Source: a virus
Direction: 5' to 3' (one strand)
IMG/VR virus record: IMGVR_UViG_3300034523_000118
Location: 1 to 48,986 of that record
Length of the DNA: 48,986 bases
Part shown: positions 1-48,986 of the stretch, one piece after another
Layout: each line of letters begins with the position of its first letter
How positions within the stretch are numbered: the stretch's first letter is position 1
Position numbers and translations under genes: made by a program
Notes under the pieces: generated by a model
What the model saw: the letters and a program-made list of their open reading frames with translations, nothing else
Databases searched by the model: none
What the model was told of the DNA's origin: nothing

Positions 1-123
1 GTAAAGACTCGTTTTCGCGGCTTGGCCAAGAACACGGCGCAACTGACCACGCTGTTTGCCCTGTCGAATCTGTGGATGGTGCGCCGGCAATTATTGCCTG
101 CTGCGGGAGAGGTGCGCCCGTGA
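1..123 (+). CDS. IS5-family transposase, C-terminal fragment
   Basis: The reading frame is open from the first base and ends in TGA at 121-123, giving 40 residues that include GLAKNTAQL and LFALSNLWMVRR. This is the usual C-terminus of IS5-type DDE transposases, which cut and join DNA during insertion-sequence transposition. The rest of the gene lies left of the window, so I cannot tell whether the element is complete. It points rightward, toward the minus-strand early operon of the prophage. I could not identify its terminal inverted repeat in 157-260. Its position suggests that an IS inserted at, or replaced, the left part of the prophage. Confidence 0.75.
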   Translation, partial: VKTRFRGLAKNTAQLTTLFALSNLWMVRRQLLPAAGEVRP

Positions 124-127
124 GTCC

Positions 128-156
128 GGATAACCAAGGCTTTGCCTTGGTTATCC
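128..156 (+). terminator. Strong hairpin behind the transposase
   Basis: A perfect 13-bp stem (128-140 pairing with 144-156) closes a TTT loop just after the transposase stop. There is no clear U-tract, so it may block transcription in either direction or belong to the IS end. Nothing else is recognised in 157-260. Confidence 0.5.
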
Positions 157-260
157 AATAATCAGCGACTGAAAAGCGGGCTTTTCGGCATCCCTAAGCC
201 GCCCATTTCCGACTGATGAGCAACTTGTTCGGAGTTTCCCTAGGGGCGCGGATTCGATGG

Positions 261-1076
261 TTACTTGGTGTCGAAGGTGCCGAGGGACAGCTTCGCGGCA
301 CTGCCGACCTTTGCGTCGAGAACGGCCTTGAACTCCTGCGCAATGGCCTCGCGCTGGGCTTCCTCGCCGATCCAACGCAGTTTCAGCACCGGTTGCGCAC
401 CGCCGGTGATAACCGAAACGCGCAGGCGGATAACTTGCTCGCCCAGGCCTTCGAACGGGATGACCTTGAAGTCCAGCCAGGCTGGCAGGGTTTCTTTGCT
501 GCTCGCCTCGATCTGATCCATGGTGCTGCGGCTGGCGCGGGTCTCGCCGACGGCGTGGTCGCTCTCCGACGAAGCCTTCACGGTGATGGTGCGGACCGCA
601 GCAATGGCCTTGGCGATCGACATGGTGGCGCCGTTCTCATCAGACGCCGCCAGGTGCTGATTCCAGTCTTCGATCCAGTCGCTCATGGCCTTTTGCGCCA
701 GGTTCTGGCCGCACACCGCCTGCACGGCTGCGAAGGCAGCTGAAGCCTTGAGGCGCAGTACGGCGCGATCATCGGCGTGGCCTGGATTATCGGCGGTGCC
801 GATGTTGAACAGCACGACACAGCTCATGGCGTCCTGGTCGATGAAGCCTCGGGCCGCTGGCGCGCCGCGCTCTACGACGTATGCGCTGTAGTCGGCCAGG
901 GAGTGCGTCGCGTAGGTACCGCGGAAGCGACTGCGGCCGAGCTGGAAGCGTTCCAGGTCGATCACAGTGGCACTGTCCGGAACGATGACGGTAGGGGTGT
1001 TGGTGTCCAGGGATTTGCCGGCGGCCGCCAAGACCTGATCGCTGATGAGCTGCAGAGCTTCTTTGCTGAAAGACAT
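261..1076 (-). CDS. DUF2303 (YfdQ-like) phage protein
   Basis: The 271-residue protein resembles the DUF2303 family, typified by YfdQ of an E. coli prophage. The molecular function is not established; members usually sit in early recombination or replication operons. Supporting features are the alpha/beta pattern, the central segment CVVLFNIGTADNPGHADDRA, and its place at the end of a minus-strand run with SSB. The ATG at 1076 follows AAGGAAAAAGCGA, a good ribosome-binding site. It is the last gene of the leftward early operon before the IS. The family call is from memory of sequence pattern. Confidence 0.8.
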   Translation of the reverse strand: MSFSKEALQLISDQVLAAAGKSLDTNTPTVIVPDSATVIDLERFQLGRSRFRGTYATHSLADYSAYVVERGAPAARGFIDQDAMSCVVLFNIGTADNPGHADDRAVLRLKASAAFAAVQAVCGQNLAQKAMSDWIEDWNQHLAASDENGATMSIAKAIAAVRTITVKASSESDHAVGETRASRSTMDQIEASSKETLPAWLDFKVIPFEGLGEQVIRLRVSVITGGAQPVLKLRWIGEEAQREAIAQEFKAVLDAKVGSAAKLSLGTFDTK

Positions 1077-1103
1077 TCGCTTTTTCCTTGTAGGTGCTGT
1101 GAG

Positions 1104-1451
1104 TTACGAGCGTGGGGGTACAGGTGCTTCGTCACGGGTGAAGAGTTGGTCGTGCTTTTCGGGGAACAGGGAGAGCTTGCCGCCGGTGCCGACATGCATC
1201 GGCGTGTCGAGGCTGGTGTTCTCACTGCGGGTGCCGCGCTTGGTGGGGGCCTTGTACTCAAGCTTGTGCTTGATCTTGACCTGGCTGGACTCGCCGACTC
1301 GGCTGAAGTCCAGGGTGATGGTCACCTTGCCGGCCTTGCCGTGATCCACCACGCCGGCGGCGACTTCAGACAGGGCGTGTCCGACCTGGCTGGCGAAGGC
1401 GCCGCCGTTCAGCTCTTCGAGGAACTCGGCAGTATTGGTTGGGGTGGACAT
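1104..1451 (-). CDS. Conserved phage early protein, 115 aa
   Basis: I do not recognise a characterised function. The ATG at 1451 is chosen because AAGGAG lies 8 nt upstream; longer readings have no such site. The protein has an N-terminal helical part (EFLEELNGGAFASQVGHAL) and a strand-rich, lysine-rich middle (VTITLDFSRVGESSQVKIKH). It lies 27 bp upstream of the DUF2303 gene in the same direction and is probably co-transcribed with it. Co-occurrence with SSB and DUF2303 suggests an accessory DNA-metabolism role, but that is inference from neighbours only. Confidence 0.7.
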   Translation of the reverse strand: MSTPTNTAEFLEELNGGAFASQVGHALSEVAAGVVDHGKAGKVTITLDFSRVGESSQVKIKHKLEYKAPTKRGTRSENTSLDTPMHVGTGGKLSLFPEKHDQLFTRDEAPVPPRS

Positions 1452-1539
1452 TGCTTCGACTCCTTGGGATAGATGCCGCTTGGCGGCAAAGTGATGTGCT
1501 GCTGGCGCCGGCCGTGCCGGACGCGTGCGGTGATGCGTT

Positions 1540-1701
1540 TCAAGCGGAAAGCTCCATGTCTCGGTCATGCCAGCCGGCAAGCCACCAGCCGCAGTCCACG
1601 GTCATCCAGCCATATGGCTGGGCATCGCGTGACTGGCTGTTGTCGCGGCAGGCCCTACCGAGGTAGTACGCGGTGGGGTGGACCATCTGCCGGCGTTTCA
1701 T
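1540..1701 (-). CDS. Small Rmf-like protein, 53 aa
   Basis: A 54-codon frame starts at the ATG 2 nt after the ssb stop codon, so translation is probably coupled to ssb. The peptide has the spaced pattern AYYLGRACRDNS ... WWLAGWHDRD, which recalls ribosome modulation factor (A-x3-G near the N-terminus, a closing WL-x-GW-x-D). Rmf binds and inactivates ribosomes in stationary phase; small Rmf-like proteins are also common in Pseudomonas phages. Whether this one binds ribosomes is unknown. It lacks a strong ribosome-binding site of its own. The 88 bp between it and the next gene hold nothing I recognise. Confidence 0.6.
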   Translation of the reverse strand: MKRRQMVHPTAYYLGRACRDNSQSRDAQPYGWMTVDCGWWLAGWHDRDMELSA

Positions 1702-1703
1702 GG

Positions 1704-2201
1704 CTACGCACCGGCCAGGTGGTGGAGGGGGGCGAACGGTATGTCGTCGTCGAAGCTGTCGTGATCGGGCGGTGCGGCCTGCTGGCTTTGCAGCGGGCTT
1801 GACGGCCGTTGTTGCCGCGGCTGCCGATCTGGCACTTGCCCGGGCTGCTGGCCCTGCGGCCGACTGCCCAGCAGCTGCATCGTGCCGTTGATGTCGACGA
1901 TGATTTCCGTGGTGTAGCGCTTGATGCCGTCCTTCTCCCACTCGCGGGTCTGCAGCTTGCCCTCGATGTAGCACTGGGAGCCCTTGCGCAGGTACTCCCC
2001 GGCGATCTCGGCCACCTTCCCGAACAGCGACACGCGGTGCCACTCGGTGCGCTCGACTTTCTCGCCCGAGCGCTTGTCCGTCCACTGCTCGCTGGTAGCC
2101 AGGCTGAGGTTGGTGACCGCATTGCCGTTGGGCAGGTAGCGCACTTCCGGGTCCTGGCCGCAGGTGCCGACCAGGATGACCTTGTTTACCCCGCGACTCA
2201 T
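1704..2201 (-). CDS. ssb: Single-stranded DNA-binding protein
   Basis: The protein coats single-stranded DNA during phage replication and recombination. At 165 aa it matches bacterial SSB. The N-terminal OB fold (roughly residues 1-110) starts [20 protein letters not shown] and includes [22 protein letters not shown] Gln/Pro-rich linker (about 115-145) follows, and the acidic tail is [16 protein letters not shown]. The usual DDDIPF tip, which binds partner proteins, is therefore present but followed by nine extra residues. The ATG at 2201 overlaps the upstream gene's TGA as ATGA, so it is preferred over the longer in-frame reading. Confidence 0.95.
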
Positions 2202-2536
2202 GACGATGCCGCCCCGGCCAACAAGATCAATGCCAATGCAAAGAGCGCAGCCCAGCGAGTAGCGCATTCTCCGACCTGCCGAACTTTCACCACGGCCACG
2301 ACGGGGAGGGTCTTGGCGTCGATCGCGCGCTCCAGGCTCTGCGCATAGCGAACTGCTTGGGCGTAGCTGGTGTTGCGACCGTAAACGCGGTTGTTGCTGG
2401 CCGAAACGACAGCCCAGCCGTTGCCGCTCTGGGTGACGAAGAAGCGCGATTTACTGCGGAAAGCCTCGGTGGCCATGATCACTTCCTGGCGCAGAGCTTC
2501 AAGCTTGTCTTGGCTTTGTTGGATGGCTGCTTGCAT
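2198..2536 (-). CDS. Phage protein with C-terminal membrane segment
   Basis: This 112-aa protein is not recognised. The start at 2536 has AAGGA 8 nt upstream. It begins with a helical stretch ([20 protein letters not shown]), then a strand-rich region ([20 protein letters not shown]), and ends in a hydrophobic segment ([18 protein letters not shown]) that looks like a C-terminal membrane anchor. Its stop overlaps the ssb start by ATGA, so the two are translationally coupled and belong to the PL operon. A membrane-tailed protein directly before ssb is unusual, but the reading frame is clear. Confidence 0.7.
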
Positions 2537-2555
2537 GGGTGTGGTCCTTAGTGGG

Positions 2556-2939
2556 TCAGGCGTGGAGCTCGAAGGCCTCGGCCTTGCGAACGATTCGAAC
2601 TTGGGCGATGCGGCGTTCTGGCGCGCGGCGGTCGCGGCGCATCGGGTCGCTGTCATTGATGGCGGCATGCATGCTGATGAGGCAAGCAAGGAGGATGCAG
2701 AGCGGACTGATTATTTTCTTGTCCCAAGCCTTCATCACGGCGTCCAGGCGACGCTTCGCTTTCAGCTTGTAGATTGCCCGCTCGATGCCGTTGGCTACGG
2801 TCCCGGGAGAGACCTCCATCAGTCGAGCGATCTCTTTTGTGGTGAGGTCTTGGGCAACCCATAGCAGAGCCTCCAACTCGCGAGGAGCCAAGAGCATGCC
2901 GAGGTGGCCGGTCCATTTGCCGCGAGTAATCGTTTCCAT
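2556..2939 (-). CDS. LuxR-type HTH protein with C-terminal membrane segment
   Basis: The 127-aa protein contains a LuxR/FixJ-type helix-turn-helix at about residues 17-65: LAPRELEALLWVAQDLTTKE, then IARLMEVSPGTVANGIERAI. This matches the usual 'L-T-x-R-E ... A-x-x-L-x-x-S-x-x-T-V' pattern. After it comes a hydrophobic stretch (IISPLCILLACLISMHAAI) and a basic tail. No receiver or autoinducer-binding domain is present, so it is a bare DNA-binding module, perhaps membrane-tethered. The ATG at 2939 has GAGGA upstream. The inverted repeat at 2961-3024 directly before the start could be its own operator or an RNA structure. It is probably an early regulator in the PL operon. Confidence 0.75.
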   Translation of the reverse strand: METITRGKWTGHLGMLLAPRELEALLWVAQDLTTKEIARLMEVSPGTVANGIERAIYKLKAKRRLDAVMKAWDKKIISPLCILLACLISMHAAINDSDPMRRDRRAPERRIAQVRIVRKAEAFELHA

Positions 2940-2960
2940 GAAAAGTCCTCGGTGGGCTGC

Positions 2961-3024
2961 ATTGGTCGTGACGCTCGCTGCCGTCCACCTCCCGGACCAG
3001 GGGAGGGCGAACGTCACGACCAAT
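2961..3024. repeat. 18-bp inverted repeat upstream of the LuxR-type gene
   Basis: 2961-2978 (ATTGGTCGTGACGCTCGC) pairs with 3007-3024 with one mismatch. An inner CCTCC/GGAGG stem lies within the 28-nt loop. On the minus-strand transcript it forms a long stem-loop 22 nt before the start codon at 2939. It could be a dimeric operator, an antitermination or attenuation structure, or a translational control. 3025-3183 holds no convincing gene. Confidence 0.7.
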
Positions 3025-3183
3025 TCAGCCGACTTAATGTGCATGGTGGTGAGCGCTACGAACCGTAATGTGCACGGCGGTGCGCCTTAAGGCCCGCATC
3101 GGGGCGTTAAGGGAGGAGAAGCAGACGTAGAAGTCAGGGGCCGGCGGCAGAGGCTTACTCCGATCCGCCAGCAATGAGGGCTA

Positions 3184-3318
3184 TTACTCGACGATGCAAA
3201 TCCAGCGATGGTTGTGTCTATAGGGAGCTCTGGTGAATACAACGTCTGTTACAAGTGTCATGCCGCGATCCTGAAGGGCTTCGGCAAGTTGAGCGAGTGT
3301 CTCTGCTTGGATAGTCAT
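3184..3318 (-). CDS. Small phage protein, 44 aa
   Basis: A 45-codon frame starts at an ATG with GAGGTAACAGCA before it, an acceptable ribosome-binding site. The peptide (MTIQAETLAQLAEALQDRGM ... NHRWICIVE) has an amphipathic N-terminal helix and a strand-like C-terminus. A longer in-frame reading to 3471 lacks a ribosome-binding site and has less plausible composition. It lies in the leader half of the PL operon, where small early phage genes are usual. Function unknown. Confidence 0.5.
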   Translation of the reverse strand: MTIQAETLAQLAEALQDRGMTLVTDVVFTRAPYRHNHRWICIVE

Positions 3319-3486
3319 TGCTGTTACCTCGTCAGATTTACTGCGTTCATAATTCCTGACCGACATGGCAACTGTCGGATTCATTTTTTTTGGGGCACTG
3401 CTTGCATTGCTCCAGTGGACTCCCCCTGATGCGCCCCACTTGAGGCGCACCGGGGAATCGTCTGGCGTCACCGCCTCAGATGGCAG

Positions 3487-3661
3487 CTATGCGCTCATTG
3501 CGTTGGCCTTGGGCTTCCCTCGCATCGCCTTCAATCTGAATACGGCAATGGTCTTGGGGGATCGTGTTGCTCCGCGCTTGAGTGCAGCCCGTTGGCCGGC
3601 TGAGTAGGGCACGTATGCGCGGATTGCCGACCCGTTTTGTCGGCTGGGCTTAATGCTTCAT
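3487..3661 (-). pseudogene. Small basic protein gene, start apparently frameshifted
   Basis: A perfect AGGAGG (3671-3676) lies 9 nt before an ATG at 3661, but this ATG reads only three codons to TAA. One frame over, an uninterrupted stretch reads SIKPSRQNGSAIRAY then VPYSAGQRAALKRGATRSPK and ends at a TAG at 3487-3489. This has the basic, PYSAGQRAA-type look of small Pseudomonas phage proteins. Removing one base of the AA after the ATG would restore a 57-58-residue protein. Alternatively, translation may begin at the internal GTG at 3612 (41 aa). A sequencing error is also possible. 3662-3943 is otherwise the PL leader, with a CCCAGG/CCTGGG hairpin near 3840-3860. Confidence 0.4.
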
Positions 3662-3943
3662 TGGCAGGTTCCTCCTATGGTTTTTGATCCGCGCCATGCT
3701 CGTCGCCGGGTTTCCCCACCTCTGCCTGCTGCAGCTACTGGCTACACATCAGGTGGCTCGCATGGTTTGGCGTCCTCCCGTTTAGGGGAGTCCGGCAGCT
3801 ATCCAGAGGCTGCGTGGTCGACGACTTAGCTTGTCCCGACCCAGGTAATGGCCTGGGTGCGTCGAGGTGGTCACGTCTGGTTGTGTAAAGAGCGGTGGCC
3901 GGTGAGGCCTCAGCAGTCCCTGGTGGATGACTGCGATGAGTGA

Positions 3944-3972
3944 AATATGCACCAGTGCAATTTGGCTGTCAA
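3944..3972 (-). promoter_or_regulatory. PL-like leftward early promoter
   Basis: On the minus strand TTGACA (3972-3967) is followed after exactly 17 nt by CATATT (3949-3944). The spacer contains one operator and a second touches the upstream side of the -35, the expected layout of a repressed early promoter. It reads toward the LuxR-type, ssb and DUF2303 genes. Confidence 0.7.
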
Positions 3973-3984
3973 TGCACTGGTGCA
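3948..3984. promoter_or_regulatory. OL operators (two sites)
   Basis: TGCACCAGTGCA at 3948-3959 and its reverse complement TGCACTGGTGCA at 3973-3984 are identical 12-mers in opposite orientation, centres 25 bp apart. The same 12-mer occurs at 8643-8654 between the -35 and -10 of the cro-side promoter. They are therefore the likely binding sites of the CI and Cro proteins encoded here. Confidence 0.75.
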
Positions 3985-4069
3985 TATATTATTTGCCTGC
4001 TCATTCTTGAATCCGTTTCGCTTGTAGGGGGTTACCTTTTTCTGAGGGCTTGGTTATGCTTTTCTGATG

Positions 4070-4085
4070 CTGGATGGATATACAG
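4070..4085. promoter_or_regulatory. LexA-like box before the DUF1654 gene
   Basis: CTG-N10-CAG (CTGGATGGATATACAG) has a good right half (ATATACAG) and a weaker left half compared with the LexA consensus. It ends 15 bp before the ATG at 4101 and could make the gene damage-inducible. I see no convincing -35/-10 pair for this gene between the OL operators and the box. Confidence 0.4.
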
Positions 4086-4100
4086 TTAAAGGAGAGCGAC

Positions 4101-4427
4101 ATGGCCAAGCAAAAGAAAGCAGCGCCTCAGGGGCGCCAAGAGGTCACCGGACTAGAGCGCCTAAGCCTGCGGGTTTCATCGATGATCAATCACCCGATTG
4201 CACAGTCGCAGCGTTGGGTGACGATCCATCGCCTGGACACGGATGGAGACATGGAGTGGGAGGAGGTGATGGGTCTGCTGGCCGAAACGCCTGAGCTGGA
4301 CCTGACGTTCAACGACGACGAGAGCGTGACCGTTCGGTGGGAGCCCCAGAGCGTCGAGGATCGTGACGACCTGGTCGTGGAGAAGGATTGGGAGGAGGAG
4401 AGAGTAGGGGAAGAGGTGCCTTTCTAG
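4101..4427 (+). CDS. DUF1654 family protein
   Basis: The 108-aa protein fits DUF1654, a family seen mainly in Pseudomonas genomes and prophages. Diagnostic stretches are LERLSLRVSSMINHPIAQSQ, VTIHRLDTDGDMEWEEVMGL and the strand pair DLTFNDDESVTVRWEP. The tail is highly acidic. The biochemical role is not known to me. The ATG at 4101 has AAAGGAG upstream and is preferred over the in-frame ATG at 4074, which overlaps the LexA-like box. It is the first rightward gene inside the immunity region. It may be SOS-controlled if the box at 4070-4085 is real. Confidence 0.8.
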   Translation: MAKQKKAAPQGRQEVTGLERLSLRVSSMINHPIAQSQRWVTIHRLDTDGDMEWEEVMGLLAETPELDLTFNDDESVTVRWEPQSVEDRDDLVVEKDWEEERVGEEVPF

Positions 4428-4579
4428 CTGATGGAATCTATGGCCTGCCCGTCCATACAGCATGGATGGAAAGCCAGTGGCGACTTCTATTTTGGCGTAG
4501 TACGGTCCGCCTCCAACAAACCACCCGGTTCGTTGCCTCCAATCCCACGGACCGGGACTCTCATGACCTGGGAGGTCGA

Positions 4580-4837
4580 ATGGAAGTCGCTCGAGAGATC
4601 AGCCAACAAGAATTGGATAACGCCCTGGTAGCCTTCGCCCGCTATAAAATCGGAGAAATCAAAATCTTCGACTTGGAGCAGGCAATGAGCTTCGAAGCGG
4701 GCGAAGCCTTATCCGAAAGCGGGCTGGTTCGGTTCTCAATAACCAAGATGGTGTCCGGACGGTATCGCATTAGCGATGAAGGGGAGAACGCCATCACACC
4801 GGCTGGTCGGGATCGCCTTGAGGTGATCCGCGCCTGA
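4580..4837 (+). CDS. Hypothetical protein, 85 aa
   Basis: The start is set by GGAGG at 4571-4575 just before the ATG. The peptide has a helical N-terminal half (EISQQELDNALVAFARYKIG, then a DLEQAMSF helix) and a C-terminal part resembling the wing of a winged helix (SGRYRISDEGENAITPAGRD). That suggests a small DNA-binding protein, but I recognise no family. It sits between the DUF1654 and diguanylate cyclase genes in the same direction. The 152 bp before it hold no better-supported gene. Confidence 0.5.
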   Translation: MEVAREISQQELDNALVAFARYKIGEIKIFDLEQAMSFEAGEALSESGLVRFSITKMVSGRYRISDEGENAITPAGRDRLEVIRA

Positions 4838-4905
4838 CTATAGGCAAGCCTGGCAACGGCCACAGACAGCTCCTGCGGCCATCTGCAAAACACAGGCAAA
4901 GAAAG

Positions 4906-4925
4906 GCCCGCACTGCTATGCGGGC
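4906..4925. terminator. Hairpin before the diguanylate cyclase gene
   Basis: GCCCGCA (4906-4912) pairs with TGCGGGC (4919-4925) over a 6-nt loop. On the minus strand it is followed by CTTTCTTTG, so it could act as a weak terminator there. A TATAAT hexamer at 5022-5027, without a clear -35, may be the -10 of the downstream gene. Confidence 0.4.
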
Positions 4926-5108
4926 TAACGTAGGGAAGCGGATGAGCTTTCACTGTGCAGGGCAGGGCGTGAAAAAAGCGTGAAGGCATGAAAAAGCCCC
5001 TCTGAGCCTAAGGATTGGCCTTATAATCCGGACCCGCAGGAAGACAGCTCTTCGCTTGTGCCCCTGCTTCCGGCTGCATATCGTTTTGTGCGCTCCCTGA
5101 GGTCTGTC

Positions 5109-6047
5109 ATGAATAATTTTGAAAGCGCGTCTATCAGAGCGCTGACCTTTCTGCGTCAAAAGCTCGGCTTCCAGTTATGTATGGTGACGCGTGCAGAGGG
5201 TAACGATTGGACTGTACTGCACAGTGACGATAAAGGGTACGGAGTTGTCCCGGGTGATGTCTTCAACTGGGATGATTCCTTCTGCTGCGAGATGGTCAAA
5301 GGGCTGGGGCCGAACATAGCCGCTGACGCAAACCAGGTGCCGGCGTATGCTGCAGCCGAGATCGGTCGAAAAATCCCGATCGGCGCCTACATCGGCGTGC
5401 CTCTTAGAATTGCGGATGGGCGATTATTCGGGACTTTGTGTGGGATAGATCCCTCTGTCCAGCCGGATGACATATCGGAACACCAAGAGCTGATTGAGAT
5501 GCTTGGTGAGATGCTTAGCACTATTTTGCAGATGGAACTGAGAGTCGACGAGGAGGAGAGGCGTGCGGAGCGATTCCAGGCCCAGGCTCTCACTGATGCC
5601 CTGACCGGACTGTACAACCGGGGTGGGTGGGAGCAACTGCTTGCCAAAGAAGAGGCGCGCTATCAGCGGTACCGGCAATCATCTGTCGTGATAGTTGTCG
5701 ATCTGGATGAGCTGAAAACCGTCAATGATCTTCAGGGGCACGCAGCGGGTGATTCTTTGATTAAACGCGCCGCGTCCGCATTACAGGCAGCCTCCAGGTC
5801 TGAGGATGTGGTTGCCAGGTTGGGAGGCGATGAGTTTGGGATTATCGGCGTTGGCTGTGACTTGGCCGCTGGCCAGGCGCTCTGCAGTCGACTAGAGGCG
5901 GCACTTGACGCTGAAGGTATCAAGGCATCGTATGGCCTTGCCGTCACAACCAGAAGCACTCGCATAGCAGCAGCATTGACCATTGCAGACAACGAGATGT
6001 ACGAGCAGAAGCGTCAGAAGAAAGCGGCGGATCTTCTGGAAGCATGA
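5109..6047 (+). CDS. GAF-GGDEF diguanylate cyclase
   Basis: The enzyme is expected to join two GTP into cyclic di-GMP, the second messenger that favours biofilm formation over motility. The 312-aa protein has an N-terminal GAF-type sensor domain (about residues 10-150), a helical linker rich in Glu/Arg, and a GGDEF domain (about 160-312). The signature DALTGLYNR, the metal/substrate segment VDLDELKTVND, an intact GGDEF at 239-243 and an RxxD inhibitory site (RSED, 230-233) five residues before it are all present, so it should be active and product-inhibited. The ATG at 5109 follows TGAGG; an upstream in-frame ATG has no site. It lies inside the prophage immunity region and ends at a bidirectional terminator. 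The GAF ligand is unknown. Confidence 0.92.
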   Translation: MNNFESASIRALTFLRQKLGFQLCMVTRAEGNDWTVLHSDDKGYGVVPGDVFNWDDSFCCEMVKGLGPNIAADANQVPAYAAAEIGRKIPIGAYIGVPLRIADGRLFGTLCGIDPSVQPDDISEHQELIEMLGEMLSTILQMELRVDEEERRAERFQAQALTDALTGLYNRGGWEQLLAKEEARYQRYRQSSVVIVVDLDELKTVNDLQGHAAGDSLIKRAASALQAASRSEDVVARLGGDEFGIIGVGCDLAAGQALCSRLEAALDAEGIKASYGLAVTTRSTRIAAALTIADNEMYEQKRQKKAADLLEA

Positions 6048-6051
6048 AAAA

Positions 6052-6075
6052 GCCCGCCGAGGCGGGCCATTCTTT
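6052..6075. terminator. Bidirectional terminator
   Basis: GCCCGCC (6052-6058) and GGCGGGC (6061-6067) form a tight stem, with a T-rich run to the right and an A-run to the left. It can therefore stop both the cyclase transcript and the convergent minus-strand cI-operon/KilA-N-like transcript. Confidence 0.85.
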
Positions 6076-6076
6076 G

Positions 6077-6982
6077 TCACTGCAACAGTTTCGGGTCTTG
6101 ATAAGAGGCGATAGCGAGCTGGGCAAATGATACGGGAAGAGATCGATCTTTTGCTTTCCCCTTGAGGTATGTCTCAAATTTGCCTTGGCCGATGTACGTC
6201 TCTCTGAACCATCTGCGAAACTCTCCAAGCGCGGCCTCTGGGTAGCAGTTCGACTCTTGAGGGTTTGATAGAGCTTGAGGGAAGTACTCGGGGTAGTTGT
6301 GAGCAAATTTCTTTCGCTCTCCAAACTGGAGTTCAAGATTGTTGTCTTTCCAGTGTCTGCCCCAATGCTGGCCAACGCTGATGTCTGGAACGAAATTGCT
6401 ATCAATGTGGAGCCCGCTTTGCCCAAGATGCAGAACCATGTCAGCAATCTCTTTGAAAACTCCGAAGTACCCTGCAGGGGCGGCGTTATAGACCAAAGAC
6501 ATCCTGTCGTGAAATTGCTTCCACTGCGCAGGGACATGGCTCTCCGGGTCGTACCCAACCTGGGTATAGATGAAATCGCGCAGGGCTTTGCCTGCCAGTA
6601 GCCTGAAATTCATCAGGGCTTCGTCTTTGCGATTTATGCCCGCTTCGAAAGCGTAGTACTCCAAAATAGCCAAGCAAACGCCGTCAGGGTACGCATGCGA
6701 TAGCGTTCCCTTATCCATGACTGCTGTATATGGTTCGTCGTAGCTCAGGCCGTGAGTTTGAAGCAGCGAATGAATTTTCAAGATCCCTGGCCGACCAGAT
6801 TTCCAATCATTCGCGATGTCGAGAATCGATGTGTGTTGAATCCCGCAAAGCCTGGCGAGGCCTCGAGCAGTCAAAAATGGAGTGCCGTCCGATAGCACGC
6901 CCATTCCAATGCCATCAATCTCAACCTGCGCGTCAATCGCTAGAGGCATTTGGGCCTGTGGGCTGGTGGGGAAATTTGCCAT
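6077..6982 (-). CDS. KilA-N/P63C-like prophage protein, candidate exclusion protein
   Basis: The 301-aa protein has an N-terminal region resembling KilA-N/BRO DNA-binding domains (LSDGTPFLTARGLARLCGIQ at about 31-50, then ILEYYAFEAGINRKDEALMN). Its C-terminal half resembles phage P63C-type proteins (WKQFHDRMSLVYNAAPAGYF, FKEIADMV, NYPEYFPQALSNPQESNCYP). It lies downstream of the cI repressor in the same direction, inside the OL-OR interval, where lambda carries rexAB. Prophage abortive-infection proteins of the BstA type share a KilA-N domain and this location, so that is one candidate role; antirepressor is another. It has a plausible promoter of its own but no clear ribosome-binding site. 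A terminator follows immediately. Confidence 0.6.
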   Translation of the reverse strand: MANFPTSPQAQMPLAIDAQVEIDGIGMGVLSDGTPFLTARGLARLCGIQHTSILDIANDWKSGRPGILKIHSLLQTHGLSYDEPYTAVMDKGTLSHAYPDGVCLAILEYYAFEAGINRKDEALMNFRLLAGKALRDFIYTQVGYDPESHVPAQWKQFHDRMSLVYNAAPAGYFGVFKEIADMVLHLGQSGLHIDSNFVPDISVGQHWGRHWKDNNLELQFGERKKFAHNYPEYFPQALSNPQESNCYPEAALGEFRRWFRETYIGQGKFETYLKGKAKDRSLPVSFAQLAIASYQDPKLLQ

Positions 6983-7002
6983 TTTTCATCGCATCCGTTT
7001 GA

Positions 7003-7030
7003 TTTATAACGATTTAATGGTGGTGGGCAA
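7003..7030 (-). promoter_or_regulatory. Possible promoter of the KilA-N/P63C-like gene
   Basis: On the minus strand TTGCCC (7030-7025) and TATAAA (7008-7003) are separated by 16 nt, about 20 nt before the start codon at 6982. It would allow expression in the lysogen independent of the cI promoter. Confidence 0.4.
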
Positions 7031-7073
7031 TTTGCATATCATCCCATCAGCCCCCCACAGGCCCTGCTATTGC

Positions 7074-7310
7074 TTAAACCTTACTTCGCTCAATCCGCCC
7101 CGCCTTCACCTCATCCCCATACCCCACCAACCGATCCTCCGCAGCCTGCATAACCTGGCAGATTCTGATCACAGCCTGGGCGTCATGCTCGTTTCTGGCC
7201 TGGCGCAGTCGTTCGGCAATGCGCATCAGTTCTACTGCTGACCATTTCAGGTCATTGGCCAGGTCTTGGAGCTCGCGGCGCAGCTGTTGGTTGGTTTTAG
7301 TAAGAGTCAT
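7074..7310 (-). CDS. Small coiled-coil-like protein, 78 aa
   Basis: An almost wholly helical, charged protein (TNQQLRRELQDLANDLKWSA, MRIAERLRQARNEHDAQAVI), likely a short coiled coil. I recognise no family. It lies 14 bp downstream of the secreted-protein gene and in the same direction as cI, so it is probably in the repressor operon and expressed in the lysogen. No strong ribosome-binding site is visible before the ATG at 7310. 6983-7073 is intergenic and holds the promoter described for the next gene. Confidence 0.6.
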   Translation of the reverse strand: MTLTKTNQQLRRELQDLANDLKWSAVELMRIAERLRQARNEHDAQAVIRICQVMQAAEDRLVGYGDEVKAGRIERSKV

Positions 7311-7324
7311 GGTAGGGGCTCAGC

Positions 7325-7657
7325 CTATCTGCAAGCTTCTGCGCCGACGTAATCGGCGATGGAGCCGGACACAATGGGACCCATCCGAAGATCAGGCTGG
7401 GAGGACTTCATCTGCTCCAAGGTTTCCCCGGTACCAAGATACTTCACTGTGCGATCTGCACAGTTGTAGAGACGGCGAGAAAAGGAGGTGCCACTTGATC
7501 CGACGCGCTTCGTAGTGATCGTACGCTCTTTGCCCGAGGTATCCCGGGCCAAGATGGTGTAGGTGGCCTTAGAGTCGGACGGCACGTGCAGATTTGCGGC
7601 CTGAGAAACCGCGGGGATCAGAGCTAAGGCCAAAAAGGCCGTAATCATTCGCGACAT
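7325..7657 (-). CDS. Secreted (periplasmic) prophage protein, 110 aa
   Basis: The N-terminus MSRMITAFLALALIPAVSQA is a typical Sec signal peptide, with cleavage likely after SQA. The mature part (about 90 aa) is strand-rich and contains two cysteines (YNCADRTVKY and the C-terminal EACR) that could form a disulphide. Start chosen at 7657 because AAGGAAAAGAT precedes it. The location between cI and the KilA-N-like gene suggests expression in the lysogen and a lysogenic-conversion or exclusion function at the envelope. No family recognised. Confidence 0.65.
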   Translation of the reverse strand: MSRMITAFLALALIPAVSQAANLHVPSDSKATYTILARDTSGKERTITTKRVGSSGTSFSRRLYNCADRTVKYLGTGETLEQMKSSQPDLRMGPIVSGSIADYVGAEACR

Positions 7658-7741
7658 ATCTTTTCCTTGATGGCGGTAATGGTCTCTGTCTAGCACTGCT
7701 CGCTAAATCCTTGCCAATGAACCGGAGGATGTTTCTATGGT

Positions 7742-8584
7742 TCACACCAGGTGAGCATTCCACACTAGTAGCACCCTGGCCTGGATGTAGGTTTCATCAA
7801 CCCGGATGTCCTCGGGCGGATGATTCGTGTTGTCCGAGATCATCTTGAAATGGTCGCGACCCTTCTTCTGCAGGCGCTTGATGTACTGATGGCCCTGGTG
7901 GGAGAAGTAGTAGATCCCGTCGCCCACGAACTCACGGATGCTGATGTCAACGACCAACGGGTCACGGCTCTTGATGGTTGGTGCCATGGACTGACCGACA
8001 CCCGTTATGAGCTTCAGATGAAAATGCTCTTTGAACTCGACCCCCATCTCTCGCAGGTGAGTAGGGCTGACGCGGATGTCCTGCAGCATTTCAGGGAAGT
8101 CGTGAGCTACTTCACCATCGCCCATTGCTCCGCGCACATCGTAGTGAGCAATCCACACCTCATCGCCGACCAGGCCTGGGCGAACGAAGTCGACGGCAAT
8201 GACATTGGAAGCGGCTTGCTCGGCAGACTTTTCCTCAATGGCTTCGGCGATTTTCTGCCGAGCATCCAGAGAAAGGCCCTTGCCATGCTTTGCGAGCATC
8301 TGCCTAACGATCTCGGCAGTAGATAGGTTTTTGCGGCCCTGGGCTTCAGGCTCGGCCTCACCTAAAGGTTCGTAGCCTCGCAACTGATCTGTGGTGATTC
8401 CAAAAAAATCTGCAAGAGGTCGCACCTGCTTGTCAGTCGGCTCTTTGATCCCTTTTGGGCCCTGCGGCTTGAGAATTCGGGAAATGGTCGACTGCCCGAC
8501 GCTTGTCCGGCTCGACAGCTCAATCTGGGTGATGCCGTCTCTGGCCATCAGTTGAGCAAGGATTTTATCTATCGATTTATGCAT
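7742..8584 (-). CDS. cI: CI-type phage repressor (HTH + S24 peptidase)
   Basis: The repressor keeps the prophage silent by binding operators at PL and PR, and is inactivated by RecA-stimulated self-cleavage. The 280-aa protein has an XRE-type HTH (about 8-45: GITQIELSSRTSVGQSTISR), a linker, and a LexA-like S24 domain with the catalytic serine at about 199 (GVGQSMAPT) and lysine at about 236 (YIKRLQ). I do not see the canonical Ala-Gly cleavage pair; cleavage may use a related site near RGAMGDG (151-157). The ATG at 8584 lies inside an operator-like 12-mer, suggesting direct autoregulation. GGGAGG lies 13 nt upstream of the start, slightly far. Confidence 0.93.
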   Translation of the reverse strand: MHKSIDKILAQLMARDGITQIELSSRTSVGQSTISRILKPQGPKGIKEPTDKQVRPLADFFGITTDQLRGYEPLGEAEPEAQGRKNLSTAEIVRQMLAKHGKGLSLDARQKIAEAIEEKSAEQAASNVIAVDFVRPGLVGDEVWIAHYDVRGAMGDGEVAHDFPEMLQDIRVSPTHLREMGVEFKEHFHLKLITGVGQSMAPTIKSRDPLVVDISIREFVGDGIYYFSHQGHQYIKRLQKKGRDHFKMISDNTNHPPEDIRVDETYIQARVLLVWNAHLV

Positions 8585-8654
8585 AGGTGCAATGCTGCCT
8601 CCCAGCAGTGCATAGAGCAATACAGCGGATCGTTGACAGTTATGCACCAGTGCA
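8580..8654. promoter_or_regulatory. OR operators (three sites)
   Basis: 8643-8654 is the exact TGCACCAGTGCA found at OL. 8601-8612 (CCCAGCAGTGCA) matches it at 9 of 12 positions. 8580-8591 (TGCATAGGTGCA) matches the reverse orientation at 10 of 12 and overlaps the cI start codon. Centres are 42 and 21 bp apart, whole helical turns, as expected for cooperative dimers on one face. Confidence 0.7.
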
Positions 8655-8661
8655 TGATGAT
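8633..8661 (+). promoter_or_regulatory. PR-like rightward early promoter
   Basis: A consensus TTGACA at 8633-8638 is followed after 17 nt by GATGAT (8656-8661). The best operator occupies the spacer, so binding would block RNA polymerase. It reads into the cro-like gene at 8687 and the replication operon. Confidence 0.7.
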
Positions 8662-8686
8662 GTGCATATCTACACAGGAGGCAGCC

Positions 8687-8908
8687 ATGAGCGCTACCGA
8701 TCTTCCGAAAAAACTGGATGCATTGCTCGGCTCTGGCATGACCTACAAGGCCATTGCAGAGCGAGCCAAATGCGACATCTCGACAGTCTTCCGCATTCGC
8801 AATGGACAGATCAGCAACCCGAGCTACCTAGCCGGGACTGCGATAGACCAAATGCACGGTGAGCTGATCGAGAGTGGCAAGCACAGCCCAAAGCAATCCG
8901 TCGCCTAA
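8687..8908 (+). CDS. cro: Cro-like regulator, 73 aa
   Basis: A small helix-turn-helix protein divergent from cI, as Cro is in lambdoid phages. Residues about 15-45 (GSGMTYKAIAERAKCDISTV, FRIRNGQISNPS) form the HTH. The start at 8687 is fixed by AGGAGG 5 nt upstream; longer in-frame readings run back through the operator region and are rejected. It should bind the same operators as CI and favour lytic growth. Sequence divergence means the Cro role rests on position and size as much as on similarity. Confidence 0.8.
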   Translation: MSATDLPKKLDALLGSGMTYKAIAERAKCDISTVFRIRNGQISNPSYLAGTAIDQMHGELIESGKHSPKQSVA

Positions 8909-9081
8909 CCCGTTCCAACTGCAAGGAGAAGTACCCGTTTGGCCTGTGAAAGCGGTAGCCCGATATTGAATGGAAGGGTTTAGGTCTCGACTGGTCGTGA
9001 ATCGAATTATCCGCGAGCTGGCACTGAGCCAGTAGATGACCGAAACACCTGCGAATCCATCCAGTAGTCGAATCGCAGGCG

Positions 9082-9105
9082 AAAAAAAACCGCCTGGCAG
9101 GGCGG
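9082..9105. terminator. Terminator between cro and replication genes (tR1-like)
   Basis: An A8 run precedes CCGCC...GGCGG (stem around 9090-9105), followed by CTTCTCT. It is strong on the minus strand (T8) and weaker on the plus strand, where it sits where tR1 is in lambda. 8909-9081 holds no gene that I can support. Confidence 0.55.
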
Positions 9106-9134
9106 CTTCTCTACAACAAACATCGAGGTCGATT

Positions 9135-9323
9135 ATGCACTCTGCAATGGATGCAAGCAACAGCGCGCCCGTAGCCATTTTGCACCAGAAAGCTTTCCAC
9201 AAATCCGCCGCCCTCAACGCAGCGCGGATGATCCGACACCAGTACGCGCCTGCGTCCAAGCATGCATTTCGCGCCGAGTGCGTGGAGCACCTGCGCGCGT
9301 CCCTGTGCGAGACCCAGCCATGA
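9135..9323 (+). CDS. Small early protein, 62 aa
   Basis: Start chosen at 9135, with GAGG 6 nt upstream. The peptide is Ala/His/Arg-rich and helical (HQKAFHKSAALNAARMIRHQ, YAPASKHAFRAECVEHLR). Its stop overlaps the start of the O-like gene as ATGA, so the two are coupled. It occupies the position of small CII-like or accessory early genes, but I see no HTH and recognise no family. Confidence 0.55.
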   Translation: MHSAMDASNSAPVAILHQKAFHKSAALNAARMIRHQYAPASKHAFRAECVEHLRASLCETQP

Positions 9324-10042
9324 GCACGATCATCATGACGGCTTGTTGGCCACTCCAGGGCATGAGTCCGGCCCAGAAGTCCGTGCTGATATCCCTCGCC
9401 GACAACTCAAACGACGACGGCGTCTGCTGGCCTTCGGTGGCTCGTATCGTAGAGCGAACCTGCCTGTCCGAGCGTGCCGTACGCAACGCCTTGCGCTGGT
9501 TGGAGCAGTCTGGAGTGTTGTCTGCTCACCATCGAACAGGCCGTTCCACCTGGTACACCGTGAGCCCATCCAACTACAACCCCGGCACCACGTGCCCCCC
9601 GGCAGCAGATGCCGGAGCACCCCGGCAGGAAATGCCCCCCACCCCGGCACTAGATGCCCCTCACCCCGGCACCACGTGCCCCCAGAACCGTAAAGGAACC
9701 ATCAAGGAACCGTCAGGAGATACCGCGGGCATGCGCGGGGCGTTGAATTCGGTACCAGTCGATCAGATCGTCGGCCTGTTCAACGAACTGCTGCCAACTC
9801 TGCCGAGCGTGGTTCTGATCAACAAAGACCGCTCAGCAAAGATCAAGGCGCGTTGGGCGGAAAGTCCCGTCCACCAGGACCTTGAGTTCTGGCGTGATTT
9901 CTTCACCATCGTTGCCAGCAGTGATTTCCTGATGGGCAAGATCGACGGCAGGAATGGTGTCAAACCCTTCCGGGCGACGTTCGACTGGCTGATTGCCCCT
10001 TCGAACTTCGTGAAGGTGGTCGAGGGCAATTACCATGCGTGA
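9320..10042 (+). CDS. O-like replication protein with HTH domain
   Basis: The 240-aa protein is expected to open the phage origin and recruit the DnaB helicase encoded next to it. Residues about 15-75 are a winged helix-turn-helix of the HTH_36 kind (MSPAQKSVLISLADNSNDDG, VCWPSVARIVERTCLSERAV, ALRWLEQSGVL). A Pro-rich repetitive middle follows (about 90-130), where codons for PGTTCPP-like motifs recur at 9592-9680. Lambda's origin lies inside the O gene, so this repetitive stretch is worth considering as origin iterons. The C-terminal domain has WRDFFTIVASSDFLMGK and FRATFDWLI, typical of O-like proteins. It overlaps dnaB by 8 bp. Confidence 0.8.
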   Translation: MSTIIMTACWPLQGMSPAQKSVLISLADNSNDDGVCWPSVARIVERTCLSERAVRNALRWLEQSGVLSAHHRTGRSTWYTVSPSNYNPGTTCPPAADAGAPRQEMPPTPALDAPHPGTTCPQNRKGTIKEPSGDTAGMRGALNSVPVDQIVGLFNELLPTLPSVVLINKDRSAKIKARWAESPVHQDLEFWRDFFTIVASSDFLMGKIDGRNGVKPFRATFDWLIAPSNFVKVVEGNYHA

Positions 10043-11414
10043 GCCCTACAACCTCGAGGCTGAACACAGCCTGCTCGGCGCCATGCTCCTCCGCCCGGAA
10101 CTGATCGACGTTCTCTCCGACGATCTATCGGCGGAGTCGTTCTACTTCGCTGACAATGCCGAAGTCTTCCGAGGGATTATGTCGGTGCGCTCCACGGGTC
10201 GCTCCGTGGACTTCCTGACTGTGGCCGATCACTTGGGCACGTTGTCCTCAGGTGATAGCGCCCTGGCGTATTGCGCTGAGATCGCTAAGAACACCCCAAG
10301 CGTTGCCAACGCAGGCGAGTATGCCCGGATCGTCAGGGAGCGCGCCGTGGAGCGGGCTCTGTATGACCTGAGTGACCGAACGCTGGAGATCGCCCAGAGT
10401 GGGGGTGACATCCAGGACAAGATCGCGGCCGTGCAGGCAGCTGCCATGGCGATCGACACTGGCACCGATGGTGATGAGATCGTCAAGGCTGGTGATCTGA
10501 TGGCCGAGCAGCTGGAGGTCTGGCAGGAGAGGCATGACCGCCTGGCACGCGGTGAGACGTTGATTGGCCTGTCCACCGGCTTGGTTGACCTTGACGAGAA
10601 ACTGGGTGGCCTGCAGCCGGAGCAGTTGATCGTTGTGGCCGGAAGGCCTGCAATGGGCAAAACCACGCTCGCCATGGGGTTTGTGCTGGACGCTGCGGTT
10701 CGCCAGAAGAAGTCAGCCTTGGTCGTCAGTCTGGAAATGAGCAGGGCCCAGCTCATTGATCGAGCCACTGCGGCAGAAGGGAAGATTCCGCTCAACCTCA
10801 TCAAAAACGGTTCTGCCTGCCAGTCCCACGGGGCGGAACTGTGCGCGGCAGTCGGCAAGATCCAGCACGCAAACCTGTTCATCGCAGACCGCGCCGGCGC
10901 CACGGTAGGCCGCATTCGCTCGATGGCTCGCCGACACAAGATGCGCTATGGGCTCGACATCCTGATGATCGATTATCTTCAGCTGATGGAAGGCGAGGGT
11001 GGCAATCGCACTGAAGAGGTCAGCGGCATAAGTCGCGGATGCAAGTTGCTTGCACGCGAGCTCGGCATTCCTGTTGTGCTGCTCAGCCAGCTATCTCGCA
11101 AGTGCGAGGAGCGCCCAAACAAGCGCCCGGTGCCCTCTGATCTTCGTGAGTCGGGCGCAATTGAGCAGGACGCAGACGTGATCCTGTTCGTCTACCGCGA
11201 TGAGGTTTACCACGAAGACAGCGAGCTCAAAGGCATCGCCGAAATCATCGTAGGGAAAGGTCGTGACATTGAAACCGGAACCGTACGCGCGGCGTTCTTG
11301 GGACAGTTCAACCGTTTCGAAAGCCTCTCTGCGAGCTGGCAGCCTCCCGCCAAAGCGCCTGCGCCCGAGCGATCCCTGAGATCTCGCTATGCCCAACGAG
11401 GAGCCGCTGCATGA
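10035..11414 (+). CDS. dnaB: DnaB-type replicative helicase
   Basis: A hexameric 5'-3' helicase that unwinds the replication fork. The 459-aa length is typical. The N-terminal domain (about 1-100, starting YNLEAEHSLLGAMLL) is followed by a linker helix and a RecA-like ATPase core with Walker A GRPAMGKTT (203-211), the RxxLDR-like region, Walker B ILMIDYLQLM, and the conserved SQLSRKCEERPNKRPVPSDL segment. Having its own DnaB makes the phage independent of lambda P-like loading of host DnaB. Translation is coupled to the O-like gene by an 8-bp overlap. Confidence 0.95.
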   Translation: MREPYNLEAEHSLLGAMLLRPELIDVLSDDLSAESFYFADNAEVFRGIMSVRSTGRSVDFLTVADHLGTLSSGDSALAYCAEIAKNTPSVANAGEYARIVRERAVERALYDLSDRTLEIAQSGGDIQDKIAAVQAAAMAIDTGTDGDEIVKAGDLMAEQLEVWQERHDRLARGETLIGLSTGLVDLDEKLGGLQPEQLIVVAGRPAMGKTTLAMGFVLDAAVRQKKSALVVSLEMSRAQLIDRATAAEGKIPLNLIKNGSACQSHGAELCAAVGKIQHANLFIADRAGATVGRIRSMARRHKMRYGLDILMIDYLQLMEGEGGNRTEEVSGISRGCKLLARELGIPVVLLSQLSRKCEERPNKRPVPSDLRESGAIEQDADVILFVYRDEVYHEDSELKGIAEIIVGKGRDIETGTVRAAFLGQFNRFESLSASWQPPAKAPAPERSLRSRYAQRGAAA

Positions 11415-11629
11415 CTGACCCAATGCACCTGCCGCCCAAGCTTCCCGAGTATCGATGGGCGCTGTATTGCCGCAGCGACCTGCTGGATCTTGCCCACGAG
11501 CCAGCCCAACCGATGGCGCTGTATCGCGACGAGCAGGCAGCTCGTAGCCATGGCCAGTGCATGTGGCCTAACACCTTCCGCGTCATAGATCTTCATGGAG
11601 AAGACAGCCCATGCGGCAATCAAAACTAA
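11411..11629 (+). CDS. Hypothetical early protein, 72 aa
   Basis: It begins in an ATGA overlap with dnaB and ends 19 bp inside the next gene. The peptide contains EYRWALYCRSDLLDLAHEPA and CMWPNTFRVIDL, suggesting a small alpha/beta fold. It is not recognised, but the coupled overlaps at both ends support it as a real gene of the nin-like region. Confidence 0.65.
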   Translation: MTDPMHLPPKLPEYRWALYCRSDLLDLAHEPAQPMALYRDEQAARSHGQCMWPNTFRVIDLHGEDSPCGNQN

Positions 11630-11907
11630 CCATGGCCGCACGCGGCCGCGAATGCCAGGTGCGTATCCCTGGCGTATGCAATGGCAATCCCGAGACCACC
11701 GTCCTTGCGCACTACCGCTTGGCCGGCACCTGCGGAGTCGGCAAGAAGCCGCACGACCTGCAAGGCGCCTGGTCCTGCAGCGCCTGCCACGACGCTTGTG
11801 ACGGGCGCAGCCGCGCCGTGGATCGCGACACCGCCCGCCAGTATCACGCAGAGGGCGTGATGCGCACCCAGGCCCAGTTGATCAGCGAGGGGGTTCTCGT
11901 CGCATGA
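11611..11907 (+). CDS. DUF1364 (YbcO-like) nuclease
   Basis: The 98-aa protein closely follows the YbcO family of lambdoid nin regions: AARGRECQVRIPGVCNGNPE, then VLAHYRLAG and the motif WSCSACHDACDGRS. YbcO folds as an HNH-type zinc-binding nuclease. The cysteine pairs and HD of CSACHDACD are the likely metal site. Start at 11611 (MRQSKLTMAARG); translation is coupled to the VRR-NUC gene by ATGA. It is probably involved in processing recombination or replication intermediates. Confidence 0.85.
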   Translation: MRQSKLTMAARGRECQVRIPGVCNGNPETTVLAHYRLAGTCGVGKKPHDLQGAWSCSACHDACDGRSRAVDRDTARQYHAEGVMRTQAQLISEGVLVA

Positions 11908-12329
11908 GCGCCGCTGCCATTCGTTCGCAAAAAACCAAGAAGCCTAGGGCAAAGCGTGTCGAGCGCGAGGGGCTCGAACAGGCTGCCCTGATGCAAGAGG
12001 TCGAGCTTCGATATCCCGAGGTTTTTGTGCACCTGCATCACATCCCAAACGGCGGTTTCCGAGGCATGGCTGAAGGCAAGAGACTCAAGGCCCAAGGTGT
12101 GAAGGCGGGTATTCCTGACCTGCAACTGACTATGGCTCGCGGTGGATATTTCGGCCTATTCATCGAATTCAAGGCAACAGTCAATCCTGCGGATGTCTCG
12201 CTCAGCCAGCAGGCTTGCATCGGTCGCCTGAACGCGCAAGGTTACTTGGCCGTGGTGTGCCGAGGTCAGTTCGACGCCATGGAATGCCTGCGCGCTTACC
12301 TGATGCTGCCAGCAACGGTGGCCGCATGA
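11904..12329 (+). CDS. VRR-NUC domain nuclease
   Basis: VRR-NUC proteins are PD-(D/E)XK-type nucleases that often cleave branched DNA. The 141-aa protein shows PNGGFRGMAEGKRLKAQGVK, AGIPDLQLTMARGGYFGLFI and EFKA, giving the catalytic IPD and E-x-K residues. The lysine/arginine-rich N-terminus may bind DNA. Phage stand-alone VRR-NUC proteins probably take the place of Holliday-junction resolvases such as RusA in nin regions. It overlaps both neighbours as ATGA. Confidence 0.88.
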   Translation: MSAAAIRSQKTKKPRAKRVEREGLEQAALMQEVELRYPEVFVHLHHIPNGGFRGMAEGKRLKAQGVKAGIPDLQLTMARGGYFGLFIEFKATVNPADVSLSQQACIGRLNAQGYLAVVCRGQFDAMECLRAYLMLPATVAA

Positions 12330-13624
12330 CTGCAACTCGGGAGGTGAAGTTGAGCGAGGCCGAGGTGCGCCGGCAGGCCGCTGACAAATCGGTGCGCGAC
12401 CTGCGCGACCCGCGGCACCCCGGCCTGTACCTGCGCTTCTGGAGCAACCGCGAGCGCGGCACCTGGCACCTGGTGCGCGGCAAGAAGTGGGTGCCGGTCG
12501 CCCGCTGGCCGGAACTGAGCGTTTCGGCGGTGATTGCCGAGTTGCCCGCGCTGCGTCAGCGCCTGCTGCGTGAGCCGGCTACAGCACTTGTGGTTTCGGG
12601 CATGGCTACCGTGGGCCAGCTGCTCGACTGGTACGCCGGCCGGATGGCGCTCGACCGTTCGCTGTCTGCAAAGCGCAAAGCCGCCGCCCGCTCCGCCATC
12701 GGGCAGCACCTTCGCCCATGCCTGGGCGATCTTCCAGTCAAGTACGTGACCGCCGAGCTGATCGACAAGCACCTGATCTGGCCAGCCCAGGCCAAGCTAT
12801 CGCTGTCCTATCTACGGCAGATGTTCGGCATGCTGCTGACCGCCTTCCGCCAAGCCTTTAAGCTGGAGATGATCGACAGCAATCCCTTGGCCGGGGTGCG
12901 CTTCAGTGACTTCACCAAGGCGAGAATCGCCCCCAAGGCAGCCCGCCTGCGTGGTGTGCACCTGCCCGAGCTGATGCAGCAATTGACTCAGGCATTCGAG
13001 GCGACCCCGACCGACGCCATGCTGGCCCTGATGATGCTGGCCCACGGCACCCGAATCGGCGAAACCCGCATGGCCCGCTGGAGTGACGTGACCCTGGCTG
13101 CCGCCGAGTGGTTCATTCCCGCAGCTCACACCAAGACCCGCACCGAGCACCGCCTGCCACTGACCGCTCAGCTCACGGCGTTGCTGATCCGGTACCGAGC
13201 GATTCAGCGGGCACAGGGTTATGAGGGCGCCTACTTGTTTCCGAACCGTCGTGGCCACTGCCTGAGCGAGACCCAGGCGAGCATGGTGTTCACCCGACTG
13301 GGGCAGGGCGAGTGGACCAGCCACGACCTGCGCAAGGTGTCCCGCACCACCTGGACAGACCTCGGCATCGACGGCCACATCGGCGAGATGCTGCTGAACC
13401 ACACGCTGGGCAAGATCGCTAGCACCTACATCCACACGCAGGCCATGGAGCAGCGCAAGTTGGCTCTGGAGAAGTGGCATGCGTGGCTTGACCGGATCGG
13501 ATTCACCGCCATCCACGGCCTTAAAGAGGCCTTATTTGAAATCCCGCAGAATTCGCCACAAGCCAACGGCGGCGAGGCCTCGGGCGACCTTAGCGAATTA
13601 GTTATTAGCGAGGATTCGAAGTGA
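12326..13624 (+). CDS. int: Tyrosine recombinase (phage integrase)
   Basis: The 432-aa protein carries the full catalytic set: Arg243 (GTRIGE), Lys270 (HTKTRTEHRLPL), His333 and Arg336 (TSHDLRKV), His359 (LLNHTLG) and the nucleophile Tyr368 (STYIHT). An N-terminal arm-binding region (about 1-80) and a core-binding domain (about 90-190) precede the catalytic domain. It should integrate and excise the phage at the tRNA-Cys site. Oddly, it lies 36 kb from attR, between replication and late genes, so it would be expressed with the early-right operon unless it has its own control. A decision on integration through PR rather than PL would be unusual. Confidence 0.93.
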   Translation: MTATREVKLSEAEVRRQAADKSVRDLRDPRHPGLYLRFWSNRERGTWHLVRGKKWVPVARWPELSVSAVIAELPALRQRLLREPATALVVSGMATVGQLLDWYAGRMALDRSLSAKRKAAARSAIGQHLRPCLGDLPVKYVTAELIDKHLIWPAQAKLSLSYLRQMFGMLLTAFRQAFKLEMIDSNPLAGVRFSDFTKARIAPKAARLRGVHLPELMQQLTQAFEATPTDAMLALMMLAHGTRIGETRMARWSDVTLAAAEWFIPAAHTKTRTEHRLPLTAQLTALLIRYRAIQRAQGYEGAYLFPNRRGHCLSETQASMVFTRLGQGEWTSHDLRKVSRTTWTDLGIDGHIGEMLLNHTLGKIASTYIHTQAMEQRKLALEKWHAWLDRIGFTAIHGLKEALFEIPQNSPQANGGEASGDLSELVISEDSK

Positions 13625-13908
13625 GCAATAGCGACAAAATCCGCGCCGAGTTCGAGCGCCGCTTCCCGGTTCCGGATGGCATCAAATGGGACCCGGCTGT
13701 TGGCGACTACATCGTGACTTGCAAGGGCTGTTGGACGGCTGCCGAAGAAACGGTCTTTCAGGCTCGCCGGGAGGGCTGGTGGGCATCCCGTGAAGCGCTG
13801 CACGTCACCAACCCGTTCCCCGTCCAGATGGGCGACCCGGACGCGGCCTGGGCGCGAGAGGTGGCCGAAAAGTCGCTGCGGGCCCAGGGCCTGAAGGTGG
13901 TTGGCTGA
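13621..13908 (+). CDS. Hypothetical protein, 95 aa
   Basis: It starts with GTG overlapping the integrase stop (GTGA) with AGGA upstream. The peptide has PVPDGIKWDPAVGDYIVTCK, a Trp-rich middle (EGWWASREALHV) and a basic C-terminal helix. No family recognised. The tight coupling to int and to the next gene supports it as real. It may be an integration accessory, but there is no direct evidence for this. Confidence 0.65.
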   Translation: MSNSDKIRAEFERRFPVPDGIKWDPAVGDYIVTCKGCWTAAEETVFQARREGWWASREALHVTNPFPVQMGDPDAAWAREVAEKSLRAQGLKVVG

Positions 13909-14222
13909 TGAAGAAACACGGCCCAGCCTTCAAGAAGGCCGTGATCGAGCTGGACAAATGTCCTTTGTGCCGTGGGAGAGCGGTCACTCAGGGCGTGTTT
14001 CACGAACTGCCATGTGACCACTGCAACGCCTCTGGCTGGGTAGCGGCTGTAACTGGCGAGGCCTTGGCCCTGGATGAACTGGTGACCCAGCTCAGCCTGA
14101 AGCTTCAGGCCGCGAACCGGCAGATCGAGCAGTTGAAGAACCCTCGGGCCACCGGCCCGGGTGCGCAGTATCAGGAAGGCAACCGGCGCGGCGCCGGAGG
14201 CACCAACTACACCGGGGATTAG
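13908..14222 (+). CDS. DnaJ-like zinc-ribbon protein
   Basis: The N-terminal part contains CPLCRGRAV and CDHCNASGW, a pair of CxxC motifs 18 residues apart with flanking glycines, as in one DnaJ zinc-finger module. The C-terminus is a short helix followed by a Gly/Arg-rich tail. Such proteins are common just before Q genes in lambdoid phages, where they are often annotated as zinc-finger or NinF/NinG-like. The role is unknown. The start overlaps the previous stop as TGATG. Confidence 0.7.
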   Translation: MKKHGPAFKKAVIELDKCPLCRGRAVTQGVFHELPCDHCNASGWVAAVTGEALALDELVTQLSLKLQAANRQIEQLKNPRATGPGAQYQEGNRRGAGGTNYTGD

Positions 14223-14232
14223 GGGGAAGGAC

Positions 14233-14574
14233 ATGAGCAATGTAGAGAAGTCGGCCGAGTATCTGCTGGAGCACTGGGGGCGCTGGGTAGTGCTTGGCTC
14301 TGGCGTTTCGTGCTGCGCATCGCGGGAAAACACTATCCTCGATCCGATGATTACGGACGATGACGCGCTGTTCATTGATCGCCTGGTCGGGCGGCTGAAC
14401 AAGCGCTACCCCGAGTGCGGCCAGGTCATCATCAAGTACTACACCTCCCGCGACACTTCGCTCAGGGATGTTGGCAAGAAGCTAGGCTTTGGCGAGGAGA
14501 AGACCCGGCAGTTGTGGAAGGCAGGCGTGGCCTGGATCGACGGCGCGATTGATATTCGTCGTGAAGCCGCTTGA
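14233..14574 (+). CDS. Q: Q-type late antiterminator
   Basis: The 113-aa protein matches the short Q antiterminator family (phage 82 / HK022 type): YLLEHWGRWVVLGSGVSCCA, DDDALFIDRLVGRL, YPECGQVIIKYYTSRDTSLR, and the HTH-like DVGKKLGFGEEKTRQLWKAG. Q loads onto RNA polymerase at the late promoter and lets it read through terminators. The ATG at 14233 has GGGGGAAGGA upstream; the longer in-frame start at 14161 is rejected. A PR'-like promoter directly at its end and tandem terminators beyond the next gene complete the expected Q circuit. Confidence 0.88.
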   Translation: MSNVEKSAEYLLEHWGRWVVLGSGVSCCASRENTILDPMITDDDALFIDRLVGRLNKRYPECGQVIIKYYTSRDTSLRDVGKKLGFGEEKTRQLWKAGVAWIDGAIDIRREAA

Positions 14575-14599
14575 CATCCCCGGTCCTCACCCGTATCTT
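14571..14599 (+). promoter_or_regulatory. PR'-like late promoter
   Basis: A perfect TTGACA (14571-14576) overlaps the Q stop codon and is followed after 17 nt by TATCTT (14594-14599). The position immediately after Q and upstream of the terminators at 14934-14989 is that of the lambdoid late promoter. Confidence 0.7.
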
Positions 14600-14665
14600 T
14601 CGTGTTACTTTGCGGTAGGTGCGCGAGAGCAAAGCGCCTTAAAGGGTCTGTCGAAAGGAGTATCC

Positions 14666-14917
14666 ATGAGCATTGAGCTGCTTGTTAAGGGGATTCAGGA
14701 GCATAATGCTGCTGACCCTGACAAAGAGGTCGTCCAGATAGTGGTGAACCCAGACTACTGGCAGCAATTGACGGACTCCGGCCAGCTGGGTGATTACGTC
14801 CAGATTATGGCTACCAGTCCTGACGCTGTGCGTTTCGTGTTTCAAGGCATTCCGGTTGAGCCCAGCGAAGGCGTTAAGCGTTTTTCTTTCAAGACAGGCC
14901 CCCGCAAGCTGAACTAG
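14666..14917 (+). CDS. Small protein in the late leader, 83 aa
   Basis: The ATG has AAAGGAG 5 nt upstream. The peptide (MSIELLVKGIQEHNAADPDK, VVQIVVNPDYWQQLTDSGQL) is alpha/beta and not recognised. It is the only gene between the late promoter and the tandem terminators, so it would be made constitutively from the short PR' leader transcript, even without Q. That makes it a possible lysogen-expressed gene. Confidence 0.65.
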   Translation: MSIELLVKGIQEHNAADPDKEVVQIVVNPDYWQQLTDSGQLGDYVQIMATSPDAVRFVFQGIPVEPSEGVKRFSFKTGPRKLN

Positions 14918-14933
14918 ATTCCCTTTAGCGCAG

Positions 14934-14989
14934 ACCCGCCAATGGCGGGTTTCTGAATTTATGAGCCTCGGCACATGCCGGGGCTTTTT
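14934..14989 (+). terminator. Tandem terminators (tR'-like)
   Basis: First hairpin: ACCCGCC (14934-14940) with GGCGGGT (14944-14950), then TTCTG. Second: 10-bp stem 14964-14973 with 14976-14985, followed by TTTTT. They lie about 350 bp after the PR'-like promoter, as expected for sites read through only with Q. Confidence 0.8.
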
Positions 14990-15007
14990 CGTATCTGGAG
15001 AACGGAC

Positions 15008-15727
15008 ATGCAGAGCGCCGACTATGTGCCGGGGATATCCGGCTGGAAAATCCACGACAATGTTCGGCTCGTGATTAACGATGGCAATCGCCGGATTCAC
15101 GCTGAGGTGAAGATGATCACCACGGCAGGCCCGGGCCAGACCAACGATGAGGCTGCCCAGGCTATCCGCGATTTAGTCCGTGAAGCGAAGGGTCAGCATG
15201 CCTCCCGCGTTACCGCCATCCGCGGTACGATCACCAACGAGGCCAGCGCCAGGGTGAATGCAGACAACGCTCTGGCTACTCCTTTCGTTGTTGTCGATGG
15301 CCAGGTATTCATCTGCCAGGCAGCTATCGACAGTCTTCTGTACGTCAAAGATCCTGCCCGATTCAAGGTGAAGCTGAGCGTTAACGAGCAAGGGCAGTAC
15401 GTCGCTACCGGCATCGGCATTGGCGTTCAAGACGCTGAGCAACCGAAGCAGCCCAGCGTTAATGACCTCTTGGATCAGATCAAGGCTCAGATCAGCGAAG
15501 CGCAGCTGGCCACCGATCTGGAAAGCAGGATCGCACTGCTTGAGCAGGGCCAGGCCAAGCAGGGTGGCGAGAATCGAGCTGTCAATGACCGGCTGACCGT
15601 TGTTGAGCTTAATCGGGTAAGTCAAAAAGGCCTAGATGAGGCTGCCGCAGTTCTCACAGCCCAAAGGATCGATGCCCTGCAAGCTCAGATCGAAATCTTG
15701 CAGGGCAAGAGCGAAAGCAGGGGCTGA
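15008..15727 (+). CDS. Tail-tip J-like (DUF1983-like) small protein
   Basis: The 239-aa protein shares three short segments with the C-terminal part of the large J protein at 35397-43442: TNEASARVNADNALA versus QNEATARASAVSALS; TPFVVVDGQVFICQAAIDS versus SPFAVQGGQVFMNDAFIRD; and VKLSVNEQGQYVATGIGIGV versus IKVAVTQSGVYALGGIGVGI. The second and third segments are in reverse order relative to J. A coiled-coil C-terminus (about 165-239) follows. ATG chosen at 15008 after CTGGAGAACGGAC. It may be a minor fibre or tip protein, or a chaperone that mimics J. Sitting at the start of the late operon is unusual. Confidence 0.6.
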   Translation: MQSADYVPGISGWKIHDNVRLVINDGNRRIHAEVKMITTAGPGQTNDEAAQAIRDLVREAKGQHASRVTAIRGTITNEASARVNADNALATPFVVVDGQVFICQAAIDSLLYVKDPARFKVKLSVNEQGQYVATGIGIGVQDAEQPKQPSVNDLLDQIKAQISEAQLATDLESRIALLEQGQAKQGGENRAVNDRLTVVELNRVSQKGLDEAAAVLTAQRIDALQAQIEILQGKSESRG

Positions 15728-15728
15728 C

Positions 15729-15911
15729 TTACTCGCGGTTCTGGCTCCGAGCATGCTGAACCGCAGCGTCACTGATTTGATCAACTGTCATCTTTTCGTA
15801 CTGCGCCGCTGGTATCGGCAGTGTCACGCTAATGCTCAAAGAGTCATTAACCTTGACAACGGTAAACAAGCTGGCGGGGTGGAAGGTGATACTTTGGATT
15901 TCCGGTTTCAT
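15729..15911 (-). CDS. Antisense small protein, 60 aa
   Basis: A minus-strand frame begins at an ATG with GGAG about 9 nt upstream and ends back-to-back with the convergent gene stop at 15727. The peptide (MKPEIQSITFHPASLFTVVK, VNDSLSISVTLPIPAAQYEK) has natural-looking composition, unlike most antisense frames here. It runs against late transcription, so it would be expressed in the lysogen if it has a promoter. No family recognised. Confidence 0.55.
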   Translation of the reverse strand: MKPEIQSITFHPASLFTVVKVNDSLSISVTLPIPAAQYEKMTVDQISDAAVQHARSQNRE

Positions 15912-15961
15912 GCTGTGTTTCTCCATGGTTTGAGAGCCCCGAACCATAGCACGAAGCCACT

Positions 15962-15983
15962 ACCCGCCCTGTGCGGGTTTTTT
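15962..15983 (+). terminator. Terminator directly before the holin gene
   Basis: ACCCGC (15962-15967) pairs with GCGGGT (15973-15978), followed by T6. The holin ribosome-binding site (TGGAGC) starts 6 nt later, one of several hairpin, T-run and ribosome-binding-site units in the late operon. Confidence 0.8.
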
Positions 15984-16000
15984 ATTCATGGAGCATCCAT

Positions 16001-16375
16001 ATGGCCGAACCGAGTACCGGCGCCCTTGCAGTGACCGGCGTACTTGCCAGCGTCGGCCTGGGTGCTTTCTTCCCTGAACTGGACCTGGCCACCCTGGTGG
16101 GCGCGTTCGGCGGGGCTTTCTTCTACGTCGTGTACGCCAGAGACATTGGCATGCTTCGCCGCATTGGCTACCTGCTGGCCGGCTGGATCGGCGGCTACCT
16201 TGGCGCCGCTGAGATGTTGGGCAGGGCTTGGACGCAAACCGCAGGCTTCAGCGCCTTCGTGTGCGGCGTGCTCTGCGTCGTCACGTTCTCCGGCTTGCTG
16301 GAGTGGATGCAGACCGGGCAGATGCCCCGGTGGCTGCAATGGGTCTTCCGCCTGCGAGCCAGGAAGGAGGGTTGA
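16001..16375 (+). CDS. Putative holin, 124 aa
   Basis: The protein has three or four hydrophobic segments (LAVTGVLASVGLGAFFPELD, LVGAFGGAFFYVVYARDIGM, GYLLAGWIGGYLGAAEMLG, FSAFVCGVLCVVTFSGLLEW) and a basic C-terminal tail (RLRARKEG), the usual holin layout. Holins form inner-membrane lesions that release the endolysin. Start ATG 16001 after ATGGAGC. It is immediately followed by a second holin-like gene, so the pair may work as holin and antiholin. The endolysin and spanins lie about 29 kb downstream, an unusual separation. Confidence 0.7.
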   Translation: MAEPSTGALAVTGVLASVGLGAFFPELDLATLVGAFGGAFFYVVYARDIGMLRRIGYLLAGWIGGYLGAAEMLGRAWTQTAGFSAFVCGVLCVVTFSGLLEWMQTGQMPRWLQWVFRLRARKEG

Positions 16376-16657
16376 ATGGTTGCCGTTATCCAGGCCGCAC
16401 TGTGCGCCGTCATCTTCGTGATGATCGGCTTGCGCTACCGGCCATACCCCGATGCCCGCTACAAGCTGGGCGTATCCCTGATGGCCTGGGCTGCCTGCGC
16501 GGTGACCGGCATGCAGTGTGTCAGCCTCATCGGCCGCATGGTGCTCCATGACGAGTTCGCTGATGTGTCGTGGTTCAACACTGCGTTCTATCTTCTGGCC
16601 GCCATCCTGGTTTGCCGGGCCAAGGGGAACGTGGCCAAGATCGTGCGTGTTGACTGA
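16376..16657 (+). CDS. 3TM holin (Phage_holin_3-like)
   Basis: The 93-aa protein has three membrane segments (VAVIQAALCAVIFVMIGLRY, MAWAACAVTGMQCVSLIGRM, FNTAFYLLAAILVCRAKG) and ends with a basic motif GNVAKIV, as in the 3TM holin family of Pseudomonas and lambdoid phages. AGGAGG lies just before the ATG at 16376, directly after the previous stop. It is likely the main holin or its antiholin. Confidence 0.8.
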   Translation: MVAVIQAALCAVIFVMIGLRYRPYPDARYKLGVSLMAWAACAVTGMQCVSLIGRMVLHDEFADVSWFNTAFYLLAAILVCRAKGNVAKIVRVD

Positions 16658-16659
16658 CC

Positions 16660-16696
16660 CGCGCCACAAATTCGAGCTGCGCTGTTTCGTGGCGCG
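16660..16696. repeat. Stem-loop before the 16715 gene
   Basis: CGCGCCAC (16660-16667) pairs perfectly with GTGGCGCG (16689-16696) across a 21-nt loop. There is no T-run, so it may be an RNA-processing or stability element separating lysis and packaging mRNAs. Confidence 0.5.
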
Positions 16697-16714
16697 AACA
16701 GTTGAGGTAATCCC

Positions 16715-17011
16715 ATGACACTTGCTACTACCATCACCAGCGCGAACATCTCACAGCCGACTCAGCCGCGCATGACGCCAGAGCAGTTCGCCTACTGGCT
16801 CAACGGTTTCGCTGAGTTGAATGGTGGCGAGCGCCCAACGCCTGAGCAGTGGAAGTCCATCACTGAGCACTTGCAGGCGGTCTTCGTGAAGGTGACGCCG
16901 CAGTACGGCTTTCACGTCGGTGGCTCCGGCCCAGCCCAGGCCCAAGCCGTAACGAAGTTGACCACCAGGGTCGCGGACCAAGGCCAGCCTATCCCTAGCC
17001 TGATCTGCTGA
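16715..17011 (+). CDS. Conserved phage protein, 98 aa
   Basis: The central segment PEQFAYWLNGFAELNGGERP, then TPEQWKSITEHLQAVFVKVT, is a pattern common in small proteins near phage lysis and terminase genes. The N-terminus is Thr/Ser-rich. No known function. The ATG at 16715 is preceded by TTGAGGTAATCCC. Confidence 0.7.
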   Translation: MTLATTITSANISQPTQPRMTPEQFAYWLNGFAELNGGERPTPEQWKSITEHLQAVFVKVTPQYGFHVGGSGPAQAQAVTKLTTRVADQGQPIPSLIC

Positions 17012-17012
17012 C

Positions 17013-17237
17013 ATGACCAAGCCGCCTTTTACGCCCTGCAAGCTGTATATGGACGGCGCCGATGGCATCGCGGTTGGCGACTACATCACCACTGCTGCCG
17101 GTTCTGCCTACCTGGTGCAGACGCTGAGGGTGAGCCGCACCAGGCCAGAGCGAAAGCACATGGACTGCCTGCGCTGGCCGATCGCCGAGGTGCCGCCTGA
17201 TGCGCGGTGCTATCAGATGACTTGGTACAAGAGATGA
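17013..17237 (+). CDS. Hypothetical protein, 74 aa
   Basis: A small strand-rich protein (CKLYMDGADGIAVGDYITTA, AGSAYLVQTLRVSRTRPERK, ending YQMTWYKR). It starts 1 bp after the previous stop and is followed closely by another small gene, consistent with one operon. Not recognised. Confidence 0.6.
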   Translation: MTKPPFTPCKLYMDGADGIAVGDYITTAAGSAYLVQTLRVSRTRPERKHMDCLRWPIAEVPPDARCYQMTWYKR

Positions 17238-17248
17238 GGAGCACCGGC

Positions 17249-17407
17249 ATGGCTAGGGTGTATACAACGATCGTTTGCCGTCATCGCTGGTGGTTGAAGT
17301 ACTACCTGGCTGGCGTGCTGGCAATGGCGCAGGTCACAGGGTGCGATCCGAACCCTGGTCGGATCGCCTACTGGGTCGGTCGCGGCCTGAAGGTTGAGGT
17401 GCGCTGA
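17249..17407 (+). CDS. Small hydrophobic phage protein, 52 aa
   Basis: The ATG at 17249 is chosen because GAGGAG lies 7 nt upstream; an earlier in-frame ATG at 17234 overlaps that site. The peptide has CRHRWWLKYYLAGVLAMAQV, which could be a short amphipathic or membrane helix, and ends GRIAYWVGRGLKVEVR. Its stop overlaps the HNH gene start. Function unknown. Confidence 0.55.
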   Translation: MARVYTTIVCRHRWWLKYYLAGVLAMAQVTGCDPNPGRIAYWVGRGLKVEVR

Positions 17408-17745
17408 TGGCCAGGCTCAAGACGCTCGGTTCTCGCATCAAGGAGAGCGCAGGCTCACGGGTCAAGGTTGTCACACCCAGCAGCTGGCGAAGCGGCATGA
17501 CCAGCTCCCAGCGTGGCTATGACTATCGATGGCAGAAGGCGCGAGAGCAGTATCTGCGTGATAACCCGCTGTGCATCTACTGCGAGAGGAACGGTCGCAC
17601 AACTGCCGCCGGGATTGTCGACCACATCGTTGCTCACCGTGGAGACAAGGTTCTCTTCTGGGATCAGACCAACTGGCAGAGCCTCTGCAAGCTTTGCCAC
17701 GACTCCGTCAAGCAGGCCGAGGAGGCGGCGGGACTGGGTGGCTGA
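17407..17745 (+). CDS. HNH endonuclease (HK97 gp74-like)
   Basis: The 112-aa protein has the HNH fold: LCIYCERNGRTTAAGIVDHI (first CxxC and DH), VLFWDQTNWQSLCKLCHDSV (the asparagine, second CxxC and final His). In HK97-type phages an HNH protein encoded just before the terminase genes assists cleavage at cos. The same order, followed by a cos-like region, is seen here. The N-terminal basic region may bind DNA. Confidence 0.88.
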   Translation: MARLKTLGSRIKESAGSRVKVVTPSSWRSGMTSSQRGYDYRWQKAREQYLRDNPLCIYCERNGRTTAAGIVDHIVAHRGDKVLFWDQTNWQSLCKLCHDSVKQAEEAAGLGG

Positions 17746-17805
17746 GGCGTCAGCGGATCGTCGAAACCCGCGCACGGCGATGTAGAGGCATGCCAGTGAC
17801 GTGCC

Positions 17806-17904
17806 GCGAAAGGGGTAGGGGGGTCAAAAGCTTGGGATTCTCATCTAGCTAGACCGCCACCGACCCCACGTACAGATTTTTTTCCCCCACAGGATTTTTG
17901 TTAA
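17806..17904 (+). other. Candidate cos (packaging) site
   Basis: The gap between HNH and terS contains a G-rich stretch (17812-17823), the palindrome CTAGCTAG (17845-17852), a C-rich stretch near 17853-17868 and a T7C5 run at about 17878-17887. This order recalls cos regions of HK97-like phages with an HNH/terS arrangement. The exact nick positions cannot be read from sequence alone. 17746-17805 shows nothing else. Confidence 0.5.
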
Positions 17905-18450
17905 ATGGCTTTAACATCCCGCAAGCGCGCATTCATCGCTGCGCTGAGGGAAGGTGCGTCCAATCGGGACGCTGCCGTGGCGGCTGGCTATTCCGAGAAG
18001 ACAGCGTCTGCGGCGGGGTCTCGGCTGGTGAAGGACAAGGATGTGGCGGCTGAGTTACTCAAGCTCCGCGCCCTGGGCCTGATGCCGCCAGATGTTAAAG
18101 GCGATGTTAAAGCGCATGTTAAAGCCAAGCCCGCTGCGGAGCCCTCTGACCAGGCCGAGCAGGCGTCAGAATCGGCCCAGGTAACTGACGATGAACTGGA
18201 GCCAGAGCTTGCTGGTTTTGACCTGACCCAGGCGCTGCTGCACCGCGATCCGAAGGACTTCCTGCTCTCGGTGATGAACGACCTGGGCAGTGAGCCCAAG
18301 CTCCGAGTTGATGCAGCCAAGGCCCTGATGCCGTTCGTGCATCCGCGCAAAGGGGAGAGCGGCAAGAAAGACCAGGCCAAGGAGAAGGCCGCCGAGGCTG
18401 CCACCGGTAAGTTCGGCGCTCGGCGCGGTCCGCTGCGGTCGGTGAAATGA
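17905..18450 (+). CDS. terS: Terminase small subunit
   Basis: TerS recognises the packaging site and recruits the large subunit. The N-terminal HTH region (TSRKRAFIAALREGASNRDA, AVAAGYSEKTASAAGSRLVK) matches the Terminase_2 family pattern. A charged, low-complexity linker (about 60-100) includes the repeat VKGDVKAHVKAK, encoded by three 12-bp DNA repeats. The C-terminal helical part contains DLTQALLHRDPKDFLLSVMN. There is no strong ribosome-binding site before the ATG at 17905. Translation of terL is coupled by ATGA. 181 aa is in the usual range. Confidence 0.85.
   Translation: MALTSRKRAFIAALREGASNRDAAVAAGYSEKTASAAGSRLVKDKDVAAELLKLRALGLMPPDVKGDVKAHVKAKPAAEPSDQAEQASESAQVTDDELEPELAGFDLTQALLHRDPKDFLLSVMNDLGSEPKLRVDAAKALMPFVHPRKGESGKKDQAKEKAAEAATGKFGARRGPLRSVK
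18092..18124 (+). repeat. Three 12-bp-phased ATGTTAAAG repeats in terS
   Basis: ATGTTAAAG occurs at 18092-18100, 18104-18112 and 18116-18124, exactly 12 bp apart. The inverse CTTTAACAT occurs at 17909-17917, just after the terS start. The AT-rich GTT-AAA codons contrast with the GC-rich surroundings, hinting at a DNA-level role such as terminase binding. Confidence 0.7.
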
Positions 18451-20135
18451 TGAACTGGACAACCGCATGCCCCGACTGGGAGCAGCGCATCGTTGCGCGC
18501 CAGAGCCTAATTCCCTTCAAGCCGCTGTTCCCCACCGAAGCAGAAGAAGCTCTTGATGTATTTGGCGCGCTGCGCATGGTCGATGCCACCGGCAGTCCGC
18601 TGATGTCCGAGACCGTGCGCGACTGGGTTAACCAGTTCGTTGCGGCGATCTTCGGAGCTTACGATCCGGACGAAGGCCGGCGCCTCGTCAGCGAGTTCAT
18701 GCTGCTGATCAGCAAAAAGAACGGGAAGTCGACGATCGCTGCCGGGATCATGCTCACGGCACTGATCCTCAACTGGCGCCCATCCGGGGAGTTCATCATC
18801 CTGGCGCCCACCAAGGAGATCGCGGACAACTCCTACATCCCGATTCGCGACATGGTGCGAGCGGATGAGGAGCTCGATGCCTTGCTCAAGGTGCAAGACC
18901 ACCTGCGTACCGTGACCCATCGCCAGACCAACGCCACGCTCAAGGTGGTTGCCGCTGACAGCGAGACGGTGTCAGGCAAGAAAGCCATCGGCGTGTTTGT
19001 CGATGAGCTATGGGTGTTCGGCAAACGCGCTAACGCCGAAGCGATGCTACGAGAGGCCACCGGTGGCCTGGCGTCACGGCCTGAGGGCTTCATCATTTGG
19101 GCTACCACCCAGTCCGATGCTCCGCCGGCCGGTGTGTTCCGGCAAAAGCTGATGTACGCCCGTAAGGTTCGGGACGGTGAGATCGTCGACAAGTCCTTTC
19201 TGCCGGTGCTGTACGAGTTCCCGAAAGCGATGCTTGATGCTGGCGCGCACCGGGACTTCTCCAACGCCTACATCACCAACCCCAACCTGGGGCTGTCGGT
19301 TGACGAGCCGTTTATCGAGCGCGGCTATGCGCAGGCACAGCTGGATGGTGAGGAGTCGTTCCGGGGCTTCCTGGCGAAGCACCTCAACGTCGAGATCGGC
19401 CTAGCGCTGCTCTCGGATCGCTGGGCGGGTGCAGACTTTTGGGAGGTTCAGGCTTCCGAGCTATGTCGCACACTTGAGGATCTGATTGAACGCTGCGAGG
19501 TGATCGATATCGGCATCGACGGCGGCGGCTTGGATGACCTTTTGGGCTTGGCCGCGGTAGGGCGTGAGCAGGGAACCCGTCGCTGGTTGAGCTGGACCCA
19601 CGCCTGGGCTCACCCTTCGGTGCTTGAGCGGCGAAAAGCCGAAGCGCCACGTATCCGTGACTTCGCTAAGGATGGCCACCTGACCTTGGTGGAACGTATT
19701 GGCGATGACATCGAGGAGGTGGCTCAGCTGGTGGCGCAGGTCGAGCAGGCCGGTCTGCTGGACAAGGTTGGGCTGGACCCGGCCGGCGTCGGAGCGATTC
19801 TCGATGCGCTGGAGGCTGTGGGTATCCCGCGCGAAAAGATCGACGGCATCTCGCAGGGCTGGCGCCTGGGCGGGGCGATCAAGACCGCCGAGCGGAAACT
19901 GGCCGAGGGCACGCTGCTGCACGGTGGCCAGCCGATGATGGCCTGGTGCTGCGGCAACGCCAAAGTCGAACCCAAGGGCAACTCGATATTGATCACCAAA
20001 CAGGCCAGCGGCTCGGCAAAGATCGACCCATTGATGGCTCTTTTCAACGCTGTGACGCTTATGGCCCTCAATCCAGAGGGGCTGGGCGGCATGGAAAACT
20101 TCATGGCTGGCATCCGGGACCCACTGATCGCATGA
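18447..20135 (+). CDS. terL: Terminase large subunit (HK97-like)
   Basis: The 562-aa packaging motor and nuclease. The ATPase domain has the variant Walker A SKKNGKST (89-96) and Walker B IGVFVDEL (181-188). The C-terminal RNase H-like nuclease domain includes IDIGIDGGGLDDLLGLAAVG, with likely metal-binding aspartates. Length and motif order fit Terminase_1/HK97 gp2-type enzymes, usually associated with cos packaging. It overlaps terS as ATGA and the next small gene likewise. Confidence 0.93.
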   Translation: MMNWTTACPDWEQRIVARQSLIPFKPLFPTEAEEALDVFGALRMVDATGSPLMSETVRDWVNQFVAAIFGAYDPDEGRRLVSEFMLLISKKNGKSTIAAGIMLTALILNWRPSGEFIILAPTKEIADNSYIPIRDMVRADEELDALLKVQDHLRTVTHRQTNATLKVVAADSETVSGKKAIGVFVDELWVFGKRANAEAMLREATGGLASRPEGFIIWATTQSDAPPAGVFRQKLMYARKVRDGEIVDKSFLPVLYEFPKAMLDAGAHRDFSNAYITNPNLGLSVDEPFIERGYAQAQLDGEESFRGFLAKHLNVEIGLALLSDRWAGADFWEVQASELCRTLEDLIERCEVIDIGIDGGGLDDLLGLAAVGREQGTRRWLSWTHAWAHPSVLERRKAEAPRIRDFAKDGHLTLVERIGDDIEEVAQLVAQVEQAGLLDKVGLDPAGVGAILDALEAVGIPREKIDGISQGWRLGGAIKTAERKLAEGTLLHGGQPMMAWCCGNAKVEPKGNSILITKQASGSAKIDPLMALFNAVTLMALNPEGLGGMENFMAGIRDPLIA

Positions 20136-20293
20136 ACGCACTTCACATTTTCATCGCCTGCGCTCTGGTGGGTTTCTGCCTGGCATGTGCCGGGGTATGG
20201 ATTCTGGCTGGTACTGGCTGGGCCTTGCTCGCGGGGTCGCTGAGCCTCTTCTGTATCGCCGGCTTCCTTCGCCGAGGGCTGACCAGTGATTAA
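20132..20293 (+). CDS. Small two-TM membrane protein, 53 aa
   Basis: The ATG overlaps the terL stop (ATGA), and the end overlaps the portal start. The peptide is two hydrophobic segments (MNALHIFIACALVGFCLACA; GTGWALLAGSLSLFCIAGFL) with a basic end (RRGLTSD). Tiny membrane proteins between terL and portal occur in related phages; function unknown. Confidence 0.6.
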   Translation: MNALHIFIACALVGFCLACAGVWILAGTGWALLAGSLSLFCIAGFLRRGLTSD

Positions 20294-21596
20294 AACCCTA
20301 TCTCAGGCATTGGGCGCGGCAGCTACCAAGCCGTCGGCCAGCACGAGTGAATGGCTGGGCAAGAGCATAAAACTGTCGGACGGTGGCTTTTGGAGCGCCT
20401 TTCTGGGCTCTCAGTCTAGTAGTGGCAAGTCGGTCAGCGTGGACAAGGCGATGCGTCTTTCCACGGTGTGGGCCTGCGTCCGCATCATCTCTACCTCGGT
20501 GGCCGGCTTGCCGCTGAGCATCTACCGGCGGATGCCTGATGGCAGTCGCGAGAGTGCCCGGGACTTCCCGCTGTACGACGTGGTGCACACCAGTCCCAAC
20601 GAAGACATGGCTGCCTTCCATTTCTGGCAGGCAGTGGTTGCCTCGATGCTGTTGTGGGGCAATGCCTATTGCGAGATCCACCGCTCTGCAGGGCGCGTGA
20701 TTGCCCTGGACTTCCTGATGCCGTCTCGAATAGACCTTGAGTTCGATGATGATGACCGGATCAGATACTTCTTCAGGCCAAGAAAGGGCGCGCGCCGGGA
20801 GATCGAACGGCAGAACATGCTGCATATCCCAGCCTTTACCCTGGATGGTCGGGTTGGTCTTTCTGCTATTCGGTACGGTGCTGATGTGTTCGGCTCGGCG
20901 ATGTCGGCTGACGACGCGGCCAACAGCACCTTCCGCAACGGCATGATGCCCACGGTCGCATTCTCGGTGGACAAGACTCTGAACAAAGCTCAGCGCGTCG
21001 AGTTTCGAGAGTACGTGCAGACTATTTCCGGAGCATTGAATGCCGGCAAGAGCCCGGTGCTCGAGCAAGGCGTAAAGCCGGAGATGATTGGCATCAACCC
21101 CGCCGATGCGCAGCTGTTGGAGTCCAGAGGGCACAGCATTGAGGAGATTTGTCGATGGTTCGGCGTCCCGCCCTGGATGGTGATGAAGACCGACAAGGGA
21201 AGTAACTGGGGCACTGGACTGGAACAGCAGCAGATTGCATTCCTGACCTACTGCATCATGTCGTTCACGGCGCCGATTGAGCAATGCGTGAACAAGTGGT
21301 GCATGACGGCGGTAGATCGGATCAACTTCTATTCGGAATTCTCGCTTGAGGCGTTTCTGCGGGCCGACAGCTCCGGGCGCGCAGCCTATCTGAGTACCAT
21401 GGGCCAAAACGGCTACATGACCCGCAACGAGGGTCGGCGCAAGGAGAACCTGCCCAGTATGTCCGGAGGGGATGTGCTGACCGTGCAATCCAACCTGGTA
21501 CCCCTCGATCAACTTGGCAAGCAGAACGACGGACAAACCGCTCGCGACGCACTGAAAGCCTGGCTGCAGGAAACCGGCAGCAATCCTCTGGAGTAA
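20286..21596 (+). CDS. Portal protein (HK97 family)
   Basis: The dodecameric portal forms the head vertex through which DNA passes. The 436-aa protein has family features: STVWACVRIISTSVAGLPLS, FHFWQAVVASMLLWGNAYCE, and SIEEICRWFGVPPWMVMKTD in the stem/crown region. It starts with GTG at 20286, overlapping the membrane-protein gene by 8 bp. The order terL, portal, protease, capsid is the HK97 arrangement. Confidence 0.93.
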   Translation: MIKTLSQALGAAATKPSASTSEWLGKSIKLSDGGFWSAFLGSQSSSGKSVSVDKAMRLSTVWACVRIISTSVAGLPLSIYRRMPDGSRESARDFPLYDVVHTSPNEDMAAFHFWQAVVASMLLWGNAYCEIHRSAGRVIALDFLMPSRIDLEFDDDDRIRYFFRPRKGARREIERQNMLHIPAFTLDGRVGLSAIRYGADVFGSAMSADDAANSTFRNGMMPTVAFSVDKTLNKAQRVEFREYVQTISGALNAGKSPVLEQGVKPEMIGINPADAQLLESRGHSIEEICRWFGVPPWMVMKTDKGSNWGTGLEQQQIAFLTYCIMSFTAPIEQCVNKWCMTAVDRINFYSEFSLEAFLRADSSGRAAYLSTMGQNGYMTRNEGRRKENLPSMSGGDVLTVQSNLVPLDQLGKQNDGQTARDALKAWLQETGSNPLE

Positions 21597-21599
21597 CCC

Positions 21600-22463
21600 A
21601 TGAAACACAAGATCCAGTCTCGCGGCCTGCGCAGCGAGATGAGCCCGCGCGCGCTCGAAAAGTGGAATCCGGCAATCCAGGCGGCTGTCGAGAACACCTC
21701 AGACACCATCACCGTGTATGGCGTGATCGGCGAGGACTGGTACGGCGAGGGCGTGACCCTCAAGCGAATCGATGCTGCGCTTCGCTCTATCGGTGAAAAG
21801 GACGTGACGGTGTACATCAACTCGCCTGGCGGTGACATGTTCGAAGGCATCGCCATTTACAACCGTCTGAAGGAACACAGCCACAAGGTCACCACCAAAG
21901 TGCTCGGCATGGCAGCCAGCGCCGCATCGATCATCTACCTGGCCGGTAGCGATCGGCAGGTGGCCAGCAGCGCCTTCCTGATGATCCACAACTGCTGGAC
22001 GTTCCTCGCGGGCAACCGTCATTACCTGCGTGATGTGGCTGATGACATGCAGGAGTTCGATGCCGCGATGGCCGACCTCTACGCCGAAACCAGCGGCCAA
22101 GCTGTCGATGATATGGCCGAACTGATGGATGACGAGACCTTCATCCGCGGCAAGCGCGCTGTGGAGCTGGGCCTAGCCACCAGCGTCCTGTCGTCAACCG
22201 AGATCACCGAGCGCGAGACCGAAGACTCGGCGCAGAGCAATGCGCTCAAGGCCATGGACGTCGCGCTGGCCAAGGCCGGAATGCCCCGCTCAGAGCGCCG
22301 CGAACTGTTCGCCAATTTCAAGTCCGGTATGCCTCGCGCTACCGGCGGGGGCACGCATAACGCTGTCCCGACCGATAAGCCAAGCGCTGTCGCTCCCGAT
22401 CTGTCGGCTTCATTGGCCCAGGTCGCTGAAATCTCCAATCTTCTCAAAGGAACTTCGCGATGA
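21600..22463 (+). CDS. ClpP-like prohead protease
   Basis: The enzyme processes the capsid and scaffolding region during head maturation. The N-terminal 200 residues follow ClpP: ITVYGVIGEDWYGEG, VTVYINSPGGDMFEGIAIYN, the nucleophile Ser107 in GMAASAAS and His130 in FLMIHNCW. The C-terminal 80 residues are helical and may serve as scaffold. The ATG lies 3 bp after the portal stop, and its own stop overlaps the capsid start as ATGA. Confidence 0.92.
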   Translation: MKHKIQSRGLRSEMSPRALEKWNPAIQAAVENTSDTITVYGVIGEDWYGEGVTLKRIDAALRSIGEKDVTVYINSPGGDMFEGIAIYNRLKEHSHKVTTKVLGMAASAASIIYLAGSDRQVASSAFLMIHNCWTFLAGNRHYLRDVADDMQEFDAAMADLYAETSGQAVDDMAELMDDETFIRGKRAVELGLATSVLSSTEITERETEDSAQSNALKAMDVALAKAGMPRSERRELFANFKSGMPRATGGGTHNAVPTDKPSAVAPDLSASLAQVAEISNLLKGTSR

Positions 22464-23653
22464 GCGACAACTACGAAAAGCAGTACCTCGAACTTACCGC
22501 TAGCCTCAAAGGCATCGGCGACCAGATCAAGGCCCAGGCCGAGGCCACTGAAAAGCAAATCAAAGCCTCCGGCGATATGAATGCCGAGACCCGTGCCAAG
22601 GTAGATGAACTGCTGACCAAGCAAGGCGAGCTGCAGGCACGCCTGGGCGAGGCCGAGCAGAAGCTGGTGAACGCCAATCGCGACCGCAACCGCCAGGAAG
22701 AGCCTCAAAAGTCGGTTGGTGCGCTCGTGATCGAAAGCGAAGAGATGAAGGACATGAACTCGTCCTTCCGTGGCTCTCGTCGCGTTTCGGTGCCGCGAGC
22801 CGCTATCACCACCGCAACCGGCGGCGACCTGGTGCAGACTCAGCGCCTGCCGGGGATCATTGCTCCGCCGCAACGCCGACTGACCATCCGCGACTTGGTG
22901 GCGCCTGGCACCACGGAATCGAATTCGATCGAGTACATCCGCGAGACCGGCTTCACCAACAGCGCGCGAACCGTTGCTGAGAACACCGCCAAGCCGTACT
23001 CCGACCTGACCTTCGCACTGGCGACTGCGAACGTTCGCACCATCGCCCACCTTTTCAAAGCGAGCCGCCAGATGCTCGATGACGCCAAGGCCCTGCGGAG
23101 CTACATCGACGGCCGAGCGCGCTATGGACTGACCATGGCGGAAGAAGCTCAGCTGCTCTATGGCAACGGTACCGGCGCGAACCTGCAGGGCCTGATGACC
23201 GTGGCCCAGCTGTACGCGGCGCCGGCAGGCGTGGCGGTGGTCGGCGAACAGCGCATTGACCGCCTCCGCCTGGCGCTGCTGCAGGCCGAACTGGCCGAGT
23301 TCCCATCCGACGGCATCGTGCTTAACCCGATCGACTGGGCGGCCATCGAGCTGACCAAGGACGGCGAGGGTCGTTACATCATCGGCCAGCCCCAGGAAGG
23401 CACCAACGCGAAACTCTGGAATCGCCCAGTGGTTTCGACTCAGGCCATGACCCAGAACGACTTCCTGGTTGGTGCCTTCAAACTCGGTGCACAGATCTTC
23501 GACCGCATGGAAATCGAAGTGCTGATCTCGACCGAGAACGACAAGGACTTCGAGAACAACATGGCGACGATCCGCGCAGAAGAACGGCTGGCATTCGCCA
23601 TCTACCGCGAAGAGGCCTTCGTCACCGGTCCGCTTACCACCGTCACCCCCTAA
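22460..23653 (+). CDS. Major capsid protein (HK97 fold)
   Basis: The 397-aa protein has an N-terminal coiled-coil delta/scaffolding region (about 1-100), which the protease normally removes. The HK97-fold body follows, containing LVQTQRLPGIIAPPQRRLTI, NSIEYIRETGFTNSARTVAE, LFKASRQMLDDAKALRSYID and LNPIDWAAIELTKDGEGRYI. The cleavage point is probably near residues 100-112. It builds the icosahedral head. Confidence 0.93.
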   Translation: MSDNYEKQYLELTASLKGIGDQIKAQAEATEKQIKASGDMNAETRAKVDELLTKQGELQARLGEAEQKLVNANRDRNRQEEPQKSVGALVIESEEMKDMNSSFRGSRRVSVPRAAITTATGGDLVQTQRLPGIIAPPQRRLTIRDLVAPGTTESNSIEYIRETGFTNSARTVAENTAKPYSDLTFALATANVRTIAHLFKASRQMLDDAKALRSYIDGRARYGLTMAEEAQLLYGNGTGANLQGLMTVAQLYAAPAGVAVVGEQRIDRLRLALLQAELAEFPSDGIVLNPIDWAAIELTKDGEGRYIIGQPQEGTNAKLWNRPVVSTQAMTQNDFLVGAFKLGAQIFDRMEIEVLISTENDKDFENNMATIRAEERLAFAIYREEAFVTGPLTTVTP

Positions 23654-23701
23654 ACCTTCCGTAAGGCGGCGCCAGTAATGGCGCTCTGCTGGAGTACTCC
23701 T

Positions 23702-24232
23702 ATGGCACGTAAACAGGAAAAACCAGAGTCCACGGTTGAGCCGAAGGATGCATCGACCACTGAAACCGGCGGTAGCCAGCCTGATGATGGGGCTTTGGCC
23801 CTTTCGCCTAGTGTCGCAGCCTCGCCAAATCCTGGTGAGTTGGACGCTCCTGAAACTGATCCAGGCTCGGGGGAGAGCGCAGAGCAGGCACTGCCAGGAG
23901 CATCGACAGACTCCGGTCCTGGATCGGGCGTCTCGGCGAGCGACATGAGCATCAGTGCCGAAGCCTCCGCTACGGAAGCGAGAGCATCGGAAGGCGCGGG
24001 TCAGAACGGACCGGACCTGTCCGACAACGCCGACGAACACGCTCAGTCGGCTGGAGAGGATCAGGTTTCGGCTAACCCCAATCCGGCAACTCTTCAGGTC
24101 TACCCGATGCGGTCCTACATGGATGAGGGCGAACTGCGTCGCCGTGGCGGCCCCGCTTACGTGGTGCCACGCCGACATGCAGAGGAGCTGGTACAGCGCA
24201 AGCTGGCATCACATGAGCCGCTGAAGGAGTGA
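23702..24232 (+). CDS. Acidic low-complexity head protein, 176 aa
   Basis: About residues 1-135 are Ser/Glu/Asp/Pro/Gly-rich and probably disordered. The C-terminal 40 residues form a conserved-looking module (YPMRSYMDEGELRRRGGPAY, VVPRRHAEELVQRKLASHEP). The ATG at 23702 has GGAG 8 nt upstream; an in-frame ATG at 23678 is rejected. It lies between capsid and connector genes, so it may be a head decoration or assembly protein. The low-complexity part is likely to vary between phages. Confidence 0.65.
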   Translation: MARKQEKPESTVEPKDASTTETGGSQPDDGALALSPSVAASPNPGELDAPETDPGSGESAEQALPGASTDSGPGSGVSASDMSISAEASATEARASEGAGQNGPDLSDNADEHAQSAGEDQVSANPNPATLQVYPMRSYMDEGELRRRGGPAYVVPRRHAEELVQRKLASHEPLKE

Positions 24233-24236
24233 CGAT

Positions 24237-24578
24237 ATGCCGGTCATCAGCATGACCATGGCTCGGCATCATCTGCGGGATCCCGACGACGATGACGATT
24301 ACCTGGAACTCCTGATCGAGGCGGCAGAAGGGCAGGCGATGGACTATCTGAATCGGCGCTTCTACGCCGACCAGCAGGCGCTTGATGAGGCTGTCGCCGC
24401 CGGGGATGCTGGCGAGTCCCCCATGGTCTGCAACAAGCAGATCAAGGCCGCTTGCTTGCTGATCCTCGGCCACCTTTACGCAAACCGCGAGGACGTTGTG
24501 ATCGGGACCATTGCCACCGAACTTCCGAAAGGATCGGTGGCACTCCTGACTCCGCATCGGGTCGGGTGGGGCGTATGA
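24237..24578 (+). CDS. Head-tail connector (HK97 gp6-like)
   Basis: The 113-aa helical protein contains LELLIEAAEGQAMDYLNRRF and CNKQIKAACLLILGHLYANR, the pattern of gp6-like adaptor proteins that form a ring below the portal. It sits right after the capsid genes and is translationally coupled to the head-closure gene (ATGA). Confidence 0.85.
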   Translation: MPVISMTMARHHLRDPDDDDDYLELLIEAAEGQAMDYLNRRFYADQQALDEAVAAGDAGESPMVCNKQIKAACLLILGHLYANREDVVIGTIATELPKGSVALLTPHRVGWGV

Positions 24579-24901
24579 GGGCCGGTCCGCTGCGTCATCT
24601 GTTCAAGGTGACCCTCCGGCATGAAGAGCGGAACAAGTCCGGGGGCGCCGTAGTTACCTGGCTTCCTGCTTCTCGCCCAGAAATGTGGGGTGAGGTGCGA
24701 ACTCCAACTGGTCGGGTATCAGCCGTTGCTGAAAAGCTGAATGCTGTTGTTACGGCCGAGATCATCGCTAGGCCGCGCTCTGACATCGTGGCCGGATCGC
24801 GGCTGACGCGCCGCGGTGTCACCTACCAGGTCGAAGCTGTCTTGCCTGACAACGAAAACACCCTGATGAGGCTGGTTTGCTCATCGGTACCGAATCCATG
24901 A
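24575..24901 (+). CDS. Head closure protein (SPP1 gp16/HK97 gp7-like)
   Basis: The 108-aa strand-rich protein has RAGPLRHLFKVTLRHEERNK, PEMWGEVRTPTGR and SDIVAGSRLTRRGVTYQVEA, typical of head-closure or head-tail joining proteins that plug the portal channel. The ATG at 24575 overlaps the previous stop. Confidence 0.85.
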   Translation: MRAGPLRHLFKVTLRHEERNKSGGAVVTWLPASRPEMWGEVRTPTGRVSAVAEKLNAVVTAEIIARPRSDIVAGSRLTRRGVTYQVEAVLPDNENTLMRLVCSSVPNP

Positions 24902-24909
24902 GGTGAACC

Positions 24910-25086
24910 ATGAAAATTCAAGCACTGGGCCCGCTGACCGGCGCCTCCGGCGAGCGGGAGAAGGGTGAGATCTTCGACGTGAAGAAGGAATACGGCGAAG
25001 GCCTGATCGCCCGCGGCTACGCGGTGGAGATCAAAGATCAGCCCGCCGACGCCGAAAAGCCAGCGAAGGCCCAGGCCAAGGAGTAG
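24910..25086 (+). CDS. Small head-tail region protein, 58 aa
   Basis: The start codon follows AGGTGAACC. The peptide (MKIQALGPLTGASGEREKGE, IFDVKKEYGEGLIARGYAVE) ends with an Ala/Lys-rich tail. It is 8 bp after the head-closure gene and 3 bp before the gp10-like gene, with codon usage like its neighbours. Similar short proteins with a 'G-x-x-R-x-x-G-E-x-F-D-V' look occur at this place in related phages. Role unknown. Confidence 0.7.
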   Translation: MKIQALGPLTGASGEREKGEIFDVKKEYGEGLIARGYAVEIKDQPADAEKPAKAQAKE

Positions 25087-25089
25087 GCC

Positions 25090-25665
25090 ATGGCACGCCG
25101 GTCCAGTATCCGCGGTGACATCCGGCTACGCCGGACGCTGCGCAACATCCATAAGACGATGGACAACGAGCTGAAGCCGGCCATGGCAAAGGCGGCCGCG
25201 CGCGTTCTGGCCACTCAGCAGCAGCTGCTCCCGAAGGACACTGGAGCAGCTTCTGCGGCACTTCGGGTATACGTCGCTCCCAGCGGGCTGGATGCCCAAG
25301 TTGGCATCAGGGGAAAGCGGGACAACCGGCGATTTTTTTACCTTCGATTCATCGAGTACGGCACCAAAGGCTACTCCGGCAGCATGTACCAGCGAGCTGA
25401 TCGCAATGCGATCGGAGGCGTGCACACCAACAACCGCGACAAGTCGAAGCTGAAAGGGCGCCGCAACTCGATCCGCCAGCGCGATACCAAGAACAAGTCC
25501 GATGGGCAGCACTTCTTCGGTAAGTACCCTGACATTCCGGCGAGACCGGCTCATCCATGGCTGCGGCCGTCTCTGGATGTGAATCGCGAGTACGTGATGG
25601 CGGATCTTGAGGCGGCGGTGCGGTTGACGCTTCGCAAGGCAAGCCAGGGGGTAGGGAATGGCTGA
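25090..25665 (+). CDS. HK97 gp10-like tail-completion protein
   Basis: The 191-aa protein has the gp10 layout: an N-terminal helix (LRNIHKTMDNELKPAMAKAA), LPKDTGAASAALRVYVAPSG, YLRFIEYGTKGYSGSM, and the C-terminal PARPAHPWLRPSLDVNREYV. The family acts at the head-tail interface. It overlaps the DUF3168 gene by 8 bp. Confidence 0.88.
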   Translation: MARRSSIRGDIRLRRTLRNIHKTMDNELKPAMAKAAARVLATQQQLLPKDTGAASAALRVYVAPSGLDAQVGIRGKRDNRRFFYLRFIEYGTKGYSGSMYQRADRNAIGGVHTNNRDKSKLKGRRNSIRQRDTKNKSDGQHFFGKYPDIPARPAHPWLRPSLDVNREYVMADLEAAVRLTLRKASQGVGNG

Positions 25666-26044
25666 TCCATCACTGGCCCTGCAGGAGGCCATCTTCGCCA
25701 GGCTCCAGGCTGAAGTCAGCTGCCCAATCTACGACGGCGCGCCGCTGAATGCGGATATGCCCTATGTGTCCATCGACCGGGAAGTCGCGGTCAACAGCAG
25801 CCCGATTTCAGGGCGCAAGCGCGAAACGCGCCTGCTGTATCTGTCGGTCTGGTCTGATGCCGTCGGCCAGGCCGAGGTTAAGCGCATCAACGGCGAGGTC
25901 ATCGCCGCCTTGGACGAGCGCCGCCTGCCGCTGGAAATCGGTCGGGCCGTCTCTGTCAGGGTCGAGCAGGCCGACGCACAGCGCGATGCCGACGGTATCA
26001 CCTACCAGGGTTCGATCACCGTTCGCGTGATCACCACCCATTGA
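25658..26044 (+). CDS. DUF3168 tail-terminator protein
   Basis: The 128-aa alpha/beta protein (LQEAIFARLQAEVSCPIYDG, PYVSIDREVAVNSSPISGRK, RLLYLSVWSDAVGQAEVKRI) matches DUF3168/gp17-like proteins that cap the tail tube. Placement just before the tail-tube gene agrees. Confidence 0.85.
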   Translation: MADPSLALQEAIFARLQAEVSCPIYDGAPLNADMPYVSIDREVAVNSSPISGRKRETRLLYLSVWSDAVGQAEVKRINGEVIAALDERRLPLEIGRAVSVRVEQADAQRDADGITYQGSITVRVITTH

Positions 26045-26100
26045 ATCACCCACCGGGCCGCGCCGCGGCTTTTATCCAATGTGCCTTTGGAGGAATCCCC

Positions 26101-26601
26101 ATGGCCGAAGACAACCTCAATACAGCCGCCGGCTGCCGCCTCTCCATTGGCGGCAAGACCGGCGCTGATACCGTAACCGAGTACGAGGCCGACACCTATG
26201 TCCAGGTGGGCGAGATCGAAGACCTCGGCGAGTTCGGCGACACGTTCAACCCGGTGAACTTCACCTCGTTGAATGATGGCCGCGTGCGCAAGTACAAGGG
26301 CACTGCCGACGCTGGCAACATGACCATGGTAGTCGGCTTCGACAGTGGGGACGCCGGCCAAAAGGCAATTGCCGTTGCCCATAAGGACCGCTCCAAGGGC
26401 AACTACAACGTCAAGGTCACCTTGAATGACGGTGATCCTGATGCAACCCCTGCGATCCTGCCGACGACCTTCTATTACGGCGTCAAGGTGATGAACAACA
26501 CCGTAGCCGCCGGCCAGGCTGACAACGTGATCCGGCGCAACGTCACGCTGGCGATCAACACCGACATCATCGAAATCCCGGCCGGTCCGGCTACCCCGTA
26601 A
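26101..26601 (+). CDS. Major tail tube protein
   Basis: The 166-aa protein is expected to polymerise into the tail tube. Segments: GCRLSIGGKTGADTVTEYEA, VGEIEDLGEFGDTFNPVNFT, YKGTADAGNMTMVVGFDSGD. The ATG at 26101 is fixed by GGAGGAATCCCC; an in-frame ATG at 26041 has none. The 60-bp leader without a terminator sets it off from the connector genes, as often seen for highly translated tail genes. Confidence 0.87.
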   Translation: MAEDNLNTAAGCRLSIGGKTGADTVTEYEADTYVQVGEIEDLGEFGDTFNPVNFTSLNDGRVRKYKGTADAGNMTMVVGFDSGDAGQKAIAVAHKDRSKGNYNVKVTLNDGDPDATPAILPTTFYYGVKVMNNTVAAGQADNVIRRNVTLAINTDIIEIPAGPATP

Positions 26602-26639
26602 CCCGCGGGGCCCAACCCCGCCCGCACTGCGAGAATCCC

Positions 26640-26984
26640 ATGAGCGAAGCCTTGCATGGCACCATCACCTTGGTGATCGGCGCCCGCAGTTACACCCTCA
26701 AGCCGACCCTAGACGCAGCGTTGCGCATCGAGCACCGCTTCGGCGGGCTGCGTGCGGCGCTGGAGTCGATGCGGCTGATGAGCATCGCCGCCTGTGCTGA
26801 CATCGTGATCGCCGGCGCGGACCTGAAGCCCGACCAGCACCCGGCCATCGCCGGCGAGGTGTTCCACACTGGTGTGGCCAAGGTGTCGGGTCAGCTGACC
26901 GAGTTCATCACCGCCCTGCTCAACCCCGTACCGCCGAGTGTGGTTGCCAAGGGAAAGGACGAGGCGGCCAGCACAGCGCAGTGA
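26640..26984 (+). CDS. Tail assembly chaperone (G-like)
   Basis: The 114-aa protein resembles GTA-type tail assembly chaperones (GTITLVIGARSYTLKPTLDA, ALRIEHRFGGLRAALESMRL). These bind the tape measure during tail assembly. Near its end lies GGGAAAG in the correct phase for -1 slippage, opening into the next frame, just as lambda G gives G-T. The 38 bp before it hold nothing else. Confidence 0.85.
   Translation: MSEALHGTITLVIGARSYTLKPTLDAALRIEHRFGGLRAALESMRLMSIAACADIVIAGADLKPDQHPAIAGEVFHTGVAKVSGQLTEFITALLNPVPPSVVAKGKDEAASTAQ
26951..26957 (+). other. -1 frameshift slippery site (GGGAAAG)
   Basis: In the chaperone frame the heptamer reads G-GGA-AAG, the X-XXY-YYZ arrangement, and is the same heptamer used by lambda G/GT. 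After a -1 slip the frame stays open through 27217, predicting a 192-residue G-T fusion (106 + 86). Confidence 0.85.
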
Positions 26985-27217
26985 AGAACGGCAGCTACGT
27001 CGACTACCTGTTCGGCGTGGCCACCGGCTGGCTTGGCTGGCCGCCTGACACTGCCTGGCGTACTCCCATCCCCCAAATCATGCTGGCGCTTGACGCACGT
27101 CTCGACTGGGCCGGTCGCGGCCAGGGCCAACCATCTGGCCAGCCTGCGGTGCCGCGCAGGCCCGCCAGCGTGGCCGACAAGCTGAAGGCCTTCTTCCGAG
27201 GTCGTCAGCCAGAGTAG
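26981..27217 (+). CDS. T-like part of the tail assembly chaperone
   Basis: The frame continues from the slippery site at 26951-26957 without stops, so it is probably made mainly as the C-terminal extension of the chaperone. An in-frame GTG at 26981 overlapping the G stop (GTGA) could also start it alone, but no ribosome-binding site is seen. The peptide (YVDYLFGVATGWLGWPPDTA, MLALDARLDWAGRGQGQPSG) is Trp/Gly-rich and ends in a basic helix. Confidence 0.75.
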   Translation: MKNGSYVDYLFGVATGWLGWPPDTAWRTPIPQIMLALDARLDWAGRGQGQPSGQPAVPRRPASVADKLKAFFRGRQPE

Positions 27218-27220
27218 TTT

Positions 27221-27241
27221 GCCGCCTCCGGGCGGCTTTTT
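27221..27241 (+). terminator. Terminator before the tape measure gene
   Basis: GCCGCC (27221-27226) pairs with GGCGGC (27231-27236), followed by T5. TTGGAGAA, the tape-measure ribosome-binding site, follows 5 nt later. Read-through during lytic growth presumably requires Q. Confidence 0.8.
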
Positions 27242-27257
27242 GTGCTTGGAGAATTGC

Positions 27258-30200
27258 ATGGCCGATCAACAAGTCCAGGGCATGCTGGTCCAGATCGAGG
27301 CGACCACAGCCCAGCTGCGGCGCGAGTTGGCCAGCGCTGACCAGGTGGTGGCGCGCAGCACGCAGGCGATCGACCGCAACCTGGCCACCGTCGATTCGGC
27401 TTTTGACAGGGCGGGTGTAGCGGCTGAGAGCGCTGGTGCACTGATGCGTGGCGCCTTCGCTGCGGTTGCCGGCGCCGGGCTAATTGGCGGCATCATCAAG
27501 CAGGTTGACGCTTACGGGCAGATGTCGGACCGCATGAAGGCGGCCGCAGGCAGTGCTGGCGAATACCAGATGGTGCAGGAGCACCTTCTGCGCACCGCCC
27601 AGGAAACCTATCGGCCCTTGGCGGAGGCCCAAGAGCTGTACATTCGCACTGCCGATGTCATGCGCAGCTTGGGTTTCAACACCCAGCAAACGCTCGATAT
27701 TACCGACAGCTTCAGCTTCCTGCTGGTGACCAACGCGGCGGCTGCCGACAAGGCCGGCTCCGCGCTGGATGCCTATTCGAAGGCGCTGCAGACCGGTAAG
27801 GTTGAGGCCGATGGCTGGGTATCCATTCAGGACGCCATGCCGACCATCGTCACCGCGATCGCCAGCGCGACCGGCAAGAGCGCCGAAGAGATCCGCAAGC
27901 TCGGTGTCCAGGGCAAACTGTCGCTCGATGACATCAACACCGGCCTGCTGCGCACCGTGGAGGTCAACCGCAAGGCTGCAGCTGACATGTCCACCAGCGT
28001 GCAAGACGCGATGGTGAACATCAGCAACGCCATCCAGACCTTCTTGGGCGGGATGGAAGAGCAGACCGGCGCCGTCGCAGGTCTGTCGAGCGTGTTGATC
28101 GCCCTGGCCGACAACGTCGACCTGGTGGCGGTGGCCATGGGCGGTGCGGGCGCTGCGGCTCTCACCCTCTATGTCGCCAAAGCTGGCATGGCGCTGAAGG
28201 CCGCCCTGGCCCAGCGCATCGCAGAGGTACAGAACGCCCAGGCAGCACTTCGAGGCGCCGAAGCACAGCGCATCTATGCTCAGGCGCAGGTACAGCAGGC
28301 AGAGGCCTCGGTAGCTTCCGCGACAGGCCTGCAACGGCTCAATCTGGTTCAGACGCAGCTCTTGCCAAAACAGGCGGCGCTCACGGCTTCCACCGAGGCG
28401 CTGACCATTGCCCAGGCCAACCTGACACGCGCCGCCACCGGTGGCTTGCTGTCGGCGCTCGGCGGCCCGATGGGGTTAGCATTGCTTGCCGGTACCGCAG
28501 CAGCCAGCTTCCTGTTACTCAGCGACAACGCCGACCAAGCGGGCGTCAGCCTGGACGATCTGCACAAGCCGGTTGCTCAGCTGCGAGAAGAGTTCGCCAA
28601 GCTCAACAAGGACCAGCGTGAAGCCTCGCTGGTGAAGTGGCAGCAGGAACAGGTCAATGCTGCTGACAAGGTCAAGGACGCCTATGGCGACCTGGCCCAG
28701 TCCATCCGGTCGGCTGTGGTGACAGCTCCGGCGCGCGACTCTGGCGGCCAGTACAACCGGCAGTTGGCCGAGTACCAAGGGCTGATCGACCGCCTCAATG
28801 AGGCGCGTGCGTCCGGACAGGGTTTATCGCCCGTGCTGCAGGAGGTAGCGACTCGGCTGCAACTGCCGGCCAGCACGGTGCAGCAGTGGATCACCCAGGC
28901 GGGAGCCGTCAGCGACGCCGATCAGCGATCAAGCCTGATCGCGGAAACTCTGCGAGTCCTCACCGGTGTCACCGATGCGAACACTTCGGCCACCCAGGCG
29001 AACAATGCCGCCAAGGTCGGCATGAGTTCGGCAGGCCAGACCTATCTGGAAACGCTGCAGAAGCAGCTTGCCGGCCTGCAAGACAACGGCGATGCCACCA
29101 AGATCGCCAACCGCTACCTCGCAGAAAATGCGGATCTCACCGAGACCGACCGCCTGGCCATCCTGTCGGCAGCCAGTGCAATCGAGTCGCAGAAGAAGGC
29201 CAACAAGGACGCCACCGAAGGCAGCAAGGATCGCACCAAGGCTCTGAAGGACGAGATCAAGGCGCTCGACGCGATCATCGACCGTGCGCTGCCGGAGAAG
29301 AAACGCCTGGAGGACCTGGTCGATGGCGTGCAGGGACTGCGCAAGGCCCAGGCCGCCGGCAAGATCACCGCCGCCGAGATGGAGCTCGGCATCAAAAACT
29401 TGAACGCGGCCTATGCCGATCCGGAGTTGAAGAAACGGGCCGAAGAAGAGAGGAAGCTGGCGGAGATCCGGCGCAACAGCGCCGAGGCCTACCGCAAGGC
29501 TATGGAAGTGGTGCTACAGACCCGCCAGGACGCAATCAATGCGGACGTGGCCGGCGTAGGCATGGGCGATGACCAGCGCGAACAGGCCGACCGGCTGAAC
29601 GCTGTGCGGCAGAAGTATGCCGAGGCGCGCCGGCAGCTCGAGGAGCAGCAGGAGGATGTGTCGCGCCGGCTCAGCCAGGACGCCTATCAACAGCGCCTGG
29701 CGGACCTGGCCGACTACCAGGCGCGCGAGCTGCAGATGGAAGTCGACGGTTTCGACGCTCGATTGCTGGCCCAGCGCGACTACCGCAACGGCGCCAAGCG
29801 TGCCTGGGCCAACATCCAGGCGGACGCAGCAAACGTGGCGGGCGCGACCGATGACATGCTCACTACCGGCTTCAACACGGCCCGCGATGCCCTGGCCGAG
29901 TTCGCCATCACTGGCAAGGCCAACTTCAAGGACTTCGCTACCAGCGTGATCTCGGACATGGCCAGGATCGCCAGCCAGCAGGCCGCCAGTTCACTGTTGA
30001 GCGGCTTGGTCGGCATGGGCATATCCGCAGCTGGCAGTCTCTTCGGTGGTGGTAGTGGCAACGGTATGACTGCTGGCTCAGCCGGTGCTGTGTCTTCGAA
30101 TCTGGGCGCCTCTCAGGCGGGCTATGGTGCTGACTATCTCAGCAGCTGGTCCGGCGTCCGGCAGGCCAAGGGTGGCGCCTGGGATGGCGGTGTGCAGTTC

Positions 30201-30566
30201 TTCGCCAAAGGAGGCGCCTTCACAAACAGCATCCTCAACACACCGACCCCTTTCGGCCTTGCTGGAGGGGGCGTTGGCGTGGCGGGCGAGGCGGGTCCCG
30301 AAGCGATCATGCCGCTTGCCCGCGGCGCGGACGGTTCGTTGGGCGTGCAGGTGGTGGGGGGAAGTGGTGGAGGTTCGACAATTGTGCAGGTCACCGTACC
30401 GGTTGCAATAGCGCTGGAGGATCGAAGCTCTGAAGGGATGGAATTAGACACCGCTGCTTTTCAGCAAAACATGGAGCGGCAGATGCAGGGCGTCGCTGAT
30501 CGCGCTATTGCCGCTTCATGGCGTGCCGGCGGCGTCAGCTACCGCAACAGCAACGGGAGGCGCTGA
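27258..30566 (+). CDS. Tape measure protein
   Basis: The 1102-aa protein sets tail length and is injected with the DNA. The N-terminal region (about 1-260) has the conserved tape-measure domain (QVVARSTQAIDRNLATVDSA, DRMKAAAGSAGEYQMVQEHL, DGWVSIQDAMPTIVTAIASA). Hydrophobic segments follow near 280-310 and 395-430, then long coiled-coil stretches (about 650-850), and a C-terminal domain with TSVISDMARIASQQAASSLL and a Gly-rich end. At about 3 Å rise per two residues it predicts a tail of medium siphovirus length, but I give no number. ATG 27258 follows TTGGAGAATTGC. Confidence 0.92.
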   Translation: MADQQVQGMLVQIEATTAQLRRELASADQVVARSTQAIDRNLATVDSAFDRAGVAAESAGALMRGAFAAVAGAGLIGGIIKQVDAYGQMSDRMKAAAGSAGEYQMVQEHLLRTAQETYRPLAEAQELYIRTADVMRSLGFNTQQTLDITDSFSFLLVTNAAAADKAGSALDAYSKALQTGKVEADGWVSIQDAMPTIVTAIASATGKSAEEIRKLGVQGKLSLDDINTGLLRTVEVNRKAAADMSTSVQDAMVNISNAIQTFLGGMEEQTGAVAGLSSVLIALADNVDLVAVAMGGAGAAALTLYVAKAGMALKAALAQRIAEVQNAQAALRGAEAQRIYAQAQVQQAEASVASATGLQRLNLVQTQLLPKQAALTASTEALTIAQANLTRAATGGLLSALGGPMGLALLAGTAAASFLLLSDNADQAGVSLDDLHKPVAQLREEFAKLNKDQREASLVKWQQEQVNAADKVKDAYGDLAQSIRSAVVTAPARDSGGQYNRQLAEYQGLIDRLNEARASGQGLSPVLQEVATRLQLPASTVQQWITQAGAVSDADQRSSLIAETLRVLTGVTDANTSATQANNAAKVGMSSAGQTYLETLQKQLAGLQDNGDATKIANRYLAENADLTETDRLAILSAASAIESQKKANKDATEGSKDRTKALKDEIKALDAIIDRALPEKKRLEDLVDGVQGLRKAQAAGKITAAEMELGIKNLNAAYADPELKKRAEEERKLAEIRRNSAEAYRKAMEVVLQTRQDAINADVAGVGMGDDQREQADRLNAVRQKYAEARRQLEEQQEDVSRRLSQDAYQQRLADLADYQARELQMEVDGFDARLLAQRDYRNGAKRAWANIQADAANVAGATDDMLTTGFNTARDALAEFAITGKANFKDFATSVISDMARIASQQAASSLLSGLVGMGISAAGSLFGGGSGNGMTAGSAGAVSSNLGASQAGYGADYLSSWSGVRQAKGGAWDGGVQFFAKGGAFTNSILNTPTPFGLAGGGVGVAGEAGPEAIMPLARGADGSLGVQVVGGSGGGSTIVQVTVPVAIALEDRSSEGMELDTAAFQQNMERQMQGVADRAIAASWRAGGVSYRNSNGRR

Positions 30567-30904
30567 TGGCGATTGAGACATTCACCTGGGCTCCCGATGA
30601 AGAAGCCAGTGGCGATAGCACGCTCAGGACAAGGAAGTCCCAGTTCGGCGACAACTATGCCCAGGTCTCGAGCGACGGGCTCAATGCCGAAATCGACAGC
30701 TGGGACCTGACGTTTGGAGGCCTGGGTGAGGAAATCGCCCCAATCCTCGCCTTCATTCGTCGGCACAAGGGAGCCAAGGCATTCCTATGGACCAATGCCG
30801 AGGGCGTGCTGGGCATGTACCGCTGCGAGAAATTCCGTCAGCAGCGCAAGCCTGGCGGCATCACAAGCCTGACAACCACCTTTGAAAGGGCCTATCACCC
30901 ATGA
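30566..30904 (+). CDS. Minor tail protein M-like
   Basis: The 112-aa protein matches the phage minor tail family (gpM): ETFTWAPDEEASGDSTLRTR, KSQFGDNYAQVSSDGLNAEI, DSWDLTFGGLGEEI, and a C-terminus FRQQRKPGGITSLTTTFERA. It belongs to the tail tip. The ATG overlaps the tape-measure stop (TGATG); its own stop overlaps the L gene. Confidence 0.9.
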   Translation: MAIETFTWAPDEEASGDSTLRTRKSQFGDNYAQVSSDGLNAEIDSWDLTFGGLGEEIAPILAFIRRHKGAKAFLWTNAEGVLGMYRCEKFRQQRKPGGITSLTTTFERAYHP

Positions 30905-31650
30905 GCTTGATCACGCAATTGCAGAAGCTCGAGCCTGGCTCCGAGATCCTGCTGTTCGAGCTGGACGGTTCGGACTTCGACGCCGACGTGCTGCGCTTCC
31001 ACGGTCATGCAATCCCACATACCCCGGAAGAATTGGCAGCCGCTGGCTCCAACGCCGATCAGCTGCCGGCCAAGTCGATCTGGTGGCAGGGCAACGAGTA
31101 CGGTGCCTGGCCCATGCAGATCGACGGCATCGAGGCGAACTCGGACGGTACCGCCGTCCGGCCTACGCTGACGGTTGGCAACGTCAATGGACGGATTACC
31201 GCCCTTTGCCTGGCCTTCGACAACCTGCTCGAATTCAAGCTGACCATGCGCCATACGATGGCGCGCTATCTGGATGCGGCGAATTTCCCCGCAGGCAACC
31301 CGGAGGCTGATCCGACCGAGGAAGCCATCGAGGTCTGGTACATCGATCAAAAGGTGTCCGAGAACGGCACCACGGTAGCGTGGGAACTGGCCAGCCCCGG
31401 TGATGTTGGCGGAGAGACGATCGGCCGGCAAATGACCCAGCTGTGTGACTGGGCGATGACCGCCGGTTACCGCGGTCCGAACTGCGGCTACACCGGCCCT
31501 TACTTCGACCTTGACGGCAACCCAACTGACGACCCGGCTAAGGACCAGTGCAATGGCTGCCTCGATACCGGGTGCACTGTTCGTCACGGCCAGGGCAACC
31601 AGCTACCCTTCGGCGGCTTCCCGGCCGTATCCCTGATCGCGCGGAGCTGA
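30901..31650 (+). CDS. Minor tail protein L-like
   Basis: The 249-aa protein follows lambda gpL, a tail-tip component that carries an iron-sulphur cluster. Cysteines at the C-terminus (LCDWAMTAG, GPNCGYTGPYF, DQCNGCLDTGCTVRHG) are in the expected CX..C..CxxC arrangement. The N-terminal domain has LEPGSEILLFELDGSDFDAD. The order M-L-K-I-J is lambdoid. Confidence 0.9.
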   Translation: MSLITQLQKLEPGSEILLFELDGSDFDADVLRFHGHAIPHTPEELAAAGSNADQLPAKSIWWQGNEYGAWPMQIDGIEANSDGTAVRPTLTVGNVNGRITALCLAFDNLLEFKLTMRHTMARYLDAANFPAGNPEADPTEEAIEVWYIDQKVSENGTTVAWELASPGDVGGETIGRQMTQLCDWAMTAGYRGPNCGYTGPYFDLDGNPTDDPAKDQCNGCLDTGCTVRHGQGNQLPFGGFPAVSLIARS

Positions 31651-31652
31651 CT

Positions 31653-32408
31653 ATGCGCAAACACATCTTGGCCGCCGTGCGAGCGCACGCCGCGGCGGAG
31701 TATCCGCGGGAGTGTTGCGGGCTGCTCATCGCTGTGGGACGCGCCCAGCGGTATGTCCCGTGCGGCAACACTGCTACCGATCCTACAGAGGAGTTCCGCA
31801 TCTCGCCGGAGCAGTACGCTGCGGCCGAAGATCAGGGTGAAGTGATCGGCATTGTGCACTCGCATCCAGATGCCACCAGCAGGCCTTCACCGCGTGACCT
31901 GGCCATGTGCGAGGCCACTGGGTTGCCCTGGTACATCCTGTCGTGGCCAGAGGGCGATCTGCGGAGCATCACCCCGACCGGACACACGCCGCTGCTGGGG
32001 CGGCCGTTCGTGCACAGCGCATGGGACTGCTGGCAGGTCTGTGCCGACTGGTACAAGCGCGAGTGGGGCCTGGAGTTTCCGGTCTATGCCCGGGAGGAGG
32101 GATGGTGGGAGCAGGCAGACGGCCCGAGCCTTTACGAGCAGGCCTATGAGGCAGCTGGCTTCTACCAGGTCAGCCAGCCGCAGCGCGGCGATATGATCGT
32201 CATGGCAGTGGGGCGCACTGCGCACCCAAACCATGCCGGCATCTACCTGGGCGCCGACGCACAGCTGCCCGAGGAGCAGGCCCAATTCTTCGGGTCTGGT
32301 CCCTTCATGCTGCACCACCTGCTCGGCAGGCCATCAGAAATCATCGTGTTCGGCGGCCCCTGGCTCGACCGGGCGCGCCTCGTATTGCGTCATCAAGACG
32401 CGAAATGA
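31653..32408 (+). CDS. Tail protein K-like (JAMM + NlpC/P60)
   Basis: The 251-aa protein combines an N-terminal JAMM/MPN+ metalloprotease-like domain (Glu20 in YPRECCGLL, His69-x-His71-Pro and SPRD at 79-82) with a C-terminal NlpC/P60 peptidase (Cys126 in AWDCWQVCADW, His194 in HPNHAGIYLG). gpK is needed for tail-tip assembly or peptidoglycan passage. Both active sites appear complete. It starts 2 bp after the L stop. Confidence 0.92.
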   Translation: MRKHILAAVRAHAAAEYPRECCGLLIAVGRAQRYVPCGNTATDPTEEFRISPEQYAAAEDQGEVIGIVHSHPDATSRPSPRDLAMCEATGLPWYILSWPEGDLRSITPTGHTPLLGRPFVHSAWDCWQVCADWYKREWGLEFPVYAREEGWWEQADGPSLYEQAYEAAGFYQVSQPQRGDMIVMAVGRTAHPNHAGIYLGADAQLPEEQAQFFGSGPFMLHHLLGRPSEIIVFGGPWLDRARLVLRHQDAK

Positions 32409-32432
32409 AGCGGCTGAGCCGCAGGAGTGAAT

Positions 32433-32633
32433 ATGCACAGCAATGATCCGTATAAGCCAGTCATCGCCTGGCGTGGGCATCTCCGCAAAGTCCCTGATCG
32501 CGAACCAGTTGAGCTCGATGTTCAGGACGGGCGCGCTGAGTATGTGCTCAGCGGCCCTTATAGCCTCAGTGAAGGCAGTCGAATTGAGGTAGTTAACGGA
32601 GAATTGCTGTTTAGCGGGACGGCACTCGATTGA
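32433..32633 (+). CDS. Small strand-rich protein, 66 aa
   Basis: AGGAG lies 5 nt before the ATG at 32433; an in-frame GTG at 32427 is too close to the site. The peptide (YKPVIAWRGHLRKVPDREPV, AEYVLSGPYSLSEGSRIEVV) looks beta-rich. It lies where lambdoid phages insert small genes between K and I. Its 3' end overlaps the convergent gene by 23 bp. Confidence 0.6.
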   Translation: MHSNDPYKPVIAWRGHLRKVPDREPVELDVQDGRAEYVLSGPYSLSEGSRIEVVNGELLFSGTALD

Positions 32634-32874
32634 GGTGCCCGAACAGCCTGGCCAAGTCACCGAGCGCATGGATGTATTGCAGCTCGTGAGCCTGGATCAA
32701 AGCGACTTCCTTGCCAGTCGAAACCAGTGCGTCTCGAACTTGATCGAATTTCATTTCAGCCAAGAAGGCGTGAATGCCGCGTGCCTCCTCGACGCCGGTC
32801 AGTGATATTTCTGCAGCTTTCGCTACGACCTCTTCATCACGGGTGATGAGAAAATACGGGAAAATTGTCTGCAT
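32611..32874 (-). CDS. Antisense moron, 87 aa
   Basis: The start at 32874 has AGGAAGC 5 nt upstream. The protein is helical and acidic (FLITRDEEVVAKAAEISLTG, IHAFLAEMKFDQVRDALVST) with no membrane segment. It faces the late operon, as expected of a moron expressed in the lysogen. The divergent gap to 33081 (206 bp) holds a dyad TTGCTCAA-N4-TTGAGCAA at 33036-33055 but no clear promoter. Family not recognised. Confidence 0.6.
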   Translation of the reverse strand: MQTIFPYFLITRDEEVVAKAAEISLTGVEEARGIHAFLAEMKFDQVRDALVSTGKEVALIQAHELQYIHALGDLARLFGHLNRVPSR

Positions 32875-33080
32875 TGAGCTTCCTAGGCATTGATTCCCAG
32901 TCCATGGGCTTTCCGGCAACGGACCGGGGCGGTTCATTGGAGGCATAACGCTACTACGGCAACAGGCAGTCGGGTTACTGGCTTTCTATCCAAGCTGGAT
33001 GCCCGACCAGTTTCTGAAACCTTCGCGGTCTATGCTTGCTCAAAGCATTGAGCAAATGCCGCCAGCGAAGGATCAAGGAC

Positions 33081-33518
33081 ATGGACTACTCCAGCATGGC
33101 TGAATCGTTGGAAAAGATGCTGAGGGAAGGTGCGCAGGAGAAAGGCAAGTCGAGTGACGGGCCACAAGCTAAGAAATCAGATTCCGAGGTCGAGGTGATC
33201 CCTCAGTCTTCGGAAGTAGCCCTCAGTATAGGAAGGGGATGTTCTGTAGTCGCAGTGTTTTGCCTTTTCTGTTCCGGGGGAGCATCGGCAATCACCCAGT
33301 CAAGCTCGATGCCTATGGCTTTTGAGAGATGCGAAGAGGCCAGCACTCAAATCATCGCTCAGTTGAACTCCCCGCCAAGGCATGTAGAGCAGTTGGTGAA
33401 TGTGCCGGGCGCAAAAGTGACGCGAGTTTTTCTTGAGGACTCAACTGTCTTGATCACCTGTGACGCCGAAGAGAAGAGGGTTCTGATCGAAAGATCGATT
33501 GAGCGCCCAACGCCCTGA
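33081..33518 (+). CDS. Moron-like protein with a central hydrophobic segment
   Basis: The 145-aa protein starts after CAAGGAC. A charged, Ser/Lys-rich cytoplasmic-looking N-terminus (about 1-48) is followed by a hydrophobic stretch (GCSVVAVFCLFCSGGASAIT) and a C-terminal domain of about 75 residues (FERCEEASTQIIAQLNSPPR, VTRVFLEDSTVLITCDAEEK). This suggests a type II inner-membrane protein with a periplasmic domain. Not recognised. It lies in the K-I insertion zone and has lower GC than the tail genes. Confidence 0.55.
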   Translation: MDYSSMAESLEKMLREGAQEKGKSSDGPQAKKSDSEVEVIPQSSEVALSIGRGCSVVAVFCLFCSGGASAITQSSSMPMAFERCEEASTQIIAQLNSPPRHVEQLVNVPGAKVTRVFLEDSTVLITCDAEEKRVLIERSIERPTP

Positions 33519-33527
33519 TGAAGCATT

Positions 33528-33556
33528 TTGGTGCCGACGTATCGCAATGGTAGATT
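33528..33556 (+). promoter_or_regulatory. Possible promoter of the lipoprotein moron
   Basis: TTGGTG (33528-33533) and TAGATT (33551-33556) are separated by 17 nt, 25 bp before the lipoprotein start. The dyad GCAAT-N5-ATTGC overlaps the -10. Confidence 0.35.
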
Positions 33557-33580
33557 GCTTCTATTTCAAGGAGGGATCAC

Positions 33581-33925
33581 ATGCGAATTCTGATTGGGGC
33601 GGTAGGGCTGGCTTTGCTGGCGGGGTGCGTGACGACCGCAGATTTGGAAGGTAACGATCCTTCGATTAGCGCGGTAACGAAGAAAGACCCAAAACAGTAT
33701 GCTTTGTGCGTTTTCCCTAAGTGGCAGGCTGCCAGGACGGAGTCCTCAATGGTGGAGACCGAAAACGGTTACCGCCTATGGGTGTCGAATAGCAGCATGG
33801 CAGACGAGCTTCTTGATATCACCAAAACGTCGACCGGCAGTTCAGTAGCTCTTCGACAGCGCATGCCTTGGTCGGCCATGCCGGGTCGCTCCGCTGTGGA
33901 GCGCGCCGTCAGGTCATGTCTTTGA
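33581..33925 (+). CDS. Predicted lipoprotein moron, 114 aa
   Basis: The N-terminus MRILIGAVGLALLAGC is a lipoprotein signal with lipobox LAGC (Cys16). The mature part is about 99 aa with ALCVFPKWQAARTESSMVET and a C-terminal cysteine. AAGGAGGG precedes the ATG. Prophage lipoproteins encoded near J often protect the lysogen from superinfection or alter its surface. This is inference from position, since the sequence matches no family I know. Confidence 0.65.
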   Translation: MRILIGAVGLALLAGCVTTADLEGNDPSISAVTKKDPKQYALCVFPKWQAARTESSMVETENGYRLWVSNSSMADELLDITKTSTGSSVALRQRMPWSAMPGRSAVERAVRSCL

Positions 33926-33938
33926 TCGATCACCACAA

Positions 33939-33959
33939 ACCGCCCTAGGGCGGTTTTTT
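33939..33959 (+). terminator. Terminator before the gpI gene
   Basis: ACCGCCC (33939-33945) pairs with GGGCGGT (33948-33954), T6 follows, then CCTGGAGGAAGC leads into the gpI ATG. It would end the lipoprotein moron transcript. Confidence 0.85.
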
Positions 33960-33975
33960 AATGCCTGGAGGAAGC

Positions 33976-34563
33976 ATGGCAGCCACAGCAGCCAGTTATC
34001 AACCAATGACCATTATCAAACTATCCGGATCCTTGGCGCAGAAGTTCGGGCGAACTCATCGTCGACAGCTTGACAGCGGCGAGGCCTGGGAGGCCTTCAA
34101 GGCTCTGAAGGCTACGTTACAAGGATTCGAGGAGGAAATCAGACGGCTTGATGGGTTGGGATTGCGCTTCGCCATCTTCCGTAACCGAAAGAACATTGGC
34201 TTGGACGAAATGAACCTGCGCGGAACTCAGGAGGTTCGTGTAGTACCGGTTGTCCATGGCAGCAAGCGCGGTGGAGTTCTTCAAACCATCATTGGCATTG
34301 CTCTGATGGTATCTGCCATATGGCTGGGCCCATCCGCATTTTATGCTGGCCTTTCCATGACGCTTGGTGGAGTGGTTCAGATGCTGAGCCCGCAGGCTCA
34401 AGGGCTCAGCATGAGTGGAGCTCCCGAGAACCTGCCGTCCTACGCCTTCGGCAGCGCTAAGAACACCACCGCCAGCGGCAACCCTGTCCCTATCTGCATC
34501 GGCGAGCGCCGGTGGGGTGGGGCGATCATCTCGGCCTCGATCGAGGCACAAGACAAGGTCTAG
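33976..34563 (+). CDS. Tail assembly protein I-like
   Basis: The 195-aa protein resembles lambda gpI: an N-terminal ubiquitin-like part (MTIIKLSGSLAQKFGRTHRR, AWEAFKALKATLQGFEEEIR), two hydrophobic segments near the middle (VLQTIIGIALMVSAIWLGPS, FYAGLSMTLGGVVQMLSPQA), and a C-terminus YAFGSAKNTTASGNPVPICI. It is needed for tail-tip assembly but usually not part of the virion. In lambda it directly precedes J; here a KilA-N moron separates them. Confidence 0.85.
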   Translation: MAATAASYQPMTIIKLSGSLAQKFGRTHRRQLDSGEAWEAFKALKATLQGFEEEIRRLDGLGLRFAIFRNRKNIGLDEMNLRGTQEVRVVPVVHGSKRGGVLQTIIGIALMVSAIWLGPSAFYAGLSMTLGGVVQMLSPQAQGLSMSGAPENLPSYAFGSAKNTTASGNPVPICIGERRWGGAIISASIEAQDKV

Positions 34564-34627
34564 TCAGTTGACTGCCTTGCACTTTTTCAGTACTTTTCAG
34601 CTACGTTGTACAAGTTGCATGAGATCG

Positions 34628-34702
34628 GCGCCTAACGGCGCTTTTTTTATGCCTGTAGAAATGCCAAAGCCCCGGACGTGAAAGCGTGTCGGGGCTTTTT
34701 TG
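34628..34702 (+). terminator. Tandem terminators in the I-J gap
   Basis: First: GCGCC (34628-34632) with GGCGC (34637-34641) and T7. Second: AAGCCCCG (34667-34674) with CGGGGCTT (34690-34697) and more T. The sequence after the first (ATGCCTGTAGAAATGCC) resembles the ribosome-binding leader of gpI at 33960-33978, so it may be a leader whose gene was lost. 34703-34821 holds no gene but a GCCT...AGGC hairpin just before the KilA-N ribosome-binding site. Confidence 0.75.
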
Positions 34703-34821
34703 TGCCCGCGAATCCCCTCGGGGATACCGGTGCAGGCTAGGTCAGATCAACCGAAAAGGGACGGTTTTGCTCCGCCTACGCCCCTGCCTGCACCGCCTTC
34801 TTCAGGCGGAAGGAGCTACCC

Positions 34822-35340
34822 ATGAACAACAACGTCATTCCGTTCCACTATGAAGGCCAGGCCGTTCGCTTCAATAGCGAGGGCTGGGTCAACGCTACCG
34901 ATGTGGCCAAGCGATTTGGCAAGCGTCCAGTGGATTGGCTCAAGCAGGAAGATACCAAGCTGTACATGCAGGTGATGGCGGATGCTTTGGGCTTAGACAC
35001 CAAAGTGACTCAGGGTCACTTTGGTCTGGTGCGTACTGCTCGCGGCGGCAAATCTCCGGGGACATGGCTCCATCCGAAGCTGGCGGTCGTGTTTGCGCGA
35101 TGGCTAGATATGAAGTTCTCAGTCTGGTGCGACCTGCACATTGACGCTCTGCTGCGCGGTGAGCTGAATGAAAAGCAGCAGTTCGATCGTGCTTGCCGCG
35201 CGCTGGACGATGGACAGCAGGTCGCCAGCCTAAGTGGACGCGAACTGGCTCGATGGAAGGGGCGCAAACCCGCTCTGGTTCATCAGGTCGAGTACTGGCG
35301 CGAACAACTTCAGATGACGTTAGGACTCGATGCGGCCTGA
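34822..35340 (+). CDS. KilA-N domain protein moron
   Basis: The 172-aa protein has a KilA-N domain over about residues 1-110: YEGQAVRFNSEGWVNATDVA, KRFGKRPVDWLKQEDTKLYM, TARGGKSPGTWLHPKLAVVF, ARWLDMKFSVWCDLHIDALL. KilA-N domains bind nucleic acid and occur in phage antirepressors. The C-terminal 60 residues are helical and charged. GGAAGGAG precedes the ATG. It is bracketed by terminator-leader units at 34628-34702 and 35361-35391, so it looks like a recent cassette between gpI and J. It may regulate lysis/lysogeny or the host. Confidence 0.85.
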   Translation: MNNNVIPFHYEGQAVRFNSEGWVNATDVAKRFGKRPVDWLKQEDTKLYMQVMADALGLDTKVTQGHFGLVRTARGGKSPGTWLHPKLAVVFARWLDMKFSVWCDLHIDALLRGELNEKQQFDRACRALDDGQQVASLSGRELARWKGRKPALVHQVEYWREQLQMTLGLDAA

Positions 35341-35360
35341 GCGCCGCTCGACATAGCAAC

Positions 35361-35391
35361 CGCCTCCGGGCGGTTTTTTATTGCCCGGAGG
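35361..35391 (+). promoter_or_regulatory. Overlapping terminator and anti-Shine-Dalgarno hairpins before J
   Basis: One fold is a terminator: CCGCC/GGCGG (around 35360-35373) followed by T6. The alternative pairs CCTCCGGGC (35363-35371) perfectly with GCCCGGAGG (35383-35391), which includes the J ribosome-binding site. Both cannot form at once. Confidence 0.6.
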
Positions 35392-35396
35392 AAAGC

Positions 35397-38300
35397 ATGG
35401 GCCCAGCAGATCAACTGGATATCACTGGCGCCAAGGGCGGCAGCAGCAAGCCGAAAACGCCTGTCGAGGCTCCTGACAGCCTACAGTCGACCAACATCGG
35501 CAAGATTCTAATTGCCGTGGGCGAGGGTGAGTTCGACGGCGCTCCCACTGACCGTGACATCTTCCTCGACAATACCCCGATCGTTGATACCAGCGGCAAT
35601 GTGAATTTCCCCGGGGTGAAGTGGGAGTGGCGACCAGGTTCGGTCGAGCAGGACTACATCCAAGGCATCCCGGCGATCGAGAACGAGACCACCGTTAATG
35701 TGGAGCTGCGTAGCGACAATCCATTTGCCCGCGCTCTGAGCAACACCCAGCTCTCGGCTGTGCGCGTGCGAATGGTCTGGCCGCGCCTGGCGCAGCAGGA
35801 CAGCAGTGGCAATACCAATGGCTACCGCATTGAATACGCCATCGATATCGCTACCGATGGTGGCGCCTATGTCGAGGCACACTTGGGGGCGGTGGACGGC
35901 AAGACCACCAATGGCTACCAGCGCTCGGTGCGCGTGAACCTGCCAAAAGCAACGTCCGGCTGGATGCTGCGCGTGCGTCGCATCACTCCGAATGCCAACA
36001 GCGGCACTGTGGCCGACACGATGACCATCGCTGGCTACACCGAGATCATCGACCAGAAGCTGCGCTACCCGAATACCGCGCTGCTTTACATCGAGTTCGA
36101 TGCTCAGCAGTTCCAGAACATCCCGGCGGTGACAGTGAAGTGCAAGGCCAAGCGCTGGCCTGTGCCGAGCAACTACGATCCTATTGCGCGCACCTACACT
36201 GGCGTATGGGACGGCACTTTCAAGCAGGCTTGGACCAACAACCCCGCGTTCGTCACTTATGGCGTGTGCGTGGAAGATCGCTTCGGCCTGGGCAAGCGCA
36301 TCAAGTCGTGGATGGTCGACAAGTGGGAGATGTACCGCATCGCCCAGTATTGCGACCAGCAGGTTCCGAACGGGCAGGGCGGCCTTGAGCCGCGCTTCCT
36401 CTGCGACATGAACCTGCAGGGCCGCGCCGAGGCCTGGACCCTGCTGCGCGATCTGTCGGCCATCTACCGTGGCATGGTGTACTGGGCTCACGGCTCGCTG
36501 TTCATGCAGGCGGACATGCCGCGCGCCCAGGACATCGACTACGTCTTCACCCGGGCCAACGTCATCGACGGCGAGTTCGTGTATGGCGGCGCCGAGCGCA
36601 ACACGCACTACAGCCGGGCCCTGGTCAGTTACGACAACCCGGCCAACAACTACGACACCGACGTGATCCCGGTGACCGACAATGCGCTTCAGCGCCGTTA
36701 TCGGGACCGGCCGGTCGAAATCTCGGCCATCGGCTGCACCCGTGCCTCGGAAGCCCAGCGCCGCGGTAAATGGGCGCTGCTGAGCAATAGCCAGGATCGC
36801 ACCGTCACTTTCAAGACTGGCATGGAGGGCCGCATCCCGCTGCCTGGCTACGTCATCCCAGTGGCTGATGAGCTGGTGGCGGGCCGTCCGAATGGCGGGC
36901 GGATCTCGGCCGCAGCGGGCCGCGTTATTACCCTGGACCGTGACACGCCGATCAAAGCTGGTGACCGGCTCATTCTGAATCTGCCGAACGGGACCGCCCA
37001 GGCGCGAACCGTGCAGTCGGTCGCCGGGCGTGCAGTGACCGTGACAACGGCCTACGGCGTGCAGCCCGAGCCTGAATTGCAGTGGGCGATCGACTACGAC
37101 GACCTGGCGGTCCAGCTGTTCCGCGTGCTGAAGACCACTCGCACCCAAGAGGGTGAGTACGAGATCACCGCGCTTGAGTTCAACCCGAGCAAGTTTGCCG
37201 CCATCGACACCGGCGCCAAGCTGGACGAGCGCCCGATCAGCGTCATTCCGGTAACCACCGTGCAGCCACCGGCTAGCGTGACCCTGTCGTCTGCTCACAT
37301 GATCGACCAAGGCATCGCGGTCAGCACCATGACCATCGCCTGGTCGGCCGTTGAAGGCGCTGTCGCCTATGATGTGGAGTGGCGTAAGGACAACGGTAAC
37401 TGGGTGAGCCTACAGCGTGTCGGCACAACCTCTGTGGATGTTGTCGGGATCTATGCCGGCGCCTACCTGGCGCGCGTGCGTGCGGTCAGCGCCTTCGACA
37501 TTACTTCGATCTGGAAAAGCTCTGTCCTCACCCAGCTCAACGGCAAGGAAGGCCTGCCGCCAGCGGTCACCTTCCTCGACACCGAAAGCCTGCTGTTCGG
37601 CATCGGTATCAAGTGGGGCTTCCCGGCCGGTGCCGAGGACACCCAGCGCACCGAGTTGTGGTACAGCGAGGGCACTGAGCTGGGCCTGGCCACCAAGCTG
37701 GCCGACCTGTCGTACCCGCAGAACGAGTATGTCATGCAGGGCCTGCGGGCCGGGCAGCGCTTCTACTTCTGGGCGCGCCTGGTGGATCGCTCCGGCAACA
37801 TTGGTCCGTTCTTCCCTGTTGAGGGCTCGCTGGTTTCTGGCATGGCCAGCGCAGATGCAAGTGCGATCCTTGAGCAGATCAAGGACCAGATCACCGAAAG
37901 CGAGCTGGGCCAGGAGCTGACCAAGCGCATCGACCTGATCGACATGAACGGCCCTGGCTCGGTGAACGAGCGCCTTGGCGAGGTCCGCAGCGACCTGAAC
38001 CAGCAGCTCGCCGATACCAATAACGCTGTTGCCGAGGTCGACAGCGCGCTGACTGCGGCGAAGGACTCTCTGACTGAGGCGCAGGCCGCGCTGTCGGAGG
38101 CTCTGACCGAGGCGCAGAGCGATCTGCAGGAGCAGATTGACCAGATTGCTGATCTGGCCGATTCGATGCCCTACAAGCCTGATCAGGCGTACACCGCTGG
38201 GCAGGGCGTACTGGGCGAAGACGGTAAGTTGTATCAGGCCAAGGGTGACGTACCGGCCGGCAACCCGCCGCCGAATGCCACCTACTGGACCGACATCGGC

Positions 38301-41300
38301 CAGGCAGTGCAGACGGCAAACGGGCTGGCCGTGCGCGTCCAGACGGTGGAGACCAAGGTTCAGACTTTGGAGGGCACTACTACCGCCCAGGCGCAGCAGA
38401 TCACCGGCCTGCAATCGAGCCTCACGACCACCAATGGCAACGTTACTTCAGCCCAGCAGGCGGCCCAGGCCGCATCTGACTTGGCCGGTAGCAAGGGCAA
38501 GGTCATTGTGCAGGCTACGGCCCCAGCCGCAGCGGATCGCATAGCCCAGAACCTCTGGATCGACACCACTGGTAATGCCAATACGCCGAAACGTTGGAAT
38601 GGTTCAGCCTGGGTCGCGGTCACGGACAAGGTGGCCACTGATGCCGCTGCGGCGGCCGCCAATGCCCTGGCCGTCGCCCAGACCAAAGCAGACGCCAATG
38701 CAGTGCAGAGCCTGACGACCCGGGTGACCAACGTGGAAGGGGTAACCACTGCGCAAGGCCAGTCCCTGACTGGCCTGCAGTCGAGCCTGACCACCACAAA
38801 CCAGAACGTCAGTGCTGCGCAAGCGGCAGCTGATGCGGCAAATACCTTGGCTGGCGGGAAGGGCAAGGTCATTGCGCAGTCGGCTGCGCCCGCAGTGGCA
38901 GATCGTTTGGCCCAGAATCTCTGGATTGACACTACTGGGAGCGCGAACACCCCGAAACGCTGGAACGGCTCCGCCTGGGTCGCGGTTACCGACAAGGTGG
39001 CCACCGACGCAGCTGCCGCCGCGGCCAATGCCCTGGCGGTTGCCCAGACCAAGGCGGATGCCTCTGCGGTGCAGAGCCTGACCACCAAGGTAACCGACGT
39101 GGAAGGGGTTGTGACCGCGCAAGGCCAGTCCCTGACCGGCTTGCAGTCGAGCCTCGCCACGACCAACCAGAACGTCACCGCAGCTCAGCAGGCCGCCCAG
39201 GACGCTGCAACCCTGGCGGGTGGGAAGGGCAAGGTGATCGTTCAGTCGGCAGCCCCGCCTGTGGCTGATCGGCTGGCCCAGAATCTGTGGATCGATACCA
39301 CCAACAATGCGAACACGCCAAAGCGCTGGTCCGGTTCGGCATGGGTGGTGGTGACCGACAAGGTGGCCACCGATGCGGCAGCCGCGGCGGCCAACGCCTT
39401 GGCTGTAGCTCAAACGAAGGCCGATGCCTCTGCCGTGCAGAGCCTCACCACGCGGGTCGCCGACGTGGAAGGTACCGTCACGGCTCAAGGGCAATCGCTC
39501 GTCAGTTTGCAGTCAAGCCTCACCACGACCAATCAGAACGTCACGGCCGCTCAACAAGCTGCTCAGGCGGCAGCAACCGCCGCTGGCGGAAAAGGGGAGG
39601 TGATCTATGGCACTGCTGCGCCCGCGGCTGACAAGCGCCTGGCCCAGAACCTCTGGATCGACACCACTGGTAATGCCAACACGCCGAAGCGTTGGAATGG
39701 TTCCGCCTGGGTCGCGGTAACTGACAAAGTGGCTACCGACGCAGCCGCGGCCGCAGCAAATGCTCTGTCTGTCGCCCAGACCAAGGCGGATGCCAGCGCA
39801 GTGCAGAGCTTGACCTCCCGGGTAACCGATGCCGAAGGCACTCTGTCTTCGCAGGGTCAGGCCATCACCGGTCTGAGCAGCAGCCTGACCACGACCAACC
39901 AGAACGTGACGGCTGCCCAGCAGGCCGCCCAGGCTGCATCCGACGCCGCTGGCGCCAAGGGCAAGGTGTTGTACCAGTCGACCACACCAGCTGTGGCGGA
40001 CCGATTGACGCAGAACCTGTGGATCGACACGACCAGTAACGCCAATACGCCGAAGCGTTGGAACGGTTCTGCGTGGGTGGCCGTGACTGACAAGGTAGCA
40101 ACGGACGCCGCAAGCGCTGCAGCCAGCGCGCTGAGCCAGGTGGCCACCAAGGCAGATGCCAGCGCAGTCAACGCTTTGAATACTCGCATGACGAATGCCG
40201 AGGGCAAACTCGACACACAAGCGACCAGCATCACCAACCTGTCATCTTCTATCAAGGCGGCAAACTCCGCCGGTGGCAACACAATCCCTAACGCTAGCTT
40301 TGACCCGGCGTATACCCAGATGGGGATGACAGTCTTTGCCACTGCTGACGCTAGCGTGCCGGCCGGTTGCCCGTTCAAGTACGCGGCTCGACTTGCTACT
40401 CGTGATCACTACCCTGCGCTGGTTGACGTGCCCTTTTCTGCAGTCAAGCCAGGAGATGTCTGGAGGCTTAGCGCGCTTGTTGCGTGTGGCACTGGGACGG
40501 CACCGTTCAACCTGTACATCCAGGTAGGCACCGACCCCGCCACCATACTGAGGACTGGCACTGGAGGAGGGCAGGTAGCTGCCACGGCTAGTTGGACCAG
40601 GACTTCATGGGACTATACGGTACCCGCCGGGGTCTACTTCATCAGGCCGTTCCTGCAGATCGAGCAAGCGGCGGGAGGTGGCACAGTATGGTATGCCACT
40701 GACTGGCACATGGAGGACATCACTGTCGCTAAGGGGGCGCAGGCAACAGCAGATACCACGGCGAGCGCTGTCACTGCCCTGACTACCCGCGTGGCGAGTG
40801 CCGAGGGCAAGGTTGCCTCGCAGGCGACCAGCATCACTAACCTACAGACCAGCCTGACCACCACCAACAACAACGTGACTGCGGCACAGGACGCTGCCCA
40901 GGCCGCGTCGGATCTGGCGGGCGGCAAGGGTAAGGTGATCTACGGTAGTGCCGCCCCGGGTACTGCCGACCGGCAGAGTCAAAACCTCTGGATCGACACG
41001 ACTGGCAACGCCAACACGCCGAAGCGGTGGAATGGTTCTGCGTGGGTCGCGGTTACCGACAAGGTGGCCACTGATGCCGCCGCCGCTGCGGCCACCGCTT
41101 TGGCGGTCGCTCAGACCAAGGCCGATGCCTCGGCAGTGCAATCCTTGAGCAATACCGTGGAGCAGCAGGGCGCGGCTATAACCGCCAACGGTGCAGCGAT
41201 TACCAACATCAGCGCTTCGCTCGGCCAGGTTGCAGGCGAAAACCTCGTCTACAACTCGTCGTTTGAAAAGGAAAGCAGTACTCCAGGAGTTGCAGATGGG

Positions 41301-43442
41301 TGGGTGTTCGACTTCGCTGGCGGCACTCGAGTCTACAGCTTGGTAAATTCGACGGTGGCTCCGGGGGTGGCGCAGCGCGTTGATCTGACAGGGATGTCTT
41401 CGACGATCTGGTGCAGACTGGCATCCACGTCGAATCGACGAGTTTCGGTTGACCAAGGCATAGCGTACACCGCCTCGATGTACATACGTGCCGCAGCGGG
41501 CCTGCAGATCAAGCCGCAGATCAATGGAGTGTCGTCCACCGGAGCTGCAGCCGGTACCTGGCAGCAGGCGTTGATAGTCGCGACGGGTGATTGGCAGAAG
41601 CTCTCGGTCACTTTCACCCCTCTAACCGCAACGGTAGAGGTTCAGATCTGTGCGGTGGTGTACGGGTCAGCCACCGTTTCCAGTGGGTTCATGGAAGTAG
41701 ACCAAGTTCAGGTTGAGGTTGGATCAACCGCAACCGGATGGCGGGATAACGGTCAGGTCAATGCGACGGCCATAGGCGCGGTCTCAACCACCGTCGACGG
41801 GCTATCCTCGACAGTCTCCCAACAAGGGACGAGCCTGACCAGTGTGTCCAGTCGCACGACCGTGCTTGAAAACAAGGTCAACAGCACGACTGATGGGCTC
41901 GCAACCAAAGCAAGTACGTCGGCGGTCAACAATCTCTCTGGCCGGGTGGATGCAACTGAGCAGAGCCTCACCTCCCAGGCGCAGTCCGTTACCGCTTTAA
42001 CCGCCTCGGTCAAGGCTGCCAACTCTGCCGGCGGGAACATCATCCCTAATGCGACCTTCGATCCGGCGTTCACCCGCATGGGCTTCACAGCGGTTGCAAC
42101 TACGGCATCTGGGGTGCCTGCGGGATGCCCGTTCAAGCATGCAGCACAGCTTTCCGGTAGAGATCACAACCCAGCATTGGCCGATGTTCCATTTGTTGCC
42201 GTGAAGCCAGGCGATGTGTGGCGGTTGACCGCGCTGGCGGCGTGCGGGGCGGGGACGGCACCGTTCAACCTTTACATCCAGATCGGTAGCGACCCGAGCA
42301 CTGTAAGCAGAACCGGCACTGGGGGGGGGAGGCTGACGACTACCTCAGCCTGGACACGATCCACTTGGGATTACACCGTCCCCGCTGGGGTTTATTTCAT
42401 CAGGCCCTTCCTGCAGATCGAGCAGGCCGCTGGCGCAGGAACCGTGTGGTATGCAACCGACTGGCATATGGAGGATGTCAGCGCTGCCAAGGCCGCTCAA
42501 GCTACCGCTGATGCCACCGCGACGGCGCTTAGCTCCACTCAAACCACCGTCACCCAGCAGGGAGATAAGCTTACAGCTGAAACGCAGCGCATCGATGGGT
42601 TGTACACCTCGGTGGGCAATGCCAATGCGGCGATCCAGAACGAGGCTACTGCCCGTGCCAGCGCTGTCAGCGCGCTCAGCCAGCAGATCCAGACCACTCA
42701 GTCGTCATTGGGTGATACCAATGCTTCGGTGCAGCAGATCAGCACGGCGCAGACCGGTCTGAACAACCGAGTCAATGCGCAGTACTCGATCAAGGTGGCG
42801 GTAACGCAGAGTGGGGTTTATGCCCTTGGCGGGATTGGTGTCGGTATCCAGAACCAAAATGGCGTGCTCCAGTCCGTAGTTGCTGTTCTGGCTGATCGAT
42901 TTGCCGTGATCAATGCGACCGGTGACGGCTTTGTCAGCCCGTTTGCTGTACAGGGTGGCCAAGTCTTCATGAATGACGCGTTCATCCGTGACGCGAGTAT
43001 CACCAACGCCAAAATCGCAAATGCCGCAATCACTTCAGCGAAGATCGGAGTCGCAGAGGTCGACACGCTCCGTATCCGTGGCAATGCGGTCACTGTGCCT
43101 GTGGCTGCTACAAGCGCGGGTAATGTGGTCGGAGGCGGCGTGGGGCAATGGCGAGACTTGATAGCCGTTGGCGTTCAGATGGATGAAGCGGGGTACATCA
43201 CTGCGCAATACAGCTGCTATCAAGGATTTGGCAGCGGTATCCGTAAGTACCAGTTCAGGATGGAAATCAACGGCCTGGTTATCGCTGAAGGCGGCGGCGA
43301 ATGGGCTGATGGGTTCCCCAACCTGATGGGCTCCATCGGCGTTGGCGTGGGTTACTTCGTCATCACGGTGAAGTGGTGGGGGGAAAATTCGGGGGTGAAC
43401 GTTCAAAACCACACCTTGTACGCGATGGGGACCAAGCGATGA
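35397..43442 (+). CDS. J: Giant tail-tip/host-specificity protein J
   Basis: The 2681-aa protein is more than twice the size of lambda J (1132 aa). The N-terminal half (about 1-620) is the J tip domain (STNIGKILIAVGEGEFDGAP, QAWTNNPAFVTYGVCVEDRF), followed by fibronectin-type III-like domains (about 620-820) and coiled coils. About 990-1610 is five exact 122-residue repeats (each with NLWIDTTGNANTPKRWNGSA). Then come a jelly-roll-like module (about 1620-1785), a sixth repeat, a second module of different type (about 1945-2120), and a paralogue of the first (about 2205-2370). The C-terminus has a DUF1983-like segment (IKVAVTQSGVYALGGIGVGI; SPFAVQGGQVFMNDAFIRDA) and a strand-rich tip. It should bind the host receptor. 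ATG 35397 follows GGAGGAAAGC. Confidence 0.92.
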   Translation: MGPADQLDITGAKGGSSKPKTPVEAPDSLQSTNIGKILIAVGEGEFDGAPTDRDIFLDNTPIVDTSGNVNFPGVKWEWRPGSVEQDYIQGIPAIENETTVNVELRSDNPFARALSNTQLSAVRVRMVWPRLAQQDSSGNTNGYRIEYAIDIATDGGAYVEAHLGAVDGKTTNGYQRSVRVNLPKATSGWMLRVRRITPNANSGTVADTMTIAGYTEIIDQKLRYPNTALLYIEFDAQQFQNIPAVTVKCKAKRWPVPSNYDPIARTYTGVWDGTFKQAWTNNPAFVTYGVCVEDRFGLGKRIKSWMVDKWEMYRIAQYCDQQVPNGQGGLEPRFLCDMNLQGRAEAWTLLRDLSAIYRGMVYWAHGSLFMQADMPRAQDIDYVFTRANVIDGEFVYGGAERNTHYSRALVSYDNPANNYDTDVIPVTDNALQRRYRDRPVEISAIGCTRASEAQRRGKWALLSNSQDRTVTFKTGMEGRIPLPGYVIPVADELVAGRPNGGRISAAAGRVITLDRDTPIKAGDRLILNLPNGTAQARTVQSVAGRAVTVTTAYGVQPEPELQWAIDYDDLAVQLFRVLKTTRTQEGEYEITALEFNPSKFAAIDTGAKLDERPISVIPVTTVQPPASVTLSSAHMIDQGIAVSTMTIAWSAVEGAVAYDVEWRKDNGNWVSLQRVGTTSVDVVGIYAGAYLARVRAVSAFDITSIWKSSVLTQLNGKEGLPPAVTFLDTESLLFGIGIKWGFPAGAEDTQRTELWYSEGTELGLATKLADLSYPQNEYVMQGLRAGQRFYFWARLVDRSGNIGPFFPVEGSLVSGMASADASAILEQIKDQITESELGQELTKRIDLIDMNGPGSVNERLGEVRSDLNQQLADTNNAVAEVDSALTAAKDSLTEAQAALSEALTEAQSDLQEQIDQIADLADSMPYKPDQAYTAGQGVLGEDGKLYQAKGDVPAGNPPPNATYWTDIGQAVQTANGLAVRVQTVETKVQTLEGTTTAQAQQITGLQSSLTTTNGNVTSAQQAAQAASDLAGSKGKVIVQATAPAAADRIAQNLWIDTTGNANTPKRWNGSAWVAVTDKVATDAAAAAANALAVAQTKADANAVQSLTTRVTNVEGVTTAQGQSLTGLQSSLTTTNQNVSAAQAAADAANTLAGGKGKVIAQSAAPAVADRLAQNLWIDTTGSANTPKRWNGSAWVAVTDKVATDAAAAAANALAVAQTKADASAVQSLTTKVTDVEGVVTAQGQSLTGLQSSLATTNQNVTAAQQAAQDAATLAGGKGKVIVQSAAPPVADRLAQNLWIDTTNNANTPKRWSGSAWVVVTDKVATDAAAAAANALAVAQTKADASAVQSLTTRVADVEGTVTAQGQSLVSLQSSLTTTNQNVTAAQQAAQAAATAAGGKGEVIYGTAAPAADKRLAQNLWIDTTGNANTPKRWNGSAWVAVTDKVATDAAAAAANALSVAQTKADASAVQSLTSRVTDAEGTLSSQGQAITGLSSSLTTTNQNVTAAQQAAQAASDAAGAKGKVLYQSTTPAVADRLTQNLWIDTTSNANTPKRWNGSAWVAVTDKVATDAASAAASALSQVATKADASAVNALNTRMTNAEGKLDTQATSITNLSSSIKAANSAGGNTIPNASFDPAYTQMGMTVFATADASVPAGCPFKYAARLATRDHYPALVDVPFSAVKPGDVWRLSALVACGTGTAPFNLYIQVGTDPATILRTGTGGGQVAATASWTRTSWDYTVPAGVYFIRPFLQIEQAAGGGTVWYATDWHMEDITVAKGAQATADTTASAVTALTTRVASAEGKVASQATSITNLQTSLTTTNNNVTAAQDAAQAASDLAGGKGKVIYGSAAPGTADRQSQNLWIDTTGNANTPKRWNGSAWVAVTDKVATDAAAAAATALAVAQTKADASAVQSLSNTVEQQGAAITANGAAITNISASLGQVAGENLVYNSSFEKESSTPGVADGWVFDFAGGTRVYSLVNSTVAPGVAQRVDLTGMSSTIWCRLASTSNRRVSVDQGIAYTASMYIRAAAGLQIKPQINGVSSTGAAAGTWQQALIVATGDWQKLSVTFTPLTATVEVQICAVVYGSATVSSGFMEVDQVQVEVGSTATGWRDNGQVNATAIGAVSTTVDGLSSTVSQQGTSLTSVSSRTTVLENKVNSTTDGLATKASTSAVNNLSGRVDATEQSLTSQAQSVTALTASVKAANSAGGNIIPNATFDPAFTRMGFTAVATTASGVPAGCPFKHAAQLSGRDHNPALADVPFVAVKPGDVWRLTALAACGAGTAPFNLYIQIGSDPSTVSRTGTGGGRLTTTSAWTRSTWDYTVPAGVYFIRPFLQIEQAAGAGTVWYATDWHMEDVSAAKAAQATADATATALSSTQTTVTQQGDKLTAETQRIDGLYTSVGNANAAIQNEATARASAVSALSQQIQTTQSSLGDTNASVQQISTAQTGLNNRVNAQYSIKVAVTQSGVYALGGIGVGIQNQNGVLQSVVAVLADRFAVINATGDGFVSPFAVQGGQVFMNDAFIRDASITNAKIANAAITSAKIGVAEVDTLRIRGNAVTVPVAATSAGNVVGGGVGQWRDLIAVGVQMDEAGYITAQYSCYQGFGSGIRKYQFRMEINGLVIAEGGGEWADGFPNLMGSIGVGVGYFVITVKWWGENSGVNVQNHTLYAMGTKR
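38380..40209 (+). repeat. Five 366-bp tandem repeats in J, with a sixth at 40813-41178
   Basis: The codons for the same NLWID motif start at 38550, 38916, 39282, 39648 and 40014, each exactly 366 bp apart, and again at 40983 after a 603-bp insertion. Each unit encodes a coiled coil rich in Ala/Thr plus a short beta segment. Synonymous differences between copies show they are not very recent duplicates. Confidence 0.9.
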
Positions 43443-43819
43443 ATAGCATTGAACACTATGCAGCCTACGAAACTGACGGTCGGATTGTGTTTGCAGTTAG
43501 CTGCCCACCCGAACACGGGATGAAGATCATCAGGCTAAACACTGACCGGCCCTACATCCAGGTAACCACCCCGGCTAGGGCGGCTGAGCACTTTGTGATG
43601 GGCCAAATGCTCAAGGAGCGCCCCCAGATGGGGGCGCTACTCCAAGGTAACTGGTTGAAAGGCGTTCACGCAGGTGCTGCGGTCAAAATCGAGAGCGAAA
43701 CGTACACCGCTGATGGCAGTGATATCGAGTTGGGTTTCTCGGCGCCGGGCACCTACCACATCACGGTCAGTCTTTGGCCCTACCGCGATCAGGAGTTTAC
43801 CGTTGAAAATCCAGCATAA
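43439..43819 (+). CDS. Tail-fibre-associated protein, 126 aa
   Basis: The ATG overlaps the J stop (ATGA), so it is translated with J. The protein is strand-rich (YAAYETDGRIVFAVSCPPEH, KIIRLNTDRPYIQVTTPARA, SAPGTYHITVSLWPYRDQEF). It may be a tip or tail-fibre component or its chaperone. No defined family recognised. Confidence 0.7.
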   Translation: MNSIEHYAAYETDGRIVFAVSCPPEHGMKIIRLNTDRPYIQVTTPARAAEHFVMGQMLKERPQMGALLQGNWLKGVHAGAAVKIESETYTADGSDIELGFSAPGTYHITVSLWPYRDQEFTVENPA

Positions 43820-43973
43820 ATGCGACCACGCTCGGCGCCGTTCGGCGGAGTACCCACCGGTCGAAGAGCAGCTGGACATGCTCTGGCACGCCATGGACCA
43901 GGGCCTGATGCCCAAGGCTGAGCCGTTCTACACGACCTTGCAAAAGGTCAAACAGCAACACCCGAAAGCTTGA
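43803..43973 (+). CDS. Small post-J protein with TTG start, 56 aa
   Basis: AGGAG at 43791-43795 lies 7 nt before a TTG in this frame. The peptide contains YPPVEEQLDMLWHAMDQGLM, then PKAEPFYTTLQKVKQQHP, a pattern I know from short genes that follow tail-fibre genes in many phages. It overlaps the previous gene by 17 bp. Confidence 0.7.
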   Translation: MKIQHKCDHARRRSAEYPPVEEQLDMLWHAMDQGLMPKAEPFYTTLQKVKQQHPKA

Positions 43974-43992
43974 ATGCTGCACACCAACCCAT

Positions 43993-44018
43993 GCCCGCCG
44001 AGAGCGGGCTTCTTTTTG
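43993..44018 (+). terminator. Terminator-leader unit
   Basis: GCCCGC (43993-43998) pairs with GCGGGC (44004-44009), then TTCTTTTT, then TCTGGAGAAAACCC leads to the ATG at 44033. Confidence 0.75.
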
Positions 44019-44032
44019 TCTGGAGAAAACCC

Positions 44033-44257
44033 ATGCCATTTGTCGCCATCAACCTCAGCAATGACTACGAAGTCGCCAACAAAACCCGCTTTGCCACCCA
44101 GGAGGAGGCCGATGCGCGTGCTCGAGCGATCCTCTCCCAGTTCCCGGCCGCCCAGGTCTGCGTCGCTCAGGTGCTGAAGGACTACACCGCCACGGTAGCC
44201 ATTACTGTCGCGGACCCGGCTGAGCCAGCGCCGGAGCCTGAAGCATCTGCGGGCTGA
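44033..44257 (+). CDS. Small tail-region protein, 74 aa
   Basis: The start follows CTGGAGAAAACCC. The peptide (MPFVAINLSNDYEVANKTRF, QEEADARARAILSQFPAAQV) ends in a Pro/Glu-rich tail (DPAEPAPEPEASAG). No family recognised. Its 3' end overlaps the antisense lipoprotein gene by 56 bp. Confidence 0.6.
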   Translation: MPFVAINLSNDYEVANKTRFATQEEADARARAILSQFPAAQVCVAQVLKDYTATVAITVADPAEPAPEPEASAG

Positions 44258-44570
44258 AGCTTGGTATCACCATATTGCCGAGCTTGTATTGCTGATAGCT
44301 GGTGTAGGGCAGAACAACTGTGTCAGCAACGCCCGACGCAGCCATGTCGATCAGAATCTCGTATGGGTCTGAATGTGTTCCCTTTCTTTCCGGCCCAGTT
44401 AAATTGCAAAACTGATATGCAACGCCGCTATACATCCGAGGGATTTCTGGGCAGTAGGAATTCCATTCCGCCAGGTCACCCACGGCCTTTGATTCGTTAG
44501 ACACGGTTCTCACCGTCCCGCAACCGCTGAGCACTATGGTCAGCGCCGCTCCTATCCATAGCTGTTTCAC
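44202..44570 (-). CDS. YceK/YidQ-like lipoprotein moron
   Basis: The 122-aa protein starts at GTG 44570 with GGGAG upstream. It has a lipobox LSGC (Cys17), and its body follows the YceK/YidQ (DUF1375) lipoprotein family: IPRMYSGVAYQFCNLTG and SGVADTVVLPYTSYQQYKLG. Being antisense to the late operon and lipidated suggests expression in the lysogen with an effect at the outer membrane, such as exclusion. The C-terminal extension after the family domain overlaps the convergent gene. Confidence 0.75.
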   Translation of the reverse strand: MKQLWIGAALTIVLSGCGTVRTVSNESKAVGDLAEWNSYCPEIPRMYSGVAYQFCNLTGPERKGTHSDPYEILIDMAASGVADTVVLPYTSYQQYKLGNMVIPSFSPQMLQAPALAQPGPRQ

Positions 44571-44619
44571 CAGGCCACTCCCTTTGTGATGGCCAGATCA
44601 TAGCGCATTAACTAATCAG

Positions 44620-44642
44620 GCCCGCCTTGCGCGGGCTTTTTT
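44620..44642 (+). terminator. Terminator before the endolysin-like gene
   Basis: GCCCGC (44620-44625) pairs with GCGGGC (44631-44636), followed by T6, then ACTGGAGAAAACCC leads to the ATG at 44657. Confidence 0.8.
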
Positions 44643-44656
44643 ACTGGAGAAAACCC

Positions 44657-45100
44657 ATGGCTGCACGAGGTGTCCGCAATAACAATCCCGGCAACATCGA
44701 CTTCAACCCCCGAAACGCTTGGCAGGGCCAGCTAGGATTGGAGGTCGGTGCTACCAAACCGCGCTTCGCCAGGTTTGACCAAGCTGAGAACGGTATCCGG
44801 GCCTTGGGTAAGCTGCTGCTCAACTATCGGGGTAAGGACGGAATGCCCGGAGTTGGTCGTCCAGGTATCGATACCCCGCTGGAGTTCATCAGCCGCTGGG
44901 CGCCATCCAGCGAAAACAACACCCTGGCCTACGCTCAGGCCATTGCCAAGCGTCTCGGCGTGGGCGTCCGCGACTCCATCGACATCTCCAAGCCTCAGGT
45001 GCTGCGCGAGGCAGTGGTGGGGATCATCGTCCACGAGAACGGCGGCAATCCGTACAAGGCTGAGGTGATCGACGAAGGCGTGCGGAGGGCGCTGGCATGA
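44657..45100 (+). CDS. Endolysin-like / virion lytic protein, 147 aa
   Basis: The N-terminal motif GVRNNNPGNIDFNPRNAWQG and the helix FDQAENGIRALGKLLLNYRG are typical of phage proteins annotated as structural lysozyme-like (P5-type) muralytic proteins. It is followed by DUF6527 and spanin genes, so it is the most likely endolysin. I see no signal peptide, so export would need the holins at 16001-16657. ATG 44657 has CTGGAG upstream. Confidence 0.7.
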   Translation: MAARGVRNNNPGNIDFNPRNAWQGQLGLEVGATKPRFARFDQAENGIRALGKLLLNYRGKDGMPGVGRPGIDTPLEFISRWAPSSENNTLAYAQAIAKRLGVGVRDSIDISKPQVLREAVVGIIVHENGGNPYKAEVIDEGVRRALA

Positions 45101-45414
45101 CGATCAAGACGATAGGCCGATGCCTGGGCCGGGCAGAAGACGGATCGCTGTGGTTCTTCTGCAACGGCTGCAAACTCCCGCATAGCCTTAATGTGGGCGC
45201 CGGACCCGGCCCGCGGTGGGAGTACAACGAAAATGCTGATGCGCCGACCTTCACTCCATCTGTGCTGTCCCGGTACCGCATGGGCAACAAGGAAACGGTC
45301 TGCCACTCCTTCGTGACCTGCGGGCGCATCCAGTATCTTACCGACAGCACCCATGGCTTGGCCGGCCAAACAGTCGATCTTCCAGAGTGGGAGGCGGCAT
45401 GGAGCAGCTGGTAG
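45097..45414 (+). CDS. DUF6527-like protein, 105 aa
   Basis: The protein resembles small phage proteins of the DUF6527 type, sometimes misnamed 'ammonia monooxygenase': FFCNGCKLPHSLNVG, DAPTFTPSVLSRYRMG, CHSFVTCGRIQYLTDSTHGL, AGQTVDLPEW. It lies in the lysis cassette and overlaps the previous gene (ATGA). The conserved Cys/His residues may bind a metal. Function unknown. Confidence 0.75.
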   Translation: MTIKTIGRCLGRAEDGSLWFFCNGCKLPHSLNVGAGPGPRWEYNENADAPTFTPSVLSRYRMGNKETVCHSFVTCGRIQYLTDSTHGLAGQTVDLPEWEAAWSSW

Positions 45415-45917
45415 CGAAGTTCTCGTTCCCGCTGCGCCTGCTTGCCGTGCTTTTGGTGTTTGCATCCTACTGGGGTGCTTACCAGCATGGCCGGTCGGTG
45501 GAGCGCGCTGAAGCCGGCCAAGTGTCGGCGCAGCGAGACAGTGGCGACCGCCTAGCCGAGGTAATCGGCGAACGCGGCGCCCGCGAGGAAGAACAACGAC
45601 GCGCCCAAGTGCAGGAGGAAGCGAGAGCTCATGCCCATGAAGAACGAACGATTGCTGATGCTGGCGCTGCTGACGCCGATGCTGCTGGCCGGCGGTTGCG
45701 CAGTGACGCCATCCAGCTCGCAGCCGCCCTCAGTTGCACCGGCAAGGATACCGCCGCTGTCGCCAGAGGCGAGACAGCCACCCGCGCCGCCATGGTGCTC
45801 TCCGACCTGCTCACACGGGCTGATGCTCGAGCGGGAGAGCTGGCGAAAGCTTATGACCAAGCCCGAATAGCAGGTGAACTGTGCGAAGCGTCCTATGACG
45901 CACTCGGGCGAAAATAA
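45399..45917 (+). CDS. Rz: Rz-like inner-membrane spanin (DUF2514)
   Basis: The 172-aa protein has an N-terminal membrane anchor (FPLRLLAVLLVFASYWGAYQ) and a long charged coiled coil, the inner spanin architecture. With the outer-membrane partner it fuses the membranes at lysis. ATG 45399 follows GGGAGGCGGC. The Rz1-like gene is nested inside it in another frame, as in lambda. Confidence 0.85.
   Translation: MEQLVAKFSFPLRLLAVLLVFASYWGAYQHGRSVERAEAGQVSAQRDSGDRLAEVIGERGAREEEQRRAQVQEEARAHAHEERTIADAGAADADAAGRRLRSDAIQLAAALSCTGKDTAAVARGETATRAAMVLSDLLTRADARAGELAKAYDQARIAGELCEASYDALGRK
45631..45870 (+). CDS. Rz1: Rz1-like outer-membrane spanin, nested in Rz
   Basis: A second frame inside Rz encodes a lipoprotein: signal MPMKNERLLMLALLTPMLLA with lipobox AGGC (Cys23), followed by a Ser/Pro-rich segment (SQPPSVAPARIPPLSPEARQ), the classic Rz1 look. 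The total length of 79 aa is normal. AGGAGG lies about 13 nt upstream; an in-frame ATG at 45637 is an alternative start. Confidence 0.88.
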   Translation: MPMKNERLLMLALLTPMLLAGGCAVTPSSSQPPSVAPARIPPLSPEARQPPAPPWCSPTCSHGLMLERESWRKLMTKPE

Positions 45918-45945
45918 CCATCTCAGACCTCGGCCTCTCAAGATA

Positions 45946-45974
45946 TTGAGAAATGCCACGTGCCCAGCGATAAT
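45946..45974 (+). promoter_or_regulatory. Promoter of the acyltransferase moron
   Basis: TTGAGA (45946-45951) and GATAAT (45969-45974) with a 17-nt spacer, each 5 of 6 to consensus. The -35 is half of a dyad (TCTCAA-N4-TTGAGA). It should work in the lysogen. Confidence 0.65.
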
Positions 45975-46012
45975 GGCAAATTAATCTCACAAATTAGCAA
46001 TGGACTGTCCGC

Positions 46013-47068
46013 GTGGAAAAATTCTACGGAATACAATACTTGAGAGGCATCGCAGCTGGGCTGGTTATCATCTACCATTCTATGGTGATGATTGCTGTAG
46101 CACCGTACTTCGATAGTCCGGTGGGTGATTTTGGAGTAGACATATTCTTTGTCATATCTGGGTTCGTAATGTGGGTAACCACAGAAGGTCAGAATAAAAG
46201 TATAAGAGAGTTCTGGATTTCGCGGATATTGAGGGTTGCACCTTTATACTGGCTGTTCACGTTTGTGCTTGTCGCCGCCGCACTATTGATGCCAAGCTTG
46301 TTTTTCAACTCCCGCGGCGTCGATCCCGTATTCCTGCTTAAGTCGCTTTTGTTCATTCCCGCCCAAAACCCAGATGTTGGGGATGTCACGCCCGTTTACA
46401 CCATTGGATGGACTCTTACATATGAAATGTTTTTCTACGCAATATTCGGTCTATCCTTAGCATTGCAAAATCTTAGAATGAGGTTTTTGTTCATATTTAC
46501 AGTTATAGTTGCGCTTGCTACCGTTGGAACTGCTTTAGCTCCAGCAGGTCCAGTGGGCAAAACCTACACAAGCCCGATCATCATTGAATTTCTGCTTGGC
46601 GTCTTGCTAGGAGTTACCAGGCAGCGTTGGGTAGGTATCGGATTGTTGCCGACAAGCCTATTGATTGGCGCAAGTAGCGTGGCGCTAGTACTTTCTGATT
46701 TTACCGTGTTTGCTCGGGCTTTAGTATATGGCGTTCCGGCATTTTTCTTGGTCGCGGGATTTATTTCGCTTGAGAAGTACATTCGATCAAATGTTAATAG
46801 GGCGCTATTGTTGTTTGGGGAGGCATCGTATTCGCTGTATTTGTCGCATCCAATTTCTCAACGAATCTGGTACGTGCTATTTATATCGATTTTTGGGCAG
46901 ATAACTAACCCTGCGATGGCAGTTTGGTACGCGGTAGGCGCCGTTGCTGCTGGCCTTCTAGGCGGAATTGTATGCTATCTTCTTGTAGAGAGATATCTAC
47001 AGAAGCTGGCTAAAGTGATATCACGCTCTTACCTCAAGGCCGGCCGAGCTATTGAAGTGCAGCGCTAG
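46013..47068 (+). CDS. Acyltransferase 3 family membrane protein
   Basis: The 351-aa protein is a multi-spanning acyltransferase of the OafA/O-antigen acetylase type. It begins YGIQYLRGIAAGLVIIYHSM with the conserved Arg11 and His22, and has FGVDIFFVISGFVMWV and about ten hydrophobic segments. These enzymes O-acetylate surface polysaccharides. On prophages they commonly alter O-antigen and block adsorption of related phages. Start GTG at 46013, no strong ribosome-binding site. The gene is visibly more AT-rich than its neighbours and flanked by its own promoter and terminator, so it is a transferred moron. Confidence 0.88.
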   Translation: MEKFYGIQYLRGIAAGLVIIYHSMVMIAVAPYFDSPVGDFGVDIFFVISGFVMWVTTEGQNKSIREFWISRILRVAPLYWLFTFVLVAAALLMPSLFFNSRGVDPVFLLKSLLFIPAQNPDVGDVTPVYTIGWTLTYEMFFYAIFGLSLALQNLRMRFLFIFTVIVALATVGTALAPAGPVGKTYTSPIIIEFLLGVLLGVTRQRWVGIGLLPTSLLIGASSVALVLSDFTVFARALVYGVPAFFLVAGFISLEKYIRSNVNRALLLFGEASYSLYLSHPISQRIWYVLFISIFGQITNPAMAVWYAVGAVAAGLLGGIVCYLLVERYLQKLAKVISRSYLKAGRAIEVQR

Positions 47069-47081
47069 AGTGATCATGTAA

Positions 47082-47119
47082 TTAGGCTGTTTTTTGGTTT
47101 TTTCTTTGAAACAGCCTAA
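47082..47119 (+). terminator. Terminator of the acyltransferase gene
   Basis: TTAGGCTGTTT (47082-47092) pairs perfectly with AAACAGCCTAA (47109-47119); the loop is T-rich. 47120-47209 holds nothing more. Confidence 0.75.
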
Positions 47120-47209
47120 CCTCATCTCTGTAGATTTCACGCTTGAGTGGGGCGTCAGCGTTGATGACTTACCAAGCCTTTGAATATCGTTCCTGCTTGG
47201 AGCTTAGGA

Positions 47210-47434
47210 GTGGATAAGCGCACCTTCATAGGGATGGTTGAGGCAGGCGAGCCGCTGATTCAGCAGGCTATCGGTGCCATGCGGGAGTATCACCAGGCGC
47301 AGGATTGCGGCGCACCGGCGGAGGATGTCGAGCGGCTACGCCTGCTGGCCAAGTCGCTGTTCCAGGGGGCGTCCGACTACCAGCTTCGGGTGATTGCGAC
47401 GATGCGCGGCAAGGAGCTCCCACCGCTGCACTGA
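47210..47434 (+). CDS. Hypothetical protein, 74 aa
   Basis: GTG 47210 is chosen because GGAG lies 7 nt upstream; an in-frame TTG at 47180 is weaker. The protein is helical (MVEAGEPLIQQAIGAMREYH, VERLRLLAKSLFQGASDYQL). It lies near the right end, where related prophages often carry such a gene. No family known to me. Confidence 0.6.
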   Translation: MDKRTFIGMVEAGEPLIQQAIGAMREYHQAQDCGAPAEDVERLRLLAKSLFQGASDYQLRVIATMRGKELPPLH

Positions 47435-47479
47435 TCCGCTGACCGGCGATTGTCCGGCGCGGATTCCACCTATACGATG

Positions 47480-47495
47480 CTGTATCGATATACAG
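47480..47495. promoter_or_regulatory. Near-consensus LexA box
   Basis: CTGTATCGATATACAG fits CTGT-N8-ACAG perfectly. It sits 12 bp before the start at 47508. A possible promoter (TTGTCC 47450-47455, TACGAT 47473-47478, 17-nt spacer) would put the start site inside the box, so LexA could block it. Confidence 0.8.
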
Positions 47496-47507
47496 TATTG
47501 GTGTCCT

Positions 47508-47801
47508 ATGTACTTCCTCCTTGTGCGTCGCCGCGCAAATGGCGTGGCCATCCCTGCGAATCAGCTCGGTAAGATCGCACCCATCCGTGCCGACATCCAC
47601 ATTGGCGAACACTACAGCGAGCCGCTTGGCCGAGTGGCCATCCAGGCTTGGGTGTTCAATCCGACCCTTGGGCCTGACGTCATCCCGCGGCTTCACGATG
47701 CCAAGGTAAACGGCATGGTGCAGCTCGGCATGAACATCAACGGCGTCGAGGAAGTAAACGGCGCGCTGTATGCGGAGTCTTGGTGGTGCAGGGCTGAATG
47801 A
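47508..47801 (+). CDS. LexA-box-controlled protein, 97 aa
   Basis: The protein begins [20 protein letters not shown] and includes [20 protein letters not shown] and [20 protein letters not shown]. It is strand-rich and has no membrane segment. It may belong to a family of small proteins near prophage ends in Pseudomonas; function unknown. The LexA box right before it predicts induction by DNA damage. It is coupled by ATGA to the next gene. Confidence 0.7.
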
Positions 47802-48103
47802 TGGCCGGGATACCGAAGGCGTGGCTGGATGAGCTGAACGACCAGTTTTCCCTGGTAACCGATCCAGACGGGCGCGCCGCTGTGCTCGATGAGATGGCCT
47901 ATGCCGCTCACCGTCGGCGTGAAGTCAGTTCGGAAAACCTGGTCGATATGCTGGAGCTGTCCGAGGCGGCTCGGCTTTGGGCGCTGACAGAGCACGAAGA
48001 GGCCTATCACATCGGCCTGTTCCAGTACGAATCGTGGGAGGGGATGGGGAGTGATGAGCCAGGCCGGATCATCGTTGGCAGAACGCCAGGGTGGGGGTGC
48101 TGA
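47798..48103 (+). CDS. Second gene of the SOS cassette, 101 aa
   Basis: The start overlaps the upstream stop (ATGATGG; a second ATG at 47801 is equally possible). The protein is acidic and helical ([40 protein letters not shown]). With the previous gene it forms a two-gene unit behind the LexA box. No family recognised. Confidence 0.65.
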
Positions 48104-48190
48104 GGCTGTCTAAAACTGCCCTAAAGCTTCTCGGTTTTACTGGGTGAAAGTCGCGGAAACTGGCTGAACCGTATTAGACAGGCTGGATTC

Positions 48191-48215
48191 TCAGGCCGCT
48201 TGTGGCGCGGCCTGA
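48191..48215 (+). terminator. Hairpin after the SOS cassette
   Basis: TCAGGCCGC (48191-48199) pairs with GCGGCCTGA (48207-48215), followed by GCTTTG. It separates the cassette from the convergent gene at 48242. An 8-bp dyad (CTGTCTAA/TTAGACAG) spans 48108-48181. Confidence 0.5.
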
Positions 48216-48241
48216 GCTTTGAATCTCACGCTACTGCTGCA

Positions 48242-48526
48242 TTACTGTAGGTTGCGCACATCGAAAAGATACGAGCCGATGGCCTCGGCGCGGCGCGCGA
48301 ACTGTTCAATGGTCTTGCTCCGATACACCTCTACGCCTGGTTGACGCTCCGAGACCGTCCGGTGAATGGCCTCATAGAACTGCTCGTAAGCGATCGAGTA
48401 GCCAAGCTCGCTGAAGGTCACATGGAGCGCTTGGTGAAAACGCTCTTCATCCTTCGGGTGCCTGGTATGCCAAGTGTCAACGCGTAGCCAGGGCAGTAGG
48501 AAGAGCTGAAGTGCCTGTATGTCCAT
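48242..48526 (-). CDS. Hypothetical protein near attR, 94 aa
   Basis: The ATG at 48526 follows AGGAAGCTCATC. The peptide (MDIQALQLFLLPWLRVDTWH, PKDEERFHQALHVTFSELGY) looks natural. An in-frame extension to 48847 has different composition and runs through the inverted repeats, so I do not accept it. Last gene before the attachment site; function unknown. Confidence 0.6.
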   Translation of the reverse strand: MDIQALQLFLLPWLRVDTWHTRHPKDEERFHQALHVTFSELGYSIAYEQFYEAIHRTVSERQPGVEVYRSKTIEQFARRAEAIGSYLFDVRNLQ

Positions 48527-48590
48527 GATGAGCTTCCTGCAGGGTAGTGGTTCACCAGATTCTAACGACCATGCAAGGGCTTTTTCATCA

Positions 48591-48745
48591 AAAATCGATT
48601 CCAAAACCGAAGCGGCGACCCTTGCAGTATGCGGCCTATAGCCTTGCCGTTTCGTCTTTGTTTTGGAATCGATTTTGCCTCTTAGCCAGCATGGATTGAG
48701 GGTTTGTGCCACGGTCTTGAAATCCGCTGACAAGGAGGCAAAATC
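48591..48745. repeat. Inverted repeats next to attR (possible integrase arm sites)
   Basis: AAAATCGATTCCAAAAC (48591-48607) is a perfect inverse of 48660-48676. GATTTTGCCTC (48671-48681) is the inverse of 48735-48745. They lie 115-270 bp from the tRNA fragment in a stretch without a convincing gene (48527-48858), as expected for arm-type integrase or excisionase sites. Confidence 0.6.
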
Positions 48746-48858
48746 AGTTCCGCAACTGCTCCTATGCCCCTTGATTTTAAAGGGCTGGAGCGAAGCTAGA
48801 AATGATTCTATGCGGAATTGATAATCGCGTAAGCTACTGAAATTCAAGGAAATGCAGG

Positions 48859-48907
48859 GCGGATTGCAAATCCGTCTACGCCGGTTCGATTCCGACCTCG
48901 GCCTCCA
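48859..48907 (+). tRNA. 3' part of tRNA-Cys (GCA): attR
   Basis: The sequence is the 3' two-thirds of a tRNA-Cys: anticodon arm GCGGA-TTGCAAA-TCCGT (48859-48875; anticodon GCA), T arm with TTCGATT loop (48885-48891), the 3' acceptor strand CTCGGCC (48897-48903) and TCCA. No 5' half precedes it, so it is the copy left by integration at the gene's 3' end. The T stem has one C-A mismatch. The intact gene should lie at attL, left of the window. Chromosomal DNA starts about here. Confidence 0.8.
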
Positions 48908-48918
48908 CCATTCGAAAG

Positions 48919-48947
48919 CCCCGCAGATTAACGTCTGCGGGGTTTTT
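48919..48947 (+). terminator. Chromosomal terminator behind tRNA-Cys
   Basis: CCCCGCAGA (48919-48927) pairs perfectly with TCTGCGGGG (48934-48942), followed by T5. This is a typical tRNA-operon terminator. 48948-48986 is too short to interpret. Confidence 0.85.
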
Positions 48948-48986
48948 CTTTATGGGTTTGAAAAGGCCAAGAGTTCCGAAACTTTT

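What the first reader, a model, noticed from the sequence alone, without database searches (positions are those of the whole stretch)
4070..7696. Accessory island inside the immunity region
Between OL and OR, where lambda has rexAB, this prophage carries DUF1654, an unknown 85-aa protein, a diguanylate cyclase, a KilA-N/P63C-like protein, a helical protein and a secreted protein. Two convergent blocks share one bidirectional terminator (6052-6075). Genes in this slot are typically expressed in the lysogen and exclude other phages or alter the host, so this is the best candidate for an undescribed combined system.
Basis: partly seen in the sequence, partly recalled or inferred. Interest (0 to 1): 0.65.

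Follow-up and report, generated by a model that had tools for sequence, protein, structure and literature searches.

The report
Prophage BstA defence with self-immunity repeat
The 'accessory island' of this Pseudomonas prophage carries a known anti-phage gene, bstA, next to the prophage repressor; comparing its relatives shows that a short DNA repeat with a fixed 56-57 bp spacing, which probably lets each prophage switch off its own bstA, recurs across most of the bstA family.

Summary
The island is real. Genes lie between the repressor operators OL (3948-3984) and OR (8643-8654) of a D3-like lambdoid Pseudomonas prophage, in two convergent blocks sharing a terminator. So this is not an undescribed combined system. 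The diguanylate cyclase is a separate cassette: in two relatives the same DUF1654-cyclase block faces a different candidate defence pair (PDC-M32AB or PDC-M24AB), and a third lacks the cyclase. What is new is at the bstA start codon: a direct repeat (GCAAATTGCCC / GCAAATTTCCC, 56 bp apart) where BTP1 has its experimentally defined anti-BstA element (aba), whose CCCGCC repeats are also 56 bp apart. Across the family such clade-specific repeats recur at exactly 56 or 57 bp: 31 of 45 clusters at 70% identity, against 1.6 (max 6) for other spacings. I propose that aba is a two-site DNA element of fixed geometry, probably read by BstA's KilA-N-like domain. No experiment was run. The repeats are computed facts; aba function in this prophage is inferred.

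The parts
3948..3984 (.). OL: two repressor operators TGCACCAGTGCA (3948-3959) and TGCACTGGTGCA (3973-3984); leftward promoter-like hexamers TTGACA/CATATT (3972-3944) lie between and over them
   Evidence: exact 12-mer found only at 3948, 3973 and 8643 in the window; promoter scan
4101..4427 (+). DUF1654 protein (phrog_2707); start at 4101 preferred (AAAGGAG upstream), 4074 possible
   Evidence: Pfam PF07867 E 7.4e-25; PHROG E 8.7e-35
4580..4837 (+). 85-aa protein of unknown function
   Evidence: no family hit; no phage-record hit; in 12 of 300 Pseudomonas genomes
4981..4999 (+). left copy of a 19-bp direct repeat bounding the cyclase cassette
   Evidence: L293 homology to the window ends exactly at 4999
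5109..6047 (+). GAF-GGDEF diguanylate cyclase, 312 aa, with intact GGDEF and RxxD I-site
   Evidence: GGDEF E 2.7e-30, GAF E 2.9e-7; phrog_14602 E 5.3e-66; motifs read from the translation
6037..6055 (+). right copy of the 19-bp direct repeat
   Evidence: 89% identity to 4981-4999
6051..6068 (.). shared terminator hairpin of the two convergent blocks
6077..6982 (-). [quoted passage not shown]
   Evidence: PADLOC BstA E 2.6e-119; phrog_6287 'BstA abortive infection' E 1.2e-91; 43% to BTP1 BstA over 97% of length; AlphaFold models
6961..7035 (-). candidate aba (anti-BstA) element spanning the bstA start codon
   Evidence: position and geometry match BTP1 aba; family-wide repeat spacing
7025..7035 (-). 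aba copy A: GCAAATTGCCC (continues ACCACC to 7019), upstream of the start codon
6969..6979 (-). aba copy B: GCAAATTTCCC (continues CACCAGCC to 6961), first codons of bstA
7074..7310 (-). 78-aa helical protein, phrog_6388, often next to a cI gene in Pseudomonas prophages
   Evidence: PHROG E 9.9e-32; 121 of 200 Pseudomonas genomes; 18 of the 30 best hits have a CI-like gene close by
7325..7657 (-). 110-aa secreted protein with a signal peptide and two cysteines, phrog_13843
   Evidence: PHROG E 4.9e-52; relatives in P1-like phage D6 and Klebsiella phages
7742..8584 (-). CI repressor (HTH plus S24 domain)
   Evidence: Peptidase_S24 E 3.4e-15; PHROG repressor E 3.3e-32
8643..8654 (.). OR operator TGCACCAGTGCA, beside promoter-like TTGACA/GATGAT (8633-8661)
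8687..8908 (+). Cro-like repressor
   Evidence: phrog_6223 E 1.9e-24

Best explanation
The slot is a mosaic cargo site of a D3-like lambdoid Pseudomonas prophage. Its main functional gene is bstA. Made from the cI-side transcript in the lysogen, BstA would act on replicating DNA of an incoming phage and stop its replication, so that the infected cell dies without progeny. When this prophage is itself induced, BstA is switched off by aba, a DNA element at the bstA start codon made of two direct repeats of a clade-specific 7-13 bp word, 56 or 57 bp apart. [quoted passage not shown] Shown here: membership in the BstA family, position behind cI, the repeat and its fixed spacing across the family. 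Inferred: that the window's repeat is a working aba, that BstA binds it, and which domain does so. The diguanylate cyclase cassette, the 85-aa gene, the secreted protein and phrog_6388 are separate passengers.
For: BstA identity. Position downstream of cI, as in BTP1, CL707 and D14H. BTP1 aba is a 63-bp DNA element over the bstA start with terminal CCCGCC repeats, and a single change in either repeat abolishes function (PMC8585504); these repeats lie 56 bp apart in BTP1 and its relatives. In the window GCAAATTGCCC/GCAAATTTCCC lie 56 bp apart across the start codon, and no other exact match to GCAAATTNCCC occurs in the window. Family test anchored on a conserved protein motif, so independent of start-codon choice: repeats scoring >=6.5 at 56/57 bp in 56/98 clusters (93% identity; other spacing pairs mean 3.0, max 14), 31/45 (70%; mean 1.6, max 6) and 16/21 (55%; mean 0.7, max 3). 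Replication on new loci under 70% identical to the first set: 12/18 against mean 1.4, max 4. Each upstream copy matches its own downstream copy better than those of other loci (7.47 against 6.17, 0 of 2000 permutations). A spacing of 56 is not a multiple of 3, and copy A lies wholly upstream of the start in 22 of 31 loci, so the constraint is mostly on DNA, not protein. Similarity of copy A tracks the N-domain (partial r 0.24) and not the C-domain (0.04), more than flanking control DNA does (0.05, 0.02).
Against: No binding, expression or phage-challenge data. About a third of clusters show no repeat at 56/57 bp by this score; some are near misses (L049 has a perfect 13-bp repeat at 55 bp), others show nothing. 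For the window alone the repeat is only moderately unusual (shuffle p 0.015). The N-domain link is partly confounded by physical linkage: DNA between the repeats also correlates, up to 0.19. Owen et al. saw no loss of BstA foci with excess aba, so direct binding is unproven. No link was found between having the repeat and having a recognisable cI upstream (p=1; the cI model was narrow).
Confidence: 0.72

Rival explanations
1. One reading: cyclase, BstA and the small genes form one combined exclusion system that acts through c-di-GMP.
For: They lie side by side between OL and OR; the cyclase block recurs in the same slot in L106 and L107.
Against: The partner changes: PDC-M32A/B in L106, PDC-M24A/B in L107, bstA here. 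The cyclase sits between 19-bp direct repeats and is absent from the otherwise matching L293. Most bstA loci have no cyclase. The blocks are convergent, and the promoter-like match for the cyclase block overlaps an OL operator.
Confidence: 0.05
2. The repeats flanking the bstA start are an autoregulatory operator of BstA rather than, or as well as, an anti-BstA element.
For: Copy A lies just upstream of the start codon in many loci; BstA has a KilA-N-like domain (PMC8585504).
Against: In BTP1 the repeat-bearing element suppresses BstA activity as DNA, with minimal transcription, and works in trans on a high-copy plasmid. The position of the repeat relative to the start codon varies while the spacing does not.
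Confidence: 0.2
3. The fixed 56/57-bp repeat is an artefact of shared ancestry or of in-frame protein repeats.
For: 57 is 19 codons, and in the AAGGAAATC clade both copies can lie in the ORF. Related loci inflate counts.
Against: It holds at 55% identity clusters and in an independent set. The repeated word differs between clades and matches within a locus beyond permutation. Copy A is usually non-coding, and 56-bp spacing is out of frame.
Confidence: 0.05

Closest known systems
BstA-aba of Salmonella prophage BTP1 (Owen et al. 2021, PMC8585504)
   Same: Full-length BstA homologue (43% identity), gene in the cI transcript direction between cI and OL, direct repeats 56 bp apart over the bstA start codon.
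   Different: Different repeat word (GCAAATTNCCC(C)ACCA against CCCGCCA). Here two small genes lie between cI and bstA. No functional data for this protein.
Immunity region of lambdoid phage CL707 and rexAB slot of lambda
   Same: Cargo gene between cI and OL; CL707 carries a bstA homologue there.
   Different: Here the slot also holds a second, convergent block (DUF1654, 85-aa protein, cyclase).
PDC-M32A/B and PDC-M24A/B (PADLOC candidate defence pairs)
   Same: Occupy the bstA position in relatives L106 and L107, opposite the same DUF1654-cyclase block.
   Different: Unrelated proteins; candidate systems only; the M24 matches are weak (E 6e-13 and 1e-6).
KilA-N / Bro-N / antirepressor proteins
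   Same: Predicted structure matches viral KilA-N, Bro-N and antirepressor models (best E 6.9e-5).
   Different: Global TM-scores are low, no solved structure matches well (DdrC, E 0.07), and no KilA-N or P63C Pfam domain is recognised in 43 members.

Membership tests
BstA | Full-length sequence homology to BstA | tested here: met
   PADLOC E 2.6e-119 over 7-297 of 301; 43% to BTP1 BstA over 97%
[quoted passage not shown]
   Two-domain model with low pLDDT around 141-150; viral KilA-N/Bro-N structure matches; C-domain folds alone, pTM 0.82. No Pfam KilA-N hit
BstA | Prophage location downstream of the repressor gene | tested here: met
   CI 7742-8584 and bstA 6077-6982 on the same strand, two small genes between, no strong terminator found between
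BstA | Inhibits phage DNA replication, abortive infection | not testable with these tools
   needs phage challenge
aba element | Direct repeats flanking the bstA start, about 56 bp apart | tested here: met
   GCAAATTGCCC/GCAAATTTCCC, 56 bp
aba element | Suppresses the cognate BstA as DNA | not testable with these tools
   needs phage or plasmid complementation
Lambdoid (D3-like) prophage immunity region | cI and cro divergent, shared operators at OL and OR | tested here: met
   capsid gene 78% identical to D3 DNA
Diguanylate cyclase | GGDEF domain with intact active-site motif | tested here: met
   Pfam GGDEF E 2.7e-30; GGDEF and RSED motifs in the translation
Single combined BstA-cyclase system | Conserved linkage of cyclase and bstA | tested here: not met
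   cyclase found with PDC-M32AB and PDC-M24AB instead; most bstA loci lack it

The most novel reading that the evidence does not exclude
aba is a family-wide, two-site DNA recognition element: nearly every BstA clade has its own 7-13 bp word written twice at a fixed 56-57 bp, and the pair, read by the KilA-N-like domain, marks the prophage's own DNA as self. This predicts the aba of most bstA prophages from sequence alone and implies a geometric self/non-self check.
Probability: 0.6. Interest if true: 0.62.

Novelty: new member of a known kind. Interest (0 to 1): 0.5.

Why it matters
BstA is a prophage abortive-infection protein that comes with its own off-switch, and how the DNA element aba silences BstA was left open (PMC8585504). 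In the text available to me aba was mapped to the base pair only in BTP1. A fixed-spacing repeat present in most clades turns the question into direct tests: two sites, one geometry, one clade-specific word. It also allows a prediction of which BstA-carrying prophages could escape each other's BstA.

Tried and rejected
Combined cyclase-BstA system: rejected on independent assortment. RNA family in the window: none in Rfam. Solved-structure relatives of BstA: none by sequence; by fold only weak DdrC (E 0.07) and nothing for the C-domain. Link between having the repeat and having a recognisable cI upstream: none (p=1; the cI model was narrow). Conserved middle element between the repeats (ATCAA about 20 bp after copy A): weak, not pursued. 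First attempts with a wrong frame for the 85-aa ORF failed. Broad class-level genome search found bstA only in the seed genome. Literature search on the aba repeat beyond Owen 2021 found nothing in the open-licence library.

Full report
WHAT IS THERE. The window is a 48,986-base IMG/VR record of a lambda-like Pseudomonas phage. It has a terminase, portal, head and tape-measure protein, an O-like initiator and a single-strand DNA-binding protein, with a capsid gene 78% identical to phage D3. CI (7742-8584, minus) and Cro (8687-8908, plus) diverge. Between them lie two convergent blocks: rightward DUF1654, an 85-aa gene and a GAF-GGDEF cyclase; leftward, downstream of cI, a secreted protein, a 78-aa helical protein and a 301-aa protein. 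They share the hairpin 6051-6068.

THE KEY GENE IS BSTA. The 301-aa 'KilA-N/P63C-like' protein matches PADLOC BstA at E 2.6e-119 and PHROG 6287 'BstA abortive infection system' at 1.2e-91, and is 43% identical to BstA of Salmonella phage BTP1 along its length. BstA is a published prophage defence protein that stops phage DNA replication by abortive infection; it usually sits downstream of the repressor (PMC8585504). The same place is used in BTP1, CL707, Klebsiella phage RCIP0114 and Pseudomonas phage D14H. bstA is uncommon in the genus: 5 of 400 Pseudomonas genomes.

THE CYCLASE IS A SEPARATE CASSETTE. Its nearest relatives, L106 (98%) and L107 (92%), lie in the same slot with DUF1654 on one side and phrog_6388 plus CI on the other, but the gene pair facing the cyclase is PDC-M32A/B or PDC-M24A/B, PADLOC candidate defence pairs, instead of bstA. 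A 19-bp direct repeat bounds the cassette (4981-4999, 6037-6055). In L293 the DUF1654-85-aa block matches the window up to exactly base 4999 and then runs into a terminator, with no cyclase and with two other genes on the cI side. Cyclases 59-81% identical were found in six other Pseudomonas genomes with no hit to the other slot genes nearby. The slot is therefore a mosaic site with exchangeable defence cargo, and the cyclase is a passenger that may alter c-di-GMP in the cell. The only promoter-like match for the rightward block overlaps an OL operator, so it may be silent in the lysogen; this is inference.

THE NEW OBSERVATION. In BTP1, self-immunity depends on aba, 63 bp over the bstA start codon with terminal CCCGCC repeats, each required (PMC8585504). 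In the window the start codon of bstA is flanked by GCAAATTGCCC (7035-7025) and GCAAATTTCCC (6979-6969), 56 bp apart. Looking at 55 non-redundant bstA loci, direct repeats pile up at exactly 56 and 57 bp: mean best score 4.83 and 5.22 against 3.11 (sd 0.18) for the other spacings from 15 to 120. Two further scans gave new loci; those under 70% identical to the first set repeat the result, 12 of 18 against a mean of 1.4 and a maximum of 4 for other spacing pairs. Anchored on the conserved MGVL motif, so that start-codon choice does not matter, 56/98, 31/45 and 16/21 clusters (93, 70, 55% identity) carry the repeat, against means of 3.0, 1.6 and 0.7. The word differs by clade: CCCGCCA in BTP1 relatives, CACCACC types, TTTGGGTACCACC, GATCCC, AAGGAAATC, TGGTCACCA. 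Within a locus the two copies match each other better than other loci's copies. Position relative to the start codon varies; spacing does not.

MECHANISM PROPOSED. Owen et al. showed that aba acts as DNA and is clade-specific. A fixed centre-to-centre distance points to one protein assembly touching both copies. [quoted passage not shown] linkage is only partly controlled. The simplest model: BstA's N-domain reads the pair on the prophage's own DNA, and the occupied pair holds BstA inactive. The C-domain folds confidently alone (pTM 0.82) and matches no solved structure; its activity is unknown.

LIMITS. No expression or phage data. About a third of clusters lack a detectable repeat at this spacing. 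The window's own repeat is only moderately unusual by itself; the case rests on the family. I could read only open-licence papers and no supplementary files, so an earlier description of the spacing cannot be excluded.

VERDICT. Observation confirmed; the 'undescribed combined system' is not supported; the locus is a new member of the BstA-aba kind. The family-wide aba geometry is the part worth following.

Noticed in passing
46013-47068: An O-acetyltransferase (phrog_3333, E 1.4e-45; weak O-antigen acetylase match) at the right end, a likely receptor-modifying conversion gene and thus a second possible exclusion function of this prophage.
   Followed up: no
12215-13624: A tyrosine-integrase-like gene (phrog_1, E 2.4e-46) lies between the replication genes and the terminase, an unusual place for a lambdoid integrase.
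   Followed up: no
7325-7657: The small secreted protein (phrog_13843) has relatives in P1-like phage D6, next to the portal gene, and in two Klebsiella phages: a mobile periplasmic moron of unknown role.
   Followed up: partly
L106:7023-8506; L107:6984-8256: Candidate defence pairs PDC-M32A/B and PDC-M24A/B occupy the bstA position of the same slot in related prophages; the slot looks like a good place to look for new defence genes.
   Followed up: partly
L293:5000-5740: The same slot in another Pseudomonas prophage holds 98-aa and 111-aa genes on the cI side, the latter a coiled-coil protein with a possible C-terminal membrane helix; not identified.
   Followed up: no
window 6077-6529: The BstA C-terminal domain folds confidently on its own (pTM 0.82) but has no solved structural relative.
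   Followed up: partly
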